DNA of 64,000 nt from Sphaerisporangium sp. Lineage in GTDB: Bacteria; Actinomycetota; Actinomycetes; Streptosporangiales; Streptosporangiaceae. Each line of letters begins with the position of its first letter. The stretch's first letter is position 1. The notes below the pieces were generated by a model. The model had not been told where the DNA came from. It saw only the letters and a list, made by a program, of their open reading frames with translations, and did no database searches. Shown in pieces: positions 1 through 64,000 of the stretch. A program made the position numbers and the translations under genes. The stretch is taken from positions 62,001 to 126,000 of the forward strand of contig JAOPYI010000238.1 in NCBI GenBank assembly GCA_025964675.1. Reading direction: 5' to 3'.

Positions 1-2217
1 CTCCTCCAGCAGGGCCGTCGCCCGCTCGAGCAGGAAGAGGTTCTGGAACACCCCTCCGGACAGCGCCACCATCGGCAGGCCCGTACGCTCCCGTATCCGC
101 AGGCAGCCTTCCACGACGAGCCGGGCGACACCGTTGTGGAATCGCGCGGAGACGACCGGCGGCTCCACCCCCGCCTCCCTGTCCTCCAGCACCGCGTGGA
201 CGAGATCGTGACCCGCCACGGTGAAGGGGACCTCGCCGTCCACGGTGTCGCCGGTGACGTGGACGATGCCGGTGCCCTCGAGGATGCGGCAGGGGTACGC
301 GCCTCGCTCGCCGGGGTCGGCGATCTGCTCCAGCTCGACGGCGGCCTGCCCCTCGTAGGTGACCGTGTCGCGGCCGGTCGTCAGCGCGGCCGCGGCGTCG
401 AACAGACGTCCCATGCTTGAGGTCGGCGGCGCGTTCACACCTCGTGCGGCCATCGCGACGACGGAGTCCCACCGCTCGGCGTTGCGCTCCCGCACCCCCG
501 GCTTCCGCGCCGTGCCGGTACCGAGATAGGCGGCGGCCATCCGCCAGGGCTGCCGGATCGCCATCGCCCCGCCCGGCATCGGCACGGTCGCCAGGTGCCC
601 GGCACGCCGGAACCCGGCCAGGCCGGCGACCAGGAACTCCCCGCCCCAAAGCGTGCCGTCCAGGCCGTATCCCAGCCCGTCGAAGGCCACGCCGATCACC
701 GGCCCGGCGGCGCCGTTCTCCGCCATGCAGGACGCGATGTGGGCGTGGTGGTGCTGCACGCCCACCAGCTCGACGCCCTCGCGCTCCAGCGCGTACTTCG
801 TCGAGAGGTACTCCGGGTGCAGGTCGTGGGCCACCACCTCGGGGTCGATGCCGAACAGGCGCTGGAAATGCCCGACACCCTCGGCGAACGACCGAAGGGT
901 CTCGTAGTTCTCCAGGTCGCCGATGTGGTGCGACACGAACGCGCGGCGCCCCTCGGCCAGGCAGAAGGTGTGCTTCAGCTCGGCTCCGCACCCGAGGACG
1001 GGCCGCCGGGCCTCCCGTACGAGGGGCGACGGCCGGGGGACGTAGCCCCGCGAGCGACGGATCGGCAGCTCCCGGCCCCGGAACACCCGGATCACCGAGT
1101 CGTCGGTACGCGTGTGAATCAGCCGATCATGAAGCAGGAAGGCGTCCGCGATGCCGTTCAGGCGTTTCATGGCCGTCTCGTCGACGTACGCGATCGGCTC
1201 GTCGGAAACGTTCCCGCTGGTCAGCACGATGGGCTCGTGCAGGCGCCGCAGCAGAAGGTGATGCACGGGGGAGTAGGGCAACATCACGCCGAGCACCCGG
1301 CCCCCCGGCGCGACCCCCTCCGCGACACCGGGCTTCGGGATGCTGTCGTTCGCTCGGCGGCGCAGCAGGACGATGGGCCGTCGCCGGTCGGTGAGCAGCC
1401 GTTCCTCGTCCGGGTCGATGTCGCAGAGCAGGCGTGCCGCCGCCACGTCGGGAACCATCAGCGCGAACGGCCGGTCCTCGCGGTGCTTGCGCGCGCGCAG
1501 CGCCGTCACGGCCCGCTCCAGATCGGCGCGCACGGCCAGGTGGTAGCCGCCGATCCCTTTGACCGCGAGGATCAGCCCCCGGTTGAGAAGGCTCGCCGCC
1601 TCCTCCATCGGGTCACCCGGGATCTCCCGCGCCGAGCCGTCGAGCAGCCGCAGGCGTGGCCCGCACTTCACGCAGCACAGCGGCTGGGCGTGGAAGCGCC
1701 TGCTCGCCGGGTCGTGGTACTCGGCCGCGCACTCCTCGCACATCTCGAACGACGCCATCGTGGTGCCGGCCCGGTCGTACGGCGAGGAGCGCACGATCGT
1801 GAAGCGCGGCCCGCACGCCGTGCAGTTGATGAACGGGTAGCCGTGCCTGCGGTCGGCGGGGTCTTCCAGCTCCCGCAGGCAGTCGGCGCACGTCGCCACG
1901 TCCGGAGAGATGAGAGCGCGCCCGTGACCCGCGCCCGTGCTGGGCGCGATGCCGAACCCCGGCTCCCCGGTGACCGGGATCTCCCGCGAGGTCACCTGGT
2001 CGACGATCGCGAGCGGAGGCGGCCTGTCCCGTACGGTCTCCACGAACTCGGCCACTGCGGTCGAGACGCCCTCGACCTCGATGAACACGCCACGCTCGTC
2101 GTTGCCGACCATCCCACGCAGCCCCAGCCGCGTCGCGAGCCGGTGGACGAAGGGGCGGAATCCAACCCCCTGGACGACACCGTCGACCCGGATCTCGGCA
2201 CGGACGCAAGAGCTCAC
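1..2217 (-). CDS. hypF: Carbamoyltransferase HypF, hydrogenase maturation (3' end off window)
   Basis: HypF activates carbamoyl phosphate with ATP and passes the carbamoyl group to HypE, which makes the cyanide ligands of [NiFe] hydrogenase. The 739 visible codons show, in order, an acylphosphatase domain (VDGVVQGVGFRPFVHRLA near residue 12), paired zinc-finger cysteines (CADC, NCTACGPRF, CEEC, CCVKCGPR, about residues 105-185), a YrdC-like nucleotide domain (about 200-380) and a Kae1-like domain with HHHAHIASCMAENG. The family is about 750-780 residues, so only a short C-terminus is missing beyond base 1. I chose the GTG at 2217 because the acylphosphatase domain begins right after it; the reading frame stays open further upstream. 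The call depends on the minus-strand translation; large plus-strand ORFs here are shadows. It lies 69 bases after the oxidoreductase gene, and other hyp genes would be expected to the left. No hydrogenase gene is visible in the window. Confidence 0.95.
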   Translation of the reverse strand, partial: MSSCVRAEIRVDGVVQGVGFRPFVHRLATRLGLRGMVGNDERGVFIEVEGVSTAVAEFVETVRDRPPPLAIVDQVTSREIPVTGEPGFGIAPSTGAGHGRALISPDVATCADCLRELEDPADRRHGYPFINCTACGPRFTIVRSSPYDRAGTTMASFEMCEECAAEYHDPASRRFHAQPLCCVKCGPRLRLLDGSAREIPGDPMEEAASLLNRGLILAVKGIGGYHLAVRADLERAVTALRARKHREDRPFALMVPDVAAARLLCDIDPDEERLLTDRRRPIVLLRRRANDSIPKPGVAEGVAPGGRVLGVMLPYSPVHHLLLRRLHEPIVLTSGNVSDEPIAYVDETAMKRLNGIADAFLLHDRLIHTRTDDSVIRVFRGRELPIRRSRGYVPRPSPLVREARRPVLGCGAELKHTFCLAEGRRAFVSHHIGDLENYETLRSFAEGVGHFQRLFGIDPEVVAHDLHPEYLSTKYALEREGVELVGVQHHHAHIASCMAENGAAGPVIGVAFDGLGYGLDGTLWGGEFLVAGLAGFRRAGHLATVPMPGGAMAIRQPWRMAAAYLGTGTARKPGVRERNAERWDSVVAMAARGVNAPPTSSMGRLFDAAAALTTGRDTVTYEGQAAVELEQIADPGERGAYPCRILEGTGIVHVTGDTVDGEVPFTVAGHDLVHAVLEDREAGVEPPVVSARFHNGVARLVVEGCLRIRERTGLPMVALSGGVFQNLFLLERATALLEE

Positions 2218-2286
2218 AAGATCAGTTTCCGGCGGCCACCGATCACAAGCAACGAAGACGCGCGACGCGGCCCTGAACCTTCTCCA

Positions 2287-3258
2287 TCAGGCGTGACGGG
2301 GGTATGCGACCTGTCCCCGTGCCTCGTCGATCAGGCGCATCATGGCGAGGCTGTCGTCCAGCGGCATGATGGTGCTCTCGGTGCGACCCTGGGCGAGCGC
2401 GTCGCGTACCTCTCGGAGCTCCCCGGCGTAGCCGTTGTCGGACGCGTCGACGACGTGCTCCTCCGGCTCACCGGTCAGGCCGTGCAGGACCATGCGGCGG
2501 GTGGCGAAGAAGGGCGCTTCCAGGTCGGCCCGCATGGTGGTGCCGGCCACCGAGGCGGAGTTCGCCAGCGGGCTGAGCAGCGAGGTGTCCAGCAGCGCCC
2601 GCGCGCCCTGTTCCCAGGACATCAGCAACCCGGCCTCGGCGTCGACCCCTGAAGGGGACACGGCGCCCGTGACGGTCATCGTGTCGGGCTCGCCCAGGAG
2701 GAGCTGCGCCAGGCCCATCGGGTAGATGCCGAGGTCGAGCAGGGCCCCTCCGCCGAGCGCGGGATCCCACAGCCGGTGCGCCGGATCGTAGGCCATGGGA
2801 AAACCGAACGACGCCGAGACCGACCGCAGAGTGCCGAAGCTCCCGTCGCGTACGAGCCCGTGCAGGCGCGTGACCAGCGGGTTGAACCGCATCCACATGG
2901 CCTCCATGAGGAAGACGCCCGCGTCGCGCGCCAGCTTCACCATGCGCTCGGCGTCGGCGGCGGTCGCGGCCAGGGGCTTCTCGCACAGGACCGCCCGCCC
3001 GGCGGCGATGGCCAGCTCGGCGACCGGGAGGTGGTGGGAGTGCGGCGTCGCTATGTAGACGGCGTCGACCTCCGGGTCGAGCACCAGCTCGTCGTAGGAG
3101 CCGTACGCGCGTGGTGCGGCCAGCTCGTCGGCGAGCTCGCGCGCCCGGTGCGGATCGCGGGAACCGACGGCGGCCACCCGCATGCCGGGCTCCGCCGCGA
3201 TCACCTGTCCGACCGTCCGGGCGATCCCGCCCGTGGCCGCGATACCCCATGACAGCAC
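2287..3258 (-). CDS. Gfo/Idh/MocA family NAD(P)-dependent oxidoreductase
   Basis: This 323-residue protein has the Rossmann N-terminus (GIAATGGIARTVGQVI), the family signature CEKPLA near residue 94 with the lysine that binds cofactor and substrate, and a C-terminal alpha/beta substrate domain with GGGALLDLGIYP. Family members oxidise or reduce sugars, inositols or trans-dihydrodiols. The substrate cannot be read from sequence. It starts at GTG 3258 with an AAAGGAG ribosome-binding site a few bases upstream. It follows the rhamnulokinase gene by 74 bases on the same strand, which suggests co-transcription with lacI-rhaB and a side role in deoxysugar metabolism. That role is inference from position only. 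Confidence 0.85.
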   Translation of the reverse strand: MLSWGIAATGGIARTVGQVIAAEPGMRVAAVGSRDPHRARELADELAAPRAYGSYDELVLDPEVDAVYIATPHSHHLPVAELAIAAGRAVLCEKPLAATAADAERMVKLARDAGVFLMEAMWMRFNPLVTRLHGLVRDGSFGTLRSVSASFGFPMAYDPAHRLWDPALGGGALLDLGIYPMGLAQLLLGEPDTMTVTGAVSPSGVDAEAGLLMSWEQGARALLDTSLLSPLANSASVAGTTMRADLEAPFFATRRMVLHGLTGEPEEHVVDASDNGYAGELREVRDALAQGRTESTIMPLDDSLAMMRLIDEARGQVAYPRHA

Positions 3259-3332
3259 AATTGCTCCTTTCCAGGCACGGCGTCCGCCGCGCAGCTCGTC
3301 CTTAGCGTTGTTCGGATGCTTCGAATTCGGGG

Positions 3333-4730
3333 CTAGTGGTCGGTCAGGCGGTCGGCGGCGGTGGACCAGAGTGACCGGTCGCCCCTGGGCTCGTAGGCGG
3401 TGATCGGCTCGCTGCGGCGTACGAGCTCGCGGATGTCGGTGACCAGGCCGCGGGCCCGGGCCTGGACCAGCGCGTTGCCGAGGGCGGCGGCCTCAACCGG
3501 ACCGGCCCGCACCGGAAGGCCGGTGGCGTCGGCGGTCATCTGGCAGAGCAACCCGTTGCGCGCCCCGCCGCCGACGATGTGGATCACCTTCACGTCGTGC
3601 CCGCTGAGGCGTGCGGCGTCGTGTACGGCACGTCGATAGGCCAGGGCAAGGCTCTCGAGGACGCACCGTACGACCTCGGGCTCGCCGGCAGGAGGCCGCT
3701 GGCCGGTGTGCTCGCAGTAGGCGGCGATCCGCCCTGGCATGTCGCCGGGCGGCAGGAAGGACGGGTCGTCGGGGTCGATCAGCGCCGCGAACGGGCGTGC
3801 CCGTCCCGCCGCGGCGAGCAGGCCCGCCAGCTCGGGGTCGCCCCACGCCCGCAGGCACTCCTGGAGGATCCAGAGCCCCATGACGTTGCGCAGGTAGCGG
3901 GTGGTGCCGTCGAGGCCGGCCTCGTTGGTGAAGTTGGCCTTCCGGCTCTCCTCGGTCAGCACGGGCTTCGGAAGCTCCACGCCGACCAGCGACCAGGTGC
4001 CGGAGGAGATGTAGGCGAACTCCGGGGTGGTGGCGGGCACAGCCGCCACGGCCGAGGCGGTGTCGTGCGAGGCCACCGCGATCACCGGCATCCCGCCCGT
4101 CTGGCGCAGGACTCCGGCGGGGGTGCCCGGCGGGCGCAGGGGTGGGAAGATCCTTTCGGGGATGCCGAGGCGGCTCATCAGCGGGCGTGCCCAGTCGCCG
4201 GTGCGGACGTCGTACAGCCCGGTGGTGGAGGCGTTGGTGACCTCGGCTCCGATCGAGCCGGTCAGCCAGTAGGTGAGGAGATCGGGGATCATGAGGAGCG
4301 TCTCGGCCCGATCGAGGGAGTCGCGACCGGCCACGAGCTGGTAGATCGTGTTGAACGGCAGGAACTGCAGGCCGCTGACCTCGTACAACGACGCGGCGCC
4401 CACCTCGGCGACCACCCGTTCCATCACCCCGGAGGTGCGCTCGTCGCGGTAGTGCACCGGGTCGCCGATCAGCCGCCCGGAGGAGTCGAGCAGGCCGTAG
4501 TCGACGGCCCAGGAGTCGATGCCGATGGAGTCGACAGGCCCCGCCTTGCCGAGGCCGTCGAGGATGCCCTGGTAGAGAGACAGGATGTCCCAGCGGAGGG
4601 CGCCCGCCGCCCGCACCGGCCGGTTGGCGAAGCGGTGGACCTCGGTGAGCTCGACGCCGCCGGCGTGAACGCGCGCGGTCATCACCCGCCCGCTGGACGC
4701 CCCGAGATCGACGGCCGCGACCGTGCCCAT
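3333..4730 (-). CDS. rhaB: Rhamnulokinase
   Basis: RhaB phosphorylates L-rhamnulose to L-rhamnulose 1-phosphate in the cytoplasm. The 465-residue protein is a FGGY/ASKHA-fold sugar kinase: an N-terminal phosphate-binding loop (VAAVDLGASSGRVM, residues 4-17), the catalytic region SIGIDSWAVDYGLLD, and C-terminal IVGGGARNGLLCQMTADATG. Length matches the family (about 460-490). The frame is open for a further 106 codons upstream, but those codons overlap lacI antiparallel to its codon usage. ATG 4730, preceded by GATGAG, places MGTVAAVDLG at the expected family start. The gene lies 43 bases after the LacI regulator and is divergent from the rhamnose importer and isomerase genes, which fixes the substrate as rhamnulose more firmly than sequence alone. 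Confidence 0.93.
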   Translation of the reverse strand: MGTVAAVDLGASSGRVMTARVHAGGVELTEVHRFANRPVRAAGALRWDILSLYQGILDGLGKAGPVDSIGIDSWAVDYGLLDSSGRLIGDPVHYRDERTSGVMERVVAEVGAASLYEVSGLQFLPFNTIYQLVAGRDSLDRAETLLMIPDLLTYWLTGSIGAEVTNASTTGLYDVRTGDWARPLMSRLGIPERIFPPLRPPGTPAGVLRQTGGMPVIAVASHDTASAVAAVPATTPEFAYISSGTWSLVGVELPKPVLTEESRKANFTNEAGLDGTTRYLRNVMGLWILQECLRAWGDPELAGLLAAAGRARPFAALIDPDDPSFLPPGDMPGRIAAYCEHTGQRPPAGEPEVVRCVLESLALAYRRAVHDAARLSGHDVKVIHIVGGGARNGLLCQMTADATGLPVRAGPVEAAALGNALVQARARGLVTDIRELVRRSEPITAYEPRGDRSLWSTAADRLTDH

Positions 4731-4773
4731 CTCATCACGGGACCGCCCAGCCTCCGTGCTGGACGGGCGCATG

Positions 4774-5805
4774 TCACGGGTGCCGGGTGGACTCGCGGGC
4801 GACGAGCTCGGGCTGGAACATGATCTGCTGGTGGGCATGGCTCTCCGGGTTCTCGCACTCGTCGAGGAGGAGCTCGGTGGCGATCCGGCCAAGCTTGTAC
4901 GTCGGCTGGCGGATGGAGCTGAGCGACACCGCGGACGCCGCGGCGAAGTCGATGTCGTCATAGCCGATGAGCGCGACGTCGTCGGGCACCCGCAGGCCCG
5001 CCTGGAGGAGCCCCCGCAGCAGGCCGAGGGCGAGCAGATCGTTGGCACAGAAGATCGCGTCGGGCAGGCGCCCCCCGGCGACGAGCTTCTCGGCCGCCCG
5101 CTGCCCGGCTTTGGCGTTCATGGCCGGCATCTCGACGACACCCAGGGCCCTCGCGGGGTCGAGCCCGGCGGCCGCCACCGCCTGCTCGGCGCCGCTCTTG
5201 CGGTCGAGGCACTGCCTGATGGTCAGCGGGCCGGTGACGTAGGAGAGCCGGGTGGCACCGCCGTCGAGGAGGTGGCCCGCCGCCGTCCGGCCGCCGGTGA
5301 TGTCGTTCACGGCGACCGAGCACTGGTCGGGACGGTGGGCCGGGTGGTCGACGAGCACGACGCTGATGCCGCGGTGGCGGATCACGTCGAGCCGCCCGGG
5401 ATCCTCGTCGGAGGGGGTGATCAGCAGGCCGCGCACCCTCTGCTCGGCGAAGACGCGCAGGTTGCGCTCCTCCTTGAGCCGGTCTCCCGAGGAGTTGCCG
5501 AGGATCACGGCGTACCCCAGCTCGCTCGCCATGTCCTCGACGCCCGCCGCGACGTCGGTGAAGAAGGGGTTGCCGATGTCGATCACCGACAACCCGATCG
5601 TGCGGCTGTGCCCCGCGCGAAGGGTGGACGCGGAGCCGTGGCGCACGAAGCCGAGCTCCCTGATGACCTGCTCGACGCGGGAGCGGGTCTCCGCCGCCAC
5701 TTTGTGGGGCCGGTTGAGCACGTTCGACACCGTGCCGGGGGACACCCCGGCCTGCGCGGCGACCTCCTTGATGCTCACCGTGCTTCCGGCGCTCCCCGTG
5801 GTCAT
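4774..5805 (-). CDS. LacI-family transcriptional regulator of the rhamnose genes
   Basis: This 343-residue protein has the LacI helix-turn-helix (VSIKEVAAQAGVSPGTVSNVLN, about residues 10-31), a hinge region, and a periplasmic-binding-protein-like effector domain (TIGLSVIDIGNPFF; DAIFCANDLLALGLL; RVPDDVALIGYDDID). It starts at ATG 5805 after an AAAGGGAG site. It heads the minus-strand rhaB operon and is divergent from the importer operon; the two CATTAAAACGT repeats between them are its likely operators. By analogy it should repress both operons until rhamnose or a rhamnose-derived metabolite binds. The effector is inferred from gene context, not from residues. Confidence 0.93.
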   Translation of the reverse strand: MTTGSAGSTVSIKEVAAQAGVSPGTVSNVLNRPHKVAAETRSRVEQVIRELGFVRHGSASTLRAGHSRTIGLSVIDIGNPFFTDVAAGVEDMASELGYAVILGNSSGDRLKEERNLRVFAEQRVRGLLITPSDEDPGRLDVIRHRGISVVLVDHPAHRPDQCSVAVNDITGGRTAAGHLLDGGATRLSYVTGPLTIRQCLDRKSGAEQAVAAAGLDPARALGVVEMPAMNAKAGQRAAEKLVAGGRLPDAIFCANDLLALGLLRGLLQAGLRVPDDVALIGYDDIDFAAASAVSLSSIRQPTYKLGRIATELLLDECENPESHAHQQIMFQPELVARESTRHP

Positions 5806-5830
5806 CCGGACTCCCTTTGTGGTCGGCGTT

Positions 5831-5841
5831 CATTAAAACGT
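5831..5841. promoter_or_regulatory. Candidate LacI-type half-operator upstream of lacI
   Basis: CATTAAAACGT at this position repeats exactly the left half of the palindromic site at 6000-6016. It lies 26 bases upstream of the regulator start, so it could mediate autoregulation. The right half (GCCAGC) does not match the palindrome. Confidence 0.5.
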
Positions 5842-5958
5842 GCCAGCGGTGACGCGCACCAGACCTCGTACGAATATCGCACAAGGGCGGGCGGCGCGTC
5901 GCCGACGCGGGATGAAGGGGCGCTGGTAACGCTCTGGAAACAGCGCCTTCACCCCCCA

Positions 5959-5988
5959 TTGACATGGTCGCCGGACCGGCCGTAGCGT
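5959..5988 (+). promoter_or_regulatory. Promoter of the rhamnose importer/catabolic operon
   Basis: TTGACA at 5959-5964 and TAGCGT at 5983-5988 are separated by 18 bases, a good sigma-70-type promoter for an actinomycete. The start of transcription would fall near 5995, just before the operator palindrome at 6000-6016. Confidence 0.65.
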
Positions 5989-5999
5989 CCGGGCAAGGC

Positions 6000-6016
6000 C
6001 ATTAAAACGTTTTTGG
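6000..6016. promoter_or_regulatory. Candidate operator of the LacI-type rhamnose regulator
   Basis: The site centres on the perfect 10-base palindrome AAAACGTTTT (6004-6013), with an A/T-rich flank unusual in this DNA and the central CG typical of LacI-family operators. It sits directly downstream of the -10 box, so bound repressor would block early elongation. Its left half is duplicated at 5831-5841. Confidence 0.65.
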
Positions 6017-6052
6017 CCTCGCATGCCAAGCGCGCGGAAGGGGCGGGTCAAG

Positions 6053-7606
6053 GTGAAGGATCCGGGCGAGGCCGGGGCCCCGCAGGGGCCGGCCTCCGGC
6101 GCGGCGCCGCCGGTGCTCGCGCTGAGGCGGGTCAGCAAGTCGTTCGGCGCGGTCCGCGCGCTGAGAGAGGTCTCGCTGGAGCTGTTCGCCGGAGAGGCCC
6201 ACGCCCTCGCCGGGGAGAACGGCGCGGGGAAGTCCACCCTCGTCAAGACCTTGTCCGGCGTCCACCGTCCCGATGAGGGCGAGATCCTGCTGGACGGCGC
6301 GCCGGTCGAGTTCGGCGGGCCCGCCGCCGCCCAGGACGCCGGCGTGGCCGTGATCTACCAGGAGCCCACTCTCTTCCCCGACCTCTCCGTCGCGGAGAAC
6401 ATCTTCATGGGCCGCCAGCCGCGTGCCAGGTTCGGGCGCATCGATCGGCGTGCCATGCGCAGCGAGGCCGTCGAGCTGTTCAGGCGGCTCGGTGTGGCCC
6501 TCGACCCGGGCAGGCCCGCGCGCGGCCTCTCGATCGCCGACCAGCAGCTCGTCGAGATCGCCAAGGCCTTGTCCCGCGAGGCGCGCGTCCTGGTCATGGA
6601 CGAGCCGACGGCGGCGCTGTCGGGCAACGAGGTGGCGCGGCTGTTCAACGTCGTCAAGGCGCTCAGGCGGCAGGGCTGCGCGGTGCTGTTCATCTCCCAC
6701 CGGCTCGACGAGATCTTCGAGCTCTGCCAGCGCGTGACGACCCTCCGCGACGGGTCGTGGGTGGCGAGCGAGCCCATCTCGGGGCTCACCCCCGGCGACC
6801 TGGTGAGGCGCATGGTCGGCCGCGACCTCGACACCCTCTATCCCAAGCAGGAGACCGTGCCGGGCGAGGTGGCGCTGACCGTCAGCCGTCTCACCCGCGA
6901 GGGCGTGTTCACCGACGTCTCCTTCGAGGTGCGGAAGGGCGAGATCGTCGCCCTCGCGGGCCTGGTGGGCGCGGGGCGCAGCGAGGTAGCTCGCGCGATC
7001 TTCGGGATCGACCGCTGGGACGCGGGGTCGGTGGAGGTCGGGGGCCGTCGCCTGCCGGCCGGGAGCCCGGCCGCCGCGATGGCGTCGGGCCTCGCCCTGG
7101 TCCCCGAGGACCGCCGGCAGCAGGGCCTGGTCATGGACCTGTCGATCGAGCGCAACATCGGCCTGACCGGTCTCAGGAGCGTTCGGCGTGGCCCGGTGAT
7201 CTCCCGGGCTGCCGAGCGCGACCGGGCCCGCGACTGGGCGGCCAGGCTCCAGCTCAAGTTCACCCGGCTGGGCGACGCGGTGAACGTCCTGTCCGGCGGC
7301 AACCAGCAGAAGGTCGTGCTCGCCAAGTGGCTCGCCACCGACCCCGCGGTGCTGATCGTGGACGAGCCCACCCGGGGCATCGACATCGGCACCAAGGCCG
7401 AGGTGCACCGGCTGCTGTCGGAGCTGGCCGGGCGCGGCATCGCCGTCCTCATGATCTCCTCTGACCTGCCGGAGGTGCTGGGCATGGCCGACCGGGTGCT
7501 CGTCATGCACGAGGGCCGGCTCACCGCGGAGATCCCGCGTGAGCGCGCCACCGAGGAGAGCGTCATGTCGGCCGCCACCGGCCGCGACCCGGGAGCCGCC
7601 GCGTGA
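6053..7606 (+). CDS. Rhamnose ABC importer, duplicated ATP-binding subunit
   Basis: This cytoplasmic protein of about 517 residues powers sugar import. It carries two ABC domains like RbsA/XylG. The first has Walker A (GENGAGKST), Q-loop (IYQEPTL), an ABC signature ([15 protein letters not shown]) and Walker B ([11 protein letters not shown]). The second has a degenerate Walker A ([11 protein letters not shown]), which is normal for the second domain of this family, plus [15 protein letters not shown] and [12 protein letters not shown]. An ATG at 6023 is also in frame, but it lies only a few bases after the operator without a ribosome-binding site. GTG 6053 has GGAAGGGG at 6036-6043, so I prefer it. 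The stop overlaps the next start as GTGA, indicating translational coupling. Confidence 0.92.
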
Positions 7607-8643
7607 CCGCCGTGACCGCCGACAGGGCGGGTGGGGGGCGCAGCGCGCGAGGGCTGGTGGAGATGGTGTTCCGGGCGCGGGAGCTCAGCCTGGTCGCCGC
7701 CATCGCGATCCTGGTCCTCGTCACGGCCGCCGTCAATCCGAACTTCCTATCCGGCCAGGGCGTGAAGGACATCTTCCTCAACACCTCGATCCTGGCGCTG
7801 CTCGCCGTCGGGCAGTCGCTGGTGGTCATCACGAGGAACATCGACCTGTCCGTAGGGTCCGTGGTGGGGCTGGTCGCCTTCTCCACGGGCAAGTTCCTCG
7901 CCGCCGACCCCGAGGGGCGGGGCGTCGTCCTGGCCCTCGTCCTGGGCGTCGCGATCGGCGCGGTGTGCGGGCTGCTCAACGGGCTGCTGGTGAGCTTCTG
8001 CCGGGTGCCGGCCCTCGTCGTCACCCTCGGCACGCTGTACGTCATCCAGGGCCTCGACCACTACATCGCCCACGGCAGGCAGATCAACGCCGTCGACCTC
8101 CCGCCCGCCGTGCTCCAGCTGGGCAACGACGGCGTGTTCGGCGTGCCCTTCCTGCCGATCATCACCGTCGCGGTGATGCTGGCCACCGGCTACTACCTGC
8201 GCTCCTATCCCTCGGGCCGCGACTTCTACGCGATCGGGTCCAGCCCCGAGGCCGCGCGCCTCGCCGGGGTGCCGGTACGACGCCGCGTCCTCGCCGCCTA
8301 CCTCTTCAGCGGCGCCCTCGCCGGGCTCGCCGGAGTGCTGTGGCTGGCGAGGTTCGGCACGGTCGTCGCCGACTCCGCGCGGGGGTGGGAGCTGCTCGTG
8401 GTCAGCGCCGTCGTGGTGGGCGGCGTGGCCATCGTCGGCGGCGTCGGCACGGTGTACGGCGCGGTGCTCGGGGCGCTGCTGCTGACGACCATCGGCAGCG
8501 CCCTGGTCGTGCTGAAGGTCAACTCGTTCTGGCAGCAGGCCCTCACCGGCGCGCTGCTGCTCCTGGCCATCACCGTCGACCGGGTGCTCGCGGTGCGGGT
8601 CACGCGGCTGCTGCGCAGGAGGAGCGTCCGCCATGGCGCCTGA
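7603..8643 (+). CDS. Rhamnose ABC importer permease 1
   Basis: This 346-residue membrane protein of the RbsC/BPD_transp_2 family forms half of the sugar channel. Hydrophobic segments run through the whole length ([56 protein letters not shown]), and the family motif [12 protein letters not shown] near residue 85 is clear. It starts at GTG 7603 inside the ATPase stop and overlaps the second permease by 11 bases. Rhamnose specificity is inferred from the operon. Confidence 0.9.
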
Positions 8644-9700
8644 CCTCATGACGACCGCGGGCACCGGCAACGCGCCCGGGGAGGCCCCGGCCCGCCGGTC
8701 GACGATGGGCCGGTTCGCCCGCTGGGACGTCCTCGTCACCGCCCTGCTGATCGTCGTGTTCCTGGCCGGCGCGGTGGGGTCCCCCGACTTCGCCAACGCC
8801 GGCAACCTGTCCTTCGCGCTGGGCGATCTCGGCGAGATCGCTTTGATCGCGCTCGCGATGACGCTTCTCGTCGTCGCCGCCGAGGTCGATCTCTCCGTCG
8901 CCTCGGTGCTCGGGCTGTCCAGCGCCCTGCTCGGCGCCCTGTGGGACGCCGGCTGGGCCATCGAGACGATCATCCCTGTCGTCGTGCTCATAGGGGCCGT
9001 CTGCGGGCTGGTGAACGGCCTGCTGGTGACCCGGCTCGGCCTTCCCTCGCTCGCGGTCACGATCGGCACCCTGGCCCTCTATCGCGGCCTGGCGTACGTC
9101 GTGCTAGGCGACAGGGCGGTGGCGGAGTTCCCCCAGCGGTACACCGACCTCGCGACCGGCGACGTCCCCGGCACTCCGATCCCGTACCCCGTCGCGTTGT
9201 TCGTCCTTCTCGCCATCGTGACCGGCGTCGTGCTGCACGCCACCGGCGTCGGGCGGTCGCTGTTCGCCATCGGCGCGCAGGAGGAGGCCGCGTTCTTCGC
9301 CGGCATCCGGGTCAAGCGCGTCAAGCTGGCGCTGTTCGTGGTGTCGGGCACGATGGCCGCCTTCGCCGGCGTGGTCTACACCCTGAGGTACGGCAGCGCC
9401 CGGGCCGACAACGGGTTCGGAGTCGAGCTGGCCGTCATCGCCGCCGTGCTGCTGGGCGGGGTCGACTTCGACGGCGGCAAGGGCACGCTCGGCGGGGTCA
9501 TCGCCGGAGTCCTCCTCATAGGGCTGCTGCGCAACCTCCTCATGCTCAACGACGTGGCGACCGAGATCCAGTCGATCGTCACGGGGCTCCTTCTCATCGT
9601 CTCGGTGCTCACCCCCCGCCTCGCGGCGGTCCTGCGGCAGCGGCGCCGCGCTCCTGTTTCGCACACCCCCCGCTCCTCCACGGAAGAAAGAAGTCGATGA
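8633..9700 (+). CDS. Rhamnose ABC importer permease 2
   Basis: This 355-residue RbsC-type permease pairs with the upstream one to make a heterodimeric channel, as in rhizobial RhaPQ. It has the motif EVDLSVASVLGL and the C-terminal glycine-rich transmembrane repeat LLGGVDFDGGKGTLGGVIAGVLLIGLL. Its start (ATG 8633) lies within the end of the first permease gene. Its TGA stop overlaps the ATG of the binding-protein gene (ATGA). Confidence 0.9.
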   Translation: MAPDLMTTAGTGNAPGEAPARRSTMGRFARWDVLVTALLIVVFLAGAVGSPDFANAGNLSFALGDLGEIALIALAMTLLVVAAEVDLSVASVLGLSSALLGALWDAGWAIETIIPVVVLIGAVCGLVNGLLVTRLGLPSLAVTIGTLALYRGLAYVVLGDRAVAEFPQRYTDLATGDVPGTPIPYPVALFVLLAIVTGVVLHATGVGRSLFAIGAQEEAAFFAGIRVKRVKLALFVVSGTMAAFAGVVYTLRYGSARADNGFGVELAVIAAVLLGGVDFDGGKGTLGGVIAGVLLIGLLRNLLMLNDVATEIQSIVTGLLLIVSVLTPRLAAVLRQRRRAPVSHTPRSSTEERSR

Positions 9701-10788
9701 TGACGCATTCTTCACGGCGGTTCGCCTCCGCGATCATCGCCACGAGCGCGCTCGCGCTCTGCCTGGCGGCCTGCGGCGGCACCACGAAGGACTCCACCCA
9801 GGCGTCGGCGACCCCGGCCGAGACCTCGGCGCCGGCGCCCGCCAAGGCCGACCCGAACGCGCCGGTCAAGCAGGGCCTGAAGCTCGCCTTCCTGCCCAAG
9901 CAGATCAACAACCCGTACGAGACGATCGTCGACGACGCGGGCATCCAGGCCGCCAAGGAGTTCGCCGGCACGGCCAAGGAGGTCGGCCCGTCGGACGCCT
10001 CGGCGTCGTCCCAGATCTCCTACATCAACACGCTCACGCAGCAGGGCCAGGACGCCATCCTCATCGCGGCCAACGACGCCAACGCGGTCTGCGGCCCGCT
10101 CAAACAGGCCATGGGCAAGGGCATCAAAGTCGTGGCGTACGACTCCGACGCCGCGAAGGACTGCCGCGACCTGTTCATCAACCAGGCCAGCTCCGAGGAG
10201 GTCGGCCGCAGCCAGGTGAGGCTGCTCGCCGACATGATCGGCCACAAGGGCGACATCGCGATCCTCTCGGCCACCGCGAACGCCACCAACCAGAACACCT
10301 GGATCGGCTTCATGAAGGACGAGCTGACCAAGCCCGAGTACAAGGACATGAAGCTCGTCAAGGTGGCCTACGGTGACGACGACGACCAGAAGTCCTTCCA
10401 GCAGACCCAGGGCCTCCTGCAGGCGTACCCCGGCCTCAAGGGCATCATCTCCCCGACCACGGTCGGCATCTCGGCGGGCGCCCGCTACATCTCCGGCTCG
10501 AAGTACAAGGGCAAGGTCGTGCTGACCGGGCTCGGCACGCCCAACCAGATGCGCCAGTTCGTCAAGGACGGCACGGTCCAGAAGTTCGCCCTGTGGAACC
10601 CCAAGGACCTCGGCTACCTGGCCTCCTACGCCGCCGCCGCGCTGTCCTCAGGGCAGATCACAGGCGCCGAGGGCGAGACCTTCAAGGCCGGAAAGCTCGG
10701 CGAGAAGACGATCGGCAAGGACGGCGAGATCATCCTCGGCCCGCCGTTCACCTTCGACGCCTCGAACATCGGCCAGTTCGACTTCTAG
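9697..10788 (+). CDS. rhaS: Rhamnose ABC importer substrate-binding lipoprotein
   Basis: This 363-residue extracellular sugar-binding protein captures rhamnose and delivers it to the two permeases. It has a lipoprotein signal peptide (MMTHSSRRFASAIIATSALA) ending in the lipobox LAAC at about residues 23-26, then a low-complexity Ala/Pro/Thr linker and a periplasmic-binding-protein type I fold (KLAFLPKQINNPYETIVDDAG; DAILIAANDANAVCGPLKQA). The two adjacent ATGs (9697, 9700) are preceded by GGAAGAAAGAAG. The mature N-terminus would be lipid-anchored to the outer face of the membrane. The RhaS call relies on similarity to the RhaS type and on the flanking rhaM and rhaI. Confidence 0.9.
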   Translation: MMTHSSRRFASAIIATSALALCLAACGGTTKDSTQASATPAETSAPAPAKADPNAPVKQGLKLAFLPKQINNPYETIVDDAGIQAAKEFAGTAKEVGPSDASASSQISYINTLTQQGQDAILIAANDANAVCGPLKQAMGKGIKVVAYDSDAAKDCRDLFINQASSEEVGRSQVRLLADMIGHKGDIAILSATANATNQNTWIGFMKDELTKPEYKDMKLVKVAYGDDDDQKSFQQTQGLLQAYPGLKGIISPTTVGISAGARYISGSKYKGKVVLTGLGTPNQMRQFVKDGTVQKFALWNPKDLGYLASYAAAALSSGQITGAEGETFKAGKLGEKTIGKDGEIILGPPFTFDASNIGQFDF

Positions 10789-10801
10789 ACCGTCGTGTGA
10801 A

Positions 10802-10832
10802 GCTCGCGCGGCACGCCGGGCGCCGCGCGAGC
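10802..10832 (+). terminator. Hairpin between rhaS and rhaM
   Basis: GCTCGCGCGGC and GCCGCGCGAGC form a perfect 11-bp stem with a 9-base loop, without a T-run. In importer operons such hairpins often protect or partly terminate the message after the binding-protein gene. Downstream genes probably still read through. Confidence 0.5.
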
Positions 10833-10854
10833 CGTACGTGAGGAGCATTGATCC

Positions 10855-11175
10855 ATGAAGCGCCTGTGCTTCCTGCTGAAGGTCAGGCCGGAGCGGCTGG
10901 AGGAGTACCGCCGCCGCCACGAAGCGGTGTGGCCCGACATGCTCGGCGCGTTGCGCGCGGCCGGATGGCACAACTACTCGCTCTTCCTGCGCGAGGACGG
11001 CCTGCTGGTCGGCTACCTCGAGACCCCCGACTTCGACGCGGCCCTCGCCGCCATGGCGGTGACGGACGTCAACGCCCGCTGGCAGGCGGAGATGGCGCCG
11101 TTCTTCGAGGAGCTCGACGGGCGCCGCCCCGACGAAGGCATGTTCACGCTCGACGAAGTTTTCCATCTCGACTGA
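10855..11175 (+). CDS. rhaM: L-rhamnose mutarotase
   Basis: RhaM interconverts the alpha and beta anomers of L-rhamnose so that the isomerase receives the right form. The 106-residue protein matches the family length of about 104. It shows the conserved block RRRHEAVWPDML with the catalytic histidine at position 22, then AGWHNYSLFLRED and an acidic DEVFHLD tail. The start ATG 10855 follows TGAGGAG. It lies between the transporter and isomerase genes. Confidence 0.93.
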   Translation: MKRLCFLLKVRPERLEEYRRRHEAVWPDMLGALRAAGWHNYSLFLREDGLLVGYLETPDFDAALAAMAVTDVNARWQAEMAPFFEELDGRRPDEGMFTLDEVFHLD

Positions 11176-11189
11176 TTCGGGGACCCCAC

Positions 11190-12344
11190 ATGGCAACGGA
11201 CATCAAGGCGGCGCTGCGGCGGCAGCGCATCGAGACGCCCTCCTGGGCGTTCGGCAACTCCGGCACGCGGTTCAAGGTCTTCGCCCAGCGCGGCGTGCCA
11301 CGAGACCCGTACGAGAAGCTGGCCGACGCGGCGCAGGTGCACCGGTTCACCGGCGTCGCCCCGACCGTCGCCCTGCACATCCCGTGGGACAAGGTGGACG
11401 ACTACGCCGACCTGGCACGGCACGCCCGCGAGCTCGGCATCGGCATCGGCGCGATCAATTCCAACGTCTTCCAGGACGACGACTACATGCTGGGCAGCGT
11501 GACCAACCCCGACCCGGGCGTGCGGCGCAAAGCTCTCGGCCACCTGCTGGAGTGCGTCGACATCATGGACCTCACCGGGTCCGACACGCTGAAGCTGTGG
11601 TTCTCCGACGGCACCAACTACCCCGGCCAGGACGACATCCGCTCCCGGCAGGACCGGCTCGCCGAGGCGCTCGCGGCGGTGTACGACCGGCTCGGCGAGG
11701 GGCAGCGGTTCCTCCTGGAGTACAAGCTCTTCGAGCCGGCCTTCTACGCGACGGACGTGCCCGACTGGGGCACGGCGTACGCCCACTGCCTCAAGCTCGG
11801 GCCGAAGGCCCAGGTCGTCGTGGACACCGGCCACCACGCCCCGGGTACGAACATCGAGTTCATCGTGGCGTTCCTGCTGCGCGAGGGCAGGCTCGGCGGG
11901 TTCGACTTCAACTCCCGGTTCTACGCCGACGACGACCTGATGGTGGGAGCGGCCGACCCGTTCCAGCTCTTCCGCATCATGTACGAGGTGATCCGGGGTG
12001 GCGGCTACTCCGAGCGCGTCGCGTTCATGCTCGACCAGTGTCACAACATCGAGCCCAAGGTCCCCGGCCAGATCCGCTCGGTGATGAACGTCCAGGAGGC
12101 GACGGCCAAGGCGCTGCTCGTCGACGGCGACGCGCTGGCGAAGGCCCAGGCCGAGCGTGACGTGCTCGGCGCCAACGCCGTGTTCATGGACGCCTACGAC
12201 ACCGACGTCCGCTCCCTGCTCGCCGAGCTGCGCGGGGAGGACGGCCTCGACCCTGACCCCATGGCCGCCTACCGGCGGTCCGGCTACGCGGAGAAGGTCG
12301 TCGCCGAGCGCGTGGGCGGAGCCCAGGCCGGATGGGGAGCCTGA
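11190..12344 (+). CDS. rhaI: L-rhamnose isomerase
   Basis: This 384-residue TIM-barrel enzyme converts L-rhamnose to L-rhamnulose in the cytoplasm. It is of the actinobacterial/rhizobial RhaI type rather than the enterobacterial RhaA type. Visible metal- and substrate-site segments include LLEYKLFEPAFY, VVVDTGHHAPGTN and GGFDFNSRFYADDDLMVG. The start ATG 11190 follows GGGGA and is 14 bases after rhaM. Tight packing before the aldolase fusion gene (2 bases between stop and next start) shows one transcription unit. Confidence 0.93.
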   Translation: MATDIKAALRRQRIETPSWAFGNSGTRFKVFAQRGVPRDPYEKLADAAQVHRFTGVAPTVALHIPWDKVDDYADLARHARELGIGIGAINSNVFQDDDYMLGSVTNPDPGVRRKALGHLLECVDIMDLTGSDTLKLWFSDGTNYPGQDDIRSRQDRLAEALAAVYDRLGEGQRFLLEYKLFEPAFYATDVPDWGTAYAHCLKLGPKAQVVVDTGHHAPGTNIEFIVAFLLREGRLGGFDFNSRFYADDDLMVGAADPFQLFRIMYEVIRGGGYSERVAFMLDQCHNIEPKVPGQIRSVMNVQEATAKALLVDGDALAKAQAERDVLGANAVFMDAYDTDVRSLLAELRGEDGLDPDPMAAYRRSGYAEKVVAERVGGAQAGWGA

Positions 12345-12346
12345 TC

Positions 12347-14377
12347 ATGACAGCTGCGACCGTCGGTGAGCTGCTGCGCCGGGCCCACGCGCTCGGCGCG
12401 GACCCGCGCAACACCAACTACGCCGGGGGCAACGCCTCCGCCAAGGGCACCGCCACCGATCCCGTCACAGGGACGGACGTCGAGCTGATGTGGGTGAAGG
12501 GCTCCGGCGGCGACCTCGGCACGCTGACCGAGGCCGGGCTCGCGGTGCTCCGGCTCGGCCTGCTGCGCTCTCTCGCCCGGGTCTACCCGGGGGCCGAGCG
12601 CGAGGACGAGATGGTCGCGGCCTTCGACCACTGCGCCTTCGGCAAGGGGGGCGCGGCCCCCAGCATCGACACGGCCATGCACGGCCTGGTCGACGCCGCC
12701 CACGTCGACCACCTTCACCCGGACGCCGGCATCGCCATCGCCACGGCCGCCGGCGGGGAGGCTCTGACCAGGGAGATCTTCGGCGACAAGGTGCTGTGGG
12801 TGCCCTGGCGGCGTCCCGGCTTCCAGCTCGGCCTGGACATCGCCGCGCTGAAGGACGCCAACCCGGGCGCCATCGGCGTCATCCTTGGCGGGCACGGCAT
12901 CACCGCCTGGGGGGCGACCGGCGAGGAGTGCGAGGCCAGGTCCCTTTCGATCATCCGCACGGCCGAGCGCCACATCGCCGAGCATGGCAGGCCTGAGCCG
13001 TTCGGGCCCGTGATCCACCACCCGCTGCCCGACGCGGAGCGCGCCGAGCGAGCCACGGCGCTGTTCCCGCTGGTCAGAGGGCTGTGCTCCACCGACGCCC
13101 GCCAGGTGGGCCATTTCACGGCGACCCACGAGGTGCTCGACTTCCTGTCCCGCGCCGAGCATCCCCGCCTGGCGGCCCTCGGCACCTCCTGCCCCGACCA
13201 CTTCCTCCGCACCAAGGTCGCGCCGCTCGTCGTGGACCTGCCGCCGGACGCTCCGCTCGACGACGTCGTCACCCGTCTGCGGGAGCTGCACTCCGCCTAC
13301 CGCGACGACTACCGCGCCTACTACGAGCGGCACGCCTTGCCCGGCTCGCCCGCGATGCGTGGCGCCGACCCGGCGATCGTGCTCGTGCCCGGTGTCGGCA
13401 TGTTCAGCTTCGGCAAGGACAAGCAGACCGCGCGGGTGGCGGGCGAGTTCTACGTCAACGCGATCAACGTCATGCGCGGGGCCGAGGCGCTGTCGAGCTA
13501 CCAGCCGATCGAGGAGTCGGAGAAGTTCCGGATCGAATACTGGGATCTGGAGGAGGCCAAGCTCAGGCGCATGCCGAAGCCCAAGCCGCTGGCCACCCGG
13601 GTCGCGTTCGTGACCGGCGGGGGTTCGGGCATCGGGGCGGCCACCGCCCGCAGGCTCGCCGCCGAGGGCGCGTGCGTCGTGGTAGCCGACCGCGACCTCG
13701 GTGCGGCGGAGAAGGTCGCCGCCGAGATCGGCACGAGCGACGTGGCGGTGGCCGTCGAGGTGGACGTGACGTCGGAGGAGCAGATCGTCGCGGCCGTGCG
13801 CCGGGCGGTCCTCGCCTTCGGCGGGGTCGACGTGGTCGTCAACAACGCCGGGCTGTCCCTGTCGCGTTCCCTGCTGGAGACGACGGCCGCCGACTGGGAT
13901 CTGCAGCACGACGTCATGGCCAGGGGATCGTTCCTGGTGTCCCGCGAAGCAGCACGAGTCCTGATAAATCAGGGTATGGGTGGCGACCTCATCTACATCT
14001 CGTCCAAGAACTCCGTCTTCGCCGGCCCGAACAACGTGGCGTACGGCGCGGCGAAGGCCGACCAGGCCCACCAGGTCCGCCTGCTCGCGGCCGAGCTCGG
14101 CACGTACGGCATCCGCGTGAACGGGGTGAACCCCGACGGCGTGGTGCGGGGCTCGGGCATCTTCGCCTCCGGCTGGGGCGCCAACCGCGCGGCGGTGTAC
14201 GGCGTGCCCGAGGACCGGCTCGGCGAGTTCTACGCGCAGCGCACCCTGCTCAAGCGCGAGGTGCTGCCCGAGCACATCGCGGCCGCCGTCTTCGCCCTCA
14301 CCGGCGGAGACCTGTCCCTGACCACCGGCCTCCACATCCCGGTGGACGCCGGCGTCGCCGCGGCCTTCCTTCGCTGA
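12347..14377 (+). CDS. Bifunctional rhamnulose-1-phosphate aldolase / lactaldehyde dehydrogenase (SDR)
   Basis: This 676-residue fusion performs the last two steps: retro-aldol cleavage of rhamnulose 1-phosphate to DHAP and L-lactaldehyde, then NAD-dependent oxidation of lactaldehyde to lactate. The N-terminal half is a class II aldolase/AraD domain with metal-ligand histidines in HVDHLHPDAG and GGHGITAWG. The C-terminal half (from about residue 415) is a short-chain dehydrogenase with the cofactor loop TGGGSGIGAAT and catalytic YGAAK. I chose ATG 12347, 7 bases after GGGGAG, over ATG 12332, which overlaps the rhaI end and lacks a ribosome-binding site. It is the last gene of the rhamnose operon; a 157-base gap follows. 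Confidence 0.93.
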   Translation: MTAATVGELLRRAHALGADPRNTNYAGGNASAKGTATDPVTGTDVELMWVKGSGGDLGTLTEAGLAVLRLGLLRSLARVYPGAEREDEMVAAFDHCAFGKGGAAPSIDTAMHGLVDAAHVDHLHPDAGIAIATAAGGEALTREIFGDKVLWVPWRRPGFQLGLDIAALKDANPGAIGVILGGHGITAWGATGEECEARSLSIIRTAERHIAEHGRPEPFGPVIHHPLPDAERAERATALFPLVRGLCSTDARQVGHFTATHEVLDFLSRAEHPRLAALGTSCPDHFLRTKVAPLVVDLPPDAPLDDVVTRLRELHSAYRDDYRAYYERHALPGSPAMRGADPAIVLVPGVGMFSFGKDKQTARVAGEFYVNAINVMRGAEALSSYQPIEESEKFRIEYWDLEEAKLRRMPKPKPLATRVAFVTGGGSGIGAATARRLAAEGACVVVADRDLGAAEKVAAEIGTSDVAVAVEVDVTSEEQIVAAVRRAVLAFGGVDVVVNNAGLSLSRSLLETTAADWDLQHDVMARGSFLVSREAARVLINQGMGGDLIYISSKNSVFAGPNNVAYGAAKADQAHQVRLLAAELGTYGIRVNGVNPDGVVRGSGIFASGWGANRAAVYGVPEDRLGEFYAQRTLLKREVLPEHIAAAVFALTGGDLSLTTGLHIPVDAGVAAAFLR

Positions 14378-14534
14378 TCCCTGCGAGATGACCTCAGGAG
14401 ACGTGTCCTGCGCGCCATCCGGTCAGGTCGAAAGTACTCGCTTGCTTACAAAGGGGGACCCACCTCTCGTAGTGATCAAAAAGACTCTGTATCGTTCATA
14501 CGGTCACGGTGATCGAGTTTCGGAGGCCCGCCAA

Positions 14535-15995
14535 GTGACCGAATTTTCCTCGGCCGGCGGGATCCCTCGCACCGCGAAGGGGCCAAGCGTGGTGGTCGCT
14601 GTGCTCGCGCTGTGCGGGATCGTCGTCTCGCTGATGCAGACGATCGTGGTGCCGCTCATCCCCGACCTGCCGCACCTGCTTCACACCTCCGCGTCGGACG
14701 CCTCCTGGGTGATCACGTCCACGCTGCTGGCGGCCGCCGTCTGCAACCCGGTCAGCGGCAGGCTCGGCGACCTGTTCGGCAAGCGGCGGGTGATGCTCGT
14801 CAGCCTGGGCCTCATGGTGGCCGGGTCGGTGATCTGCGCCCTGTCGAGCGGCCTGGTCCCCATGGTCGTCGGGCGAGTGCTGCAAGGGTGCGCGATCGGC
14901 GTGATCCCCCTCGGGATCAGCATCATGCGTGACGAGCTGCCCCCCGAGAGGCTGGGCTCGGCGATGGCGCTGATGAGCGCCACCCTCGGCGTCGGCGGGG
15001 CGATCGGGCTCCCGCTCGCCGCGTTCATCGCCCAGCACGCCGACTGGCACGCCCTGTTCTGGCTGTCCGCCGTGATCGGCGCCCTCGACCTGCTGCTGGT
15101 CGCGTTCATGGTGCCCGAGTCGCCGCTTCGCGCCCCTGGGCGGTTCGACGTCCCCGGGGCCGTCGGGCTCACCGTGGGCCTGATCTGCCTGCTCCTCGCG
15201 ATCACCAAGGGCGGTGACTGGGGCTGGGGCAGCGGCCTGACCCTCGGCCTGTTCGCCGCCGCCGTGGTGATCATCCTCTCCTGGGGACTCATGGAGCTAC
15301 GGGTCCGCGACCCCCTTGTCGACCTGCGCACCAGCGCCCGCCGCCAGGTCCTGCTGACCAACCTGGCCTCGGTGGTCGTGGGCTTCGCGATGCTCGGGAT
15401 GTCCCTCGTGCTGCCCACGCTCCTCCAGGCTCCGCCGGCGACCGGATACGGGCTCGGCCTGTCGCTGGTGCAGGCGGGACTGTGCCTCGCGCCGGGCGGC
15501 CTGGTCATGATGCTGCTCTCACCGTTCTCGGCCCGCGTCTCGCGGCGGTGGGGCCCGAAGGTCGCGCTGCTGCTCGGCACGGTGGTGATCGCCGTCGGCT
15601 ACGCCGCCACCCTCGGTCTCATGCACTCCGCCGTGCAGGTGGTCATCGGCTCCTCGATCATCGCGGCCGGCGTGGGCCTGGCGTACTCCGCCATGCCGGC
15701 GCTGATCATGACGTCGGTCCCGCCGTCCGAGACCGCCGCCGCCAACGGGCTCAACGCGCTCATGCGCTCCATCGGCACGTCTGCCTCCAGCGCCGTGATC
15801 AGCGTCGTGCTGGCGCATATGACGATCTCGCTGGGCCTGATCAGGTTTCCCTCGTTGCAGGGGCTCCAGGTGGCGATCCTCATCGCGGGCGGGGTGGCCG
15901 TCCTCGGCGCGGTGATCACCGGCTTCATCCCCGGGCGCGGGCGGCCCGCGCGTACGGTGAAGCCGGAATTCATCCAGGAAGGCGTCAGTCCGTGA
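14535..15995 (+). CDS. MFS drug-efflux-type transporter (DHA2 family)
   Basis: This 486-residue integral membrane protein probably exports a small molecule by proton antiport. It shows the MFS motif GRLGDLFGKRRVM in the second loop, the antiporter motif C region (GVGGAIGLPLAAF), and enough hydrophobic segments for 14 helices. The frame is open back to 14388, but GTG 14535 has CGGAGG 8 bases upstream and is the natural start. The 157-base region before it is relatively A/T-rich and probably holds its promoter. The gene is convergent with the next one and the stops overlap by 11 bases. Substrate unknown; no regulator adjoins it. Confidence 0.85.
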   Translation: MTEFSSAGGIPRTAKGPSVVVAVLALCGIVVSLMQTIVVPLIPDLPHLLHTSASDASWVITSTLLAAAVCNPVSGRLGDLFGKRRVMLVSLGLMVAGSVICALSSGLVPMVVGRVLQGCAIGVIPLGISIMRDELPPERLGSAMALMSATLGVGGAIGLPLAAFIAQHADWHALFWLSAVIGALDLLLVAFMVPESPLRAPGRFDVPGAVGLTVGLICLLLAITKGGDWGWGSGLTLGLFAAAVVIILSWGLMELRVRDPLVDLRTSARRQVLLTNLASVVVGFAMLGMSLVLPTLLQAPPATGYGLGLSLVQAGLCLAPGGLVMMLLSPFSARVSRRWGPKVALLLGTVVIAVGYAATLGLMHSAVQVVIGSSIIAAGVGLAYSAMPALIMTSVPPSETAAANGLNALMRSIGTSASSAVISVVLAHMTISLGLIRFPSLQGLQVAILIAGGVAVLGAVITGFIPGRGRPARTVKPEFIQEGVSP

Positions 15996-17295
15996 CCCCG
16001 GGGATCCAGGAGGTGCCCGCAAGCGGGACGCGGGCCATCGCGGCGGCCTCCACGGTGAGCGCGACCAGGTCACCGGTGTCGAGATCGTGTACGGAGGACT
16101 TGCCGCAGGCCCGGGCCAGCATCGTGGTCTCCATGGCCAGGGCGCGCAGGTAGTTGGCGACCCGCTCGGCGCCGAAGTCCGGGTCGAGGCGGTCGGCCAG
16201 CATGTCGTCCTGCGTGGCGATGCCCACCGGGCAGCCGCCCGTGTGGCAGGCCGTGCAGGATCCGGGCACGGTGCCGAGCGCCCGGTACCCGAGGCTGACG
16301 TCCGCGCCGGTGTCGTCGGAGGTGGAGTTGCAGCCCAGCGCGATCAGCGCGGCTACCCCGACCGACACCGCGTCGGCGCCCAGGGCGAGCGCCTTGGCCA
16401 CGTCGGCGCCGCTGCGGACCCCGCCGGAGATCACCAGCTGGACCTCGTTCTCAACGGAGAGCCGGCGCAGCGTGTCGGCCGCCATCCGGGTCGCCGCGAG
16501 CGTCGGGATGCCGGTGTGCTCGATGAAGACGTCCTGGGCGGCCCCCGTGCCTCCTTGCATCCCGTCGACCACGATGACGTCCGCCCCGGCCTCCACCGCG
16601 TGCCGGACGTCGGAGGCCACCCGCGCGGCGCCGATCTTCACGTACACCGGGATCCGCCAGGACGTGGCCTCGCGCAGCTCCTCGATCTTGACGCGCAGGC
16701 CGTCCGGCCCCGTCCAGTCGGGGTGGCGGCTCGCGGCGCGCTGGTCCAGGCCCTCGGGCAGGTCACGCATGAACGCCACCGAGGTCGTGACCTTCTGTCC
16801 CAGCAGCACGCTGCCGCCACCCGGCGCGGCACCCTGGCCGAGCACGATCTCGACGGCGTCGGCCGAGCGCAGGTCGTCGGGGTCGAAGCCGTACCGCGAG
16901 GGCAGGCACTGGTAGACGAGTGTCTTGGAGGAGTCGCGCTCCTCCGGGGCCATGCCGCCGTCACCGGTCGTCGTCGAGGTGCCGGTCATGGCCGCCGCCC
17001 GGCCGAGCGCCTCCTTGGCCCCGGCCGAGAGCGAGCCGAACGACATCCCGGCGATCGTGATGGGGATGTCCAGCACGACGGGCTCCTCGGCGTGCCGCGT
17101 GCCGAGGACCGTCCGGGTGTCGCACCGCTCCTGGGTGCCCTCCAGGGGAGCGGGGGAGATGCCGGCCGACAGGATGAGCAGGTCGTCGAAGCTCGGGACC
17201 GCCCGCTTGGCGCCAAGGCCCCGCACCTCGCAGCCTCCGAGCCGTGCCCGCTCCTGGATCTCGGCGATGACCTCCGGCGAGAAGGTGTGGCTCAT
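15985..17295 (-). CDS. FMN-binding glutamate synthase-like protein (GlxD/MgsC type)
   Basis: This 436-residue protein corresponds to the FMN/iron-sulfur synthase domain of the glutamate synthase large subunit as a stand-alone polypeptide. It has FMN-barrel segments (PITIAGMSFGSLSAGAKEAL; VDGMQGGTGAAQ; ISGGVRSGADVAKALALGAD) and the 3Fe-4S cysteine cluster CTACHTGGCPVGIATQ. Relatives form three-subunit amidotransferase enzymes (GlxB-GlxC-GlxD; N-methylglutamate synthase MgsABC) that combine glutamine amide nitrogen or methylamine with 2-oxo acids. ATG 17295 shares one base with the stop of the GlxC-like gene (TGATG), so the two are coupled. Much longer open frame upstream overlaps the GlxC-like gene and is not real. 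The glutamine amidotransferase subunit is absent from the window. Confidence 0.85.
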   Translation of the reverse strand: MSHTFSPEVIAEIQERARLGGCEVRGLGAKRAVPSFDDLLILSAGISPAPLEGTQERCDTRTVLGTRHAEEPVVLDIPITIAGMSFGSLSAGAKEALGRAAAMTGTSTTTGDGGMAPEERDSSKTLVYQCLPSRYGFDPDDLRSADAVEIVLGQGAAPGGGSVLLGQKVTTSVAFMRDLPEGLDQRAASRHPDWTGPDGLRVKIEELREATSWRIPVYVKIGAARVASDVRHAVEAGADVIVVDGMQGGTGAAQDVFIEHTGIPTLAATRMAADTLRRLSVENEVQLVISGGVRSGADVAKALALGADAVSVGVAALIALGCNSTSDDTGADVSLGYRALGTVPGSCTACHTGGCPVGIATQDDMLADRLDPDFGAERVANYLRALAMETTMLARACGKSSVHDLDTGDLVALTVEAAAMARVPLAGTSWIPGVTD

Positions 17296-18032
17296 CAGTA
17301 GTTCCCGTGGTCGTGGTTCTGCATGTTGTAGAGCCGCCGCGTCGAGACGACCTTGGTGACGTCCGCGGGGGAGAGGTGGTCGAACCCGCACCCTTCCGCG
17401 AGGATCTTCACGAACGTCACGTCGTGCTGGGTGATCTCCTCTACCACGGCGTCCGCGCCAAGGCCGGCGATCTTCCCGCCGACGTAGAGCACCGCCTCGT
17501 ACAGCGAGTCCCCGAGGCACGGCCCGGCGTCCCCCCCGATCAGGATGACGCCGGACTGTGCGAGCAGCCCGCAGAGCGCGCCGGCGTCCCCGCCGATCGC
17601 GAGCGTCGCGCCCTTGAGCGAGATGCCCGCGCGGGAGGAGCAGCCGCCGTCCACGACCACGACGCCGCCCCGGGCGGAGGCCGCGGCGCTCCGGCCCGCG
17701 GAGCCCCGCACGTGGACGTCGCCCGACATGAGGTTCTCGCCCACGCCACACCCGGCCGGCCCGTTCACCGTGATGTGGGCCTGCTTGCCGAGCCCGCCGG
17801 CGTAGAAGCCCGCGGGCCCGTCGATCTCCACCCGTACCGGCGCGTCCAGGCCCACCGCGAGGTTGTGCCGCCCGTCCGGGTTGGTCACGACGGCTCTGCC
17901 GTACGGCAGAGCCTGTAGCGACCGGTTGATCTCCCGGGTGCTCAGGGCGGCGGCGTCCAGGGTGACCTCGGCAGCCGGTGGATCCCCTTGCCTTCCAGCC
18001 CGCTGATCGGACTGACGCGGCAGGGACGTCAT
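17295..18032 (-). CDS. GXGXG-motif protein, glutamate synthase C-terminal-like (GlxC/MgsB type)
   Basis: This 245-residue protein is built of beta-helix repeats like the C-terminal domain of the glutamate synthase large subunit (RVEIDGPAGFYAGGLGKQ; VVVVDGGCSSRAGISLKG; TLAIGGDAGALCGLL; VILIGGDAGPCLGDSL). It is the structural partner of the FMN subunit next to it. ATG 18032 follows AGGAGG. It lies 146 bases after the homocysteine methyltransferase on the same strand, which leaves room for its own promoter. The physiological reaction is not established from sequence. Confidence 0.82.
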   Translation of the reverse strand: MTSLPRQSDQRAGRQGDPPAAEVTLDAAALSTREINRSLQALPYGRAVVTNPDGRHNLAVGLDAPVRVEIDGPAGFYAGGLGKQAHITVNGPAGCGVGENLMSGDVHVRGSAGRSAAASARGGVVVVDGGCSSRAGISLKGATLAIGGDAGALCGLLAQSGVILIGGDAGPCLGDSLYEAVLYVGGKIAGLGADAVVEEITQHDVTFVKILAEGCGFDHLSPADVTKVVSTRRLYNMQNHDHGNY

Positions 18033-18178
18033 CGCGCCTCCTGTTGACAGCCGTGCATCGGTGTCTGTCAGGAGTGAACCGTGACAATGTTGCCGGAGTG
18101 GTGCTCACGGATGACCGGGATGTTACTCGCGGGCTACTATCCCGTCCCACGCCGCCCGGCGTCGCCGCCCAGGTGCGA

Positions 18179-19063
18179 CTAGCGGAGATTTGCCCGGATT
18201 TGCCGGATGTGCTCGGGGGTCGTGCGGCAGCAGCCTCCGATGAAAGAGGCCCCCGCGTCCCGCCACTCCCTCGCGGCGGCGCCGAACTCCATCGGGTCGG
18301 CGAGCCCCAGCCAGCGGTGGTTCTCCGCGTCCCAGGTCTCGCCGGAGTTCGGATAGACCACGATGGGGCAGGCGCTGAGGTGGCTGATGAGGCTCTTGAC
18401 GTAGCTCGGCGGGGTGCAGTTGATCCCGACGGCCACCACCTGGGGGTTTCCGGCGAACAGGGCGGCGCAGTCCTCCAGCGGGGTGCCGTCGCAGATGTGC
18501 TCGCCATCTCTGCACGAGAAGCTCACCCAGGCGTTGACGTTCGGGGTCTCCTCGAGCAGGCGGGCGATGGCCCGCGCCTCCGCGAAGGAGGGGATCGTCT
18601 CGCACGCCAGCATGTCCGCGCAGCTGTCCGCCAGCACCTCCCAGCGGGGCCGATGCCAGTCGAGGAGCCCGTCCTCGTCCAGGTCGTAGTCCCCGGTGTA
18701 CTCCGCCCCGTTGGCCAGGAACGCCCCGTAGGGCCCCACGCTGGCCGCGACCAGGCCGCCGCCCGCCTCGTCCCTCGCCTCCTTCGCCAGCTCCACCGAC
18801 AGCTGCATCAGCGCCTGAGCCTCGTGCTCGACCCGGCCCCGCTGTGCGAACGCCTGGTAGCTCGCCTGGTAGCTCGCCGTGGTGGCCACGTCGGCACCGG
18901 CGGCGAAGTAGTCGCGGTGGGCCTGGAGGATGGCCTCGGGGTTCTCCATGAGCAGCTTCGCCGACCAGAGCTCATCGCGCAGGTCGCAGCCCAGCGCCTC
19001 CAGGTGCGTGGCGAGGCCGCCGTCCAGGATCACCACATCGGTCTCATCGGGCTGGGAACTCAC
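18179..19063 (-). CDS. mmuM: Homocysteine S-methyltransferase
   Basis: MmuM transfers a methyl group from S-methylmethionine (or SAM) to homocysteine, giving methionine. The 294-residue barrel has the N-terminal signature ILDGGLATHLEALG and the zinc-ligand cysteines in GINCTPP and the C-terminal GGCCRTTPEHI, as expected for this family of about 300 residues. GTG 19063 is 6 bases after a TAGGGT -10 box and no ribosome-binding site is present, so the message is probably leaderless. An ATG 4 bases earlier is out of frame. It stands upstream of the GlxC/GlxD-like pair. Confidence 0.92.
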   Translation of the reverse strand: MSSQPDETDVVILDGGLATHLEALGCDLRDELWSAKLLMENPEAILQAHRDYFAAGADVATTASYQASYQAFAQRGRVEHEAQALMQLSVELAKEARDEAGGGLVAASVGPYGAFLANGAEYTGDYDLDEDGLLDWHRPRWEVLADSCADMLACETIPSFAEARAIARLLEETPNVNAWVSFSCRDGEHICDGTPLEDCAALFAGNPQVVAVGINCTPPSYVKSLISHLSACPIVVYPNSGETWDAENHRWLGLADPMEFGAAAREWRDAGASFIGGCCRTTPEHIRQIRANLR

Positions 19064-19069
19064 CCATAT

Positions 19070-19075
19070 ACCCTA
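19070..19075 (-). promoter_or_regulatory. -10 box for leaderless mmuM mRNA
   Basis: TAGGGT (minus strand) lies 6 bases before the GTG start at 19063, so transcription would begin at or next to the start codon. No clear -35 element is seen. Confidence 0.5.
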
Positions 19076-19344
19076 TGTGTGGTCAGGTCAGACGGTGCCC
19101 ACGCGGTGACCAAAAGCGGAAGGGCACCTGGTGTGATCACGAACGTCGGGCCGGGATGCCCGTCCTAGCATGGAATCCGGCGCGTGCCGCCACCGCCGGG
19201 CATGCCGGGTCACGCTCGCGGCGGGGTGCCTCTCGCGTACCGGGTACGGTGCAGGGGCGGGAAAAGGGGCCGGCTCGCGTAACGAAGCCGCGGCGGTGAC
19301 CGATCTCGCAGGGTCGGGCGGCGTCGGCAGGCGGGGGTGGTTGT

Positions 19345-22300
19345 GTGCTGGTGGTCCACGGTGCCTGGACCGGCGGCAGCCTGGCGCTGTGGGCGGAGGA
19401 CACCTCGCCCGCGCCGGACGCCTCACGACAGGCCGACGCGCCGCCCCGGGAACGCGCGGCCCGGGGCAGGGCCCGCCCCCACCCTTTCGCCGCCCCGTCG
19501 TCCACTCTCGCCGCGGCGCTCGGGCACAGCGCGGCCAAAGCCGTGGCCGCCGAGCTGGCGATCCAGCTCCCCGGCTCCGCCAAGGGCCCGCTGCCCTCGC
19601 CCGAGTCCGGTCTCCCGAGCGCGGCGCGCTCTCCCAAGATCTCGGCCTGGCGCGTCCCGGCGTTGCTGTTCCGTCCCGCTGAGGCCCTCGGCCTGCTCGG
19701 CACGCTGTCCGACCTGCCCGGCGACCCGCCCGCCGGGGCGCCCGAGTGGGGGCCCGGCACCTCGCTGCGCTATCTCGCCGTGGTCGCCGAGCACGCCCGC
19801 GCGCTCGTACGGCGCGGCCGGGTGCTGCCCCAGCTCGTCGCCGAGGACGGCGGTCACGCCGCCCGATGGCTTCCCGTGGTCACCGGCGCGGACGCGACCG
19901 CGTTCCGGGAGCTCGCCGCCGCGATGCCCCCCGTCTGCCGCGCGGTGGCCGGCGAACGCCCGGTGGCGCGCGCACTGCACGAGGCTCTGGCGGGCCTCGC
20001 CGACGGCGCGGCGCGCCTTTGGCTGCCGGAAAGACTGCTGCTCGGCAACCGGGCCGGCCTGAGGAGTCCCCTGGCCGACCGGTGGCTGTTCGCCCTCACG
20101 ACCGACGACGCCCTGGTCCCCGGCGTGGAGGACGGCGAGGCGAAGGCGTTCCGCGGGATGCTCCGCGACTGGCTCGACTCGGCCCACCGCATGGAGGGGC
20201 CGATCCGGGTCTGCTTCCGGCTCATCGAGCCCGAGGGCGACGCGGACGCCTGGGAGCTGGAGTTCGCGCTCCAGTCGGTGGACGACCCGAGCCTGTACGT
20301 GCCGGCCTCCCTGCTCTGGGAGGGGACACGCGTCCCCGGGCTGCCCAGACGCCCCGACGAGACGCTGCTCGCGGGCCTCGGGCGGGCCGTACGGCTCTGC
20401 CCCGAGTTGCACACGGCCCTGCACACCGCGAGGCCGTCCAGCATGGTCGTGGACACGGCGTGGGCGTTCGGGTTCCTGCGCCGGGCCGCGCCACTGCTCC
20501 AGGCCGCGGGGTACGGCGTCCGCCTCCCCGCCTGGGCGGGACGCAAGGGTCTCGGCCTGAAGCTGACCACGCGCTCCCGTACGAGCACGGCGGCCCGGGC
20601 GGCGGCCGGTCAGGGGTTCGGCCTGAGCGAGCTGGTGGACTTCAAGGTCGATCTGGCCGTCGGGGACCACACGATCAGCGAGGAGGAGCTCGAGGAGCTG
20701 GCGAGGCTGAAGGTCCCGCTGGTACGGGTGCGCGGCCAGTGGGTGGAGCTGGACGACCGCCAGCTCAAGGCGGCGCTGTCGGCGATCGAGCGGCGCCGGG
20801 CGGGCGAGATGACCGTCGCCGAGGTGATCCAGGAGGTCGTGAGCGGCGGCGACGAGGACCTGCCGCTGGTCGGCGTCGAGGCCGACGGCCTTCTCGGGGA
20901 CCTGCTCTCCGGCGAGGCGGACCGGCGCCTGTCGGCGATCGCCACCCCGGAATCGTTCAACGGCAGCCTGCGGCCTTACCAGGAACGCGGCCTCTCGTGG
21001 CTGAGCTTCCTGTCCCGCGTCGGCCTCGGCGGCATCCTGGCGGACGACATGGGACTGGGCAAAACGGCACAAACGCTATCGCTGCTGCTGGAGGAGCGTA
21101 CCGGCGGAACGGTGGCGCCGACGTTGCTGGTGTGCCCGATGTCGCTGGTGAGCAACTGGCAGAAGGAGGCGGCGCGGTTCGCCCCCTCGTTGCGGGTCTA
21201 CGTCCACCACGGGGGCACGCGAAAGCGCGACGACGAGCTGGTGACCGTGGTTGAGGACGCCGACCTGGTGATCACGACGTACGGGACGGCGCTGCGGGAC
21301 GCCGGGGTACTCGCGAGGTTCGGCTGGGGCCGGGTGGTCTGCGACGAGGCGCAGGCGATCAAGAACAGCGCCGCGCGCCAGGCGCAGGCCGTACGGTCCA
21401 TCCCGGCACGCACCCGGCTGGCGCTGACCGGCACCCCGGTGGAGAACCACCTCGCGGAGCTGTGGTCGATCATGGAGTTCTGCAACCCCGGCCTGCTCGG
21501 ACCGGCCAAGCGGTTCAGGGAGCGCTACCAGGAGCCGATCGAGGCGCGCGGGGACGAGGACGCCGCCAGGGCGCTCAAGCGAGCCACGGGGCCGTTCGTC
21601 CTGCGGCGCCTGAAGACCGACAAGACGATCATCTCCGACCTGCCGGAGAAGCTGGAGATGAAGGTGTGGTGCACGCTCACGCCGGAGCAGGCCAGCCTCT
21701 ACCAGGCCGTCGTCAACGACATGCTGGCCAAGATCGACGACAGTGACGGGATCGAGCGGCGCGGCAACGTGCTCGCGACGATGACCCGGCTCAAGCAGGT
21801 GTGCAACCACCCCGCCCACCTGCTAAAGGACGGCTCGCGGCTGGCCGGGCGCTCGGGGAAGCTGGCCCGGCTGGAGGAGCTGGCCGGGGAGATCGTCGAG
21901 GAGGGGGACAGGGCGCTGGTCTTCACGCAGTACGCCGAGTTCGGGTCGCTGCTCCAGCCCTACCTCGCGGCCCATCTCGACCGCCCCGTGCTGTGGCTCC
22001 ACGGCGGGCTGCCCAAGAAGAAGCGGGACGAGCTGGTGGACCACTTCCAGAACGGCGACGAGCCCATGATCTTCCTGCTGTCCCTCAAGGCGGCCGGTAC
22101 CGGGCTGAACCTCACCGCCGCGAACCACGTCATCCACGTGGACCGGTGGTGGAACCCTGCCGTGGAGGACCAGGCCACCGACCGGGCGTTCCGCATCGGG
22201 CAGACGAGGAACGTCCAGGTCAGGAAGTTCATCTGCGTGGGAACGCTCGAGGAACGGATCGACGAGATGATCGAGCGCAAGAAGGCTTTGGCGGAGAGGG

Positions 22301-22389
22301 TCGTCGGCACCGGCGAGGACTGGATCACCAACCTGTCGACCGACCAGCTTCGCGAGCTGTTCCGGCTCGGCCCCGAGGCGGTGAGCTGA
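19345..22389 (+). CDS. SNF2/Rad54-family helicase-like ATPase
   Basis: This 1014-residue protein is a double-stranded-DNA translocase. The N-terminal 480 residues are an actinobacterial SNF2-associated region of unknown fold. The motor follows: Walker A in DDMGLGKTAQT (about residue 566), DEAQ-box VVCDEAQAIKN (about 664), motif III ALTGTPVENHLAELWSIMEF, and the C-terminal helicase lobe with GLNLTAANHVIHVDRWWNP and QATDRAFRIGQ. The GTG start at 19345 has GGGGG 7 bases upstream. One base separates its stop from the SWIM zinc-finger gene, so the two are made together and probably act together. Roles in remodelling or transcription-complex recycling are known for relatives; the role here is unknown. 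Confidence 0.9.
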   Translation: MLVVHGAWTGGSLALWAEDTSPAPDASRQADAPPRERAARGRARPHPFAAPSSTLAAALGHSAAKAVAAELAIQLPGSAKGPLPSPESGLPSAARSPKISAWRVPALLFRPAEALGLLGTLSDLPGDPPAGAPEWGPGTSLRYLAVVAEHARALVRRGRVLPQLVAEDGGHAARWLPVVTGADATAFRELAAAMPPVCRAVAGERPVARALHEALAGLADGAARLWLPERLLLGNRAGLRSPLADRWLFALTTDDALVPGVEDGEAKAFRGMLRDWLDSAHRMEGPIRVCFRLIEPEGDADAWELEFALQSVDDPSLYVPASLLWEGTRVPGLPRRPDETLLAGLGRAVRLCPELHTALHTARPSSMVVDTAWAFGFLRRAAPLLQAAGYGVRLPAWAGRKGLGLKLTTRSRTSTAARAAAGQGFGLSELVDFKVDLAVGDHTISEEELEELARLKVPLVRVRGQWVELDDRQLKAALSAIERRRAGEMTVAEVIQEVVSGGDEDLPLVGVEADGLLGDLLSGEADRRLSAIATPESFNGSLRPYQERGLSWLSFLSRVGLGGILADDMGLGKTAQTLSLLLEERTGGTVAPTLLVCPMSLVSNWQKEAARFAPSLRVYVHHGGTRKRDDELVTVVEDADLVITTYGTALRDAGVLARFGWGRVVCDEAQAIKNSAARQAQAVRSIPARTRLALTGTPVENHLAELWSIMEFCNPGLLGPAKRFRERYQEPIEARGDEDAARALKRATGPFVLRRLKTDKTIISDLPEKLEMKVWCTLTPEQASLYQAVVNDMLAKIDDSDGIERRGNVLATMTRLKQVCNHPAHLLKDGSRLAGRSGKLARLEELAGEIVEEGDRALVFTQYAEFGSLLQPYLAAHLDRPVLWLHGGLPKKKRDELVDHFQNGDEPMIFLLSLKAAGTGLNLTAANHVIHVDRWWNPAVEDQATDRAFRIGQTRNVQVRKFICVGTLEERIDEMIERKKALAERVVGTGEDWITNLSTDQLRELFRLGPEAVS

Positions 22390-22390
22390 C

Positions 22391-23215
22391 ATGCCGGTCG
22401 GAAAGGGTGGCTGGTTCGAGGCCTCCGCGCCCATCCGGGTGGAGGGCGGCATCCAGGCGCGCAGCAGGCGCGGGTCGATCGGCGAGCGGTGGTGGTCCCG
22501 GCGCTTCATCGACATCCTCGAGGGCATCTGTGACTCCGGACGGCTCACCCGGGGCCGCGCGTACGCGCGGAAGGGCCAGGTGCTGGAGATCGACCTGTCG
22601 TCCGGGCTGGTCAATGCCCGGGTGCAGGGGTCGCGGCCCCAGCCGTACCGCGTCTCGGTAAGGATCGCCGCGTACGGCGAGCGCGACTGGGCGGGGATCC
22701 AGGAGGCGCTGGCCGGGCAGGCGCTGTACCGCGCGAAGCTGCTGGCCGGTGAGATGCCCTCGGAGATCGTGGAGGTCTTCGACTCGCTCGGCCTGCCGCT
22801 GTTCCCCTCCGAGCTGGACATGGAGTGCTCGTGCCCCGACTGGGGCTTCCCCTGCAAGCACCTGTCCGCCGTGCTCTACCTGCTGGCCGAGGCCTTCGAC
22901 GAGGACCCGTTCCTGGTGCTCGCCTGGCGCGGGCGGGCCAAGGACGACCTGCTGGACGCCCTCCGGGGCATGCCTCTCGATGACGAGGAGACCCCGGACC
23001 CTCTGCACGTGGACGATGTGCCGTTCGGCGATCGCCTGAACGACTTCTACTCGGCCCCGGTCCCGCTGAGCCGCCTGCGCCCACGCCCTGGTCACCCCTC
23101 CGCACCTCCCGAACTCCTGCTACGCGCCCTGGAGCCCCCACCCATCAAGGTGCGTCACATCCCATTGCTGGACATCCTCCGCCCTGCTTACCGGGAGCTC
23201 GGCCCGCGTCCTTGA
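22391..23215 (+). CDS. SWIM zinc-finger protein, partner of the SNF2 ATPase
   Basis: This 274-residue protein carries a SWIM zinc finger (C-x-C-x6-C-x-H: ECSCPDWGFPCKH, about residues 145-157), a predicted nucleic-acid or protein binding module. The N-terminal part starts WFEASAPIRVEGGIQARS and contains RWWSRRFIDILE, common to the family. The C-terminal 60 residues are proline-rich. The start ATG 22391 comes right after the helicase stop, so the genes are translationally coupled. It probably acts as a DNA-binding or adaptor subunit of the SNF2 motor; this is inference from the conserved pairing. Confidence 0.85.
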   Translation: MPVGKGGWFEASAPIRVEGGIQARSRRGSIGERWWSRRFIDILEGICDSGRLTRGRAYARKGQVLEIDLSSGLVNARVQGSRPQPYRVSVRIAAYGERDWAGIQEALAGQALYRAKLLAGEMPSEIVEVFDSLGLPLFPSELDMECSCPDWGFPCKHLSAVLYLLAEAFDEDPFLVLAWRGRAKDDLLDALRGMPLDDEETPDPLHVDDVPFGDRLNDFYSAPVPLSRLRPRPGHPSAPPELLLRALEPPPIKVRHIPLLDILRPAYRELGPRP

Positions 23216-23235
23216 GCGCTTTTCCGCGAAGAGAG

Positions 23236-23266
23236 GTGCCGGGGCGGGGATCGCCCGCCCCGGCAC
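23236..23266. terminator. Bidirectional terminator hairpin between SWIM and GH16 genes
   Basis: GTGCCGGGGCGGG and CCCGCCCCGGCAC form a perfect 13-bp stem with a 5-base loop, placed between two convergent genes whose stops lie at 23215 and 23295. Confidence 0.8.
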
Positions 23267-23294
23267 AGTGGTGCTCACGTTCCGAATCCAGTTG

Positions 23295-24671
23295 TCAGGT
23301 GCCGTTGACGGAGAGCTCCCACAACGAGTACCCGTACGGGGTGGCCCGCTGCGTGCCGTTCACCCGGATATATCGGCCGGTGCCGGTCACCGCCAGGTCG
23401 TCGGTCCCGCCGTCACCGGTGGTCGTCGAATAGATGTTCGACCACGTGGTGCCGTCCGCCGACGTCTGGACCTGGTACGCCCTGCCGTAGGCGGCCTCCC
23501 AGTTCAGCGTCACATGGCTGATGTTGTACGACCGGCCCAGGTCGACCCGGATCCACTGCGGATCGCTGAACGCGCTCGACCAGCGTGTACCCGCGTTGCC
23601 GTCGGTCGCGTTGGCCGCGAGGAAGCTGCCGTTCTCCGTGGAGGAGGCCGTGGTCGGCTTGCCCTGCGCGATGTTCGTGGCGCCGCCGCCGCCCGGACCC
23701 TTGTTGTAGACGGCGACGTAGTCGATGTTCATCTGGCCGCCGGAGATGGTGGCGGCGTTGGGGCCGCCTCCGAAGGCGTCAGGGAAGCCACCGCCCATCG
23801 CGAGGTCGTAGATGATGAAGAACGGGTGGTCCACGGCGTTCGCCCACGTCGTGGCGTCCACCCGGTTCGACAACAGCGTGAAGTAGTTGTTGCCGTCGAG
23901 GTACCAGCGGATCTGCTCGGGCGACACCGACCGGTCGATCTCCACCGCGTAGGTGTGGTAGCCCGTCTGGCAGCCGGAGCAGGCGCGCTCGCCGCTGCCG
24001 ATACCGGTCGACTCGTTGCACGGGCCGCCGGGGTTCGTCCCGCAGTGCAGCGTGCCGAACACCGAGCTGCGGCCGTTGATGTCCTCCAGGATGTCGACCT
24101 CGCCGCTGGTCGGCCACGGGGTGCCCGTGCGCAGGGTCGAGCCGAGCATCCAGAAGGCCGGCCAGTAGCCGGCGCCGTTCGCGGTGGTCACGTTCGGCTG
24201 CTGGATCGACGACTGCATCCTCACGACGCCACCGGGAGCCGCCCCGAACGTCGCCGCCTGCGTCTCGATCCGGCCCGACGTCCAGCCCGCACGCGGGTCC
24301 GTGCCCGAGTGAAGGGCCTTGAGTACGAGGTGCCCGGCGCCGTCCTGGAAGACGTTCGCCGTGCTGTTCGTCATCGTCTCGATCTCGCCGGTGCCGAAGC
24401 TGCTTCCCGGGCCTGTGTCGTACTTCCAGCTCCCGGTGTTGACGCCGGTTCCCGAGGCGCCGTTGAAGTCATCGCTCCAGGTGAGGCTGAAACCCGACGG
24501 CGGGGCCGGGACGGCCGCGCTGGCGGTGCCGGGAACGGCCACGGCGCTGAGGGTCGCGACTCCGACCGTGCCGATCACCAGTGCCATGGCGGAGGCACTG
24601 GCCTTGAGACGCGGCATCAGCCTTCTGCTGACGCCGCCTCCCAGATCTCTGCTTGCGCGCATGCCTAACAT
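23295..24671 (-). CDS. Secreted GH16 endo-beta-glucanase with C-terminal F5/8-type carbohydrate-binding module
   Basis: This 458-residue enzyme should cleave beta-1,3 or mixed-linked beta-glucans outside the cell. Residues 1-52 are a signal peptide (arginine-rich start, hydrophobic core ALVIGTVGVATLSAVAV, cleavage after ASA). The GH16 domain (about 58-305) has the catalytic signature EVDILEDING with E191, D193 and E196. A Gly-rich linker leads to a discoidin/CBM32-like domain (about 320-458: TDGNAGTRWSSAFSDPQWIRVDLG). ATG 24671 follows AAGGGAGAG; the frame is open further upstream but lacks a signal peptide start. A LacI-type palindrome lies in its leader, so expression is probably induced by glucan oligosaccharides. 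Confidence 0.92.
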   Translation of the reverse strand: MLGMRASRDLGGGVSRRLMPRLKASASAMALVIGTVGVATLSAVAVPGTASAAVPAPPSGFSLTWSDDFNGASGTGVNTGSWKYDTGPGSSFGTGEIETMTNSTANVFQDGAGHLVLKALHSGTDPRAGWTSGRIETQAATFGAAPGGVVRMQSSIQQPNVTTANGAGYWPAFWMLGSTLRTGTPWPTSGEVDILEDINGRSSVFGTLHCGTNPGGPCNESTGIGSGERACSGCQTGYHTYAVEIDRSVSPEQIRWYLDGNNYFTLLSNRVDATTWANAVDHPFFIIYDLAMGGGFPDAFGGGPNAATISGGQMNIDYVAVYNKGPGGGGATNIAQGKPTTASSTENGSFLAANATDGNAGTRWSSAFSDPQWIRVDLGRSYNISHVTLNWEAAYGRAYQVQTSADGTTWSNIYSTTTGDGGTDDLAVTGTGRYIRVNGTQRATPYGYSLWELSVNGT

Positions 24672-24831
24672 CGTCTCTCCCTTGCTGGAAGACCGATCGG
24701 CGAACGGCGGCGGGTCCCGGGTCCAGGTGCTGGTGCCTTCTGTCCGCCGAGACAGGGACGAGGGGGGTGTACACACCGGCCGTCGAATCGCCGGTGTGCG
24801 CCGGGGTGGCAGATCGGTCGAACTAAGGTGA

Positions 24832-24843
24832 GAGAGCGCTCTC
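24832..24843. promoter_or_regulatory. LacI-family operator palindrome in GH16 leader
   Basis: GAGAGCGCTCTC is a perfect 12-base palindrome with the core GAGCGCTC, as in operators of actinobacterial cellulose/glucan regulators such as CebR. It lies just downstream of the predicted transcription start of the beta-glucanase gene. Confidence 0.7.
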
Positions 24844-24851
24844 CGGGGGAG

Positions 24852-24880
24852 AATATCACTGCTTTACGAAGGCTCGTCAA
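24852..24880 (-). promoter_or_regulatory. Promoter of the GH16 gene
   Basis: On the minus strand TTGACG (24880-24875) and GATATT (24857-24852) are separated by 17 bases. The start point would be near 24845, next to the operator palindrome. Confidence 0.5.
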
Positions 24881-25129
24881 TACCTCAGTTAACTTATTTG
24901 AAACCTGGCCCAGCCCGCTATCGGTCACTGGCGACCATGGCGGCCGCACGCCTTATGACCGGCCGCCCGACGCCTCATCCCAAAGCTCTGACCTGCCATG
25001 ATGTCCGACCGTGATCTACTGCCGGGGCCGGGCCCCCGCCTCACCCGTCCGGCGAAGGGAGGCACCGGCCGCGTCGGGGCGCGCCGGGGAGCCCCTGGTA
25101 CGGACCACGTTCGTAACGTCGCCCCTCCG

Positions 25130-27541
25130 CTAAGAGCGCTTCCAGAAGGTGGTCCTCGGGCCGTGCGCCTCGCCCTTGCCGCCGGTCAGCTCGGTGAGCA
25201 CCGTGACCACGCGGAGCCACAGGCGTTCCACGTCCACGTCAGCGCCCGGCGTCTCGCACGCCGACAGCTCACGGGCGAGGGCCGACAGCTCGTTGTCACC
25301 GCCGCCGACGTAGGCCGCGAGAGCCGCGAGGCGGCTGCCCAGGTCGGCCAGGTAGCGCCGCCGCTCCGGCGCGGGAAGCGATTCCTGCGCCCGCAGCCGC
25401 GCGAGCTCCTCCACCAGCTGTGGCCGTACGGAGTCCACCGCGTGCGGGACCGGTGGCGCGGGCGGGGCCATCCTCCGGCCGGCCGCGCGAGTGGAGAACC
25501 GGCCCCGGGGAGCGCCACCCTGGGGAGCCGGGAACGGCTGCGGCCGACCCGGCACGTCCGAACCGCCCGCTTCCAGCTGCCCGCTCTCCTGCGTGCCCAC
25601 GCTGAAGATCGCGGGTGCGGCCGAGGTGGTGTACGCGGCTGGGGCGGCCATCATCGGCATGGCAGACGCCGCCTGGGCCGGCATGTCCCAGCCGCTCGGC
25701 ATCTCGACCGGCTGGACGACCCGGTGCGCCGGCCGTCCTTCGGCGACGACGCGCGTGTCCACGGCCACGAAGGCGGTGAACCGGCACAGCACCCCGTGCC
25801 GTAGCGATGTTTCGACGATCTCCCGCTCCAGGCCGTGCTCGCCGATGGCGTAGCGGTCCTCCAGGCGGCGCAGGTGCGCCCGTGCCCAGATGGCCCTCGG
25901 GGAGTCTCCCTCGGCCGGTGTCCCGGTCAGCCTCCGCTCCCAGGGCTTCCCGTCCGCCGCGACGCCGTGCACGGTGATTGAGCCTTGGGCGGGGCCGCGG
26001 AACCTCCCCGACACGGTCAAGGGCACGCCGGAGTACAGCGAGCCGAGATGGGTCACCGTGCCGGGAAGCACGTCGAGCCCGTCGGCCTTCAGCGCCAGGC
26101 CGGTGACCAGCGGGGAACCGATCCTGCGGTGGATGTGCTCCATCGCCTCATCCAGGCGGTCCTCCGACTCCACCAGCTCGCAGCGGCCGGAGCCGAGGCC
26201 CGCCAGCCTGCCGAGGAACCCGGCGTTGACGGCCCGGTCGATGCCCACGGTGTGGACCCGCACGGCCGCGAGCCGCGTGCCGAGGCGTTCCAGGATCTGG
26301 TCGTCGTTGCCGACCTGCCCGTCGGTGACCAGCACGAGCACCCGCTCCCTGGCCGGGTCGTCCAGCAGGTCCAGCGCCTGCTCCATGGGCTGGAGCATCT
26401 CGGTGCCGCCCCGCGCCTCCAGCCGGGCGAGGTGCTCGACGGCGCGGTAGCGGTTGCGGTCGGTGGCGGGGGCGAGCCCGGCGGCGAGCCCTTCCGGGCG
26501 TTCCACGTCGGTGTCGAACGACAGCACCGCGAACCTGTCGGCCGAGGTCAGCGTGTCGACGATGCGCGCCGCCGCGCGCCGGGCCGCGACCATCTTCCAT
26601 CCGGTCATGCTGCCGGAGCGGTCGAGGAGCAGCGCCACGTCCCGTGGCCGCCGCGCGGCCTGGTCGTCCGGCGGGGGCGGCAGCACGGTGAGCGTGAAGG
26701 TGCCGTCCCCGGCCTCGCCGCCGTCGCCGCTCTCGCCGTCAGGTACGAGGGTCAGCGAGCTGGAGGCCGTGAACTCCAGGCGCAGGACGAAGTCACGGTC
26801 GAGGCGCTCGCCGGGCTGGAGCCGGACGACGCCCTCCTCCTCGGTGACCACGTGCAGGCTGGACCGCATCTCCCTGAGGTCGAGCCCCGCCGGGTCGACG
26901 CGCGCCGTGAGCGACAGCCGTACGGGGTCGGGGAAGCCCGGCAGCAGCACCGGGGGAGTGATCCGCGACGCGTCCGGCACGGCGTCGGTGTCGGGGACCA
27001 CGCCGTGCCCCGCCGGCTGGCCGTCGAGCGGCGTGCCCGGGATGTAGCGGGGCGCCACGACGAGCGGGAAGCGGAAGGTCGCCGCGCCGTCCTCGTACGG
27101 GAGCGGCTGGCTGAGCGTCAGCCGTACGGTCACACGCTCGCCGGGGACGATGTTGCCGACCCGCATGGTGAAGACGTCCGGCCGCTCCTCCTCGGCGATG
27201 GCGGCCCGCCGCCCCTCGGAGACGGCCTGGTCGTAGTCGTGCCGCGCCTGGCCGCGCTCCTTGAGCACGCCCTCGACCACCCGGTCGTCGGCCTCCATCC
27301 GGAAGGAGGTCACCGCGGCCCGGTCTGGCAGCGGGAAGACGTACGTCGCCTCCAGCGGGACGTCGTAGGGATTGCGGAAGCCCTGGGCCACCTCCACGCC
27401 GGAGGTGAGTGCGGTGATCCGCGCGTCCACCTCGACGCTCTCCAGCGGCAGGTTCCCCTTGCCGGTCCGCAGCGCGCCGAGCCCCGCGTCGGGCAGTGGC
27501 GTGTACTCACCGGGCTTCAACGAGGTGATCTGGACAGTCAT
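25130..27541 (-). CDS. VIT and von Willebrand factor A domain protein
   Basis: This 803-residue protein has an N-terminal VIT domain (about residues 25-155; VEVAQGFRNPYDVPLEATYVF and GQARHDYDQAVSEG) and a VWA domain with a complete metal-ion-dependent adhesion site, DRSGSMTGWK near residue 305, so it should bind a divalent ion and a protein ligand. The C-terminal third is Ala/Pro-rich and of no known fold. No signal peptide is visible, so it is probably cytoplasmic. ATG 27541 overlaps the stop of the MerR gene (ATGA); the long open frame beyond it is antisense to nothing real and overlaps MerR. Function of bacterial VIT/VWA proteins is mostly unknown. Confidence 0.85.
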   Translation of the reverse strand: MTVQITSLKPGEYTPLPDAGLGALRTGKGNLPLESVEVDARITALTSGVEVAQGFRNPYDVPLEATYVFPLPDRAAVTSFRMEADDRVVEGVLKERGQARHDYDQAVSEGRRAAIAEEERPDVFTMRVGNIVPGERVTVRLTLSQPLPYEDGAATFRFPLVVAPRYIPGTPLDGQPAGHGVVPDTDAVPDASRITPPVLLPGFPDPVRLSLTARVDPAGLDLREMRSSLHVVTEEEGVVRLQPGERLDRDFVLRLEFTASSSLTLVPDGESGDGGEAGDGTFTLTVLPPPPDDQAARRPRDVALLLDRSGSMTGWKMVAARRAAARIVDTLTSADRFAVLSFDTDVERPEGLAAGLAPATDRNRYRAVEHLARLEARGGTEMLQPMEQALDLLDDPARERVLVLVTDGQVGNDDQILERLGTRLAAVRVHTVGIDRAVNAGFLGRLAGLGSGRCELVESEDRLDEAMEHIHRRIGSPLVTGLALKADGLDVLPGTVTHLGSLYSGVPLTVSGRFRGPAQGSITVHGVAADGKPWERRLTGTPAEGDSPRAIWARAHLRRLEDRYAIGEHGLEREIVETSLRHGVLCRFTAFVAVDTRVVAEGRPAHRVVQPVEMPSGWDMPAQAASAMPMMAAPAAYTTSAAPAIFSVGTQESGQLEAGGSDVPGRPQPFPAPQGGAPRGRFSTRAAGRRMAPPAPPVPHAVDSVRPQLVEELARLRAQESLPAPERRRYLADLGSRLAALAAYVGGGDNELSALARELSACETPGADVDVERLWLRVVTVLTELTGGKGEAHGPRTTFWKRS

Positions 27542-28377
27542 GGGTGCATTCCTTCGGACGGGGATCGGTCGAGGTCGGGGTGGATGGGACCGGTGCCGGG
27601 ATCGGCGAGGTCCCGGTCGCGCAGCGCGTCGAGCAGGGTCGCGGCGGCTTCCTGGAGGGCGGCGACGTCGTCGGGCGACGGAGTACGGCCTTCGAGTAGC
27701 AGCGTGACCCCGGGCGCGAGCCGTACGCCGTGCAGCAGCCCTTCCGGCTGCGGGCTCGGACGGACGCCGGTCGGCCGTCCGAAGGCGGGGGCCACGGCGT
27801 CGGGAACGATCCCGGTCAGGGCCGGTGGGGTGAGGCCGGGCATGGCCGGAGGCGCGAGCCCGGGTACGAGCGGCGGGGTGAGGCCGGGCACGGCCGGTGG
27901 GGTCAGGCCGGGCACGGACGCGGTGGTGTGCTCCGGTACGGCCTGAGGGGTGACCGCCGGTCGTTCCGTCCAGAAGCGCTGCCGGGCGGGCGGCAGCCCG
28001 GAGCCGGTCCTGCCGTCGGCGTTCGGCTCGGGCCCGGGGTCCCCGCCGGGCACGAGCCCGGCCGGGGAGGCGATCCGGGCGATGGCCTCCAGGGTGGCGT
28101 CGGTGGCGCCGGCGAGCTCGGCCTGGATGTCGGCGATGGAACGCCCCTCGGACTGGCGGCGCTTGACCGCGATGAGCTGCAGGAGATGGCGCCTGCCGTA
28201 CAGCGCGACCCTGCCTCGGCGGGTCAGCGGCGGGTCGAGCAGGCCGATCGTCGTGTACCACCGGATGAGCCGCTCGTTGGGCACGTCGCGAACCCGGCCG
28301 TTGGGCCGTGGCGACGTCGGGCGCAGCGTGCCGGCCGCCCGCTCCGCCAGCTCGCCGATGGTCCAGGTGTCACTCAT
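27538..28377 (-). CDS. MerR-family transcriptional regulator with Pro/Gly repeat linker
   Basis: This 279-residue protein has a MerR winged helix-turn-helix (WTIGELAERAAGTL; RLIRWYTTIGLLDPPLTRRGRVALYGRRHLLQLIAVKRRQSEGRSIADIQAEL, about residues 4-95). A central segment contains about five imperfect copies of a PGLTPPAV-like unit (about residues 155-205), and an alpha-helical C-terminus follows. No effector-binding cysteines are seen. I chose ATG 28377 after GAGG, because the seven extra upstream codons overlap the operator. Its stop overlaps the VIT/VWA start, so regulator and effector are co-translated. The inverted repeat just upstream suggests autoregulation and joint control of the divergent dps gene. 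Confidence 0.85.
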   Translation of the reverse strand: MSDTWTIGELAERAAGTLRPTSPRPNGRVRDVPNERLIRWYTTIGLLDPPLTRRGRVALYGRRHLLQLIAVKRRQSEGRSIADIQAELAGATDATLEAIARIASPAGLVPGGDPGPEPNADGRTGSGLPPARQRFWTERPAVTPQAVPEHTTASVPGLTPPAVPGLTPPLVPGLAPPAMPGLTPPALTGIVPDAVAPAFGRPTGVRPSPQPEGLLHGVRLAPGVTLLLEGRTPSPDDVAALQEAAATLLDALRDRDLADPGTGPIHPDLDRSPSEGMHP

Positions 28378-28387
28378 ACCTCGATAC

Positions 28388-28412
28388 TGACACTGCAACT
28401 ATTACAGTGTCA
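28388..28412. promoter_or_regulatory. Inverted repeat in the merR-dps divergent region, probable MerR operator
   Basis: TGACACTG and CAGTGTCA form a perfect 8-base inverted repeat with a 9-base spacer (total 25 bases), in an unusually A/T-rich patch. It begins 11 bases before the merR start and 77 bases before dps, overlapping where merR transcription should start. Confidence 0.65.
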
Positions 28413-28488
28413 ACGTTTAGGACGACTCAGATCGGTTAGGGCGTTCTAGGTAAGGAGGCCAGAAACCACTCTCGGGGGGAGAAACTTC

Positions 28489-28956
28489 ATGGCCCGGATC
28501 ACCAGCCCTCTGTCAAGCGACAATCAGAAGATCACCGGTGAGGCCCTTCAGGGCGCGCTCATCGACCTGCTCGACCTCTCGCTTGTGGGCAAGCAGGCCC
28601 ACTGGAACCTGGTAGGGCGCAACTTCCGGTCGCTGCACCTCCAGCTGGACGAGATCGTCGGCATCGCGCGGGCCCGGGCCGACGACGCGGCCGAGCGCGC
28701 CGTGGCCGTCGGGGTCAACCCCGACGGGCGCGCGGCGACCGTCGCCCGCGACTCCCAGCTGGAGCAGCTCCAGGCCGGCTACATCGAGGACGAGAAGGTC
28801 GTCGGCGCGTTCACCGACATCCTCGGGGGGATCGTCGCCCGCATGCGCGAGCGTGTGGCCGCCACGGAAGAGGCCGACCCGATCTCGCAGGATCTGCTCA
28901 TCGAGACGACCGAGGATCTGGAGAAGCAGCACTGGATGTTCCAGGCGCAGCGCTGA
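28489..28956 (+). CDS. dps: Dps-family DNA-protection ferritin
   Basis: This 155-residue four-helix protein should assemble into a 12-mer that oxidises and stores iron with peroxide and shields DNA. The inter-subunit ferroxidase signature KQAHWNLVGRNFRSLHLQLDEI (about residues 35-56) has the needed histidines, aspartate and glutamate. Length matches the family. ATG 28489 is preceded by GGGGGGAG. It is divergent from merR-VWA and shares the TGACACTG repeat region, so the MerR protein may control it. Confidence 0.93.
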   Translation: MARITSPLSSDNQKITGEALQGALIDLLDLSLVGKQAHWNLVGRNFRSLHLQLDEIVGIARARADDAAERAVAVGVNPDGRAATVARDSQLEQLQAGYIEDEKVVGAFTDILGGIVARMRERVAATEEADPISQDLLIETTEDLEKQHWMFQAQR

Positions 28957-28972
28957 CCTTCCTCACCGGTCT

Positions 28973-28994
28973 CCGGCGGTCGACCGGCCGGTGA
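28973..28994. terminator. Weak hairpin between dps and the KAP gene
   Basis: TCACCGG and CCGGTGA can pair (7 bp) around an 8-base loop between two convergent genes. There is no T-run; a possible bidirectional terminator. Confidence 0.35.
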
Positions 28995-29003
28995 ACCGGT
29001 GCG

Positions 29004-32000
29004 TCAGATGAGATCACGTGCGAGAAAGGCGATCGAGGGCCGGGCGGCCAGCAGGGCGCGCAGAGCGTCCCAGCGCGCCGCGCCGGCCCTCAGGTTCCTC
29101 AGCAGCCCCACCTCGGTAAGGGCGCGCGCCCATTCGTCGGGCCCGGGCCGGGCCGCCGCCAGCTCCAGCCTTTCCAGCACGGTGTGGCCGGACGCCCCGC
29201 GAGGCGACCCCCACTCGCCGGACGCCGATTCCGGCACGTCCAATGGCTCTCCCGAGATGGGCATGGCAGCCGTTTCGGGGCGCCCGACGCTGTCGCGGTC
29301 CCGAGCGAGCAGGGACAGCAGATGCGGCCACCGGATCGTCAGGACCGCGAGCTTCGCCACCTCCTCGTCCGTCGCCTTCGGCGCACCCGCCAGAGCGCGC
29401 CGGTAGGTGACGAAGGAGTAGAACCGGAACACGTTCACATACCGCTTCAGCTCCCTGGGATTGCTCAGCGTGAGCGCGGGAAGGGCCCGCTCGATGGCGG
29501 CGTACGCGTTCTGGTCGCTGTAGAGGTCGTCGTAGACCCGGTCCGCCGCCAGCCGTGCCGCCGCCGACAGCCCGCCGATGGTGACGTCGGAGGCCGCCCT
29601 CGGGGAGGCGGGCGGTACCGCCTCGGCGAACGTCTGACGACCGACTGGAGTCGTCTCCTGCACCCGGCGCGCCACCGCGTCGAGGTCGTCGGCCGTCGGG
29701 CCGAGCGCCCTGATGGCCGCCTCCATGCGGTCGACCAGTTCCGGATCACTCTGCACAGCCGTGGCCTGCGCTCCACGCCCGCCCCCGTCGTCCCGCTCGC
29801 CGGGACCGCCGCCGTACGGCCCCGGGGGGACGTCGAGCAGCGTGCGCAGGAACGCGGGGACCCGCTCGCCGTCGTCAAGCAGCGGCACGCTGAGCGGCAG
29901 CTGCACGATCTTCTCCAGGAACCGCCACCCGAGACCCGACCGCTCCTCCATGGCCGGGGGCAGCGTGCGGGCGAGGTCGCGGTAGGCCACCTCCACGTGC
30001 GCCGCCACCACCTCGGGCTCCATCGCGAGCACGAAGACGCAGTTGGGGAACTCGCCGGCCACGAACAGGTTGACCGCCTCGATGACCTGCGCGACCGTAC
30101 CCGGCGAGCACCTGTCGAGGTCGTCCACGAACACCACCAGGGGCCGCTCCTCGGTGGCCACCATGCCCAGCACGCGCCGCATGTCAGTCTGCACCAGATG
30201 CAGGAAACCGGTTCTGGACCCGTAGCCGGGGTCGGGGGACAGCTCCGTGACCAGGTCGGGGGCCGCCGTGCCGAGCAGGTCCGGCTGGCGGACCAGCTTG
30301 CGGAACGCGCTGTCCGCCGACTCGCCGAGGAAGCGCGCGAGCCGTACGGCCGCCGCGGCGAGCACGAGCAGGGAGCCGCCCGACCCGACGGCCGCCGCCG
30401 TGCCCCGCAGGAAGGAGCCGAGGGCGGGCAGAAGGGCCCCGGCGGCGAGCGCCGCGCCGGTGAACACCAAGGTGGCGCAGAAGGCCAGGGCGACCGGCAG
30501 CAGGCGCGTCGCGGCCAGCCGGTAGGCCCGCCGGCGTACCGCCTCCCGGTCGATCCGCGAGAGGTTGAGCGCCAGCCAGAAGCGTTCACGCTCGCCCCGC
30601 GGCAGGCGGCACGTGACCTGGCTGATGATCTCGTGGGCCAGCCCCGCCCAGACCTGCTCGCCGCTCTGGTACATCCACGGGTTGAACCACACGGTCGGCC
30701 GCCAGTCGGCGTGCCGCAGCGGCAGCTCGCCCGGCACGGCGTACTCCCCGCCGCCGTCATCCGGCACCTTGGCCCGGGCGAGCACCTCGGCGTTCGTCAC
30801 CTCCGCCGACGGCCGGCTGGGCCCGTTGAGGTGGATCTCGGCGGGGCTGCCCTCGGCGGCGCCGGGGTCCAGCAGATCCTGCACCATGCGCATCAGCGAG
30901 GTCTTGCCCGCCCCCCAGGGACCCTTGATGCCGATGGTCAGCGGCGGGCGGGTGTCCGGGTGACGGACGAACGCGGCGATGGCCTCGGCGTGGACGCGGT
31001 GGCCGAGCCGGTCGTGAATCGTCCACCGGTCGCCGGTCAGCCGGGCCCGGGGCTGGACGGCGCGGCGGGCGGCACGCCAGCGGCGCAGCAGGGAGGAGAC
31101 GTGTGACAGCTCCTCGGCGTCCAGCCGGTCGGCGAGGGCCCGGCGGATCCCGGGGTCGGCGAACGGGGTGCCCCGCCCGAGCAGGCCCCACTCCACCAGC
31201 TCCCGGACCGCCTCGCCCGCCGGGGTGCCCTCGATGAGCAGCTCCGCGACCTCCGGCGTGACCGGTTCGTCCTCGGCCAGCAGGGTCGCGCGGCGCAGGA
31301 GCTCCCTGGCGTCCTCGCCGAGGTGGACCTCGTAGATCCTTCCCACAAGCTCGGCGGCCGAGACCGGCGGCACGGGATCGCCCACGACGGCGAGACGGGC
31401 CAGCGCGGTGCCGAACGCGGCGCCGAGATCGCGTACGGAGTCCCGTGCGGACGCGACGCCGATCAGCTCGCCCTCGCCGTAGGTGAGCAGGTACGGCCGG
31501 CGGTCGGCCCCGATGTCGGCGCAGCGCTCCTCGGCGTACCGGTAGAGGTCGCCGACGGAGATGAGGCCGTCACGGTCGAGATCGGCGTCGCCGGAGAGGA
31601 TGCCGTCGGCGAGGATCGCGGTCAGGGAGACGGCCCGCCCTGGCCGTTCCCCGGGCATCGTGGCACTGGTGGTGAGCGCGGCGGCCGCGGCCACGGGCTC
31701 GCCCCTGACCCGCAGACGGCTCTGGGTCTCGTGGGGCTGGTCCGGGTTCGCCGTCACGAGCCAACCGAAGTCGACGATCAGCAGCAGCGCGGCGCCGTCC
31801 GACCGCTCGACCCGGCGGGCGAACTCCGCCATCAGCGCGCCGAACTCGCGCCGCCCCCAGCCGGACTCGGTCGACCAGCGGACCAGGAGCAGGTCGCCTG
31901 GCTCGACGGCGTCCAGGAAGGCGCCGACGAGCCGGTGGTCGCCCGCGTCGCACTCGGCCGTCTCGACGGCGTACCCCTCGGAGGTGAGGGCGTGGACGAG

Positions 32001-32114
32001 CCTGCGGTCGGCTCCGCCCGTCGCCTTGGGGCCGCTTTCCCGGTCGAGGAAGACGAGGGCCTTGCGCGTTCTGATCGTCGGAGCGGGCGGGGCGGAAACG
32101 ATCATCGAGGTCAT
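29004..32114 (-). CDS. KAP-family P-loop NTPase with inactive caspase-like N-terminal domain
   Basis: This 1036-residue protein has four parts. Residues 15-215 follow the caspase/C14 fold pattern (KALVFLDRESG; DLLLVRWSTESG where the catalytic His would be; ALLLIVDFGWLV where the Cys would be; then SLTAILADGILSGDADLDRD, an EF-hand-like acidic loop, GLISVGDLYRYAEE). Both catalytic residues appear to be missing. Residues 255-350 look like a winged-helix linker. The KAP NTPase follows: Walker A GPWGAGKTS (398-406), Walker B LVVFVDDLDRCSP (659-671), and between them the two-helix transmembrane insert (539-594) typical of KAP proteins. The start ATG 32114 has GGAG upstream. KAP proteins are membrane-associated and recur in conflict and defence systems. 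Function here is unknown; no partner gene adjoins it. Confidence 0.8.
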   Translation of the reverse strand: MTSMIVSAPPAPTIRTRKALVFLDRESGPKATGGADRRLVHALTSEGYAVETAECDAGDHRLVGAFLDAVEPGDLLLVRWSTESGWGRREFGALMAEFARRVERSDGAALLLIVDFGWLVTANPDQPHETQSRLRVRGEPVAAAAALTTSATMPGERPGRAVSLTAILADGILSGDADLDRDGLISVGDLYRYAEERCADIGADRRPYLLTYGEGELIGVASARDSVRDLGAAFGTALARLAVVGDPVPPVSAAELVGRIYEVHLGEDARELLRRATLLAEDEPVTPEVAELLIEGTPAGEAVRELVEWGLLGRGTPFADPGIRRALADRLDAEELSHVSSLLRRWRAARRAVQPRARLTGDRWTIHDRLGHRVHAEAIAAFVRHPDTRPPLTIGIKGPWGAGKTSLMRMVQDLLDPGAAEGSPAEIHLNGPSRPSAEVTNAEVLARAKVPDDGGGEYAVPGELPLRHADWRPTVWFNPWMYQSGEQVWAGLAHEIISQVTCRLPRGERERFWLALNLSRIDREAVRRRAYRLAATRLLPVALAFCATLVFTGAALAAGALLPALGSFLRGTAAAVGSGGSLLVLAAAAVRLARFLGESADSAFRKLVRQPDLLGTAAPDLVTELSPDPGYGSRTGFLHLVQTDMRRVLGMVATEERPLVVFVDDLDRCSPGTVAQVIEAVNLFVAGEFPNCVFVLAMEPEVVAAHVEVAYRDLARTLPPAMEERSGLGWRFLEKIVQLPLSVPLLDDGERVPAFLRTLLDVPPGPYGGGPGERDDGGGRGAQATAVQSDPELVDRMEAAIRALGPTADDLDAVARRVQETTPVGRQTFAEAVPPASPRAASDVTIGGLSAAARLAADRVYDDLYSDQNAYAAIERALPALTLSNPRELKRYVNVFRFYSFVTYRRALAGAPKATDEEVAKLAVLTIRWPHLLSLLARDRDSVGRPETAAMPISGEPLDVPESASGEWGSPRGASGHTVLERLELAAARPGPDEWARALTEVGLLRNLRAGAARWDALRALLAARPSIAFLARDLI

Positions 32115-32298
32115 CGGCGGGCTCCAGTGGCCGGGCGGCGGGCTCGACGCCCCGAAGCCGCCGGGCCGCGCGATACGGCGCTCGTACGATGATCCCAGGG
32201 GCTGGGCCGACCCGAGGCCCGGCGCGAGCGGGCCGGGCCGGTGCTTTGCCGGATGTTTGCCCCGGCCCTGGTGCTCCCCCGAATCAGGGGCATGGCGC

Positions 32299-32304
32299 TA
32301 TTGT
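32299..32304 (+). promoter_or_regulatory. -10 box for leaderless lactonase mRNA
   Basis: TATTGT lies 7 bases before ATG 32312 and no ribosome-binding site is present between them. Confidence 0.45.
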
Positions 32305-32311
32305 CGATCAC

Positions 32312-33328
32312 ATGACTTCGGGGTTCGACGTGCTCTACATCGGCGGATACACACCCGACACCGGGGGGTCCGGCGCCGGGCTGACGGTGGTCAGGAGGGA
32401 GGAGGGCGGCGTGCTGAGGGCGCTGGCCGAGACGGCCGCGCCAGGCCCGTCCTTCCTCGCCCTGCACCCTCGGCTCCCCGTGCTGTACGCGGCGCTTGAG
32501 CGCGAGGAGGGCGGCGTGGCGGCCTACTCCGCCGACCCCGACGGCCCGGGCCTGCTGGCGGACGCCGCGAGCGGCGGATCGTACCCCTGCCACCTGGCGG
32601 TCGACCCCACCGGCACGTGGCTCGCGGTCACCAACTACGGCGACGGCACGCTGGCTATGTTCCGGCTCGGCAGCTCCGGCCTGTTCGACGGCCGCCCGAG
32701 GCTCTTCCCGCATGAGGGCCACGGGCCCGACCCGGCGCGGCAGGCCGAGCCGCACGCCCACCAGGCCGTCTTCGGCCCCGGACGGGCGCTCCACGTCACC
32801 GACCTCGGCACCGACGAGGTTCGCCGCTACCTCCTCGGCACCGAGCCGGCCGTCCACCCCGAAGGCCCCGTACGGCTGGCGCCGGGCAGCGGCCCGCGCC
32901 ACATGGTCCACCACGAGGGCCGCTGGTACGTCGCCGGCGAGCTGGACGGCACGATCGCGGTGTACGACGCCGAGTGGCGCGAGCTCGGCCGCACGCGGGC
33001 CAGCGAGGCCACCGGCCAGAACCACGTCTCCCACCTCCAGCTGTCCGCCGACGGGGGTCACCTCTACGTCGCCAACCGGGGTCCCGACAGCATCGCCGTC
33101 TTCGGGGTCGAGACCGGCGAGGACGGCGCCGGGCTGACCCGGGTGGCCGAGGTGGGCTCCGGAGGACTGTGGCCCCGGCACTTCGCCCTGGCGGGCGATC
33201 ACATGTACGTCGCCAACCAGCGTTCGGACGCGGTGGCCACCCTTATGATGCGTGACGGGGTGCCCGTGCCCACGGGGGAGACCTTCAAGGTCGGCAGCCC
33301 CGCGTGCGTGCTGGCCGTACCCCAGTAG
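32312..33328 (+). CDS. Lactonase family beta-propeller (6-phosphogluconolactonase-like)
   Basis: This 338-residue seven-bladed propeller resembles Pgl-type 6-phosphogluconolactonases, which hydrolyse 6-phosphoglucono-lactone in the pentose phosphate pathway. Typical segments are YIGGYTPDTGGSG at the start, CHLAVDPTGTWLAVTNYGDGTL, EPHAHQAVFGP, SGPRHMVHH and LYVANRGPDSIAVF. The frame extends upstream to 32189 but without coding character; ATG 32312, 7 bases after TATTGT, fits the family start. Other lactones are possible substrates. Confidence 0.85.
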   Translation: MTSGFDVLYIGGYTPDTGGSGAGLTVVRREEGGVLRALAETAAPGPSFLALHPRLPVLYAALEREEGGVAAYSADPDGPGLLADAASGGSYPCHLAVDPTGTWLAVTNYGDGTLAMFRLGSSGLFDGRPRLFPHEGHGPDPARQAEPHAHQAVFGPGRALHVTDLGTDEVRRYLLGTEPAVHPEGPVRLAPGSGPRHMVHHEGRWYVAGELDGTIAVYDAEWRELGRTRASEATGQNHVSHLQLSADGGHLYVANRGPDSIAVFGVETGEDGAGLTRVAEVGSGGLWPRHFALAGDHMYVANQRSDAVATLMMRDGVPVPTGETFKVGSPACVLAVPQ

Positions 33329-33419
33329 AGACCGCCGCGGCACCCCTGCGGCCCGGCCGCGACGGGGTGGCGCCCGTACGAAACGCGGCTCCGCGAGGCT
33401 TATGAGGCGCTCTCACCAC

Positions 33420-33433
33420 TTGGTCTAGACCAA
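33420..33433. promoter_or_regulatory. DasR-type dre palindrome
   Basis: TTGGTCTAGACCAA is a perfect 14-base palindrome containing TGGTCTAGACCA, the core of the DasR-responsive element of actinomycetes (GntR-family control by glucosamine-6-phosphate/GlcNAc). It is 120 bases upstream of the phosphofructokinase start and 92 bases downstream of the lactonase stop. Confidence 0.75.
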
Positions 33434-33492
33434 TGTTGGCGGCTGGGGCACAATGCCTTGCGGTGGCGGCCGCCGCGGGATGCGCGAAAGCA

Positions 33493-33522
33493 TTCTGGCG
33501 GCCGCGGAGCTCAACATAGTCT
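33493..33522 (+). promoter_or_regulatory. Promoter of the phosphofructokinase gene
   Basis: TTCTGG (33493-33498) and TAGTCT (33517-33522) are 18 bases apart, 31 bases before the start codon. The -35 match is partial. Confidence 0.45.
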
Positions 33523-33552
33523 GACTGTGTACCCCATCGGGAGGAACCCGCC

Positions 33553-34578
33553 ATGCGTATCGGAGTGCTCACAGGGGGCGGCGACTGCCCCGGGCTGAAC
33601 GCGGTCATCCGTGCCGTCGTCCGCAAGGGCATCGGCGTCTACGGCCACGAGTTCGTGGGTTTCCGCGATGGCTGGCGCGGCCCGCTCGAGGGCGAGATGA
33701 TGCCCCTGGAGGTCCAGACCGTGCGGGGCATCCTCCCGCGCGGCGGCACGATCCTCGGCTCCTCGCGGACGAACCCCATCAAGATCGAGGGTGGCGTCGA
33801 CCGCATCAAGAAGAACCTCGCGGACGGCGGCGTCGACGCGCTGATCGCCATCGGCGGCGAGGACACGCTGGGTGTCGCCAAGCAGCTCTTCGACCTCGGC
33901 GTCAACGTCGTCGGCGTGCCGAAGACCATCGACAACGACCTCAACGCCACCGACTACACCTTCGGCTTCGACACGGCCGTCAACATCGCGACCGAGGCGA
34001 TCGACCGCCTGCACACCACGGCGGAGTCCCACCACCGCGCGCTGATCTGCGAGGTCATGGGCCGTCACGCCGGCTGGATCGCGCTGCACGCCGGCATGGC
34101 CGGCGGCGCCAACGTCATCCTGATCCCCGAGAAGCCCTTCGACATCGACAAGGTCTGCGCGTACGTCGAGAGCCGCTTCAAGACCCTCTACTCGCCGATC
34201 ATCGTGGTGGCCGAGGGCGCCCACCCGATCGAGGGCCAGATAGCGCTGCAGGCCGGTGAGCTCGACGCGTTCGGCCATGTCCGCCTGGGCGGCATCGGCG
34301 AGCTGCTCGCCCACGAGATCGAGAAGCGCACCGGCAAGGAGGCCCGCACCACCGTGCTGGGCCACGTGCAGCGCGGCGGCACCCCGAGCGCGTTCGACCG
34401 GGTGCTCGCCACCCGCTTCGGCCTCCAGGCGATCGACGCCGCGAACGACGGCGACTTCGGCAAGATGGTCGCGCTTCGCGGCACCGACATCGTCCGCGTC
34501 GGCCTGGACGCCGCGACCTCCGAGCTGAAGACCGTGCCGCCGTCCCGCTACCAGGAGGCCGAGGTCTTCTTCGGCTGA
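33553..34578 (+). CDS. pfp: 6-phosphofructokinase, residues predict the PPi-dependent type
   Basis: This 341-residue enzyme phosphorylates fructose 6-phosphate in glycolysis. Motifs are GVLTGGGDCPGLNA (phosphate loop), GGEDT at residues 101-105, PKTIDND at 123-129 with the catalytic aspartate, and MGRHAGWIAL. Position 104 is aspartate and position 124 lysine. In the PFK superfamily, Asp104 with Lys124 marks pyrophosphate-dependent enzymes, as in Amycolatopsis, while Gly104 marks ATP-dependent ones. The reaction may therefore be reversible and use PPi. The start ATG 33553 follows GGGAGGA. A dre palindrome lies upstream, suggesting linkage to amino-sugar metabolism. Confidence 0.88.
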   Translation: MRIGVLTGGGDCPGLNAVIRAVVRKGIGVYGHEFVGFRDGWRGPLEGEMMPLEVQTVRGILPRGGTILGSSRTNPIKIEGGVDRIKKNLADGGVDALIAIGGEDTLGVAKQLFDLGVNVVGVPKTIDNDLNATDYTFGFDTAVNIATEAIDRLHTTAESHHRALICEVMGRHAGWIALHAGMAGGANVILIPEKPFDIDKVCAYVESRFKTLYSPIIVVAEGAHPIEGQIALQAGELDAFGHVRLGGIGELLAHEIEKRTGKEARTTVLGHVQRGGTPSAFDRVLATRFGLQAIDAANDGDFGKMVALRGTDIVRVGLDAATSELKTVPPSRYQEAEVFFG

Positions 34579-34593
34579 CCGGGCCCACAGCAC

Positions 34594-34619
34594 CGCACCG
34601 CTCCCTCAGGGGCGGTGCG
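34594..34619 (+). terminator. Terminator after phosphofructokinase gene
   Basis: CGCACCGC and GCGGTGCG form an 8-bp stem with a 10-base loop, followed by the T-rich stretch TTCCTGTCTTCC. Confidence 0.65.
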
Positions 34620-34793
34620 TTCCTGTCTTCCGGGCCCTTGCCGGTGACGGCCGTACCGCGTCGTCGGGGGTACATCCGGGGTGACGGGATCCGGGAGTCC
34701 GCCATCCGGGATAAATTGGAGGGTGCCGCATACCGGACGACCTTCCGCCCGGCACGAGGCACCCCGATCCCACCACCGCCCGGAGGCAACCCC

Positions 34794-36014
34794 ATGTCCG
34801 TCGTGCCCCCGTCAGCTCTGGGCGAGCCCTGCGTGCTGCTGAAGCTGGGAGAGGTCGTCCTCAAGGGCAAGAACCGCGAGCTGTTCGAGCGACAGCTTCA
34901 GATGAACATCAAGTCCGCCCTGAAGAGCTCCGGCGTGAAGATCGACCTCCGGCAGCGCCATGGCGTCATCGCGATCCTGCTCCCCGAGGGCACCAGCGTG
35001 GAGACGGCGGACGCCCTCGCCGAGCGCCTCACCGACGTGATGGGCCTGGTGTGGGTCCACCGCGCCTGGCGGGTCGCCAAGGACCCCGACGCCGTCACGG
35101 CCGCGGCTCTCGAGCTGGTCGCCGGGCGCCCCGAGGTAGAGCGCAAGGCGACCTTCGCGGTGCGCTCCCGCCGCCGCGACAAGCGCTTCCCCCTCCGCTC
35201 CAACGAGCTCGACCGCCTGGTCGGCGGTGAGATCAACGACAAGTACGGCCTGCCGGTGCGCCTGAAGAACCCCGAGCTGACCGTGCACATCGAGGTCGAC
35301 AGGGACGAGGTGTTCGTCTTCATCGACGGCATGCCCGGCCAGGGCGGCCTGCCGGTGGGCACCAGTGGGCGAGGGCTCGTGCTGATGTCCGGCGGCATCG
35401 ACTCGCCGGTCGCCGCCTACCGCATGCTCCGCCGAGGCCTCCAGGTCGACTTCCTGCACTTCTCCGGCATCCCGTTCACGACGTCGGAGTCGATCTACAA
35501 GGCGTACGCCCTGGTCCGCGCCCTCAGCAAGTTCCAGGTGAGGGCGCGGCTGTTCGTGGTGCCGTTCGGCAAGGCGCAGCAGTCCCTGAAGGCCTCCGGT
35601 GCCGACCGCCTGCAGGTGGTCGCCCAGCGGCGCCTGATGCTCAAGACCGCCGAGGAGGTCGCCCACCGCCTGCGGCGCCGCGTGCTGGTCACCGGCGACT
35701 CGCTGGGCCAGGTCTCCTCGCAGACCCTGCAGAACATCACAGCGCTGGACGACGCCGTGACCATGCCGATCCTGCGGCCGCTCATCGGCATGGACAAGAC
35801 CGAGATCATGGCCGAGGCGCGGCGCATCGGCACGCTCCAGATCTCCGAGCTGCCCGATGAGGACTGCTGCACCCTGCTCACCCCGCGCCGCGCCGAGACC
35901 CGCGCCAAGATCGCCGACCTCCGCCAGATAGAGAAGCGCCTCGACGCCGAGGAACTGGCCGTCCAGCTCGCCGACTCCGTCCAGGAGTACAAGATCGAAC
36001 TGTCCGACGGCTGA
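34794..36014 (+). CDS. thiI: tRNA 4-thiouridine synthetase / sulfurtransferase ThiI
   Basis: ThiI adenylates U8 of tRNA and inserts sulfur; in some bacteria it also supplies sulfur for thiazole synthesis. The 406-residue protein has a ferredoxin-like N-terminal region and THUMP domain (about 70-170) and the PP-loop pyrophosphatase domain with SGGIDSPVAAYRM (about residue 202). It ends near residue 406 without the C-terminal rhodanese domain found in the enterobacterial form, so sulfur must come by another route. A cysteine pair DEDCCTLL lies near residue 360. ATG 34794 has CGGAGG 7 bases upstream. Confidence 0.93.
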   Translation: MSVVPPSALGEPCVLLKLGEVVLKGKNRELFERQLQMNIKSALKSSGVKIDLRQRHGVIAILLPEGTSVETADALAERLTDVMGLVWVHRAWRVAKDPDAVTAAALELVAGRPEVERKATFAVRSRRRDKRFPLRSNELDRLVGGEINDKYGLPVRLKNPELTVHIEVDRDEVFVFIDGMPGQGGLPVGTSGRGLVLMSGGIDSPVAAYRMLRRGLQVDFLHFSGIPFTTSESIYKAYALVRALSKFQVRARLFVVPFGKAQQSLKASGADRLQVVAQRRLMLKTAEEVAHRLRRRVLVTGDSLGQVSSQTLQNITALDDAVTMPILRPLIGMDKTEIMAEARRIGTLQISELPDEDCCTLLTPRRAETRAKIADLRQIEKRLDAEELAVQLADSVQEYKIELSDG

Positions 36015-36105
36015 GGCGAGGCCCGCGAGCGCGGCGAGTGGCGTACCCAGACGCTGGACGTACACCGCGTGGTTCTGCCGGCCGGCCTCCCCCGGGCGGG
36101 CGTTT

Positions 36106-37143
36106 CTAGGCCACGGTGGTGAGCGCGGCGGCGGGGACGCGGCCCATCAGGGGCGGGAAGTCGCGCATGATCCGGGCCAGCTCCTCCAGGTCGCCGTCGA
36201 CGAGCGCCTGCGGACCGTCGCAGAGGGCCTGCTCCGGGTGCGGGTGGACGTCGATGATCACGCCGTCGGCCCCCACGGCGATGGCGGAGCGCGTCAGCGG
36301 CAGCACCAGGTCGCGGCGTCCGCCGGAGTGCGAAGGGTCGACGATGACCGGCAGGTGCGACAGGCGCTGCGCCACAGGTACGGCCGAGATGTCCAGCGTG
36401 TTGCGGGTCGCGGTCTCGAAGGTGCGGATACCGCGCTCGCACAGCACGATGTCCAGGTTGCCGCGCTGCGCGATGTACTCGGCGGCCATCAGCCACTCCT
36501 CGATCGTGGCGTTCATCCCCCGCTTCAACATGACGGGCTTGCCCACCGACCCCACGGCTTGGAGCAGCGCGAAGTTCTGGGCGTTGCGGGTGCCGACCTG
36601 CAGCATGTCGGCGTAGGAGGCGACCAGTTCGACGTCGTGCGCGTCCACGACCTCGGTGATGATCGGGAGGCCGGTCTCCGCCCGCACGTCGGCGAGGATC
36701 CGCAGCCCCGCCTCGCCAAGCCCCTGGAAGGCGTACGGCGAGGTGCGGGGCTTGTACGCGCCGCCGCGCAGCAGGCTCGCCCCGGCGGCCATGGCCATCC
36801 GTGCCGCCTCCAGCGTCTGCTGGGGTGTCTCCACCGCGCACGGCCCGGCGATCAGCGTCACGGTGCCCGGCCCGATCGGCACCCCCGCCACCCGTACGGT
36901 GGATCTATCGGGGTGGTTCTCCCGGCTCACCAGCTTGTACGGCGTTGACACGCGGATGACGTCGGCCACGCCGGGCATGCTCCTGAGGTTCAGGGTGCCG
37001 AACTGCGTCAGGTCCCCGACGAGGCCGACGATCGTGCGGTTGACGCCGCGGCTCACGAACGCGTCGCCGCCCGCCGTGGCGACGAGGTCGACGATGGCGT
37101 CGACGTCCTGCTGTGTGGCCTCGGGAGCCATGACGATGACCAT
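36106..37143 (-). CDS. aroF: 3-deoxy-7-phosphoheptulonate (DAHP) synthase
   Basis: This enzyme condenses phosphoenolpyruvate and erythrose 4-phosphate, the first step of aromatic amino acid synthesis. The 345-residue protein is the type I-beta (Thermotoga/Bacillus-like) form: an N-terminal ferredoxin-like regulatory domain (residues 1-75, MVIVMAPEATQQDVDAIVDL) and a TIM barrel with IAGPCAVE, LRGGAYKPRTSPYAFQG, LKRGMNATIEEWLMAAEYI and VDPSHSGGRRDLV. It starts at ATG 37143 after AAAGGGG. The leader upstream encodes a Phe-Trp-Tyr peptide and a 19-bp hairpin, pointing to attenuation by aromatic aminoacyl-tRNA supply. Confidence 0.95.
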   Translation of the reverse strand: MVIVMAPEATQQDVDAIVDLVATAGGDAFVSRGVNRTIVGLVGDLTQFGTLNLRSMPGVADVIRVSTPYKLVSRENHPDRSTVRVAGVPIGPGTVTLIAGPCAVETPQQTLEAARMAMAAGASLLRGGAYKPRTSPYAFQGLGEAGLRILADVRAETGLPIITEVVDAHDVELVASYADMLQVGTRNAQNFALLQAVGSVGKPVMLKRGMNATIEEWLMAAEYIAQRGNLDIVLCERGIRTFETATRNTLDISAVPVAQRLSHLPVIVDPSHSGGRRDLVLPLTRSAIAVGADGVIIDVHPHPEQALCDGPQALVDGDLEELARIMRDFPPLMGRVPAAALTTVA

Positions 37144-37178
37144 TGTGATGCCCCTTTACTCGAAGAAGTGCCCGGCAA

Positions 37179-37220
37179 CGACGAAGGCCCCGGGTCCATT
37201 CGGACCCGGGGCCTTCGTCG
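37179..37220 (-). terminator. Attenuator hairpin in the aroF leader
   Basis: A perfect 19-bp stem (37179-37197 with 37202-37220; arms end in CCCCGGGTCC/GGACCCGGGG) encloses the 4-base loop ATTC. It lies between the leader-peptide stop and the aroF ribosome-binding site. No T-run follows, so termination may depend on stem stability or a factor. Confidence 0.75.
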
Positions 37221-37231
37221 ACGTTTGCCTG

Positions 37232-37300
37232 TCAGCGCGGCATCTGACGGCGAACGGTCCGCTCCACGGGTCCGTCGCCATACCAAAACGCTCTACGCAT
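37232..37300 (-). CDS. Aromatic leader peptide of aroF (22 residues)
   Basis: This short ORF starts at ATG 37300 (MRRAFWYGDGP...) and ends at 37232, twelve bases before the 19-bp hairpin. Phe, Trp and Tyr occur consecutively at residues 5-7, one codon for each end product of the pathway that aroF begins. Ribosome stalling at these codons when any aromatic aminoacyl-tRNA is scarce could prevent the hairpin or expose aroF. The TAGACT -10 box 7 bases before the ATG implies a leaderless message, so no ribosome-binding site is needed. Confidence 0.75.
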   Translation of the reverse strand: MRRAFWYGDGPVERTVRRQMPR

Positions 37301-37307
37301 GGCGGAG

Positions 37308-37313
37308 AGTCTA
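37308..37313 (-). promoter_or_regulatory. -10 box of the aroF leader transcript
   Basis: TAGACT on the minus strand is 7 bases before the leader-peptide ATG at 37300. No convincing -35 element is seen. Confidence 0.5.
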
Positions 37314-37419
37314 GCGCATCGCCCCTGCCCGCGGGCGCCGCAGGGGCCGTCACCAGGCCCGGCAGGGCTAACGGGGTGCCAATGACAGGGGGCCATGAGC
37401 GCGGTGGCAGGATTGCTGC

Positions 37420-38028
37420 GTGCCGGATCCAACCGAGGAAACTCGACTGCCCCCCGGGCAGTACGTCCCACGCGGCCGCCCGGTCATCCACTACGGCCGG
37501 GTCCCGCAGTTCCGGCCGGAGCGCTGGAACCTCTCGGTCTTCGGGGCCACCGCCTCGGGAGAGGAGATCCGCCTCACCTGGCCGGAGTTCTCCGCCCTTC
37601 CGCGTGTGACCGTCATCGCCGACTTCCACTGCGTCACGAAGTTCTCGATCATGGGCAACGAGTGGGGTGGCGTGTCGGCGAAGACCCTGATGGAGACCGT
37701 CCCCCCGGCGGAGGGCGTCACCCACATCATGATCTGGGGGGAGTACGGCTACAGCGCCAACCTGCGCCTGGCCGACTACGAACGCGACTCCACCGTCTTC
37801 GCCATGGAGCTCGACGAGAAACCCCTGTCGTCCGAGCGCGGCTGTCCCGTCCGCATCGTCGTCCCCCACCTGTATGCCTGGAAGAGCGTGAAATGGGTGC
37901 GCGCCGTGGAGTACCTCCTGGACGACCGCCGAGGGTTCTGGGAGGACCGCGGCTACCACAACGTGGGCGATCCGTGGCGCGAGCAGCGCTACGCATACCA
38001 GGAGGACCCCGGAGAGGGTCCTCCGTAG
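37420..38028 (+). CDS. Sulfite oxidase-like molybdopterin oxidoreductase
   Basis: This 202-residue protein matches the short soluble members of the sulfite oxidase/YedY molybdopterin fold. It shows the conserved cysteine that binds molybdenum (FHCVTKFSIMGNEW, about residue 69), the substrate-side segment GYSANLRLADY and PHLYAWKSVKWV. No signal peptide is present, so it should be cytoplasmic. The GTG start at 37420 has no strong ribosome-binding site. Substrate is unknown. It lies 44 bases before the histidine kinase gene. Confidence 0.85.
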   Translation: MPDPTEETRLPPGQYVPRGRPVIHYGRVPQFRPERWNLSVFGATASGEEIRLTWPEFSALPRVTVIADFHCVTKFSIMGNEWGGVSAKTLMETVPPAEGVTHIMIWGEYGYSANLRLADYERDSTVFAMELDEKPLSSERGCPVRIVVPHLYAWKSVKWVRAVEYLLDDRRGFWEDRGYHNVGDPWREQRYAYQEDPGEGPP

Positions 38029-38072
38029 GGTTTGGCCACGATCACGTTAGGTGACCTATTACGGTTGCCCGC

Positions 38073-39263
38073 ATGTTCGAAACCGGGTGCGCACTGTTAT
38101 GCGTCCTGAGCGGTCTTGTGGGCTACGGCCTGGGCCGCCGCCGTGGCGACACCGGGCGGGGTGACCCGGCGGACAACCCGACGTTCGCCACCTTGCACCT
38201 CGCCGCGATGGCCGCCCCCTACCTCAGGGCAGGGCTGGCCCGCGACTCCGCCCGCAGGGCCGTACGCCACCTGCGCGCCCTTCTCGGGACCGACGCCCTC
38301 GCCGTCACCTCGACCGACCAGGTGCTGGCCTGGGACGGAGCGTGGGAGGCCCCCGGCGACGCGCACGTACGCGACCTGCTGGGGCACGTCCACGGCGTCC
38401 TGGCCGGCGGCCGGCCCCATCTGGTCGCGGGCGACGAGCTGTTCTGCGAGGCCGAGGACTGCGCCATCCGTGGCGCCGTCGTGGTGCCGCTGACCGTGGA
38501 CGGGCGGGTCATCGGGTCCCTGGCCGCCTACAACGGTCAGGTGAGCTCCGCGCTCGTACGGGCGGCCACCGAGGTGGGGCAGTGGGCGTCGGGACAGCTG
38601 GAGCTGGCCGAGCTGGACGCCACACGGCGGCGGGCGCTGGAGGCGGAGACGCGGGCCCTTCGGGCGCAGATCTCGCCGCACTTCGTCTGCAACTCGCTCG
38701 CGACGATCGCCTCGTTCACGCGGACCGACCCCGACAGGGCCCGCGAGCTGCTCCTGGACTTCGCCGACTTCGCCCGGCACGCCCTGCGTCGCGCGGGCGA
38801 CTTCACCACGCTCTCCGACGAGCTGACCTGCGTCGACCGCTACCTGCTGCTCGAACGGGCCCGGTTCGGCGACAAGCTGCGCTACGTCGTGGAGGTCGTC
38901 AGGGAGGTCCTGCCCGTACCCGTCCCGTTCCTGTGCCTGCAGCCCCTCGTCGAGAACGCCATCACCCACGGCATACGCCGCAGCGGGGGATCGGGCGAAG
39001 TGAGCGTCGTGGTGCGCGACGTGGGCGACGAGGTCCACATCACCGTGGAGGACGACGGCGCCGGCATGGACCCCGAGCGGGTCCGCGAGATGCTCGACGG
39101 CGAGCCGCCCAGTGGCGACAGCGGGGGCATCGGCCTGGCCAACGTCGACGTACGGCTGCGCCAGATCTACGGCCAGGAGTACGGGCTGATCATCGACACC
39201 GCGCCTGGGGAGGGCACCACGGTCCGCATGCGCGTGCCGAAAATCCGGCCAAGCTATAACTAG
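38073..39263 (+). CDS. Sensor histidine kinase, LytS/YehU type
   Basis: This 396-residue kinase has one N-terminal membrane segment (CALLCVLSGLVGYGLG), a GAF-like sensor region (about 60-185) and the His_kinase domain with phospho-acceptor motif ISPHFVCNSLATIASF (about residue 205), followed by an ATPase domain (LQPLVENAITHGI; DDGAGMDPERV; GIGLANVDVRL). It should phosphorylate the LytTR-type regulator encoded 73 bases downstream. The upstream sequence contains TAGGTGACCTA, a short near-palindrome that may be an operator. Confidence 0.9.
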   Translation: MFETGCALLCVLSGLVGYGLGRRRGDTGRGDPADNPTFATLHLAAMAAPYLRAGLARDSARRAVRHLRALLGTDALAVTSTDQVLAWDGAWEAPGDAHVRDLLGHVHGVLAGGRPHLVAGDELFCEAEDCAIRGAVVVPLTVDGRVIGSLAAYNGQVSSALVRAATEVGQWASGQLELAELDATRRRALEAETRALRAQISPHFVCNSLATIASFTRTDPDRARELLLDFADFARHALRRAGDFTTLSDELTCVDRYLLLERARFGDKLRYVVEVVREVLPVPVPFLCLQPLVENAITHGIRRSGGSGEVSVVVRDVGDEVHITVEDDGAGMDPERVREMLDGEPPSGDSGGIGLANVDVRLRQIYGQEYGLIIDTAPGEGTTVRMRVPKIRPSYN

Positions 39264-39336
39264 ACGGAGTCGATTGGCTACGCAATGTTGACATGAGGCT
39301 TGCCTGGGAGCCGATCCGGACGGCAGCGTTGTCCTC

Positions 39337-40173
39337 ATGCTCCGTGTCTTGGCGGTAGACGATGAAGTGCACGCGCTGTCGGAGCTGGCCTACCTCCTCC
39401 GGCAGGACAAACGCGTCGAGCAGGTGCTGACGGCCTCCGACGGGGTCGCCGCCCTGCAGGACATGGTGGCGATGATCGGCGCCGGAGAGCGGCTCGACAG
39501 CGTCTTCCTCGACATCCGCATGCCCGGTCTCGACGGTCTCGACCTGGCCAGGCTGGTCGGCGCCTTCCCGAGCCCGCCCAAGCTGGTGTTCGTCACCGCG
39601 CACGACGACCGCGCGGTGCAGGCGTTCGAGTTGGAAGCCGTCGACTACCTGCTCAAGCCCCTCCGCCCTGACCGCGTCGCCGAGGCCGTGCGGCGCCTTG
39701 AGTCCGCGACGTACGGCCCGTCGGCGGCCGAGGCGGCCATGGACGACGTCATCCCGGTCGAGCTGAGCGGGCGCACCAGCTTCGTGCCCCAGCACGCCGT
39801 CTCCTACGCCGAGGCCAGCGGCGACTACGTACGCCTGCACACCGCCGAGGGCACCCACCTCGTCCGGATGTCCCTGGCCGCCCTGGAGCGCCGCTGGGCA
39901 GCCTCCGGGTTCATCCGCATCCACCGGAGCACGCTCGTGTCGTCGCGGCACGTCACGGAGATGCGCTTCGACGAGGGCCGCATCGTGCTGCGCGTCGGCG
40001 CCACGACGCTCCCGGTGAGCCGCCGGCATACCCGCCGCGTCCGCGAGCAGCTCGTACGGCAGTTCCGCGGCACCCTGCCCCCCGGGGCCGACGCCCTGGC
40101 GCGCGGGATCCTGCCGGCCGGGCCCGACCCGCGGGGCCTGCTTCCTCCCCGGGCGGACCCGGGCCCTCCTTAG
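39337..40173 (+). CDS. LytTR-family response regulator
   Basis: This 278-residue regulator has a receiver domain (VDDE at 8-10; phospho-acceptor D59 in FLDIRMPG; K near 108 in LLKPLRP) and a LytTR DNA-binding domain (about 137-240: YAEASGDYVRLHT; GFIRIHRSTLVSSRHVTEMR). A 35-residue Pro/Gly tail follows. ATG 39337 starts after a 73-base gap that contains TTGACA. It forms a two-component system with the kinase before it. Target genes are not evident. Confidence 0.9.
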   Translation: MLRVLAVDDEVHALSELAYLLRQDKRVEQVLTASDGVAALQDMVAMIGAGERLDSVFLDIRMPGLDGLDLARLVGAFPSPPKLVFVTAHDDRAVQAFELEAVDYLLKPLRPDRVAEAVRRLESATYGPSAAEAAMDDVIPVELSGRTSFVPQHAVSYAEASGDYVRLHTAEGTHLVRMSLAALERRWAASGFIRIHRSTLVSSRHVTEMRFDEGRIVLRVGATTLPVSRRHTRRVREQLVRQFRGTLPPGADALARGILPAGPDPRGLLPPRADPGPP

Positions 40174-40469
40174 CGGCGAAACCCGCCGTCCGCGAGCCCC
40201 CGTCCTGCCGCTCGTCGGCGAAGAACCACCGCTCGTCGCGCCGTCACGTTCCGTACATCGCTGACTACTGACCGCTTGGCGAGCGGACCGGAAAGCGTGC
40301 CACACGACCCCGATGACCCACCGTAATGTCATCCGCATCGAAGAGCCACACTGCGTAACCGGGGGGGATACCCGCCCCATGGGCCGGAAAGACCTTGGAT
40401 ACGCGGACCCGATGGTGATCGCCAGGCTTGTGCGCCAACACGCGAGCCAGGCGGTCGCCAGAGGTCGCC

Positions 40470-40494
40470 GGGCCCTTACCGGGGGGTAGGGCCC
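40470..40494. terminator. Hairpin GGGCCCT/AGGGCCC
   Basis: GGGCCCT (40470-40476) pairs with AGGGCCC (40488-40494) around an 11-base loop, 300 bases after the regulator gene. It could be a terminator or part of the neighbouring structured region. Confidence 0.4.
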
Positions 40495-40510
40495 GTCGGC
40501 CTGGGCGGGG

Positions 40511-40593
40511 CGGGGTGTTCGCCGATCGGCCGCGAGGCCCCTGAGATGATCCGGCCATAGGGGGGCGGCCGGATCTCGTCGGCGAACACCCCG
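40511..40593. repeat. 83-base nested inverted repeat
   Basis: CGGGGTGTTCGCCGA (40511-40525) and TCGGCGAACACCCCG (40579-40593) are perfect 15-base arms. Inside, GATCCGGCC (40548-40556) pairs with GGCCGGATC (40567-40575). The element lies 20 bases past the end of the endonuclease IV gene, so it may terminate it; the size suggests a structured RNA or a mobile-repeat remnant. Confidence 0.65.
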
Positions 40594-40613
40594 CCGCACC
40601 CACGCCGCGACGG

Positions 40614-41459
40614 TCAGATCGGCCCGTCGCGCAGCTTCTTGAGCAGCAGGATGTCGTCGCGGTGCCGTTCGGTCTTGCCGGGGGTCTCGATGCAGAACGG
40701 GACCCCGGCCGCGACCGGATGGCGCATCAGCTCCCCGAAGGCCTCCGCGCCGATGTGCCCGGCGCCGATGTTCTCGTGGCGGTCCCTCTTGGAGCCGCAG
40801 ACGTCCTTGGAGTCGTTCACGTGGAGGAGCTTCAGCCGTCCCGGCGCGACCGCGTGGAGAGCGTCCAGCATGAGCCCCACCCCGCCCGGGGCGGCCAGGT
40901 CGTGCCCGGCGGCGAAGGCATGGCAGGTGTCCAGGCAGACGTTCGCGCGAGGGTGGTACTCCAGGGCCTCCAGGTAGGGGCCGAGGTCCTGCACGGTGGC
41001 GCAGAGCATCTGCCCCTGCCCGGCCATCGGCTCCAGCAGCAGGTCGGGGCCGTCCTCGGGGATCTCGTCGAGCAGTGGCAGCAGGCGCTCGTGGAGCTGG
41101 CGCATCGCGTCGTCGCGTGACCAGGTCACGGCGGACCCGGTGTGCACGACGACGCCGCGCGCGCCCGTCTCCAGGCCACGCCGGAGCGAGTGCCGGATGG
41201 TCTCGATCGACTTCTCGAGGGTTTCGGCGCTGGGGGAGCCCATGTTGACGAGGTAGGGCGTGTGGATGAAGACCGGGATCCCCGACTCGCGCAGCGCGGC
41301 GTCCTCGGCGGGCCTGCCGGCGGCGAGCGCCCAGGCGCGGGGGTTGGTCACGAAGACCTGGATGATCTCGGCTTCGATCTCGGCCGCGTAGCGCAGGCCG
41401 CCGGTGGCGAGACCGCCCGTGACCAGGGCGTGGCCGCCGATGAGATTGGTAACGGACAT
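40614..41459 (-). CDS. nfo: Deoxyribonuclease IV (AP endonuclease)
   Basis: This 281-residue TIM-barrel enzyme cuts DNA 5' to abasic sites in base-excision repair. Zinc-ligand segments are visible: FIHTPYLVNMGS, GVVVHTGS, LLLEPMAGQG, VCLDTCHAFAAGHD, LLHVNDSKDVCGSKRDRHENIGAGHIG and FCIETPG. Length matches the family (about 280). It starts at ATG 41459 and is divergent from the purine-degradation operon, with 156 bases between them. Confidence 0.93.
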   Translation of the reverse strand: MSVTNLIGGHALVTGGLATGGLRYAAEIEAEIIQVFVTNPRAWALAAGRPAEDAALRESGIPVFIHTPYLVNMGSPSAETLEKSIETIRHSLRRGLETGARGVVVHTGSAVTWSRDDAMRQLHERLLPLLDEIPEDGPDLLLEPMAGQGQMLCATVQDLGPYLEALEYHPRANVCLDTCHAFAAGHDLAAPGGVGLMLDALHAVAPGRLKLLHVNDSKDVCGSKRDRHENIGAGHIGAEAFGELMRHPVAAGVPFCIETPGKTERHRDDILLLKKLRDGPI

Positions 41460-41615
41460 GGTGGATCCAGCTTATGGGAGGCGGCTCGATGCCCTCGCGA
41501 CCCGTCGTGACCCGGAGGACTTGGAGCATGACACGAAAAGTCGTGGCGATGCGTTGGGCCACTTGGGAGCTCCCGCCGCTGGACCCCGCCCGCCGGTGAC
41601 TGTCTACTTGCTGGC

Positions 41616-42188
41616 ATGCCCAACGTGACACCCGACCGACACGGCCTGGCGGGCCTCAACGCGCTCAGCCCTCCCGAGGCCGAGCGGGAGCTGCTGAGCT
41701 GCTGTGCCTCGCGCGCGTTCGCCCGCCACGTCGCGGGCCTGCGGCCGTACGACGACCCGGCCCGGCTCGCCGACGCCGCGGCCGCCGCCGTCCGCGACCT
41801 GGACTGGCCCGACGTGCTGGAGGCACTGGCGGCCCACCCGAGGATCGGCGACCGTGCCACCGGGCCGGGCCGGGAGTCGTCCTGGTCCCGCGACGAGCAG
41901 TCCGGCACGGCGGGGGCCGACCGGCGGGTGCTCGCCGAGCTGGCCGCGCGTAACGTGCTGTACGAGCAGCGGTTCGGCCACGTCTACCTGATCTGCGCCA
42001 CCGGCCTGACCGCGGAGGCGATGCTCGACCGGCTCGGGGGTCGCCTGCTGAACGACGAGGACACCGAGCGGGCCGTGGTCCGGGAGGAGCTCGCCAAGAT
42101 CACGCGTCTGCGGGTGGCTAAGCTCCTCGCGAGGGATGAGGAGCGCGCATCACCCCGTCCAGGCCGCGACGGCGAGGAGGAGACGTGA
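41616..42188 (+). CDS. uraD: OHCU decarboxylase (urate degradation)
   Basis: UraD decarboxylates 2-oxo-4-hydroxy-4-carboxy-5-ureidoimidazoline to S-allantoin, the third step from urate. The 190-residue protein has the active-site histidine in AAHPRIGD (about residue 74) and the DEQSG segment, plus FGHVYLICATG. A 20-residue charged tail extends past the usual end. It is the first gene of the operon; its TGA stop overlaps the uraH GTG (GTGA). Confidence 0.92.
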   Translation: MPNVTPDRHGLAGLNALSPPEAERELLSCCASRAFARHVAGLRPYDDPARLADAAAAAVRDLDWPDVLEALAAHPRIGDRATGPGRESSWSRDEQSGTAGADRRVLAELAARNVLYEQRFGHVYLICATGLTAEAMLDRLGGRLLNDEDTERAVVREELAKITRLRVAKLLARDEERASPRPGRDGEEET

Positions 42189-42508
42189 GCCTGTCCACCC
42201 ACGTGCTGGACTCCAGCAACGGCCGCCCCGCCGAGGGCGTGCCCGTGAGCCTGCACCAGGGAGACCGCCTGGTGGCAATGGGCGTGACCGGCCAGGACGG
42301 GCGGCTGCGCGACTGGCTCCCCGACGGGGAGCCAGGCAAGGGCGTCCACCGCCTGGTCTTCGACACCGGCGCCTACTTCGCCCGGGCGGGTGCGACGGCG
42401 TTCTACCCCGAGGTGGTCGTCACCTTCGTCGTCGACGACCCGGCGGCGCACTACCACGTGCCGTTGCTGCTGAGCCCGTTCGCCTACTCGACGTACCGAG
42501 GGAGCTAG
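42185..42508 (+). CDS. uraH: 5-hydroxyisourate hydrolase (transthyretin-like)
   Basis: This 107-residue protein hydrolyses 5-hydroxyisourate, the second step of urate breakdown. The N-terminal STHVLDSSNGRPAEGVPV carries the catalytic histidine, and the C-terminus is the diagnostic YRGS. It overlaps uraD by 4 bases and ends 2 bases before the uricase start. Confidence 0.95.
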   Translation: MSLSTHVLDSSNGRPAEGVPVSLHQGDRLVAMGVTGQDGRLRDWLPDGEPGKGVHRLVFDTGAYFARAGATAFYPEVVVTFVVDDPAAHYHVPLLLSPFAYSTYRGS

Positions 42509-42510
42509 TG

Positions 42511-43434
42511 ATGACCGTCGTCCTCGGACCCAACCGCTACGGCAAGGCGGAGACCCGCGTCGTCCGCGTCACCCGCGACGGCGAGGTCCACCACCTCAAG
42601 GACTGCAACGTCAGCATCTCGGTCTCCGGCGCCATGGAGGACGTCCACAGGAACGGCTCCAACGCCGCCGTGCTGCCGACCGACTCGCAGAAGAACACGG
42701 TCTACGCGTTCGCCAAGGAGCACGGGATCGGGCAGATCGAGGAGTTCGCCCTGCTGCTGGCCCGGCACTTCGTCGGCTCTCAGCCCACCATCCACCACGC
42801 CCGCGTGGCGGTGGAGGAGTACTCCTGGGAGCGCCAGGGGCCGCATTCCTTCGTGCGCTCGGCCACCGAGACCCGCACCTGCGTCGTGCACCACGACCGC
42901 GACGGCACCTCCACGGTGGTGTCGGGCCTGCGGGACCTGGTCCTGCTGAACTCCACGGGCTCGGAGTTCCACGGGTTCATCCAGGACGAGTACACCACGC
43001 TCCCGCCGGCCACCGACCGGGTCCTCGCCACCGCCGTCACCGCCCGCTGGCGCCACGCGTCTCCCGCCGAGCCGGCCGATCCGCCCGGTGTCGCGCCGCG
43101 TGGCGGAGCGGCTTCCGGTCCCGTCGGGTCGTACGATTTCGGGAAATCGTACGACGTAGCGCGGCGCTGCCTGCTGGAGGCGTTCGCCGACACCCACAGC
43201 CTCTCCTTGCAGCAGACCTTGTACGCCATGGGCAGCCGCGTGCTGACCACCCGCGACGAGATCTGCGAGGTACGGCTGGAGCTTCCCAACAAGCATCACT
43301 TCCTGGTGGACCTCGCGCCCTTCGGCCTGGAAAACGACAACGAGGTGTACTTCGCGGCCGACCGTCCGTACGGGCTGATCGAGGGCACCGTGCTCCACGA
43401 CGACGCGCCGGCCGCCGGCCCGGCCTGGGACTAG
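42511..43434 (+). CDS. pucL: Urate oxidase (uricase)
   Basis: This cofactor-free enzyme oxidises urate to 5-hydroxyisourate. The 307-residue protein has two T-fold repeats with the catalytic threonine in PTDSQKNTVYAFAKEHG (about residue 69), the arginine/glutamine region SLSLQQTLYAMG, and LPNKHHFLVDLAPFGLENDNEV. A Pro/Ala/Gly-rich loop of about 25 residues (residues 182-206) is longer than usual. Directly after it, the DNA contains a 28-base palindrome coding SYDFGKSYD. ATG 42511 is 2 bases after the uraH stop. Confidence 0.93.
   Translation: MTVVLGPNRYGKAETRVVRVTRDGEVHHLKDCNVSISVSGAMEDVHRNGSNAAVLPTDSQKNTVYAFAKEHGIGQIEEFALLLARHFVGSQPTIHHARVAVEEYSWERQGPHSFVRSATETRTCVVHHDRDGTSTVVSGLRDLVLLNSTGSEFHGFIQDEYTTLPPATDRVLATAVTARWRHASPAEPADPPGVAPRGGAASGPVGSYDFGKSYDVARRCLLEAFADTHSLSLQQTLYAMGSRVLTTRDEICEVRLELPNKHHFLVDLAPFGLENDNEVYFAADRPYGLIEGTVLHDDAPAAGPAWD
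43128..43155. repeat. Perfect palindrome within the uricase gene
   Basis: GTCGTACGATTTC and GAAATCGTACGAC are 13-base arms separated by GG. It is A/T-rich relative to its surroundings and lies inside coding sequence. Confidence 0.7.
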
Positions 43435-43446
43435 GGAGCAGGACCG

Positions 43447-44322
43447 ATGGAATTCCTGCGACCCACCACCTGGAGCGATGCGCTGGCCGCCAAGGCGGCC
43501 GACCCGGACACGGTGCCCATCCAGGGCGGCACCGACGTCATGGTGGAGATCAACTTCGACGTGCGCCGCCCGGTGGCCCTGCTGGACCTCAACCAGGTCA
43601 CCGAGCTAGGCGACTGGGAGCTCATGCCGGACGGGCGGCTCCGCGTAGGGGCCGGAGTGCCGTACGCGCGGATCATCTCCGAGCTGGGGGACAAGCTCCC
43701 CGGGCTGGCCCAGGCGTCACGCACGGTGGGCTCGCCGCAGATCCGCAACCGGGGCACGGTCGGCGGCAACCTCGGCGCCGCGTCCCCCGCTGGGGACAGC
43801 CACCCGCCGCTGCTCGCCGGAGACGCGGTCGTCGAGACCGAGTCCGCCGCGCGGGGGACGCGCATGATCCCGGCCGCCGAGTTCTACCTCGGCGTCAAGC
43901 GGAGCGCGCTGGAGCCCGACGAGCTGATCCGCGCCTTCTGGATGGCCCCGGCCCCCGGCCCGCAGTACTTCTCGAAGGTCGGCACCCGCAACGCCATGGT
44001 GATCGCTGTCTGCTCCTTCGCGATAGCCCTGCACCCTGAGGAGCACCGGGTGGGCACCGGGATCGGCTCCGCCGCGCCGACTCCCCGCCGTGCCGTCGCC
44101 GCCGAGGAGTTCCTCGCCGCGGAGCTCGACTGGACGGCGGCGGTGCCTCTCGACCCCGCGCTGCCGGCGCGGTTCGGCGAGCTGGCGGCCCAGGCGGCCT
44201 CACCCATCGACGACGTGCGGGGCACCGCGGACTACCGCCGCCACGCGGTCTCGGTGATGGCCCGCCGCACGCTCGTCTGGGCCTGGAACGACTACCGCGA
44301 GAGGGTGGCGGCATGCGCGTGA
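43447..44322 (+). CDS. Xanthine dehydrogenase family FAD-binding subunit
   Basis: This 291-residue protein has the FAD-binding PCMH fold of medium subunits: PIQGGTDVMVEINF (about residue 25), TVGSPQIRNRGTVGGNLGAASPAGD (about 95-118) and the C-terminal CO-dehydrogenase flavoprotein domain (YFSKVGTRNAMVIAV). It passes electrons from the molybdenum/iron-sulfur subunits to its acceptor in oxidation of hypoxanthine or xanthine to urate. It overlaps the iron-sulfur gene by 10 bases. The molybdopterin large subunit is not in this operon. Confidence 0.9.
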   Translation: MEFLRPTTWSDALAAKAADPDTVPIQGGTDVMVEINFDVRRPVALLDLNQVTELGDWELMPDGRLRVGAGVPYARIISELGDKLPGLAQASRTVGSPQIRNRGTVGGNLGAASPAGDSHPPLLAGDAVVETESAARGTRMIPAAEFYLGVKRSALEPDELIRAFWMAPAPGPQYFSKVGTRNAMVIAVCSFAIALHPEEHRVGTGIGSAAPTPRRAVAAEEFLAAELDWTAAVPLDPALPARFGELAAQAASPIDDVRGTADYRRHAVSVMARRTLVWAWNDYRERVAACA

Positions 44323-44786
44323 ACTTCACCGTCAACGGCAGGCCGGAGGCGGTCGACGGCGTCTGGGAGGGCGAGAGCCTGCTGTACGTCCTGCGGGAGC
44401 GGGTCGGCCTGCCCGGCTCCAAGAACGCCTGCGAGCAGGGCGAATGCGGTTCCTGCACGGTTTATCTGGACGGCCTTCCGGTGTGCGCGTGCCTGGTGGC
44501 CGCAGGGCAGGCCGAGGGGCGGACGGTGCGCACCGTCGAAGGGCTGGCCGACGGCGACCGGCTCGACCCGATCCAGGAGGCCTTCGTGGAGTGCGGCGCG
44601 GTGCAGTGCGGCTTCTGCACGCCCGGCCTGATCGTGCAGGCGCACGACCTGATCGAGCGCGTCACCGAGCCCACCGACGCGGAGATCCGCGAGGCCCTGG
44701 CCGGCAACCTGTGCCGGTGCACCGGGTACGAGAAGATCCTCGACGCCGTACGCCTCGCCGCCGCGAGAAAGGCCCAGGCTCAGTGA
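44313..44786 (+). CDS. Xanthine dehydrogenase family [2Fe-2S] subunit
   Basis: This 157-residue small subunit has two iron-sulfur clusters: the plant-ferredoxin type (CEQGECGSCTVYLDGLPVCAC, about residues 40-60) and the all-alpha type (CGFCTPG and CRCTGY, about 98-136). It bridges the Mo and FAD subunits of the xanthine dehydrogenase complex. Its stop overlaps the deaminase GTG start by 4 bases. Confidence 0.93.
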   Translation: MRVNFTVNGRPEAVDGVWEGESLLYVLRERVGLPGSKNACEQGECGSCTVYLDGLPVCACLVAAGQAEGRTVRTVEGLADGDRLDPIQEAFVECGAVQCGFCTPGLIVQAHDLIERVTEPTDAEIREALAGNLCRCTGYEKILDAVRLAAARKAQAQ

Positions 44787-46171
44787 CACAAGCCCCCATC
44801 GTCATCGAGAACGCCGCCATCGCCCCGGTCGTCGGGCCGGAGATCAGCCGTGGGTACATCCACATCCAGGACGGCCGGATCGCCGCGCTCGGCCCAGGCC
44901 CCGCCCCTGACGTGCCGGGCGCCACGCGCGTCGACGGCGCGGGCTGCCTGGCGACTCCGGGCCTGGTCAACACCCACCACCACCTCTACCAGTGGGCCTC
45001 CCAGGGCGTGGCCCAGGACGCCACGCTGTTCGAGTGGCTCACGGCGCTCTACCAGGTGTGGGCCGCCATGGACGCCGAGGTCGTGAAGGGCGCGGCGACC
45101 GCCGGGCTCGGCTGGCTCGCGCTGTCGGGCTGCACCACGACCACCGACCACCACTACATCTTCCCCAAGGGCAGGGGCGACCTGTTCGCCGCCGAGATAG
45201 AGGCGGCCCGCGACCTCGGCCTGCGCTTCCACCCGTGCCGCGGCTCGATGGACCGGGGCGTCTCCCAGGGCGGCCTGCCGCCGGACGAGGTCGTCGAGGG
45301 CCTGGACGAGATCCTCGCCGCCACGGCCGACGCCATCGACACCTACCACGACCCCTCGCCCGGCTCGAAGCTCCGCGTCGCCGTGGCGCCGTGCTCGCCG
45401 TTCTCGGTCAGCGGCGACCTGATGACCGAGTCGGCGGCGCTCGCACGGTCCAAGGGCGTACGCCTGCACACCCACCTGTGCGAGACCGTCGACGAGGAGG
45501 AGCACTGCCTGGAGCAGATGGGCTGCACCCCGGTCGACTACATGGAGAAGCTCGGCTGGCTCGGCCCCGACGTCTGGGTGGCCCACGCCGTCCACCTCCA
45601 CGACCGCGACATCCGTCGCTTCGCCGACACCGGGACCGGCTCCGCCCACTGCCCTAGCTCCAACGGCCGCCTCGGGGCGGGCATCGCCCGCGTGTCCGAG
45701 ATGCTGCGCGCCGGGGCGATCGTCGGCCTCGGCGTGGACGGCAGCGCGTCCAGCGAGCTCACGCCCCTCGCGGGCGAGATGCGGCAGGCACTGCTGTTCC
45801 AGCGCGCCCGGTACGGGCCGAGGGCGCTCACCGCGCGCCAGGCGCTCGAGATCGGCACCATGGGTGGCGCCCGGTGCCTCGGACGCCAGGACGAGATCGG
45901 CTCGCTGGAGCCGGGGAAGCTCGCCGACATCGTCCTGTGGCGGGTCGACGGCTTCGCGGCGGCGGTCGAGGATCCGGTGTGCGCGCTTGTCTTCGGCGCG
46001 ACGCCGCCGGTCGCGCGCGTGCTCGTGGGGGGTGAGACCGTGGTGGAGGACGGCGAGCTGCGTACCGTCTCGCACGACGCCGCCGGCCGCGCGGGCGCGG
46101 ACGCCCACCACCGCCTGACCCGGCTCGCCGCCGACAGAGGATTCACCGTGAACCAGGAGGTCCGCGAGTGA
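44783..46171 (+). CDS. 8-oxoguanine deaminase (amidohydrolase)
   Basis: This 462-residue amidohydrolase probably converts 8-oxoguanine (or guanine) to urate (or xanthine), feeding the pathway. Metal-site motifs are NTHHHLYQWAS (about residue 66), HTHLCET, HAVHLHD and GLGVDGSASSE. The HHLYQW stretch and length place it in the TrzN/8-oxoguanine deaminase group rather than classic guanine deaminase. It starts at GTG 44783 inside the iron-sulfur gene stop. A 100-base gap with ribosome-binding-site-like repeats precedes glycerate kinase. Confidence 0.88.
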   Translation: MTQAPIVIENAAIAPVVGPEISRGYIHIQDGRIAALGPGPAPDVPGATRVDGAGCLATPGLVNTHHHLYQWASQGVAQDATLFEWLTALYQVWAAMDAEVVKGAATAGLGWLALSGCTTTTDHHYIFPKGRGDLFAAEIEAARDLGLRFHPCRGSMDRGVSQGGLPPDEVVEGLDEILAATADAIDTYHDPSPGSKLRVAVAPCSPFSVSGDLMTESAALARSKGVRLHTHLCETVDEEEHCLEQMGCTPVDYMEKLGWLGPDVWVAHAVHLHDRDIRRFADTGTGSAHCPSSNGRLGAGIARVSEMLRAGAIVGLGVDGSASSELTPLAGEMRQALLFQRARYGPRALTARQALEIGTMGGARCLGRQDEIGSLEPGKLADIVLWRVDGFAAAVEDPVCALVFGATPPVARVLVGGETVVEDGELRTVSHDAAGRAGADAHHRLTRLAADRGFTVNQEVRE

Positions 46172-46271
46172 TGTCAGGCCGGACGCTTCGATATGGTCCA
46201 CGCGTGAAGCCAAGCCCGATGGACCCGGAGGTCCCCATGACGTCAGGGCGTGCGCACCCGGAGGTTCGCGC

Positions 46272-47420
46272 GTGACGCCGGGCCACGTGCTCGTCGCGCC
46301 GGACAAGTTCAAGGGGTCGCTCAGCGCCGTCGAGGTCGCGCGCCGGGTGGCGGCGGGCCTGCGCGCCGCGCGGCCGGATGTGCCGGTCGTCACCATGCCG
46401 GTCGCCGACGGCGGGGACGGCACGGTCGAGGCGGCCGTGGCCTGCGGGTTCCAGCGGGTCGAGGCCGTCGCCTCCGGCCCGGCCGGAGACCCGGTGACCG
46501 CGGCGTACGGCTTCCGGGACGGTGTCGCGGTGGTCGAGCTCGCCGAGGCCTCGGGCCTTCATCGTCTCCCCGGCGGTCGCCTCGCGCCTCTCACCGCCAC
46601 CAGCCACGGCACCGGCGACCTGATCGCGGCGGCGCTGCGCCGGGGACCGCGGCAGGTGGTGCTCGGCCTCGGCGGCAGCGCCTGCACCGACGGCGGATCC
46701 GGCATGATGCGCGCCCTCGGCGTCCGCCTCCTCGACGCGCGCGGCCACGAGCTGCCGCCCGGAGGCGGAGCCCTCGCCGACCTGAGCACCCTCGACCTCT
46801 CCGGGTTCGTACGGCCCGGCGGCACCGGCTTCGTCGTCGCCAGCGATGTGGACAACCCCTTGCTCGGTTCGGAGGGCGCGGCGGCGGTGTACGGGCCGCA
46901 GAAGGGCGCGGGTCCGGACGAGCTGCCGAGGCTGGAGCAGGGGCTGGCCCGCTGGGCCGAGATCGTCGAGCGCGAGCTCGGAGTACGGGCGCGTGACATC
47001 CCGGGCGCCGGGGCGGCGGGCGGCGTCGGGTTCGCGGCCATGGCCTTCCTCGGCGCCGAGATCAGGCCCGGTATCCGCCTCCTGCTTGACCTGCTCGGTT
47101 TCTCGGCGCGGCTCTCCGGCGCGCGGCTCGTGATCACCGGCGAGGGCTCGCTCGACACCCAGACGCTCCGGGGCAAGGCCCCGGCCGGGGTCGCGGCGGC
47201 GGCCACCCTCGCGGGAGTGCCCGTGATCGCCGTGTGCGGACGCCGGGCGCTCACGGGCGAGCAGCTCCGCGCGGCGGGCATCCAGGCGGCCTTCGCGCTG
47301 ACTGACCTTGAGAACGACGTGCGGCGCTGCATGGAGGAGGCGGGCCCTCTTCTGGAACGCCTCGCCACCACGCTGGCCGCCGACTGGCTCCCCTCGGCCC
47401 CCGTCCATGCCGCCGAGTGA
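46272..47420 (+). CDS. Glycerate kinase
   Basis: This 382-residue kinase of the GlxK/GarK family phosphorylates D-glycerate, the product of glyoxylate from allantoin through tartronate semialdehyde. Motifs are [44 protein letters not shown] and [20 protein letters not shown] 46272 has CGGAGG 7 bases upstream. Its stop overlaps the allantoinase GTG (GTGA). The carboligase and reductase needed to make glycerate are not in the window. Confidence 0.92.
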
Positions 47421-48817
47421 CCCGAATGCCGGACGACCACGCTCCCACGACCCCCGCCCGCCTGGGTGCCCCCATCCTTGTGACTGACCTGCCAATGTCC
47501 GTGAGTGAGCGGGTGCCGGTAAGCGGCTTCGATCTTGTCGTGCGGTCGCGGCGGGTGGTGCTGCCCGGCGGGGAGCGTCCGATGGCGGTGGCCGTGCGGG
47601 GCGGTGCCGTCGCGGCGCTCCTGCCGTACGACGACCCCGCGCCGGCCGCCGAGCAGGTCGATCTCGGAGATGTGTGCCTGCTGCCCGGGCTGGTCGACAC
47701 TCATGTCCACGTCAACGAGCCCGGCCGTACGGAGTGGGAGGGGTTCGCGACGGCGACCAGGGCGGCGGCGGCCGGGGGCGTGACGACGATCGTCGACATG
47801 CCGCTCAACTCGCTGCCGCCGACGGTCGACGTGGACGCCCTCGCGGTCAAGCGGGCGGCGGCAGCCGGCCAGTGCGCCGTCGACGTGGGCTTCTGGGGTG
47901 GCGCCATCCCCGGCAACGCCGCCGAGCTGAGGCCGCTGCACGAGGCGGGCGTGTACGGCTTCAAGTGCTTCCTGTCGCCGTCTGGCGTGGAGGAGTTCCC
48001 GCCGCTCGACGCCGAGGGCCTGCGTACGGCGATGCGCGAGGTGGCGGCCTTTGAAGGGCTCATGGTGGTCCACGCAGAGGACCCGGCGCTGCTCACCGAA
48101 CCTCTCGGCCCGACATATCCGGAATTTCTTGACTCGCGGCCGGGTGAGGCCGAGCGCCGGGCCGTCGAGCGCGTCATCGCCGTGGCCCGCGAGACCGGCG
48201 CGCGGGTCCACATCCTCCACGTGTCCTCCGCCTCCTGCCTCGAGCCGCTGGAGGCCGCCCAGCGCGACGGGGTGCGGATCACCGCCGAGACGTGCCCCCA
48301 CTACCTGACCCTCACCGCCGAGCAGGTGCGCGGTCCGGAGTTCAAGTGCTGCCCCCCGATCAGGGACGCGGGCAACCGCGACGGGCTGTGGCAGGGGCTG
48401 GTGGCGGGCGTGCTGAGCTGCGTCGTCTCCGACCACTCGCCCTCCACACCCGACCTGAAGGTGCCCGACTTCGCCGCCGCCTGGGGCGGAATCTCCTCGC
48501 TCCAGCTCGGCCTCCCCGCCGTGTGGACCGAGGCCCGGTCACGGGGGCATGAGCTGGCCCGAGTCATCGACTGGATGTCCGGGCGGCCCGCCGCCCTGGT
48601 CCGGCTCTCGGCCAAGGGGGGCATCGTGGTGGGTGGCGACGCCGACCTGGTGGCCTTCGACGACACGGCGGAGTTCACCGTGGACGTGACCGAGCTGCGC
48701 CACCGCAACCCCGTGACCCCGTACCACGGGCGCACGCTGACCGGTGTGGTACGTGCCACCTGGCTGCGCGGGCGTGCCGTGACCGACACCGTCCCACCCT
48801 TCGGAGAGCTTCTGTGA
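47417..48817 (+). CDS. allB: Allantoinase
   Basis: This 466-residue amidohydrolase opens the hydantoin ring of allantoin to allantoate. Metal ligands appear in [19 protein letters not shown] (about residue 92), the lysine that should be carboxylated in GFKCFLSP, and VVHAEDP, ETCPHYL, VSDHSPS. GTG 47417 overlaps the preceding stop like other genes of the operon. Family members usually start near the ATG at 47495, so about 26 N-terminal residues may not be translated. Stop overlaps the allantoicase GTG. Confidence 0.93.
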
Positions 48818-49845
48818 CATCCTCCCAGGGCCGCACGGCCGCCTCCCGCCGTTTTCCACCTGCGGAAAGCGGATCGCGAATGTCCCGCTTGCCCGACCTG
48901 GCGCTGCGTTCTCACGGCGGATCGGTGGTGGCGGCCAGCGACGAGTCCTTCGCCGAGCGGCAGTCGCTGATCAGGCCGGGAGCCCCCGCGTTCCAGCCCG
49001 GCACCTTCAGCGCCAGAGGCCAGGTCTACGACGGCTGGGAGACCCGGCGGCGCCGTGACCCCGGCCATGACTGGGCGATCGTACGGCTGGGCATGCCCGG
49101 CGTGATCCGCGGCGTGGTGGTGGACACGGCGTGGTTCACCGGCAACTACCCGCCCTTCGCCTCCGTCGAGGCATGCGAGGCCGGCGGCTACCCCTCGGTG
49201 GACGAGCTCCAGGACGCCGCCTGGGTGGAGATCGTGCCGAGGAGCCCGCTGACCGGGGACGCCGCGCACGAGTTCGCCGTGGACGACGGCCGCCGGTTCA
49301 CCCACGTACGGCTCAACATCTTCCCCGACGGCGGTGTCGCGCGGTTGCGCGTCCACGGCGAGGTGGTGCCCGACCTCGCGCTGTACAAGGGGATGACCGT
49401 GGACCTGGCCGCCCTGGAGAACGGCGCCCTGGTGACCGGATGCTCCGACGAGTTCTACTCCTCACCCGCCAACATCATCGCCTCGGGGCTGCCACGGCAC
49501 CAGGCCGAGGGCTGGGAGACGGCCCGCCGGCGCGACGGCGGCAACGATTGGCTTACCGTACGGCTGGCGGTGCCGGGGGTCGTCCACGTCGCCGAGCTGG
49601 ACACCACCAACCTCGTGTACAACGCCCCGGGCGCCGCCTCGCTCGCCGGAGCCGTCGTCCCCGAGGGGCTGCCGGGGGAGGGCACCGAGTGGTTCGAGCT
49701 GCTTCCCCGGACGAGGCTCCAGCCGGACACCCGCCACAGGTTCCGCCTGCCCGGTGACCGCGTGGCGACCCACGTACGCCTCGACATCTACCCCGACGGT
49801 GGCATGGGCCGCCTCCGCCTCCACGGCACCCCGCAGGAGCCGTAG
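48814..49845 (+). CDS. alc: Allantoicase
   Basis: This 343-residue enzyme releases urea from allantoate, giving ureidoglycolate. It consists of two related beta-sandwich repeats: [21 protein letters not shown] (about residue 70) and [21 protein letters not shown] (about 230), each followed by LNIFPDGG or [11 protein letters not shown] 48814 overlaps the allantoinase stop; an ATG at 48880 is a possible alternative. It is the last gene of the operon. Ureidoglycolate lyase and urease genes are not in view. Confidence 0.93.
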
Positions 49846-49892
49846 GGAACTGACCGTCATTCACGGGACGGCCGGTGCCGTGTGCCCGTGGG

Positions 49893-51803
49893 TCAGTGCC
49901 AGATGGTTATGCGGGTGCCCGCCGGGGCCTGGCCCAAAGGGTTCTCGGCGACCACGGCCCCCGCGCCCGCGATCTTGCGTACCCGCACCTTGAAACCCGC
50001 CGTGCGCAGCTCGCTCGTCGCGTCCCTGATGTCCTTGAACCGGACGTCGGGGATGGCGACCAGGGCCTGGCCGGGCTGGACGTTGCTGGGGTTCTCCCAG
50101 GGCCAGTGGAATCCGGCGTCGGGGCCCTTCGAGCAGGTGAGCTGCACGGCCTGGCCGGCCGTCACCTCGGCGCGGGCGGCGGGGCTCTGGGCGATGACCG
50201 TGCCGGGCTGGGCGTTGTCGGTCTGCTGGACGACCGTGGAGTCGAAGCCCTTCTGCCGCAGGAAGGCGTCGGCCTGGTCGCACTGCATCTCGCTGACGTC
50301 CGGCATGAGCTGCCCCGCGCTCAGCACGAGCTCGACCCGCTTGCCCTCGGTCACCTTGGTGCCGACCTGCGGGCTCGTGCGCAGCACCAGGCCGCGCTGG
50401 ACGATGTCGCTCGCCACCCGGCTGACGGCGCCCGTGGTGAGGCCCGCGTCGGAGATCTTGGCGCGGGCGTCCGCCTCGGAGAGGTTGACGACGTTCGGCA
50501 CGGGGATCTTGACCGGCCCGGACGACGGGATGAGCGTGACGACGGCCCCGCTGAGCACCTGCTTGCCGGACTCCGGCTCGGTACGCAGCACCTTGTCCTC
50601 GGCGAGCTGCTTGTCGTGCTCCGCAGGCCCGATCTTGACGGCGAAGCCCTGTTTCTCGGCCTCCGACTTGGCGATCGTGATGTTCATGCCGAGCAGGTCG
50701 GGGACCTTGGTGTAGCGGCCCTCGGAGAACCACCAGCCCGTCCCGGCTATCGCCCCGACCATCACCACGGCAAGCGCGACGATGAACCAGTTGGGCCGGA
50801 AGCCGGCCTTCCGCCGCACCTCGGGAGAGGCGACCGCGGGGGCGGTCAGCATCTCGGTCCGCGAGTGGATCAGGGTGGGGTTGGCGGCCGGAGCGCCCAT
50901 GCCATGCGGCGCGGGGCCGGCCGCGCCGGTGGGCGGCCGCTGCGGCCCCATGTCGCGCGGGAGCATGCGATGGGCGTCCACGGCGGCGACCAGCAGCGCT
51001 GTGGCGTCGGCAGGACGGCGGTTCGGGTCGCGGTCCGTCGCCGACAGCACCAGCGTGTCGAGCACGGGAGGGCCCCCCGCGACCAGCGACGACGGCGCGG
51101 GCACCCGGTCGTGGACGTGCCGGTAGGCCACCGACATGGGGTTGTCGCCCTGGTAGGGCTGCTGCCCGGTCAGCAGCTCGAACAGCATCACCCCGGCGGC
51201 GTAGACGTCGCTGCGCGCGTCGGCGACCCCGGCGGTCACCTGCTCGGGCGACATGTAGGCGATCGTGCCGATCATGACGCCGGTCTTGGTCTGGTTGCCG
51301 GCCTCGATGGCACGGGCCAGCCCGAAGTCGACGACCTTGACCCGGCCGTCGTCGGAGAGCAGGACGTTCTCCGGCTTGACGTCCCGGTGCACCATGCCCG
51401 CCTGGTGGGCGGCCCCGAGGGCGGCCAGCACCGGGATCATGATCTCCAGGGCCTCACGGGCCGGGAGGCGCTTCCGCTCGCGCAGCACGTCGCGAAGGGT
51501 GCGCCCGGGGACGTACTCCATCGACAGGTAGACGTGGGCGCCGTCCGTGCCCTGATCGAACACATGCACCACGTTGGGGTGCGACAGGCTGGCCACCGAC
51601 TTGGCCTCGCCGATGAATCGCCGCACGAAGTCGGGGTCCTCAGCCAGCGAGCGATGCATGACCTTCAGGGCCACCGTGCGGTCCAGCCGGATGTCCAGGG
51701 CCAGATAGACGGCCGCCATCCCGCCCCGGGCGATCCGGGACTCAACGCGATAGCGCCCGTCCAGCAGCCGCCCTACAAGGGGGTCCGCAACCGTCGTGTC
51801 CAC
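49893..51803 (-). CDS. PASTA-domain Ser/Thr protein kinase
   Basis: This 636-residue membrane kinase has a cytoplasmic Hanks-type domain (K47 in ALKVM, HRD at 139-141 as HRDVKPEN, DFG at 159-161, SPEQ activation end), a Pro-rich juxtamembrane linker, one transmembrane helix (about 339-359) and four extracellular PASTA repeats (about 362-636) that can bind peptidoglycan fragments or lipid II. Relatives control cell wall synthesis and growth. I chose GTG 51803, 7 bases after TAAACT, as a leaderless start; the longer frame to 51908 overlaps thiG. It follows thiO-thiS-thiG on the same strand. The Rv2175c-like gene nearby encodes a relative of the known substrate of mycobacterial PknL. Confidence 0.92.
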   Translation of the reverse strand: MDTTVADPLVGRLLDGRYRVESRIARGGMAAVYLALDIRLDRTVALKVMHRSLAEDPDFVRRFIGEAKSVASLSHPNVVHVFDQGTDGAHVYLSMEYVPGRTLRDVLRERKRLPAREALEIMIPVLAALGAAHQAGMVHRDVKPENVLLSDDGRVKVVDFGLARAIEAGNQTKTGVMIGTIAYMSPEQVTAGVADARSDVYAAGVMLFELLTGQQPYQGDNPMSVAYRHVHDRVPAPSSLVAGGPPVLDTLVLSATDRDPNRRPADATALLVAAVDAHRMLPRDMGPQRPPTGAAGPAPHGMGAPAANPTLIHSRTEMLTAPAVASPEVRRKAGFRPNWFIVALAVVMVGAIAGTGWWFSEGRYTKVPDLLGMNITIAKSEAEKQGFAVKIGPAEHDKQLAEDKVLRTEPESGKQVLSGAVVTLIPSSGPVKIPVPNVVNLSEADARAKISDAGLTTGAVSRVASDIVQRGLVLRTSPQVGTKVTEGKRVELVLSAGQLMPDVSEMQCDQADAFLRQKGFDSTVVQQTDNAQPGTVIAQSPAARAEVTAGQAVQLTCSKGPDAGFHWPWENPSNVQPGQALVAIPDVRFKDIRDATSELRTAGFKVRVRKIAGAGAVVAENPLGQAPAGTRITIWH

Positions 51804-51810
51804 GGGAGTG

Positions 51811-51816
51811 AGTTTA
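51811..51816 (-). promoter_or_regulatory. -10 box for leaderless kinase mRNA
   Basis: TAAACT on the minus strand lies 7 bases before GTG 51803. No ribosome-binding site occurs between them. Confidence 0.45.
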
Positions 51817-51888
51817 CGGGCGGTTTGCCAGGGGGAGGGCAAGCACATCCCAAACCGATGCCGACATGTTTTCCCGACAGTAAGGGGT

Positions 51889-52930
<1,042 letters not shown>

Positions 52931-52992
52931 CGCGTTTCCGGGGCGGGTGTCCCTGACCGGCGGCCAGGGGAGGAGCCCCGTTCCTCCTTCGT

Positions 52993-54273
52993 TCATCGGT
53001 GAGGGTCGACGGAGTCATGGCGGCTGAACCGCAGGGGGGAGCAGATCGCCGCCACGGGCGGTTCCGAAGCAGGCCCCGGCTGCCGTCCGGAGCGTTGGGC
53101 CGGGTCGTCGCCGAGGTCCATCGCCAGCTCGGCGGCGACGAAGTCGGCGGTGAGGGGAGAGAGCAGGACGCCGCCACGGTGGTGCCCGGTGGCGAGCATC
53201 AGCCCTTCCAGGGCCGTCCGCCCGATGACGGGAAGGTTGTCGGGGGTCCCCGGGCGCAGGCCGGCCGACACGTCGGCGACCTCCAGCTCGGTCACGCCGG
53301 GTACGAGCTGGCGCGCGTCGCGGAGCAGCTCCCACAGGCCGCCGGCGGTCACCCGGGTGTCGAACCCCATCTCCTCCTGGGTCGCGCCGAGCACGATCTC
53401 CCCGTCGCCGCGCGGCACCATGTACACCCCGGACCCGTGGACCACCCCGCGCACGCAGCGGCCGAGGAACCCGGGGGCGCCCCGCAGCCGCATGATCTGG
53501 CCCTTGACCGGGCGCACCGGCGGCAGCACCTCCGGTGGCACGCCGTCCAGCGACCCCGACCAGGCCCCGGCCGCCAGGACGACCCGGTCCGCGCCGATCG
53601 CCCCGCCACCCGCCGTCCGCACCCCGCGCACCACGTCACCCTCGACGACCAGGCCCGAGACGCGCTCGGCCACCATGGTCACCCCCCGGCGCGACAGCGC
53701 GGCGAGCAGGGCGGCCGTCACCCGGCGCGGGTCCACCCAGGCGTCGCCGGAGGCCAGGACGCCGCCACGCACGGAAGGGGCGAGCATCGGCTCCGCGCGG
53801 CGGCACTCGCGTCCGGTCAGGCGCTCCACGGGGAGCGAGAGTTTCTCCATGAAGCCGGCCACCTCCCCGAGCGCCGCCAGGTCGTCGGCGCCGAAGGCGA
53901 CGTCCAGCGTGCCGTCGGTGCGGTAGTCGACGTCCCTGCCGGACTCCTCCGACAGCTCGGCGGCGAAGCCGGGCCATCGGGCAAGGGAGGCGAGGCCGAG
54001 CCGGAGCAGGGGCTCCTCGGTGTAGGTGACCTCGCTCACCGGGGCGAGCATCCCCGCCGCCGCGTGTGACGCTCCGGATCCGGGTGCGGGGTCGGCCACG
54101 GTGACGGCGTACCCGCGCTGCGCGGCGCGCCAGGCGACGGACAGGCCCACCACTCCACCGCCCACGACCAGCACATCCGCGTGCGGCCCGTTCGCGTATC
54201 TTGTCCCCGGGTATGGCGCGTTCTGCCGCGAGGCCTCCGCATGCGGAGGTACGTTCACATGTGGCACGTTCAC
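52993..54273 (-). CDS. thiO: Glycine oxidase ThiO
   Basis: ThiO is a FAD amine oxidase that converts glycine to the imine used for the thiazole ring. The 426-residue protein has the FAD dinucleotide motif VVGGGVVGLSVAWRAAQRGY (about residue 36), SGASHAAAGMLAP, and the C-terminal DAO motif GLRPGTPDNLPVIGRT with ATGHHRGGVLLSP. The frame is open to 54300, but those codons lie inside the TPP riboswitch, so I start at GTG 54273 just past it. The first gene of the thiO-thiS-thiG operon. Confidence 0.9.
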   Translation of the reverse strand: MNVPHVNVPPHAEASRQNAPYPGTRYANGPHADVLVVGGGVVGLSVAWRAAQRGYAVTVADPAPGSGASHAAAGMLAPVSEVTYTEEPLLRLGLASLARWPGFAAELSEESGRDVDYRTDGTLDVAFGADDLAALGEVAGFMEKLSLPVERLTGRECRRAEPMLAPSVRGGVLASGDAWVDPRRVTAALLAALSRRGVTMVAERVSGLVVEGDVVRGVRTAGGGAIGADRVVLAAGAWSGSLDGVPPEVLPPVRPVKGQIMRLRGAPGFLGRCVRGVVHGSGVYMVPRGDGEIVLGATQEEMGFDTRVTAGGLWELLRDARQLVPGVTELEVADVSAGLRPGTPDNLPVIGRTALEGLMLATGHHRGGVLLSPLTADFVAAELAMDLGDDPAQRSGRQPGPASEPPVAAICSPLRFSRHDSVDPHR

Positions 54274-54281
54274 CTGAGGTC

Positions 54282-54371
54282 CCGCTCCCTTCGCCGGCAT
54301 GATCCGGATCAGGTTTCTGGCGGTCGAGGGCCCTGAGCCCTCCTCTCAGCCCGGTCTCGCCGGACTCCCGC
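54282..54371 (-). promoter_or_regulatory. TPP (THI element) riboswitch
   Basis: On the minus strand the conserved cores appear in order: GGGCTGAGAGGAGGG (pyrimidine-sensing helix) near 54330 and AAACCTGATCCGGATCATG with GCCGGCGAAGGGAG (pyrophosphate-sensing helix and closing stem) near 54290-54310. It lies directly before thiO, so thiamine pyrophosphate should repress thiO-thiS-thiG, probably by covering the ribosome-binding purines. Confidence 0.92.
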
Positions 54372-54387
54372 GCGTGCTGACGGCACC

Positions 54388-54393
54388 AGCCTA
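54388..54393 (-). promoter_or_regulatory. -10 box of the riboswitch-thiO transcript
   Basis: TAGGCT on the minus strand lies about 17 bases before the first riboswitch stem. A matching -35 is not clear. Confidence 0.4.
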
Positions 54394-54507
54394 TTCCTGC
54401 CTCGGTACGGCTTGCGCACCCGCTTGAGAGTTCTCATCACTGCGTGTGTGCGACGGTGAGCCAATTCGTTACCAAATCGCCGTTAGCGGGTTACCCGACA
54501 TCCCGCT

Positions 54508-54513
54508 TAGGGT
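54508..54513 (+). promoter_or_regulatory. -10 box for leaderless ferredoxin-reductase-like mRNA
   Basis: TAGGGT is 6 bases before GTG 54520 and no ribosome-binding site intervenes. Confidence 0.5.
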
Positions 54514-54519
54514 CAGGAT

Positions 54520-55689
54520 GTGAATCATGTCGTGGTGGTTGGCGCCGGGCTGGCCGGCGTGCGGAGTGTCGAGGCGCTGCGGGCGCGCGGGTACCACGGG
54601 CACGTCACCCTGATCGGAGACGAGAACCATCGCCCCTATGATCGTCCGCCTCTGTCGAAGGCCGTGCTGCTCGGCGATCTGGATTCGACGGTCGTCGACT
54701 CCGACCTCGGCGCGCTCGATGTCGACCTGCGCACCAGCGTGTCCGCCAAGGGCCTTCGCGAGGGCGCGCTGGAGACCACCGAGGGCGAGCTGGAGTACGA
54801 CGGCCTGATCATCGCGACCGGCGCGGCCCCCATCAGGCTGCGCGGCGAGGGCACCCAGCACGTGCTCCGCACCATCGACGACGCCCTCGCCCTCCGCCGC
54901 CTGCTGACCCCGGGGGCGCGCGTGGTCGTCGTCGGCGCGGGCTGGATCGGCGCCGAGGTCTCCACGGCGGCGCGGCGCGCCGGGTGCGAGGTGACCGTCG
55001 TGGAGGCCGCCCAGTCGCCCCTGGCGGTGGCCCTCGGCACCGAGGTGGGCGCCCGGACCGTGCCGTGGTACACCGAGGCGGGCATCGATCTCAGGCTCGG
55101 CACGATGGTCGGCTCGGTCGACCCCGGCGGCCTGACCATGATGGACGGCTCCTGGATCCCGGCCGACGTGGTGGTGACGGGCGTCGGCGTGCGCCCGGCC
55201 GTCGGATGGCTCGCGGGATCGGGCATCGAGGTCGACAACGGGGTCCTCGTCGACGAGCACCTGCGCACCTCGGTGGAGGGCGTGGTCGCGGTCGGCGACT
55301 GCGCCAACTGGTGGTCCCGGCGTTTCGGCCGCCGCATGCGGGTCGAGCACTGGGACACCGCGCTGAACGCGCCCGAGACCGCGGTGGCCACCCTCCTCGG
55401 CGAGAACGCCGTCTACGACCCGGTGCCCTATTTCTGGTCCGAGCAGTTCGGCCGCATGCTGCAGTACGCCGGTCACCACGACGGGGCCCGGCTGGTCCTG
55501 CGGGGCGATCCGGCCGCGGACCGAAAGTGGGCGGCGTGCTGGCTTACCGACGACGCCCGGCTGGCGGCTATCCTTACCGTCGACCGCCCCCGTGACCTGG
55601 TGCAGGGCCGACGCATCGTCGAGGGGGGGCAAAGGCTCGATGTGGATCGCGCGATGGACCCCTCGATACCCTTGCGCGACTGCTTGTGA
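54520..55689 (+). CDS. FAD-dependent NAD(P)H oxidoreductase (ferredoxin reductase type)
   Basis: This 389-residue flavoprotein transfers electrons from NAD(P)H to a ferredoxin or similar partner. It has the FAD motif VVVGAGLAGVRSVEALRARG (residues 4-23), DRPPLSKAVL, ATGAAP, the NAD(P) motif VVVGAGWIGAEVSTAARRAG, and VVAVGDCANW. A C-terminal reductase domain follows (PYFWSEQFGRMLQYAG). GTG 54520 starts a probable leaderless message. Partner unknown. It is divergent from the TPP riboswitch. Confidence 0.88.
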   Translation: MNHVVVVGAGLAGVRSVEALRARGYHGHVTLIGDENHRPYDRPPLSKAVLLGDLDSTVVDSDLGALDVDLRTSVSAKGLREGALETTEGELEYDGLIIATGAAPIRLRGEGTQHVLRTIDDALALRRLLTPGARVVVVGAGWIGAEVSTAARRAGCEVTVVEAAQSPLAVALGTEVGARTVPWYTEAGIDLRLGTMVGSVDPGGLTMMDGSWIPADVVVTGVGVRPAVGWLAGSGIEVDNGVLVDEHLRTSVEGVVAVGDCANWWSRRFGRRMRVEHWDTALNAPETAVATLLGENAVYDPVPYFWSEQFGRMLQYAGHHDGARLVLRGDPAADRKWAACWLTDDARLAAILTVDRPRDLVQGRRIVEGGQRLDVDRAMDPSIPLRDCL

Positions 55690-55738
55690 AGCCCTGAGGG
55701 GTGTTTGAGAAGAGGCTCGACGTGGTAGTTGTGGTTCC

Positions 55739-56113
55739 GTGACGCTTTCTGTTGCGCAGATCGACCGTGAAACCGACGAGATGGTGGGGGAGTGGCTCCC
55801 CCTCACCGAAGTGGGCAGGCGGCTCGGGCTCAGTACCGGGCGGGCCAAGCAGCTTCTGAAGGACAAGAAGCTCATCGGTGTCCGCCGGGGCGCCTCTGAG
55901 CCGGAGGTCCCAGCGGCCTTCATCGCAGGGAACGACGTGGTGAAGGGCCTGCCAGGGACGCTGACCGTCCTGTCCGACGCGGGCTACGACGACGTCGAGG
56001 CCCTGCGCTGGCTGTTCACCGCCGATGACTCCCTGCCAGGGGCTCCGGTGGACGCGATCGTCGCGGGCCGCCACACCGAGGTGAAGAGGCGTGCCCAGGC
56101 GCTCGGTTTCTGA
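55739..56113 (+). CDS. Rv2175c-family helix-turn-helix DNA-binding protein
   Basis: This 124-residue protein resembles mycobacterial Rv2175c, a small DNA-binding protein phosphorylated by PknL. It has an N-terminal winged helix ([33 protein letters not shown], about residues 19-51) and the C-terminal domain ([41 protein letters not shown]). GTG 55739 lies 7 bases after TAGTTG, so it may be leaderless. Its end overlaps thiE by 23 bases. The link to the PASTA kinase 4 kb away is inference from synteny. Confidence 0.85.
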
Positions 56114-56729
56114 CGCCAGGCTCTACCTCTGCACCGATGGGCGACGCCGCCAAGGCGACCTGGAGCAGTTCCTCGACGCCGTCCTCGCCCGTGGCGTGGA
56201 CATCGTCCAGCTGCGCGAGAAGGGCCTGGAGGCCCGTGATGAACTCGCGCTGCTGGAGGTGTTCCGCGCGGCCTGCGACAGGCACGGGGCCCTGCTCGCG
56301 GTCAACGACAGGGCCGACATCGCCTACGCGGCGCGTCCCGACGTGCTGCACCTCGGGCAGGACGACCTGCCCGTGGCGGTGGCGCGCGAGATGCTCGGGC
56401 CGGACATCCTGATCGGCCGGTCCACCCACAGCGACGAGGAGGCTACCTCGGCCGCGGTGGAGGAGGGCGTCGATTACTTCTGCTGCGGGCCGGTCTGGCC
56501 GACGCCGACCAAGCCCGGCCGTCCCGCGCCGGGGCCCGGCCTGCTGAAGCACGCGGCCTCGCTCGCGACCGGCCGTCCGTGGTTCGCCATCGGCGGCATC
56601 GACCTGGCCACGCTCGACGAGGTCTTGTCCTACGGCGTGACGCGCGTCGTGGTGGTGCGAGCCATCACCGAGGCCGAAGACCCCGGCGCCGCCGCGGCCG
56701 AGTTCACCCGCCGCCTGTCAGCGGTCTGA
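56091..56729 (+). CDS. thiE: Thiamine phosphate synthase
   Basis: ThiE joins the thiazole and pyrimidine units into thiamine monophosphate. The 212-residue barrel has QLREK (about residue 41), [32 protein letters not shown], the phosphate-binding [18 protein letters not shown], and FAIGGID. GTG 56091 overlaps the Rv2175c-like gene and has GAAGAGG upstream. There is no TPP riboswitch directly before it. The gene is convergent with idsA, 4 bases away. Confidence 0.93.
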
Positions 56730-56733
56730 AATC

Positions 56734-57801
56734 TCAGCTCCGGCGTGACGTGGCGGCCACCGCCAGCTCCACCAGGGCGTCGCGCGACTCCCCGGTGATC
56801 GGCGCGCGCTCCAGCGAGTTCAGCGCGTCGTCGAGGTAGCGCTTGATCATTTCCTCGCTCGCCGCGAGGGCGCCGGTCTCCTCGATGATCTCACGGAGCT
56901 TCTGGACGCCCGCCGCGTCCAGGCCGGGGTCGCCGAGCAGCCGCCGTACGTCGGCGGCCTGCGCGCCCGACGCGGCCGACAGCGTGCGCGCGATCAGCAT
57001 TGTCCGCTTGCCCTCGCGCAGGTCGTCGCCGGCGGGCTTCCCCGTCTCGGCCGGGTCACCGAACACGCCCAGCACGTCGTCGCGGAGCTGGAAGGCGATC
57101 CCGACCTTCTGGCCGTACTCAACGCATAGCCGGTCGAGCCAGGGCTCCTCGCCGCGCGAGGCGAGCAGCAGGCCGAGGCGCAGCGGCTGCTCGACGGAGT
57201 ATTTGCCGCTCTTGTGCAGGGCGACGCGGAGCGCGCTCTCAAAGGTGCTCTCGCCGTGCGCCTGCTCCAGCAGGTCGAGGTACTGCCCGCACATCAGCTC
57301 GGTGCGCATGAGGTCGTGCACCGGCTCGGCCGCCGCCAGCGCCTCGGCCGGCAGGCCGCTCGTACGCCACATCTCGCCCGACCAGACGAGCAGCAGGCTG
57401 CCGAGCAGCACCGCCGCCCCCTCGCCGAACTGGACCGCCGACCCCCGCCAGCCGGACTCCTCGTGCAACGCCTGGAAGCGCCGGTGGGCAGAAGGCCTGC
57501 CCCGGCGCAGATCACTGGCGTCCATGACGTCGTCGTGGATCAGGGCGCTGGCCTGGAGCAGCTCCAGCGACGCGGCCGCGGTGTAGATCGCCGGGTCGTC
57601 GTCTCCCCCCGCGCCGCGCCAGCCCCAGTAGCAGAAGGCGGGACGCAGCCGCTTGCCTCCGGCGAGGAAGTCTTCGGCGGCCGTGAGCAAAGGGCTCAGC
57701 TCCGGGGCGCTGACCAGCGGACGCTGCCGGTCGACGAACATCCTGAGGCGGCGGTCCACCTCGGAACGGAGGGCGTCCGACTGGGCGAAGGAAGTGGTCA
57801 T
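56734..57801 (-). CDS. Polyprenyl diphosphate synthase (IdsA type)
   Basis: This 355-residue all-alpha enzyme elongates isoprenoid chains (GGPP or longer). It has GGKRLRPAFCYWGW, the first aspartate motif LIHDDVMDASDLRRGRPSAH (about residue 89-108) and the second FQLRDDVLGVFGD (about 240). Chain length is not readable from sequence. ATG 57801 is 6 bases after TAATCT, a probable leaderless start. The position between thiE and metF matches mycobacterial idsA2. Confidence 0.92.
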   Translation of the reverse strand: MTTSFAQSDALRSEVDRRLRMFVDRQRPLVSAPELSPLLTAAEDFLAGGKRLRPAFCYWGWRGAGGDDDPAIYTAAASLELLQASALIHDDVMDASDLRRGRPSAHRRFQALHEESGWRGSAVQFGEGAAVLLGSLLLVWSGEMWRTSGLPAEALAAAEPVHDLMRTELMCGQYLDLLEQAHGESTFESALRVALHKSGKYSVEQPLRLGLLLASRGEEPWLDRLCVEYGQKVGIAFQLRDDVLGVFGDPAETGKPAGDDLREGKRTMLIARTLSAASGAQAADVRRLLGDPGLDAAGVQKLREIIEETGALAASEEMIKRYLDDALNSLERAPITGESRDALVELAVAATSRRS

Positions 57802-57807
57802 GCTCTG

Positions 57808-57813
57808 AGATTA
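57808..57813 (-). promoter_or_regulatory. -10 box for leaderless idsA mRNA
   Basis: TAATCT on the minus strand lies 6 bases before ATG 57801. Confidence 0.5.
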
Positions 57814-58116
57814 ACGGCCCCACAAGCAGGGCCCTATCCTCTGTCCACGGTGTGACCCACGTCATGGGAGAAAGACCCCCCGGGCTCGTGGCATCGATGG
57901 CCTGCGGGGAAGGTCGGGCCGCGGGCCGAGAAAGGTTTCCACAGCGCGTTGGAGTGCCGTGTGGCCTTGTCGAAATAGATCTTCTACGACGCCGAAGGCG
58001 CACGTCTGCCGTCCGCTTTCGGCATGGTGCGGACCTGTCAGCCGAGCCTTGTGCGACCCGGACGAAGATCCGCGAAAAGCGCACATTCGCTATCGGTGCG
58101 GGCCGGGCCGGACCTG

Positions 58117-58122
58117 TAGCCT
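58117..58122 (+). promoter_or_regulatory. -10 box for leaderless metF mRNA
   Basis: TAGCCT lies 6 bases before ATG 58129, with no ribosome-binding site between. Confidence 0.5.
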
Positions 58123-58128
58123 TGGTGC

Positions 58129-59061
58129 ATGGCTTTGGGTCGTCCTTCCTTCCTCCCCGACCGCGTTCCGACCGTCCGGGAACTGCTCGCCTCCGGGGGC
58201 CGGTCGTTCTCGTTCGAGTTCATGCCGCCGAAGACGGATGAGGGGGAGCGGCAGCTGTGGCGGGCGATCCGCGAGCTGGAGTCGCTGCGCCCGACCTTCG
58301 TCTCGGTGACGTACGGCGCGGGCGGTTCCACCAGGGACCGCACGGTCGAGATCGTCGAGCGGCTCGCCCACGAGACGACGTGCACGCCGGTCGCCCACTT
58401 CACCGCCGTCGACCACTCGATCCGCGAGCTCCGCCACCTGATCGGCCGGTTCGCGGGCGCGGGTGTGCGCAACATCCTCGCCGTGCGCGGCGACCCCCGC
58501 GGCGCCGACCCCCTGTCGGAGTGGGTCAAGCATCCCGAGGGCGTGCTGTACGCCGAAGATCTCGTACGCCTCATCCGCCAGGCGGGTGACTTCTGCGTGG
58601 GCGTGGCCGCCTTCCCCTACCGGCACCCGAGGTCGCCGTCGGTCGAGTCCGACACCGAACACTTCATCCGCAAGTGCCGGTCCGGTGCCGACTACGCGAT
58701 CACGCAGATGTTCTTCAAGGCCGACGACTACCTCCGGCTGCGCGACCGAGTGGCGGCCCAGGGCTGTGACACGCCGATCATCCCCGGCATCATGCCCGTC
58801 ACCCAGATAAGCACGATCGCGCGCTCTGAGCAGCTGTCCGGCGCCCCCTTCCCGCCGGAGGTGGCCGAGCGCTTCGCGGCGGTCGCCGACGATCCGGCCG
58901 CGGTGCGCCGCCTCGGCATCGAGCACGCCGCCGAGATGTGCCAGACCCTCCTCGACGAGGGCGCCCCCGGCATTCACTTCATCACCTTCAACAGATCAAG
59001 CGCCACCCGCGAGGTCTTCCGGGCACTCCTGCCCACCCCCGTCCCGGCAACCGCCCTCTAA
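58129..59061 (+). CDS. metF: Methylenetetrahydrofolate reductase
   Basis: MetF reduces 5,10-methylene-THF to 5-methyl-THF for methionine synthesis, using FAD. The 310-residue barrel has FSFEFMPPKTDEGERQLW (active-site glutamate near residue 30), FVSVTYGAGGSTRDRT, NILAVRGDPRGADP, GVAAFPYRHPRS, YAITQMFFKADDYLRLRD and IPGIMPVTQ. It starts at ATG 58129, likely leaderless. The mmuM gene elsewhere in the window also makes methionine. Confidence 0.95.
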   Translation: MALGRPSFLPDRVPTVRELLASGGRSFSFEFMPPKTDEGERQLWRAIRELESLRPTFVSVTYGAGGSTRDRTVEIVERLAHETTCTPVAHFTAVDHSIRELRHLIGRFAGAGVRNILAVRGDPRGADPLSEWVKHPEGVLYAEDLVRLIRQAGDFCVGVAAFPYRHPRSPSVESDTEHFIRKCRSGADYAITQMFFKADDYLRLRDRVAAQGCDTPIIPGIMPVTQISTIARSEQLSGAPFPPEVAERFAAVADDPAAVRRLGIEHAAEMCQTLLDEGAPGIHFITFNRSSATREVFRALLPTPVPATAL

Positions 59062-59247
59062 CGACACAAGCGACCATCTTCCCCAAGCCGGACTCTCGGC
59101 GGGTGACCGGTGCTGTCGACCGCGTGGAGTGCCTGGTGGGTGGCCGGTCACGTCCGCGAGATCGGATCTAGGGGATCGGCACGTGACTCCGGGAGGGTCC
59201 GGTGTCCGGCGGCGTGCTTTGTGGGGCCTGGCCGGCTGTTCCCGGGG

Positions 59248-59802
59248 CTAGGCCAAGGGGCGGAGGGGGAGTGTGCTGCCGACGATGGCGTAGTGCTCGT
59301 AGCCGCCCGGGAACACGAACATGCTGATCAGGTCGACGAAGCCGAGGCGCTGGTACAGGTGCCGTGCGGCCGTGGGCTGATCGTGGGTGGAGAGCACGGC
59401 GGTGCTCTCGGGCCTGCCCTCGCACAGGCCCTGCACCAGACGGCGCCCGACGCCCTTGCCCTGGTAACCCGGGTGGACGTGGATCTCGGCGATCTCCAGC
59501 GCGTCTCCGAACCATCCAGCGGCGGCGGGCGGGCCCGCTCGATCCTCTAGAGCGCGGCGTACGACGTCGTGCCACCACTGGCCCGGCATGCCGTGGAACC
59601 CGTACCCGAAACCGACCACGGTGCCGTCCGGCGTCTGGGCGAACAGGCACGTGAAGTCAGGAAATGTCGCGTGATTGCGCATGATGCTCTGTCGACCCTT
59701 GAGCTGATCGACCGGAGGGCGCATCGCCGCCGTGTAGAGGTCGATCACGGTGTTCAGCTCGGCGTTGAAACCCTCGGGGCCGGCGCGTCGCAGTTCGATC
59801 AC
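59248..59802 (-). CDS. GNAT-family N-acetyltransferase
   Basis: This 184-residue protein has the acetyl-CoA-binding signature of GNAT enzymes (IAEIHVHPGYQGKGVGRRLVQGL, about residues 104-126) and a typical C-terminal RHLYQRLGFVDLISMF. Substrate unknown. GTG 59802 is 7 bases after TAGTGT, suggesting a leaderless message. The 186 bases between metF and this gene show nothing of note. Confidence 0.88.
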   Translation of the reverse strand: MIELRRAGPEGFNAELNTVIDLYTAAMRPPVDQLKGRQSIMRNHATFPDFTCLFAQTPDGTVVGFGYGFHGMPGQWWHDVVRRALEDRAGPPAAAGWFGDALEIAEIHVHPGYQGKGVGRRLVQGLCEGRPESTAVLSTHDQPTAARHLYQRLGFVDLISMFVFPGGYEHYAIVGSTLPLRPLA

Positions 59803-59809
59803 TCATCGC

Positions 59810-59815
59810 ACACTA
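59810..59815 (-). promoter_or_regulatory. -10 box for leaderless GNAT mRNA
   Basis: TAGTGT on the minus strand lies 7 bases before GTG 59802. Confidence 0.45.
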
Positions 59816-59930
59816 GCAGGGCCGTAATCGCCTGGAGATCGAACCCAACGATAGGGATCTTCACCACATTTTCCCGGCATTTGCCGCCCGGTAGACGAGA
59901 CGGTCCAGCAGGCGTCGGGATCGGTAGCGA

Positions 59931-60407
59931 CTACTCCACCTCGACCGGGGTGCCGCCGGTCATCCGCACCAACTCGTCGAACGTCGTCGGGAAGACCGTG
60001 TGCGAGTGACCGGCCGCGGCCCACACGGTCTCGTGCTTGCCCAGCCACGTGTCGACCAGCGTGCGGATCGGCGCGGGATGGCCGACGGGGGCCACACCGC
60101 CGATCGTCTGCCCGGTCGCCGCCTTCACGAACTCAGGAGTGGCCCGTTTGACCTTGGAGACGCCGACGATCCTGGCGATGAGACCGGTGTCGACCCGGTG
60201 GGCGCCGCTGGTGAGAACCAGCAACGGCTCCCCGTCGGCGTCGAAGATCAGGCTGTTCGCGATGGCGCCGACCTCGCACCCCACCTGGGCGGCGGCCGTG
60301 GCGGCGGTGGGAGCGGACTCGGTGAGCACGACGACCTCGCCGTCGACGCCTGCCTCACGGAGGGCGGCGGACACCTTCAGCACGCTCGGATGCAACTTTT
60401 CTGGCAC
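59931..60407 (-). CDS. YbaK/EbsC-family aminoacyl-tRNA deacylase
   Basis: This 158-residue protein has the YbaK/ProX editing fold, which clears mischarged tRNA (Cys-tRNAPro or Ala-tRNAPro in relatives). Typical segments are AAAQVGCEVGAIANSLIF, LLVLTSGAHRVD, KVKRATPEFVKAATGQTIGGVAPVGHP and WAAAGHSHTVFPTTFDEL. I start at GTG 60407, 6 bases after TAGAGT; a GTG at 60413 touches that box and is less likely. Confidence 0.88.
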   Translation of the reverse strand: MPEKLHPSVLKVSAALREAGVDGEVVVLTESAPTAATAAAQVGCEVGAIANSLIFDADGEPLLVLTSGAHRVDTGLIARIVGVSKVKRATPEFVKAATGQTIGGVAPVGHPAPIRTLVDTWLGKHETVWAAAGHSHTVFPTTFDELVRMTGGTPVEVE

Positions 60408-60413
60408 TCGCAC

Positions 60414-60419
60414 ACTCTA
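60414..60419 (-). promoter_or_regulatory. -10 box for leaderless ybaK mRNA
   Basis: TAGAGT on the minus strand lies 6 bases before GTG 60407. Confidence 0.5.
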
Positions 60420-60535
60420 AACAGATTGACCCGCATCAGCGATTGATTACATCTCCGTGACTGTACGGGGTGCGACGTGACCAATGCGCTAATGTCCGTG
60501 ATCCGATGGCGGCGTGTTCGAAGGGAAGTTTTGAC

Positions 60536-61360
60536 ATGGGGGTTCGAAGGCGGCTCGCCGCGGCGGTGGTGCTGACCGCGGGAGCCGTGCTGGTTTCGGG
60601 TTGCGGGGTGGGGGCCGCGCAGACCGGGCCGGCGGCGCGAGTAGGCGCCACGGCCGGTACGACGGCCACGATCCACGTGACGCCGGTCAGTCAGGTGAGC
60701 ACGGCCAAGGCGTTCGCGGCGCCGCACGGCAGCCTCAAGATCGGCGCCAAGGGCGTCGTGGTGAAGGAGCTCCAGAACAGGCTGCTGGAGCTCGGATACG
60801 CCCCCGGCAAGATCGACTCCAGGTACGGCGGCACCACGCAGTCCGCCGTGTGGGCCTTCCAGAAGGTCCAGGGCATCTCACCGACGAGCACGATCACCAA
60901 CCGCACGTGGCGGGCGCTGGAGAACCCCAAGGCTCCCCAGATCCTCGTCCCGAACGGCAAGCCGGACAGGGTGGAGATCAACCTCACCAAGCAGATCGCC
61001 GTGCTCTACGCGGCCGGCCAGGTGAAGCTCATCACCCACATCTCCTCGGGCAGCGGCATCCCCTACTGCGAGACGGCCACCTGGCAGGGCAAGACGCAGA
61101 AGTTCTGCGGCGACGCGAGGACGCCGACGGGTGACTTCAAGACCACCTGGCGGCGGGCGGGCTGGCACAAGTCCTACCTCGGCCAGCTCTACAACCCGAT
61201 CTTCTTCAACGGCGGCATCGCCCTCCACGGCGCGCTGTCGGTCCCGCTCGCCCCGGCCTCCCACGGATGCGTGCGGCTTCCGATGCACGTCGCCGAGGTG
61301 CTGCCCGGCCTGCTGGGTGCCGGGGTCCCCGTGCACGTCAGGGGCAAGTTCAGGCGCTGA
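60536..61360 (+). CDS. L,D-transpeptidase lipoprotein with peptidoglycan-binding domain
   Basis: This 274-residue envelope enzyme makes 3-3 crosslinks or attaches to peptidoglycan. Residues 1-23 are a lipoprotein signal ending in LVSGCG. A PG_binding_1 domain follows (about 65-125: GSLKIGAKGVVVKELQNRLL; TQSAVWAFQKVQGI), then the YkuD domain (about 140-274) with the catalytic motif HGALSVPLAPASHGCVRLP containing the nucleophile cysteine. ATG 60536 has AAGGGAAG 7 bases upstream; the open frame from 60470 lacks one. Confidence 0.92.
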   Translation: MGVRRRLAAAVVLTAGAVLVSGCGVGAAQTGPAARVGATAGTTATIHVTPVSQVSTAKAFAAPHGSLKIGAKGVVVKELQNRLLELGYAPGKIDSRYGGTTQSAVWAFQKVQGISPTSTITNRTWRALENPKAPQILVPNGKPDRVEINLTKQIAVLYAAGQVKLITHISSGSGIPYCETATWQGKTQKFCGDARTPTGDFKTTWRRAGWHKSYLGQLYNPIFFNGGIALHGALSVPLAPASHGCVRLPMHVAEVLPGLLGAGVPVHVRGKFRR

Positions 61361-61442
61361 GTTGATCACGGGGCCGCGGTCGTCGGAACGACCGCGGCCC
61401 TCGCCCGCGTCTATCTGGTCAGCAGACGTGTCGCCGAGCCCA

Positions 61443-61815
61443 ATGCCGTCTCTGCTGGGCTTCCACTGCTTCGTCCTTGAGGACAGGTCTCCGGCCTTCC
61501 TGGAACTCGACGTTCCGAGCCGCGTCCGGCCGTTCGCCGACGACTACGGCATGACCGGGAACCGGCGCCGTCCCCTGGTCCCCACGGCCACTCGCATGAT
61601 CCACCGCTGCCACGCCGACATGCGCGCCGCAGCCGAGATCGCTCCGGCGTTCAGGGGTTCTGGGACGAGGGTGTGAAGGACCGGCTGCCTCGGGCCGGGG
61701 CCTGGATCGAACGCGAAGCCCGGCCGTCGGCGCTCGACTCGCCACCGCCGTCTGAGACGGCCACCGACCTCGCCGGGCGGCATCCGCAGGCGCGCCGGGC
61801 TGTCGCCCGGGTGTC
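61443..61815 (+). pseudogene. Frameshifted remnant of an unrecognised gene
   Basis: An ORF from ATG 61443 (or GTG 61428) has strong GC third-position bias and reads MPSLLGFHCFVLEDRSPA up to about 61655, where it runs into a stop at 61676. Adding one base in the GGGG run at 61654-61657 shifts to a second frame that continues GFWDEGVKDRLPRAGAWIER with the same bias to about 61815. I do not recognise the protein. A sequencing error in the G-run is the alternative explanation. Confidence 0.35.
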
Positions 61816-61823
61816 ACACATGA

Positions 61824-61839
61824 TCGAACCTATGTTCGT
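61824..61839. promoter_or_regulatory. SOS-box-like site 1
   Basis: TCGAACCTATGTTCGT matches the actinobacterial LexA box TCGAAC-N4-GTTCGA at 11 of 12 defined positions. Confidence 0.55.
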
Positions 61840-61862
61840 TCGATGCTTGACATCGCCCGTCA

Positions 61863-61878
61863 TCGAATTTATGTTCGA
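61863..61878. promoter_or_regulatory. SOS-box-like site 2
   Basis: TCGAATTTATGTTCGA matches TCGAAC-N4-GTTCGA at 11 of 12 positions, 39 bases downstream of the first site. Confidence 0.55.
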
Positions 61879-62229
61879 CACAGTGAGGGTGGGACTCGCG
61901 GCCCGCCCTCACCACCCGGCGGGAGAGCGTCGTCGGCGACGACCTCGCCACGCGCACGATGGCCGGACGGGGAGAGGGGAAGCTCCTCGTCCGGCCCGAG
62001 ACAGCACAGCACCAGGAGCCACCGCACCAAGAGCCACAGCGCAGAGCCACGCGACACCGGAGCACCCGAGCGCGCCTCACCGGCACGCGGCGGTGAGCCG
62101 GTGGGCAGAGAGCGAGGTACGGGCCAGGCCGAGTGACCATGACCAGCGGACCACCGAAATTGTCGGTGGTGTCTGCGACGGTGTTATCACCGGCGGTCAC
62201 CGCCGGGGCCACGACCCAAGGAGGGTGGC

Positions 62230-62670
62230 ATGACTCGACAGTCCGGAGAAGGACCCCGGGTTTCACAGACCGTGCGCGCGCACCTTGCCGACGCGCACTC
62301 CTGCCTGGCGGACGCCGCGGCGGCCCGCACACCCGCCGAGCGTTACGTCTCGGCGCATCTGGCGGCGTTGCGAGCGGCGGCGGCGATTCTCGCGGCCCTG
62401 CCGAGGCCGATGGACGGGCGCAGGCGACGGCTGCGCAGCGCGTGGGAGCTTCTGCCTGAGGCCGAGCCCAGGCTAGCGCAGTGGGCCGCCTACTTCGCGG
62501 TGAGCGCCACCAAGCGGGCCTCGGCCGAGGCCGGCATGGTCCGCGTCGTGTCGGCGCACGACGCCGACGAGCTGATCACCGAGGCCGACACCTTCGTGGG
62601 CGTCGTCGAGGGCATCCTCGGCGTCCCCGGCCAGTCCGCGCTCCCGGTGAGGGCCCCCCTGGCCGGCTGA
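62230..62670 (+). CDS. SAV_6107-family HEPN-domain protein
   Basis: This 146-residue all-alpha protein resembles the SAV_6107-like HEPN proteins of actinomycetes (AHLADAHSCLADAAAARTPAERYVSAHLAALRAAAAILAA; SAWELLPEAEPRLAQWAAYFA). Many HEPN domains are RNases, but I do not see the RxxxxH catalytic motif here, so a non-catalytic role is likely. ATG 62230 follows AAGGAGG. The SOS-like boxes are 350 bases upstream. Confidence 0.75.
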   Translation: MTRQSGEGPRVSQTVRAHLADAHSCLADAAAARTPAERYVSAHLAALRAAAAILAALPRPMDGRRRRLRSAWELLPEAEPRLAQWAAYFAVSATKRASAEAGMVRVVSAHDADELITEADTFVGVVEGILGVPGQSALPVRAPLAG

Positions 62671-62686
62671 GATCGATGACGTGAAG

Positions 62687-62717
62687 CCGCCGGGTGGGCG
62701 GGTGGCCCACCCGGCGG
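62687..62717 (+). terminator. Terminator after HEPN gene
   Basis: CCGCCGGGTGGG and CCCACCCGGCGG form a perfect 12-bp stem with a 7-base loop, 17 bases after the stop. Confidence 0.75.
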
Positions 62718-62802
62718 TCATGTCAGCGCACGCCCCTGCCAACACCGTTCAGGAGGAACGCCGCTCGCGGGGAACGCCGTCGAAGATCCGGCCAGTAAGA
62801 AT

Positions 62803-62861
62803 CCCTGGCCGGGAAGAACCCCCGTTGGAAGAACCCCTGGCCGGGAGGGACCCCGGCCAGG
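62803..62861. repeat. Direct and inverted CCTGGCCGGG repeats after bldD
   Basis: CCCTGGCCGGGA occurs at 62803-62814 and 62835-62846. CCTGGCCGGG (62836-62845) also pairs with CCCGGCCAGG (62852-62861) in a 10-bp hairpin with a 6-base loop, ending 10 bases past the bldD stop on the minus strand. The hairpin probably terminates bldD. Confidence 0.6.
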
Positions 62862-62870
62862 AACCACCGG

Positions 62871-63365
62871 TCAGAAGGACTCGACGGCGCGGCGCGCCTC
62901 GGAGTCGAGGACGCCCCAGGTGATGAGCTCTTCGGTGAGCTCGGTGGGGGACTTGTCGTAGATGACCGCCAGAGAGCGGAGGTCCTCCTGGCGGATCGAC
63001 AGCACCTTGCCGTTGTAGTCGCCACGCTGGCTCTGGATCGTGGCCGCGTAACGGGCGAGGGCCCCGGCCTTCTCCTTGGGCAACTGGGCAAGGCGCTCAA
63101 GGTCGATCACGAGCTTCGGCGTCGGGCCGAGCGGGCTCGGCGCGGCGCCTCCAGGCAGCAGTTCGGAGACCGGCACCCCGTAGAAGTCGGCCAACTCCGC
63201 GAGCTTCTGCACGGTCACAGCCCGGTCGCCGCGTTCGTAGGAGCCGACGACGACGGCTTTCCACCTTCCCCGTGACTTCTCTTCGACTCCGTGCAGTGAT
63301 AGTCCCTGCTGGGTGCGGATGGCGCGGAGTCGTGCGCCCAGCGACTTGGCGTAGTCAGACGGCAT
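62871..63365 (-). CDS. bldD: Developmental regulator BldD
   Basis: BldD represses sporulation and differentiation genes during vegetative growth and dimerises through cyclic di-GMP. The 164-residue protein has an N-terminal XRE-type helix-turn-helix (LGARLRAIRTQQGLSLHGVEEKSRGRWKAVVVGSYERGDRAVTVQKLAELADFYGVPVSELLP) nearly identical to the Streptomyces one by eye, and the C-terminal c-di-GMP domain with the RGD and RQEDLR segments (SQRGDYNGKVLSIRQEDLR). ATG 63365 follows GGGGGG; a longer frame to 63428 is upstream sequence. Confidence 0.95.
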   Translation of the reverse strand: MPSDYAKSLGARLRAIRTQQGLSLHGVEEKSRGRWKAVVVGSYERGDRAVTVQKLAELADFYGVPVSELLPGGAAPSPLGPTPKLVIDLERLAQLPKEKAGALARYAATIQSQRGDYNGKVLSIRQEDLRSLAVIYDKSPTELTEELITWGVLDSEARRAVESF

Positions 63366-63396
63366 CGTTTGGCCCCCCGGCTTTCTATGAACGTTC

Positions 63397-63409
63397 TCAC
63401 TTATTGTGC
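63397..63409. promoter_or_regulatory. Possible BldD box upstream of bldD
   Basis: TCACTTATTGTGC has the outer arms of the BldD pseudo-palindrome (TNAC...GTNA-like) but departs from the inner consensus. Autorepression of bldD is known in Streptomyces. Weak match. Confidence 0.3.
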
Positions 63410-63753
63410 GCCTTGCGACGAATGCCACGGCGATCGGGTGGCACCCGGGGAGGCACCATCGGTGACCGACGCGTCGTGGTTTACCCGAGAACGTCGCGAG
63501 GTGTGGTTACGGACAGTGACGGTAAAGGTGTGGACGTGATTGGTCAAGCTGATTGGAAAAAAGATGCCGAATCCTGTCCGGTCCGGCCCTGATCTGCTCG
63601 GTCACAAGCGTCGCTCCCGTTGCACGCGTACGGAGACCGCGCGACTCCGGCGGAGGGGGCCGGCCCCGCAGATCCGGCGCGTGACATCCGCGTGACGGCA
63701 TCTGCCCAGGTTGGGAAGGTGGAACCGGTTCGGGATGTTTCTCATGGGGCTGC

Positions 63754-63759
63754 TAACGT
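63754..63759 (+). promoter_or_regulatory. -10 box of the pyr operon
   Basis: TAACGT lies 62 bases before the pyrR ATG and about 15 bases before the PyrR-binding element. The -35 is not clear. Confidence 0.4.
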
Positions 63760-63769
63760 GGAGCAACCA

Positions 63770-63806
63770 GTTCCTTTAAGACCCGTCCTGTGAGGCGGGA
63801 AAGGCG
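63770..63806 (+). promoter_or_regulatory. PyrR-binding RNA element
   Basis: The leader contains CTTTAAGACCCGTCCTGTGA followed by GGCGGGAAAGG, matching the PyrR-binding hairpin (conserved loop CNGNGAGG within a short GC stem). UMP-bound PyrR should bind here; in actinomycetes this probably blocks pyrR translation since the element abuts the ribosome-binding site. Confidence 0.75.
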
Positions 63807-63815
63807 GTGACCTTA

Positions 63816-64000
63816 ATGAACGTCGCCCGAAATCAGGCGCGCGACGACGGCCCCCCGGCGCATGACGGCGAGCGTGCCGTGCTGGAGGCCCCGGACATCA
63901 ACCGGGCCCTCACCCGCATCGCCCACGAGATCCTCGAACGCGCGAAGGGCCCCGAGAAGCTCCTGCTCCTCGGCATCCCGACCCGGGGCACGTTCCTGGC
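63816..64000 (+). CDS. pyrR: Bifunctional pyr operon regulator / uracil phosphoribosyltransferase PyrR (5' part)
   Basis: The first 61 codons are visible, starting ATG 63816. After a 20-residue variable N-terminus the family core is clear: [24 protein letters not shown] and [14 protein letters not shown], the beta-strand and loop of the phosphoribosyltransferase fold. PyrR senses UMP and controls the pyrimidine genes that normally follow. The rest lies beyond the window. Confidence 0.92.

What the first reader, a model, noticed from the sequence alone, without database searches (positions are those of the whole stretch)
29004..32114. Inactive caspase-like domain fused to a winged-helix linker and a KAP membrane NTPase
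Seen: a C14-like order of strands with an acidic EF-hand-like loop (DADLDRDGLISVGDLYRY), but WSTESG and VDFGWLV stand where SGHG and DxCxSG usually are, so both catalytic residues seem lost. A KAP NTPase with two-helix insert follows. Known: caspase-like plus STAND/KAP combinations occur in bacterial conflict and anti-phage systems. Inference: a pseudo-protease sensor coupled to a membrane NTPase, standing alone without a neighbouring effector.
Basis: partly seen in the sequence, partly recalled or inferred. Interest (0 to 1): 0.75.

Follow-up and report, generated by a model that had tools for sequence, protein, structure and literature searches.

The report
Dead caspase fused to membrane NTPase
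A soil actinomycete and its relatives carry, at a fixed chromosomal spot, a single membrane protein that joins a caspase-shaped domain without its cutting residues to an ATP-driven switch, which suggests a caspase fold reused as a binding or control part rather than as a protease.

Summary
ORF 29004-32114 (-) encodes 1036 residues: a caspase-fold domain (about 15-226), a helical linker related to winged-helix-type segments (about 258-350), and a KAP NTPase (375-898) with intact Walker motifs and two predicted membrane helices. The model of the N-terminus matches MALT1, metacaspase 4 and caspase-7 (Z 13.9-14.9); profile comparison links it to EACC1-type caspases. In 43 of 43 sequences the catalytic Cys position is Gly, inside an invariant D-F-G-W, and no row has a His near the former His site. 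Purifying selection acts on the dead domain (dN/dS about 0.25). In what I searched it occurs only in Streptosporangiaceae, its tree fits vertical descent, and it sits at one conserved locus beside housekeeping genes, with no partner gene shared by most loci. 16 of 47 carrier genomes have no detectable C14 caspase, so it does not depend on one. Related KAP proteins carry a kinase, NB-ARC or cold-shock domain in the same slot. Best reading: a resident membrane KAP switch whose pseudocaspase is a cis-acting binding or control module. The anti-phage reading is neither supported nor excluded. New variant of a known kind.

The parts
29004..32114 (-). whole gene, 1036 aa, pseudocaspase - linker - KAP NTPase
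   Evidence: ORF, GGAG upstream of the ATG, 42 related loci with both parts, most at a conserved site
31437..32072 (-). caspase-fold domain without catalytic dyad, residues 15-226
   Evidence: AlphaFold2 model and fold comparison; hhalign to EACC1-type caspases
31761..31772 (-). invariant D115-F116-G117-W118 in place of DxCxSG; G117 at the catalytic Cys position
   Evidence: 43 of 43 sequences; alignment
31866..31880 (-). invariant R79 and the strand end where the catalytic His would follow (residue 83 by ungapped continuation)
   Evidence: column counts in 43 sequences; the His itself lies opposite a gap
31533..31589 (-). acidic EF-hand-like loop and following helix start, residues 176-194; loop optional in the family
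   Evidence: 26 of 43 by pattern; same loop in EACC1-type caspases
31065..31343 (-). helical, winged-helix-type linker, residues 258-350; absent in L069 and L070
   Evidence: hhalign 97.4% to kinase-KAP linkers, 30% to NB-ARC-KAP; absence seen
29421..30992 (-). KAP P-loop NTPase, residues 375-898
   Evidence: PF07693 2.6e-28
30894..30923 (-). Walker A, GPWGAGKTSL, residues 398-407
   Evidence: invariant apart from residue 402 in 43 of 43
30336..30503 (-). two predicted membrane helices inserted in the NTPase, about residues 538-593
   Evidence: hydropathy, long helices in the model
30108..30131 (-). Walker B, FVDDLDRC, residues 662-669
   Evidence: invariant in 43 of 43

Best explanation
A lineage-specific, membrane-anchored KAP NTPase switch of Streptosporangiaceae whose N-terminal slot holds a caspase fold that has lost both catalytic residues. 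Shown by computation: the fold, the dyad loss in every member examined, purifying selection, intact NTPase motifs, predicted membrane helices, a shared locus, a tree that fits vertical descent, and presence in genomes without detectable C14 caspases. Inferred: ATP binding or hydrolysis by the KAP part switches the protein between states at the membrane; the pseudocaspase acts in cis as a non-catalytic module that holds a peptide or partner in the former substrate cleft, or keeps the NTPase off until a partner binds. The invariant R79 and D-F-G-W at the old active site are the likely core of that interface, or a structural plug. The family probably arose when a caspase related to the EACC1-associated type was joined to a winged-helix-KAP scaffold that elsewhere carries a kinase, NB-ARC or cold-shock domain in this slot, and was then kept as a resident gene.
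For: Fold and homology. DFGW and R79 invariant in 43 of 43; a run of 4 among 15 invariant positions of 212 arises in 70 of 20000 random placements. Median dN/dS in 28 Sphaerisporangium pairs: 0.246 for the pseudocaspase against 0.136-0.208 for the three KAP parts, 0.377 linker, 0.424 membrane pair, 0.57-0.63 for the tail and a variable stretch. Exchangeable N-terminal domains: kinase L077 and L081, NB-ARC L071, cold-shock L084; shared linker. Shared locus. Each of the seven genera with two or more rows is one clade and the family is separated from other KAP proteins with 99/100 support. EACC1-type caspase matches in 31 of 47 carriers against 148 of 250 non-carriers (counted); the 16 carriers without one have no Peptidase_C14 match (0 of 16).
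Against: No test of function, ligand, partner or NTPase activity. The second hydrophobic stretch is weak, so membrane insertion is a prediction. Most of the sequence signal for caspase homology lies in the loop and helix around residues 176-200, so the claim leans on the model; Foldseek TM-scores are modest (0.33 over the whole 376-residue model). Gene trees were not compared with a species tree. Many Nonomuraea-type genomes lack the gene at the site, so it is dispensable there. A few carriers have a same-strand MarR-acetyltransferase gene upstream (7 of 42), a possible partner.
Confidence: 0.55

Rival explanations
1. An anti-phage or cell-suicide protein: the KAP part senses infection at the membrane, as proposed for proteins like Tmn, PifA or QatA, and the pseudocaspase recruits a downstream partner.
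For: KAP part hits QatA 5e-22, PifA 1e-19, PDC-S20 1e-12 in PADLOC. Tmn is described as a KAP-family NTPase with two transmembrane domains that blocks phages (PMC11846954, passage seen). About 70% of caspases in the effector position of vWA-MoxR systems are inactive according to PMC7159879 (passages seen).
Against: Shared locus among housekeeping genes, tree that fits vertical descent, only marginal defence hits among ten neighbours; no phage match, plasmid matches partial. QatA NCBIfam score 97.7 against a cut-off of 600. The best-scoring PADLOC stretches lie in the KAP part.
Confidence: 0.25
2. A c-FLIP-like regulator that binds and restrains or activates an active caspase encoded elsewhere in the genome.
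For: The own genome has one EACC1-type caspase on contig C29, with YFSGHG and DCCYAG still present, behind an EACC1-like small gene (the EACC1 label is mine from the paper's description). Inactive caspase folds regulate active ones in animals (recalled).
Against: 16 of 47 carriers lack any EACC1-type match and any Peptidase_C14 match; presence is 31 of 47 against 148 of 250. Limits: the profile counts do not check for an intact dyad, and the Pfam model misses the pseudocaspase itself, so a very diverged active caspase could have been missed.
Confidence: 0.1
3. A protease with a relocated or unusual active site.
For: Caspase fold kept under purifying selection; T165 is invariant, T148 is Thr in 42 and S163 Ser in 37 of 43.
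Against: No Cys, His or Ser column is invariant in the domain; best Cys column 8 of 43, best His column 25 of 43.
Confidence: 0.04
4. A domain in decay without a function of its own.
For: No profile library tried recognises it; the linker has been lost in two Nonomuraea (L069, L070).
Against: dN/dS 0.25, invariant DFGW and R79 across 43 sequences of eight named genera and one unclassified strain.
Confidence: 0.06

Closest known systems
EACC1-associated caspases (NCBIfam NF047832; system 4 of Kaur et al. 2020, PMC7159879, passages seen)
   Same: Caspase fold, acidic DxDxDG loop followed by a helix, in related genomes; strong profile match
   Different: Of the nine compared, all keep TGHG or SCHG and eight keep DCC.SG (L093 has DCRYSG, Arg at the Cys site); no KAP domain was seen in the frames read. 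Here the Cys, the His and the segment after the His are gone, and no EACC1 neighbour is present
Bacterial pseudo-orthocaspases (Klemencic et al. 2019, PMC6426788, passages seen)
   Same: Bacterial caspase folds with both catalytic residues replaced
   Different: Reported forms commonly have YS, YN, YA or FS pairs, were found with a Peptidase_C14-derived profile, and have TPR, trypsin-like or unknown partners in the passages seen; here the Cys site is DFGW, profiles fail, and the partner is a KAP NTPase
Inactive caspases of vWA-MoxR ternary systems (PMC7159879, passages seen)
   Same: Inactive caspase domains in bacteria with a multicellular habit
   Different: There fused to a vWA protein in a system with MoxR; here fused to KAP and standing alone
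KAP NTPases Tmn, PifA and QatA
   Same: KAP NTPase; for Tmn also two transmembrane domains according to PMC11846954 (passage seen)
   Different: No caspase-like domain known to me (recalled); QatA works with QatB-D (recalled), no Qat hit among ten neighbours; QatA score far below its cut-off
Hypermutated STAND or KAP NTPase targets with N-terminal peptidase or TIR effectors (PMC10907252, passages seen)
   Same: An NTPase, in some cases KAP, behind an N-terminal extension that in some targets is a peptidase
   Different: Those have C-terminal CLec domains varied by retroelements; the passage does not say that a KAP target carries a caspase
Kinase-, NB-ARC- and cold-shock-KAP proteins of actinomycetes (L077, L081, L071, L084)
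   Same: Homologous KAP; kinase forms share the linker strongly
   Different: Different N-terminal domain, none of the window's neighbour genes beside them; outside the pseudocaspase-KAP clade

Membership tests
KAP family P-loop NTPases | Match to the KAP profile above its cut-off | tested here: met
   PF07693 99.6 bits against a cut-off of 20
KAP family P-loop NTPases | Membrane helices inserted in the NTPase domain | tested here: met
   by prediction only: 19-residue hydropathy peak 2.16 at 538 and a weaker one (1.74) at 572, long helices in the model
KAP family P-loop NTPases | Intact Walker A and B | tested here: met
   invariant in 43 of 43
Caspase superfamily by fold | Caspase fold | tested here: met
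   predicted model, VIA Z 14.9 over 172 residues to MALT1 4i1r, rmsd 3.4; not a solved structure
Active C14 peptidases | His-Cys dyad | tested here: not met
   Gly at the Cys position in 43 of 43; no His in residues 74-95 in 0 of 43 rows having one
Active C14 peptidases | Peptidase_C14 profile match | tested here: not met
   0 of 43 members at E <= 1
EACC1 two-gene system | NF047832 match and a neighbouring EACC1 gene | tested here: not met
   no NF047832 hit for the three members tried; in the window the neighbours are a lactonase and Dps; across 42 loci the usual neighbours are PhoX-like c3 and Dps. I did not scan all neighbours with an EACC1 model
Pseudo-orthocaspases | p20 fold without p10 and with a replaced dyad | tested here: inconclusive
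   fold and dyad loss met; the published set was defined by a C14-derived profile score, and these give no C14 match
Qat anti-phage system | QatA equivalog with QatB, C and D | tested here: not met
   97.7 of 600 bits; no Qat hit among ten neighbours
Tmn anti-phage system | Tmn profile match and phage resistance | tested here: inconclusive
   no Tmn-named model among the eight PADLOC hits; I did not check that the library holds one; phage test not possible
STAND NTPases | NACHT, NB-ARC or nSTAND type NTPase | tested here: not met
   best STAND model nSTAND_NTPase5 13 bits against 34; KAP 99.6 bits instead

The most novel reading that the evidence does not exclude
A caspase of the conflict-system type was captured once near the root of a Streptosporangiaceae clade, lost its chemistry, and became the regulatory or ligand-binding domain of a resident membrane NTPase switch with a non-immune role, for instance in hyphal stress or sporangium development: a bacterial case of an apoptosis-type fold turned into a housekeeping receptor, working in cells with no detectable caspase at all.
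Probability: 0.3. Interest if true: 0.75.

Novelty: new variant of a known kind. Interest (0 to 1): 0.52.

Why it matters
Dead caspases are known as regulators in animals (recalled) and have been reported in bacteria, often in conflict operons. Here the dead form is the only caspase-like protein detected in 16 of 47 carrier genomes, and it is wired to a membrane NTPase at a shared locus. That makes a clean test case for what a caspase fold does without proteolysis, and for how conflict-type parts become resident genes. The shared linker also suggests that actinomycete KAP proteins swap N-terminal domains, including one that the profile libraries tried here miss.

Tried and rejected
Profile libraries on the N-terminus (Pfam, NCBIfam, PADLOC) and sequence searches of solved structures gave nothing useful for that domain; the fold came from the model. 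An Rfam scan of 28000-33600 found nothing. The search of predicted viral structures gave mostly giant-virus caspases and metacaspases at the top, consistent with the fold. The fold search with the full-length model again gave caspases first, then flavodoxin-like folds; in the 50 rows shown there is no solved KAP relative, which says little as that model's confidence is lower (pTM 0.51).

Considered and rejected: annotation artefact (42 related loci, purifying selection); cargo of a mobile element (shared locus); obligate partner of an EACC1-type or other C14 caspase.

Rows dropped: of 61 loci, L089-L092 (weak KAP matches) were not analysed; L071, L073-L077, L079 and L081-L088 (15) lack the caspase-like part and served as KAP relatives only; 12 of these entered the tree. 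Of 43 family sequences, 28 went into A3 and 41 into the linker profile (too little linker in L069 and L070). L053 is cut short at the N-terminus by its contig. Of 20 Dps loci fetched from non-carriers, 13 with a second shared neighbour were read for the empty site. Gene calls come from my own codon-composition heuristic and some starts are too long.

Literature: the listings showed no paper on a caspase-KAP fusion of this kind (one search found no paper with all its four terms); the original KAP paper is not held. For PMC8195603, PMC7159879, PMC10907252, PMC6426788 and PMC11846954 I saw passages; for all others only the search listing.

Full report
What is there. The reading frame 29004-32114 on the minus strand is a gene of 1036 codons with GGAG just upstream of its ATG. 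The window lies on contig C45 of a 7.77 Mb genome. By this gene it groups with Sphaerisporangium species, so I take the host to be a Sphaerisporangium or near it (inference).

Anatomy. Residues 375-898 match the KAP NTPase profile (2.6e-28), and the own genome has no second KAP match at E <= 0.001. Walker A and B are invariant in 43 of 43 aligned sequences. Two hydrophobic stretches lie between them, at about 533-569 and more weakly 572-593, as long helices in the model. The N-terminus hits no C14 model in Pfam (0 of 43) or NCBIfam (three members tried).

The caspase fold. The model of residues 1-376 (mean pLDDT 83.9, pTM 0.82) matches MALT1 by Foldseek at E 3.4e-6; all 23 rows at E <= 0.001 are MALT1, metacaspase or caspase, though TM-scores are modest (0.33 over the whole model). 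The VIA second look gives Z 14.9 (rmsd 3.4, 172 residues) for MALT1, 14.1 for Arabidopsis metacaspase 4 and 13.9 for caspase-7, above the typical best Z of 7 to 8 that the tool states for models without a clear match. Independently, hhalign of 28 family sequences against nine caspases from related genomes gives 97.7%, E 1.3e-12 over 183 columns. Much of this comes from the acidic loop and its helix. Without them on both sides the match falls to 24%, E 8e-4, and with only one side cut to 11%, E 0.003; a reversed control gives 0.4%, E 0.17, and 15 column shuffles at most 0.3%. All nine comparison caspases keep TGHG or SCHG. Eight keep DCC.SG, while L093 has DCRYSG and so lacks the Cys. Three of them were scanned and match the EACC1-associated type NF047832.

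The dyad. In the profile alignment D115, F116, G117 and W118 stand opposite D, C, C (catalytic) and Y of LDCCYSG; the catalytic His lies opposite a gap, and by ungapped continuation of the strand it would fall on E83. G117 is Gly in 43 of 43; position 83 is G 14, T 12, D 8, E 7, S 1, gap 1; R79, D115, F116 and W118 are invariant too. No row has a His in residues 74-95. Five Microtetraspora rows have a Cys at residue 105 and two rows a His just after DFGW, but no His or Cys column is conserved (best 25 and 8 of 43). The EF-hand-like loop fits a strict pattern in 26 of 43, so calcium cannot be a general requirement.

Constraint. In 28 pairs of eight Sphaerisporangium sequences median dN/dS is 0.246 for residues 15-226, 0.377 for 230-350, 0.208, 0.136 and 0.205 for KAP parts, 0.424 for the membrane pair, 0.633 for 761-850 and 0.573 for the tail. 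The dead domain is therefore maintained.

The linker. It aligns with the linker of kinase-KAP proteins L077 and L081 (97.4%, E 1.2e-11), with cold-shock-KAP L084 over 46 columns (50%), weakly with the segment behind the NB-ARC domain in L079/L071 (30%), and not with five further groups (0.0-3.8%); reversed controls of four groups give 0.1-3.5%. NB-ARC was detected in L071; L079 was not scanned. NB-ARC proteins carry a winged helix there (recalled), so 'winged-helix linker' is reasonable, though the model shows helices without a wing. L069 and L070 lack it.

Distribution. 47 of 297 family genomes carry both parts (counted by me from the match table), including 11 of the 11 genomes of the own genus in that draw. 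In the order draw 39 of 200 matched at 1e-30, all of the same family, two of them (G183, G243) by the KAP part only. In the class draw 2 of 296, both of this family; in the phylum draw only the own genome (1 of 296). The contig collection gave 61 loci, 42 with the caspase-like part, all Streptosporangiaceae. These searches score few candidates per genome or start from six peptide patterns, so rare distant forms may be missed.

Descent and locus. In the KAP tree (55 rows) the pseudocaspase clade is separated with 99/100 support and each of the seven genera with two or more rows is one clade; several deeper forks are weak and no species tree was compared. In 39 of 42 loci at least one of Dps, MerR and VIT-VWA is recognisable; the other three (L047, L049, L052) share the divergent upstream gene c3, a PhoX-like protein (L038 1.4e-35). 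Dps is the next called gene downstream in 28 of 42 and c3 directly upstream in 24 of 42. A same-strand gene lies directly upstream in 12 of 42: c4, a MarR-acetyltransferase protein, in 7, others in 5; the window has none, as its upstream neighbour is the divergent lactonase. In 7 of 13 non-carrier loci that keep the neighbourhood, c3 lies directly behind Dps where the gene would be, and in two more with one called frame between: the site can be empty. Loss and gain cannot be told apart per lineage; presence at the same site in many genera favours old presence with losses.

Caspases in trans. An EACC1-type match exists in 31 of 47 carriers and 148 of 250 non-carriers (counted; intact dyads not checked). 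The 16 carriers without it have no Peptidase_C14 match (0 of 16). A role only as partner of an active caspase is thus unlikely. The own genome has one EACC1-type caspase elsewhere, with SGHG and DCC kept, behind a small gene that looks like EACC1 (my reading).

Scaffold. Related KAP proteins carry other N-terminal domains: protein kinase (L077, L081), NB-ARC (L071), cold-shock (L084). The caspase fold occupies the same slot. In STAND proteins the N-terminal slot holds the effector or adaptor (recalled), so I read the dead caspase as an adaptor or control part, with the sensor reading of the first stage as an alternative.

Defence reading. The best PADLOC stretches lie in the KAP part, QatA is far under its cut-off, and three of ten neighbours give only marginal hits. 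No phage record matches. Plasmid matches are partial: query residues 157-226 in one Streptomyces plasmid, KAP parts in one Rhizobium and one Pseudonocardia plasmid. The precedent of Tmn, a KAP-family NTPase with two transmembrane domains that blocks phages (PMC11846954, passage), keeps the reading alive.

Prior art. Pseudo-orthocaspases (PMC6426788, passages) and inactive caspases in vWA-MoxR systems (PMC7159879, passages) are known. KAP as a substitute for STAND in Death-like-domain systems is mentioned in PMC8195603 (passage), and KAP among hypermutated targets, some with peptidase effectors, in PMC10907252 (passages). The searches listed in Tried and rejected showed no description of this fusion. 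Verdict: a new variant of a known kind, real and conserved, with an untested function.

Noticed in passing
window 25130-28398 (-): VIT-VWA protein resembling 'marine proteobacterial sortase target' proteins (388 bits, cut-off 552) next to a MerR-type regulator; VIT-VWA was called in 35 and MerR in 23 of 42 related loci.
   Followed up: partly
L077 5239-8367, L081 5179-8091: Protein kinase fused through the same linker to a KAP NTPase in Nonomuraea sediminis and an Actinomadura; not looked up in the literature.
   Followed up: partly
L084 5572-8136: Cold-shock domain fused to a KAP NTPase in Amycolatopsis xylanica.
   Followed up: no
L093 788-3862: EACC1-type caspase with the His kept but Arg at the catalytic Cys position (DCRYSG), followed by hydrophobic segments and beta-propeller matches, in a genome of the same genus: a second, younger-looking dead caspase.
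   Followed up: partly
window 42136-43434 (+): 432-aa frame whose best uricase match covers residues 262-416, with two stretches in all; the first part of the frame was not examined.
   Followed up: no
L069 5983-8376, L070 6007-8397: Two Nonomuraea orthologues (798 and 797 aa) lack the linker, joining the dead caspase almost directly to KAP.
   Followed up: partly
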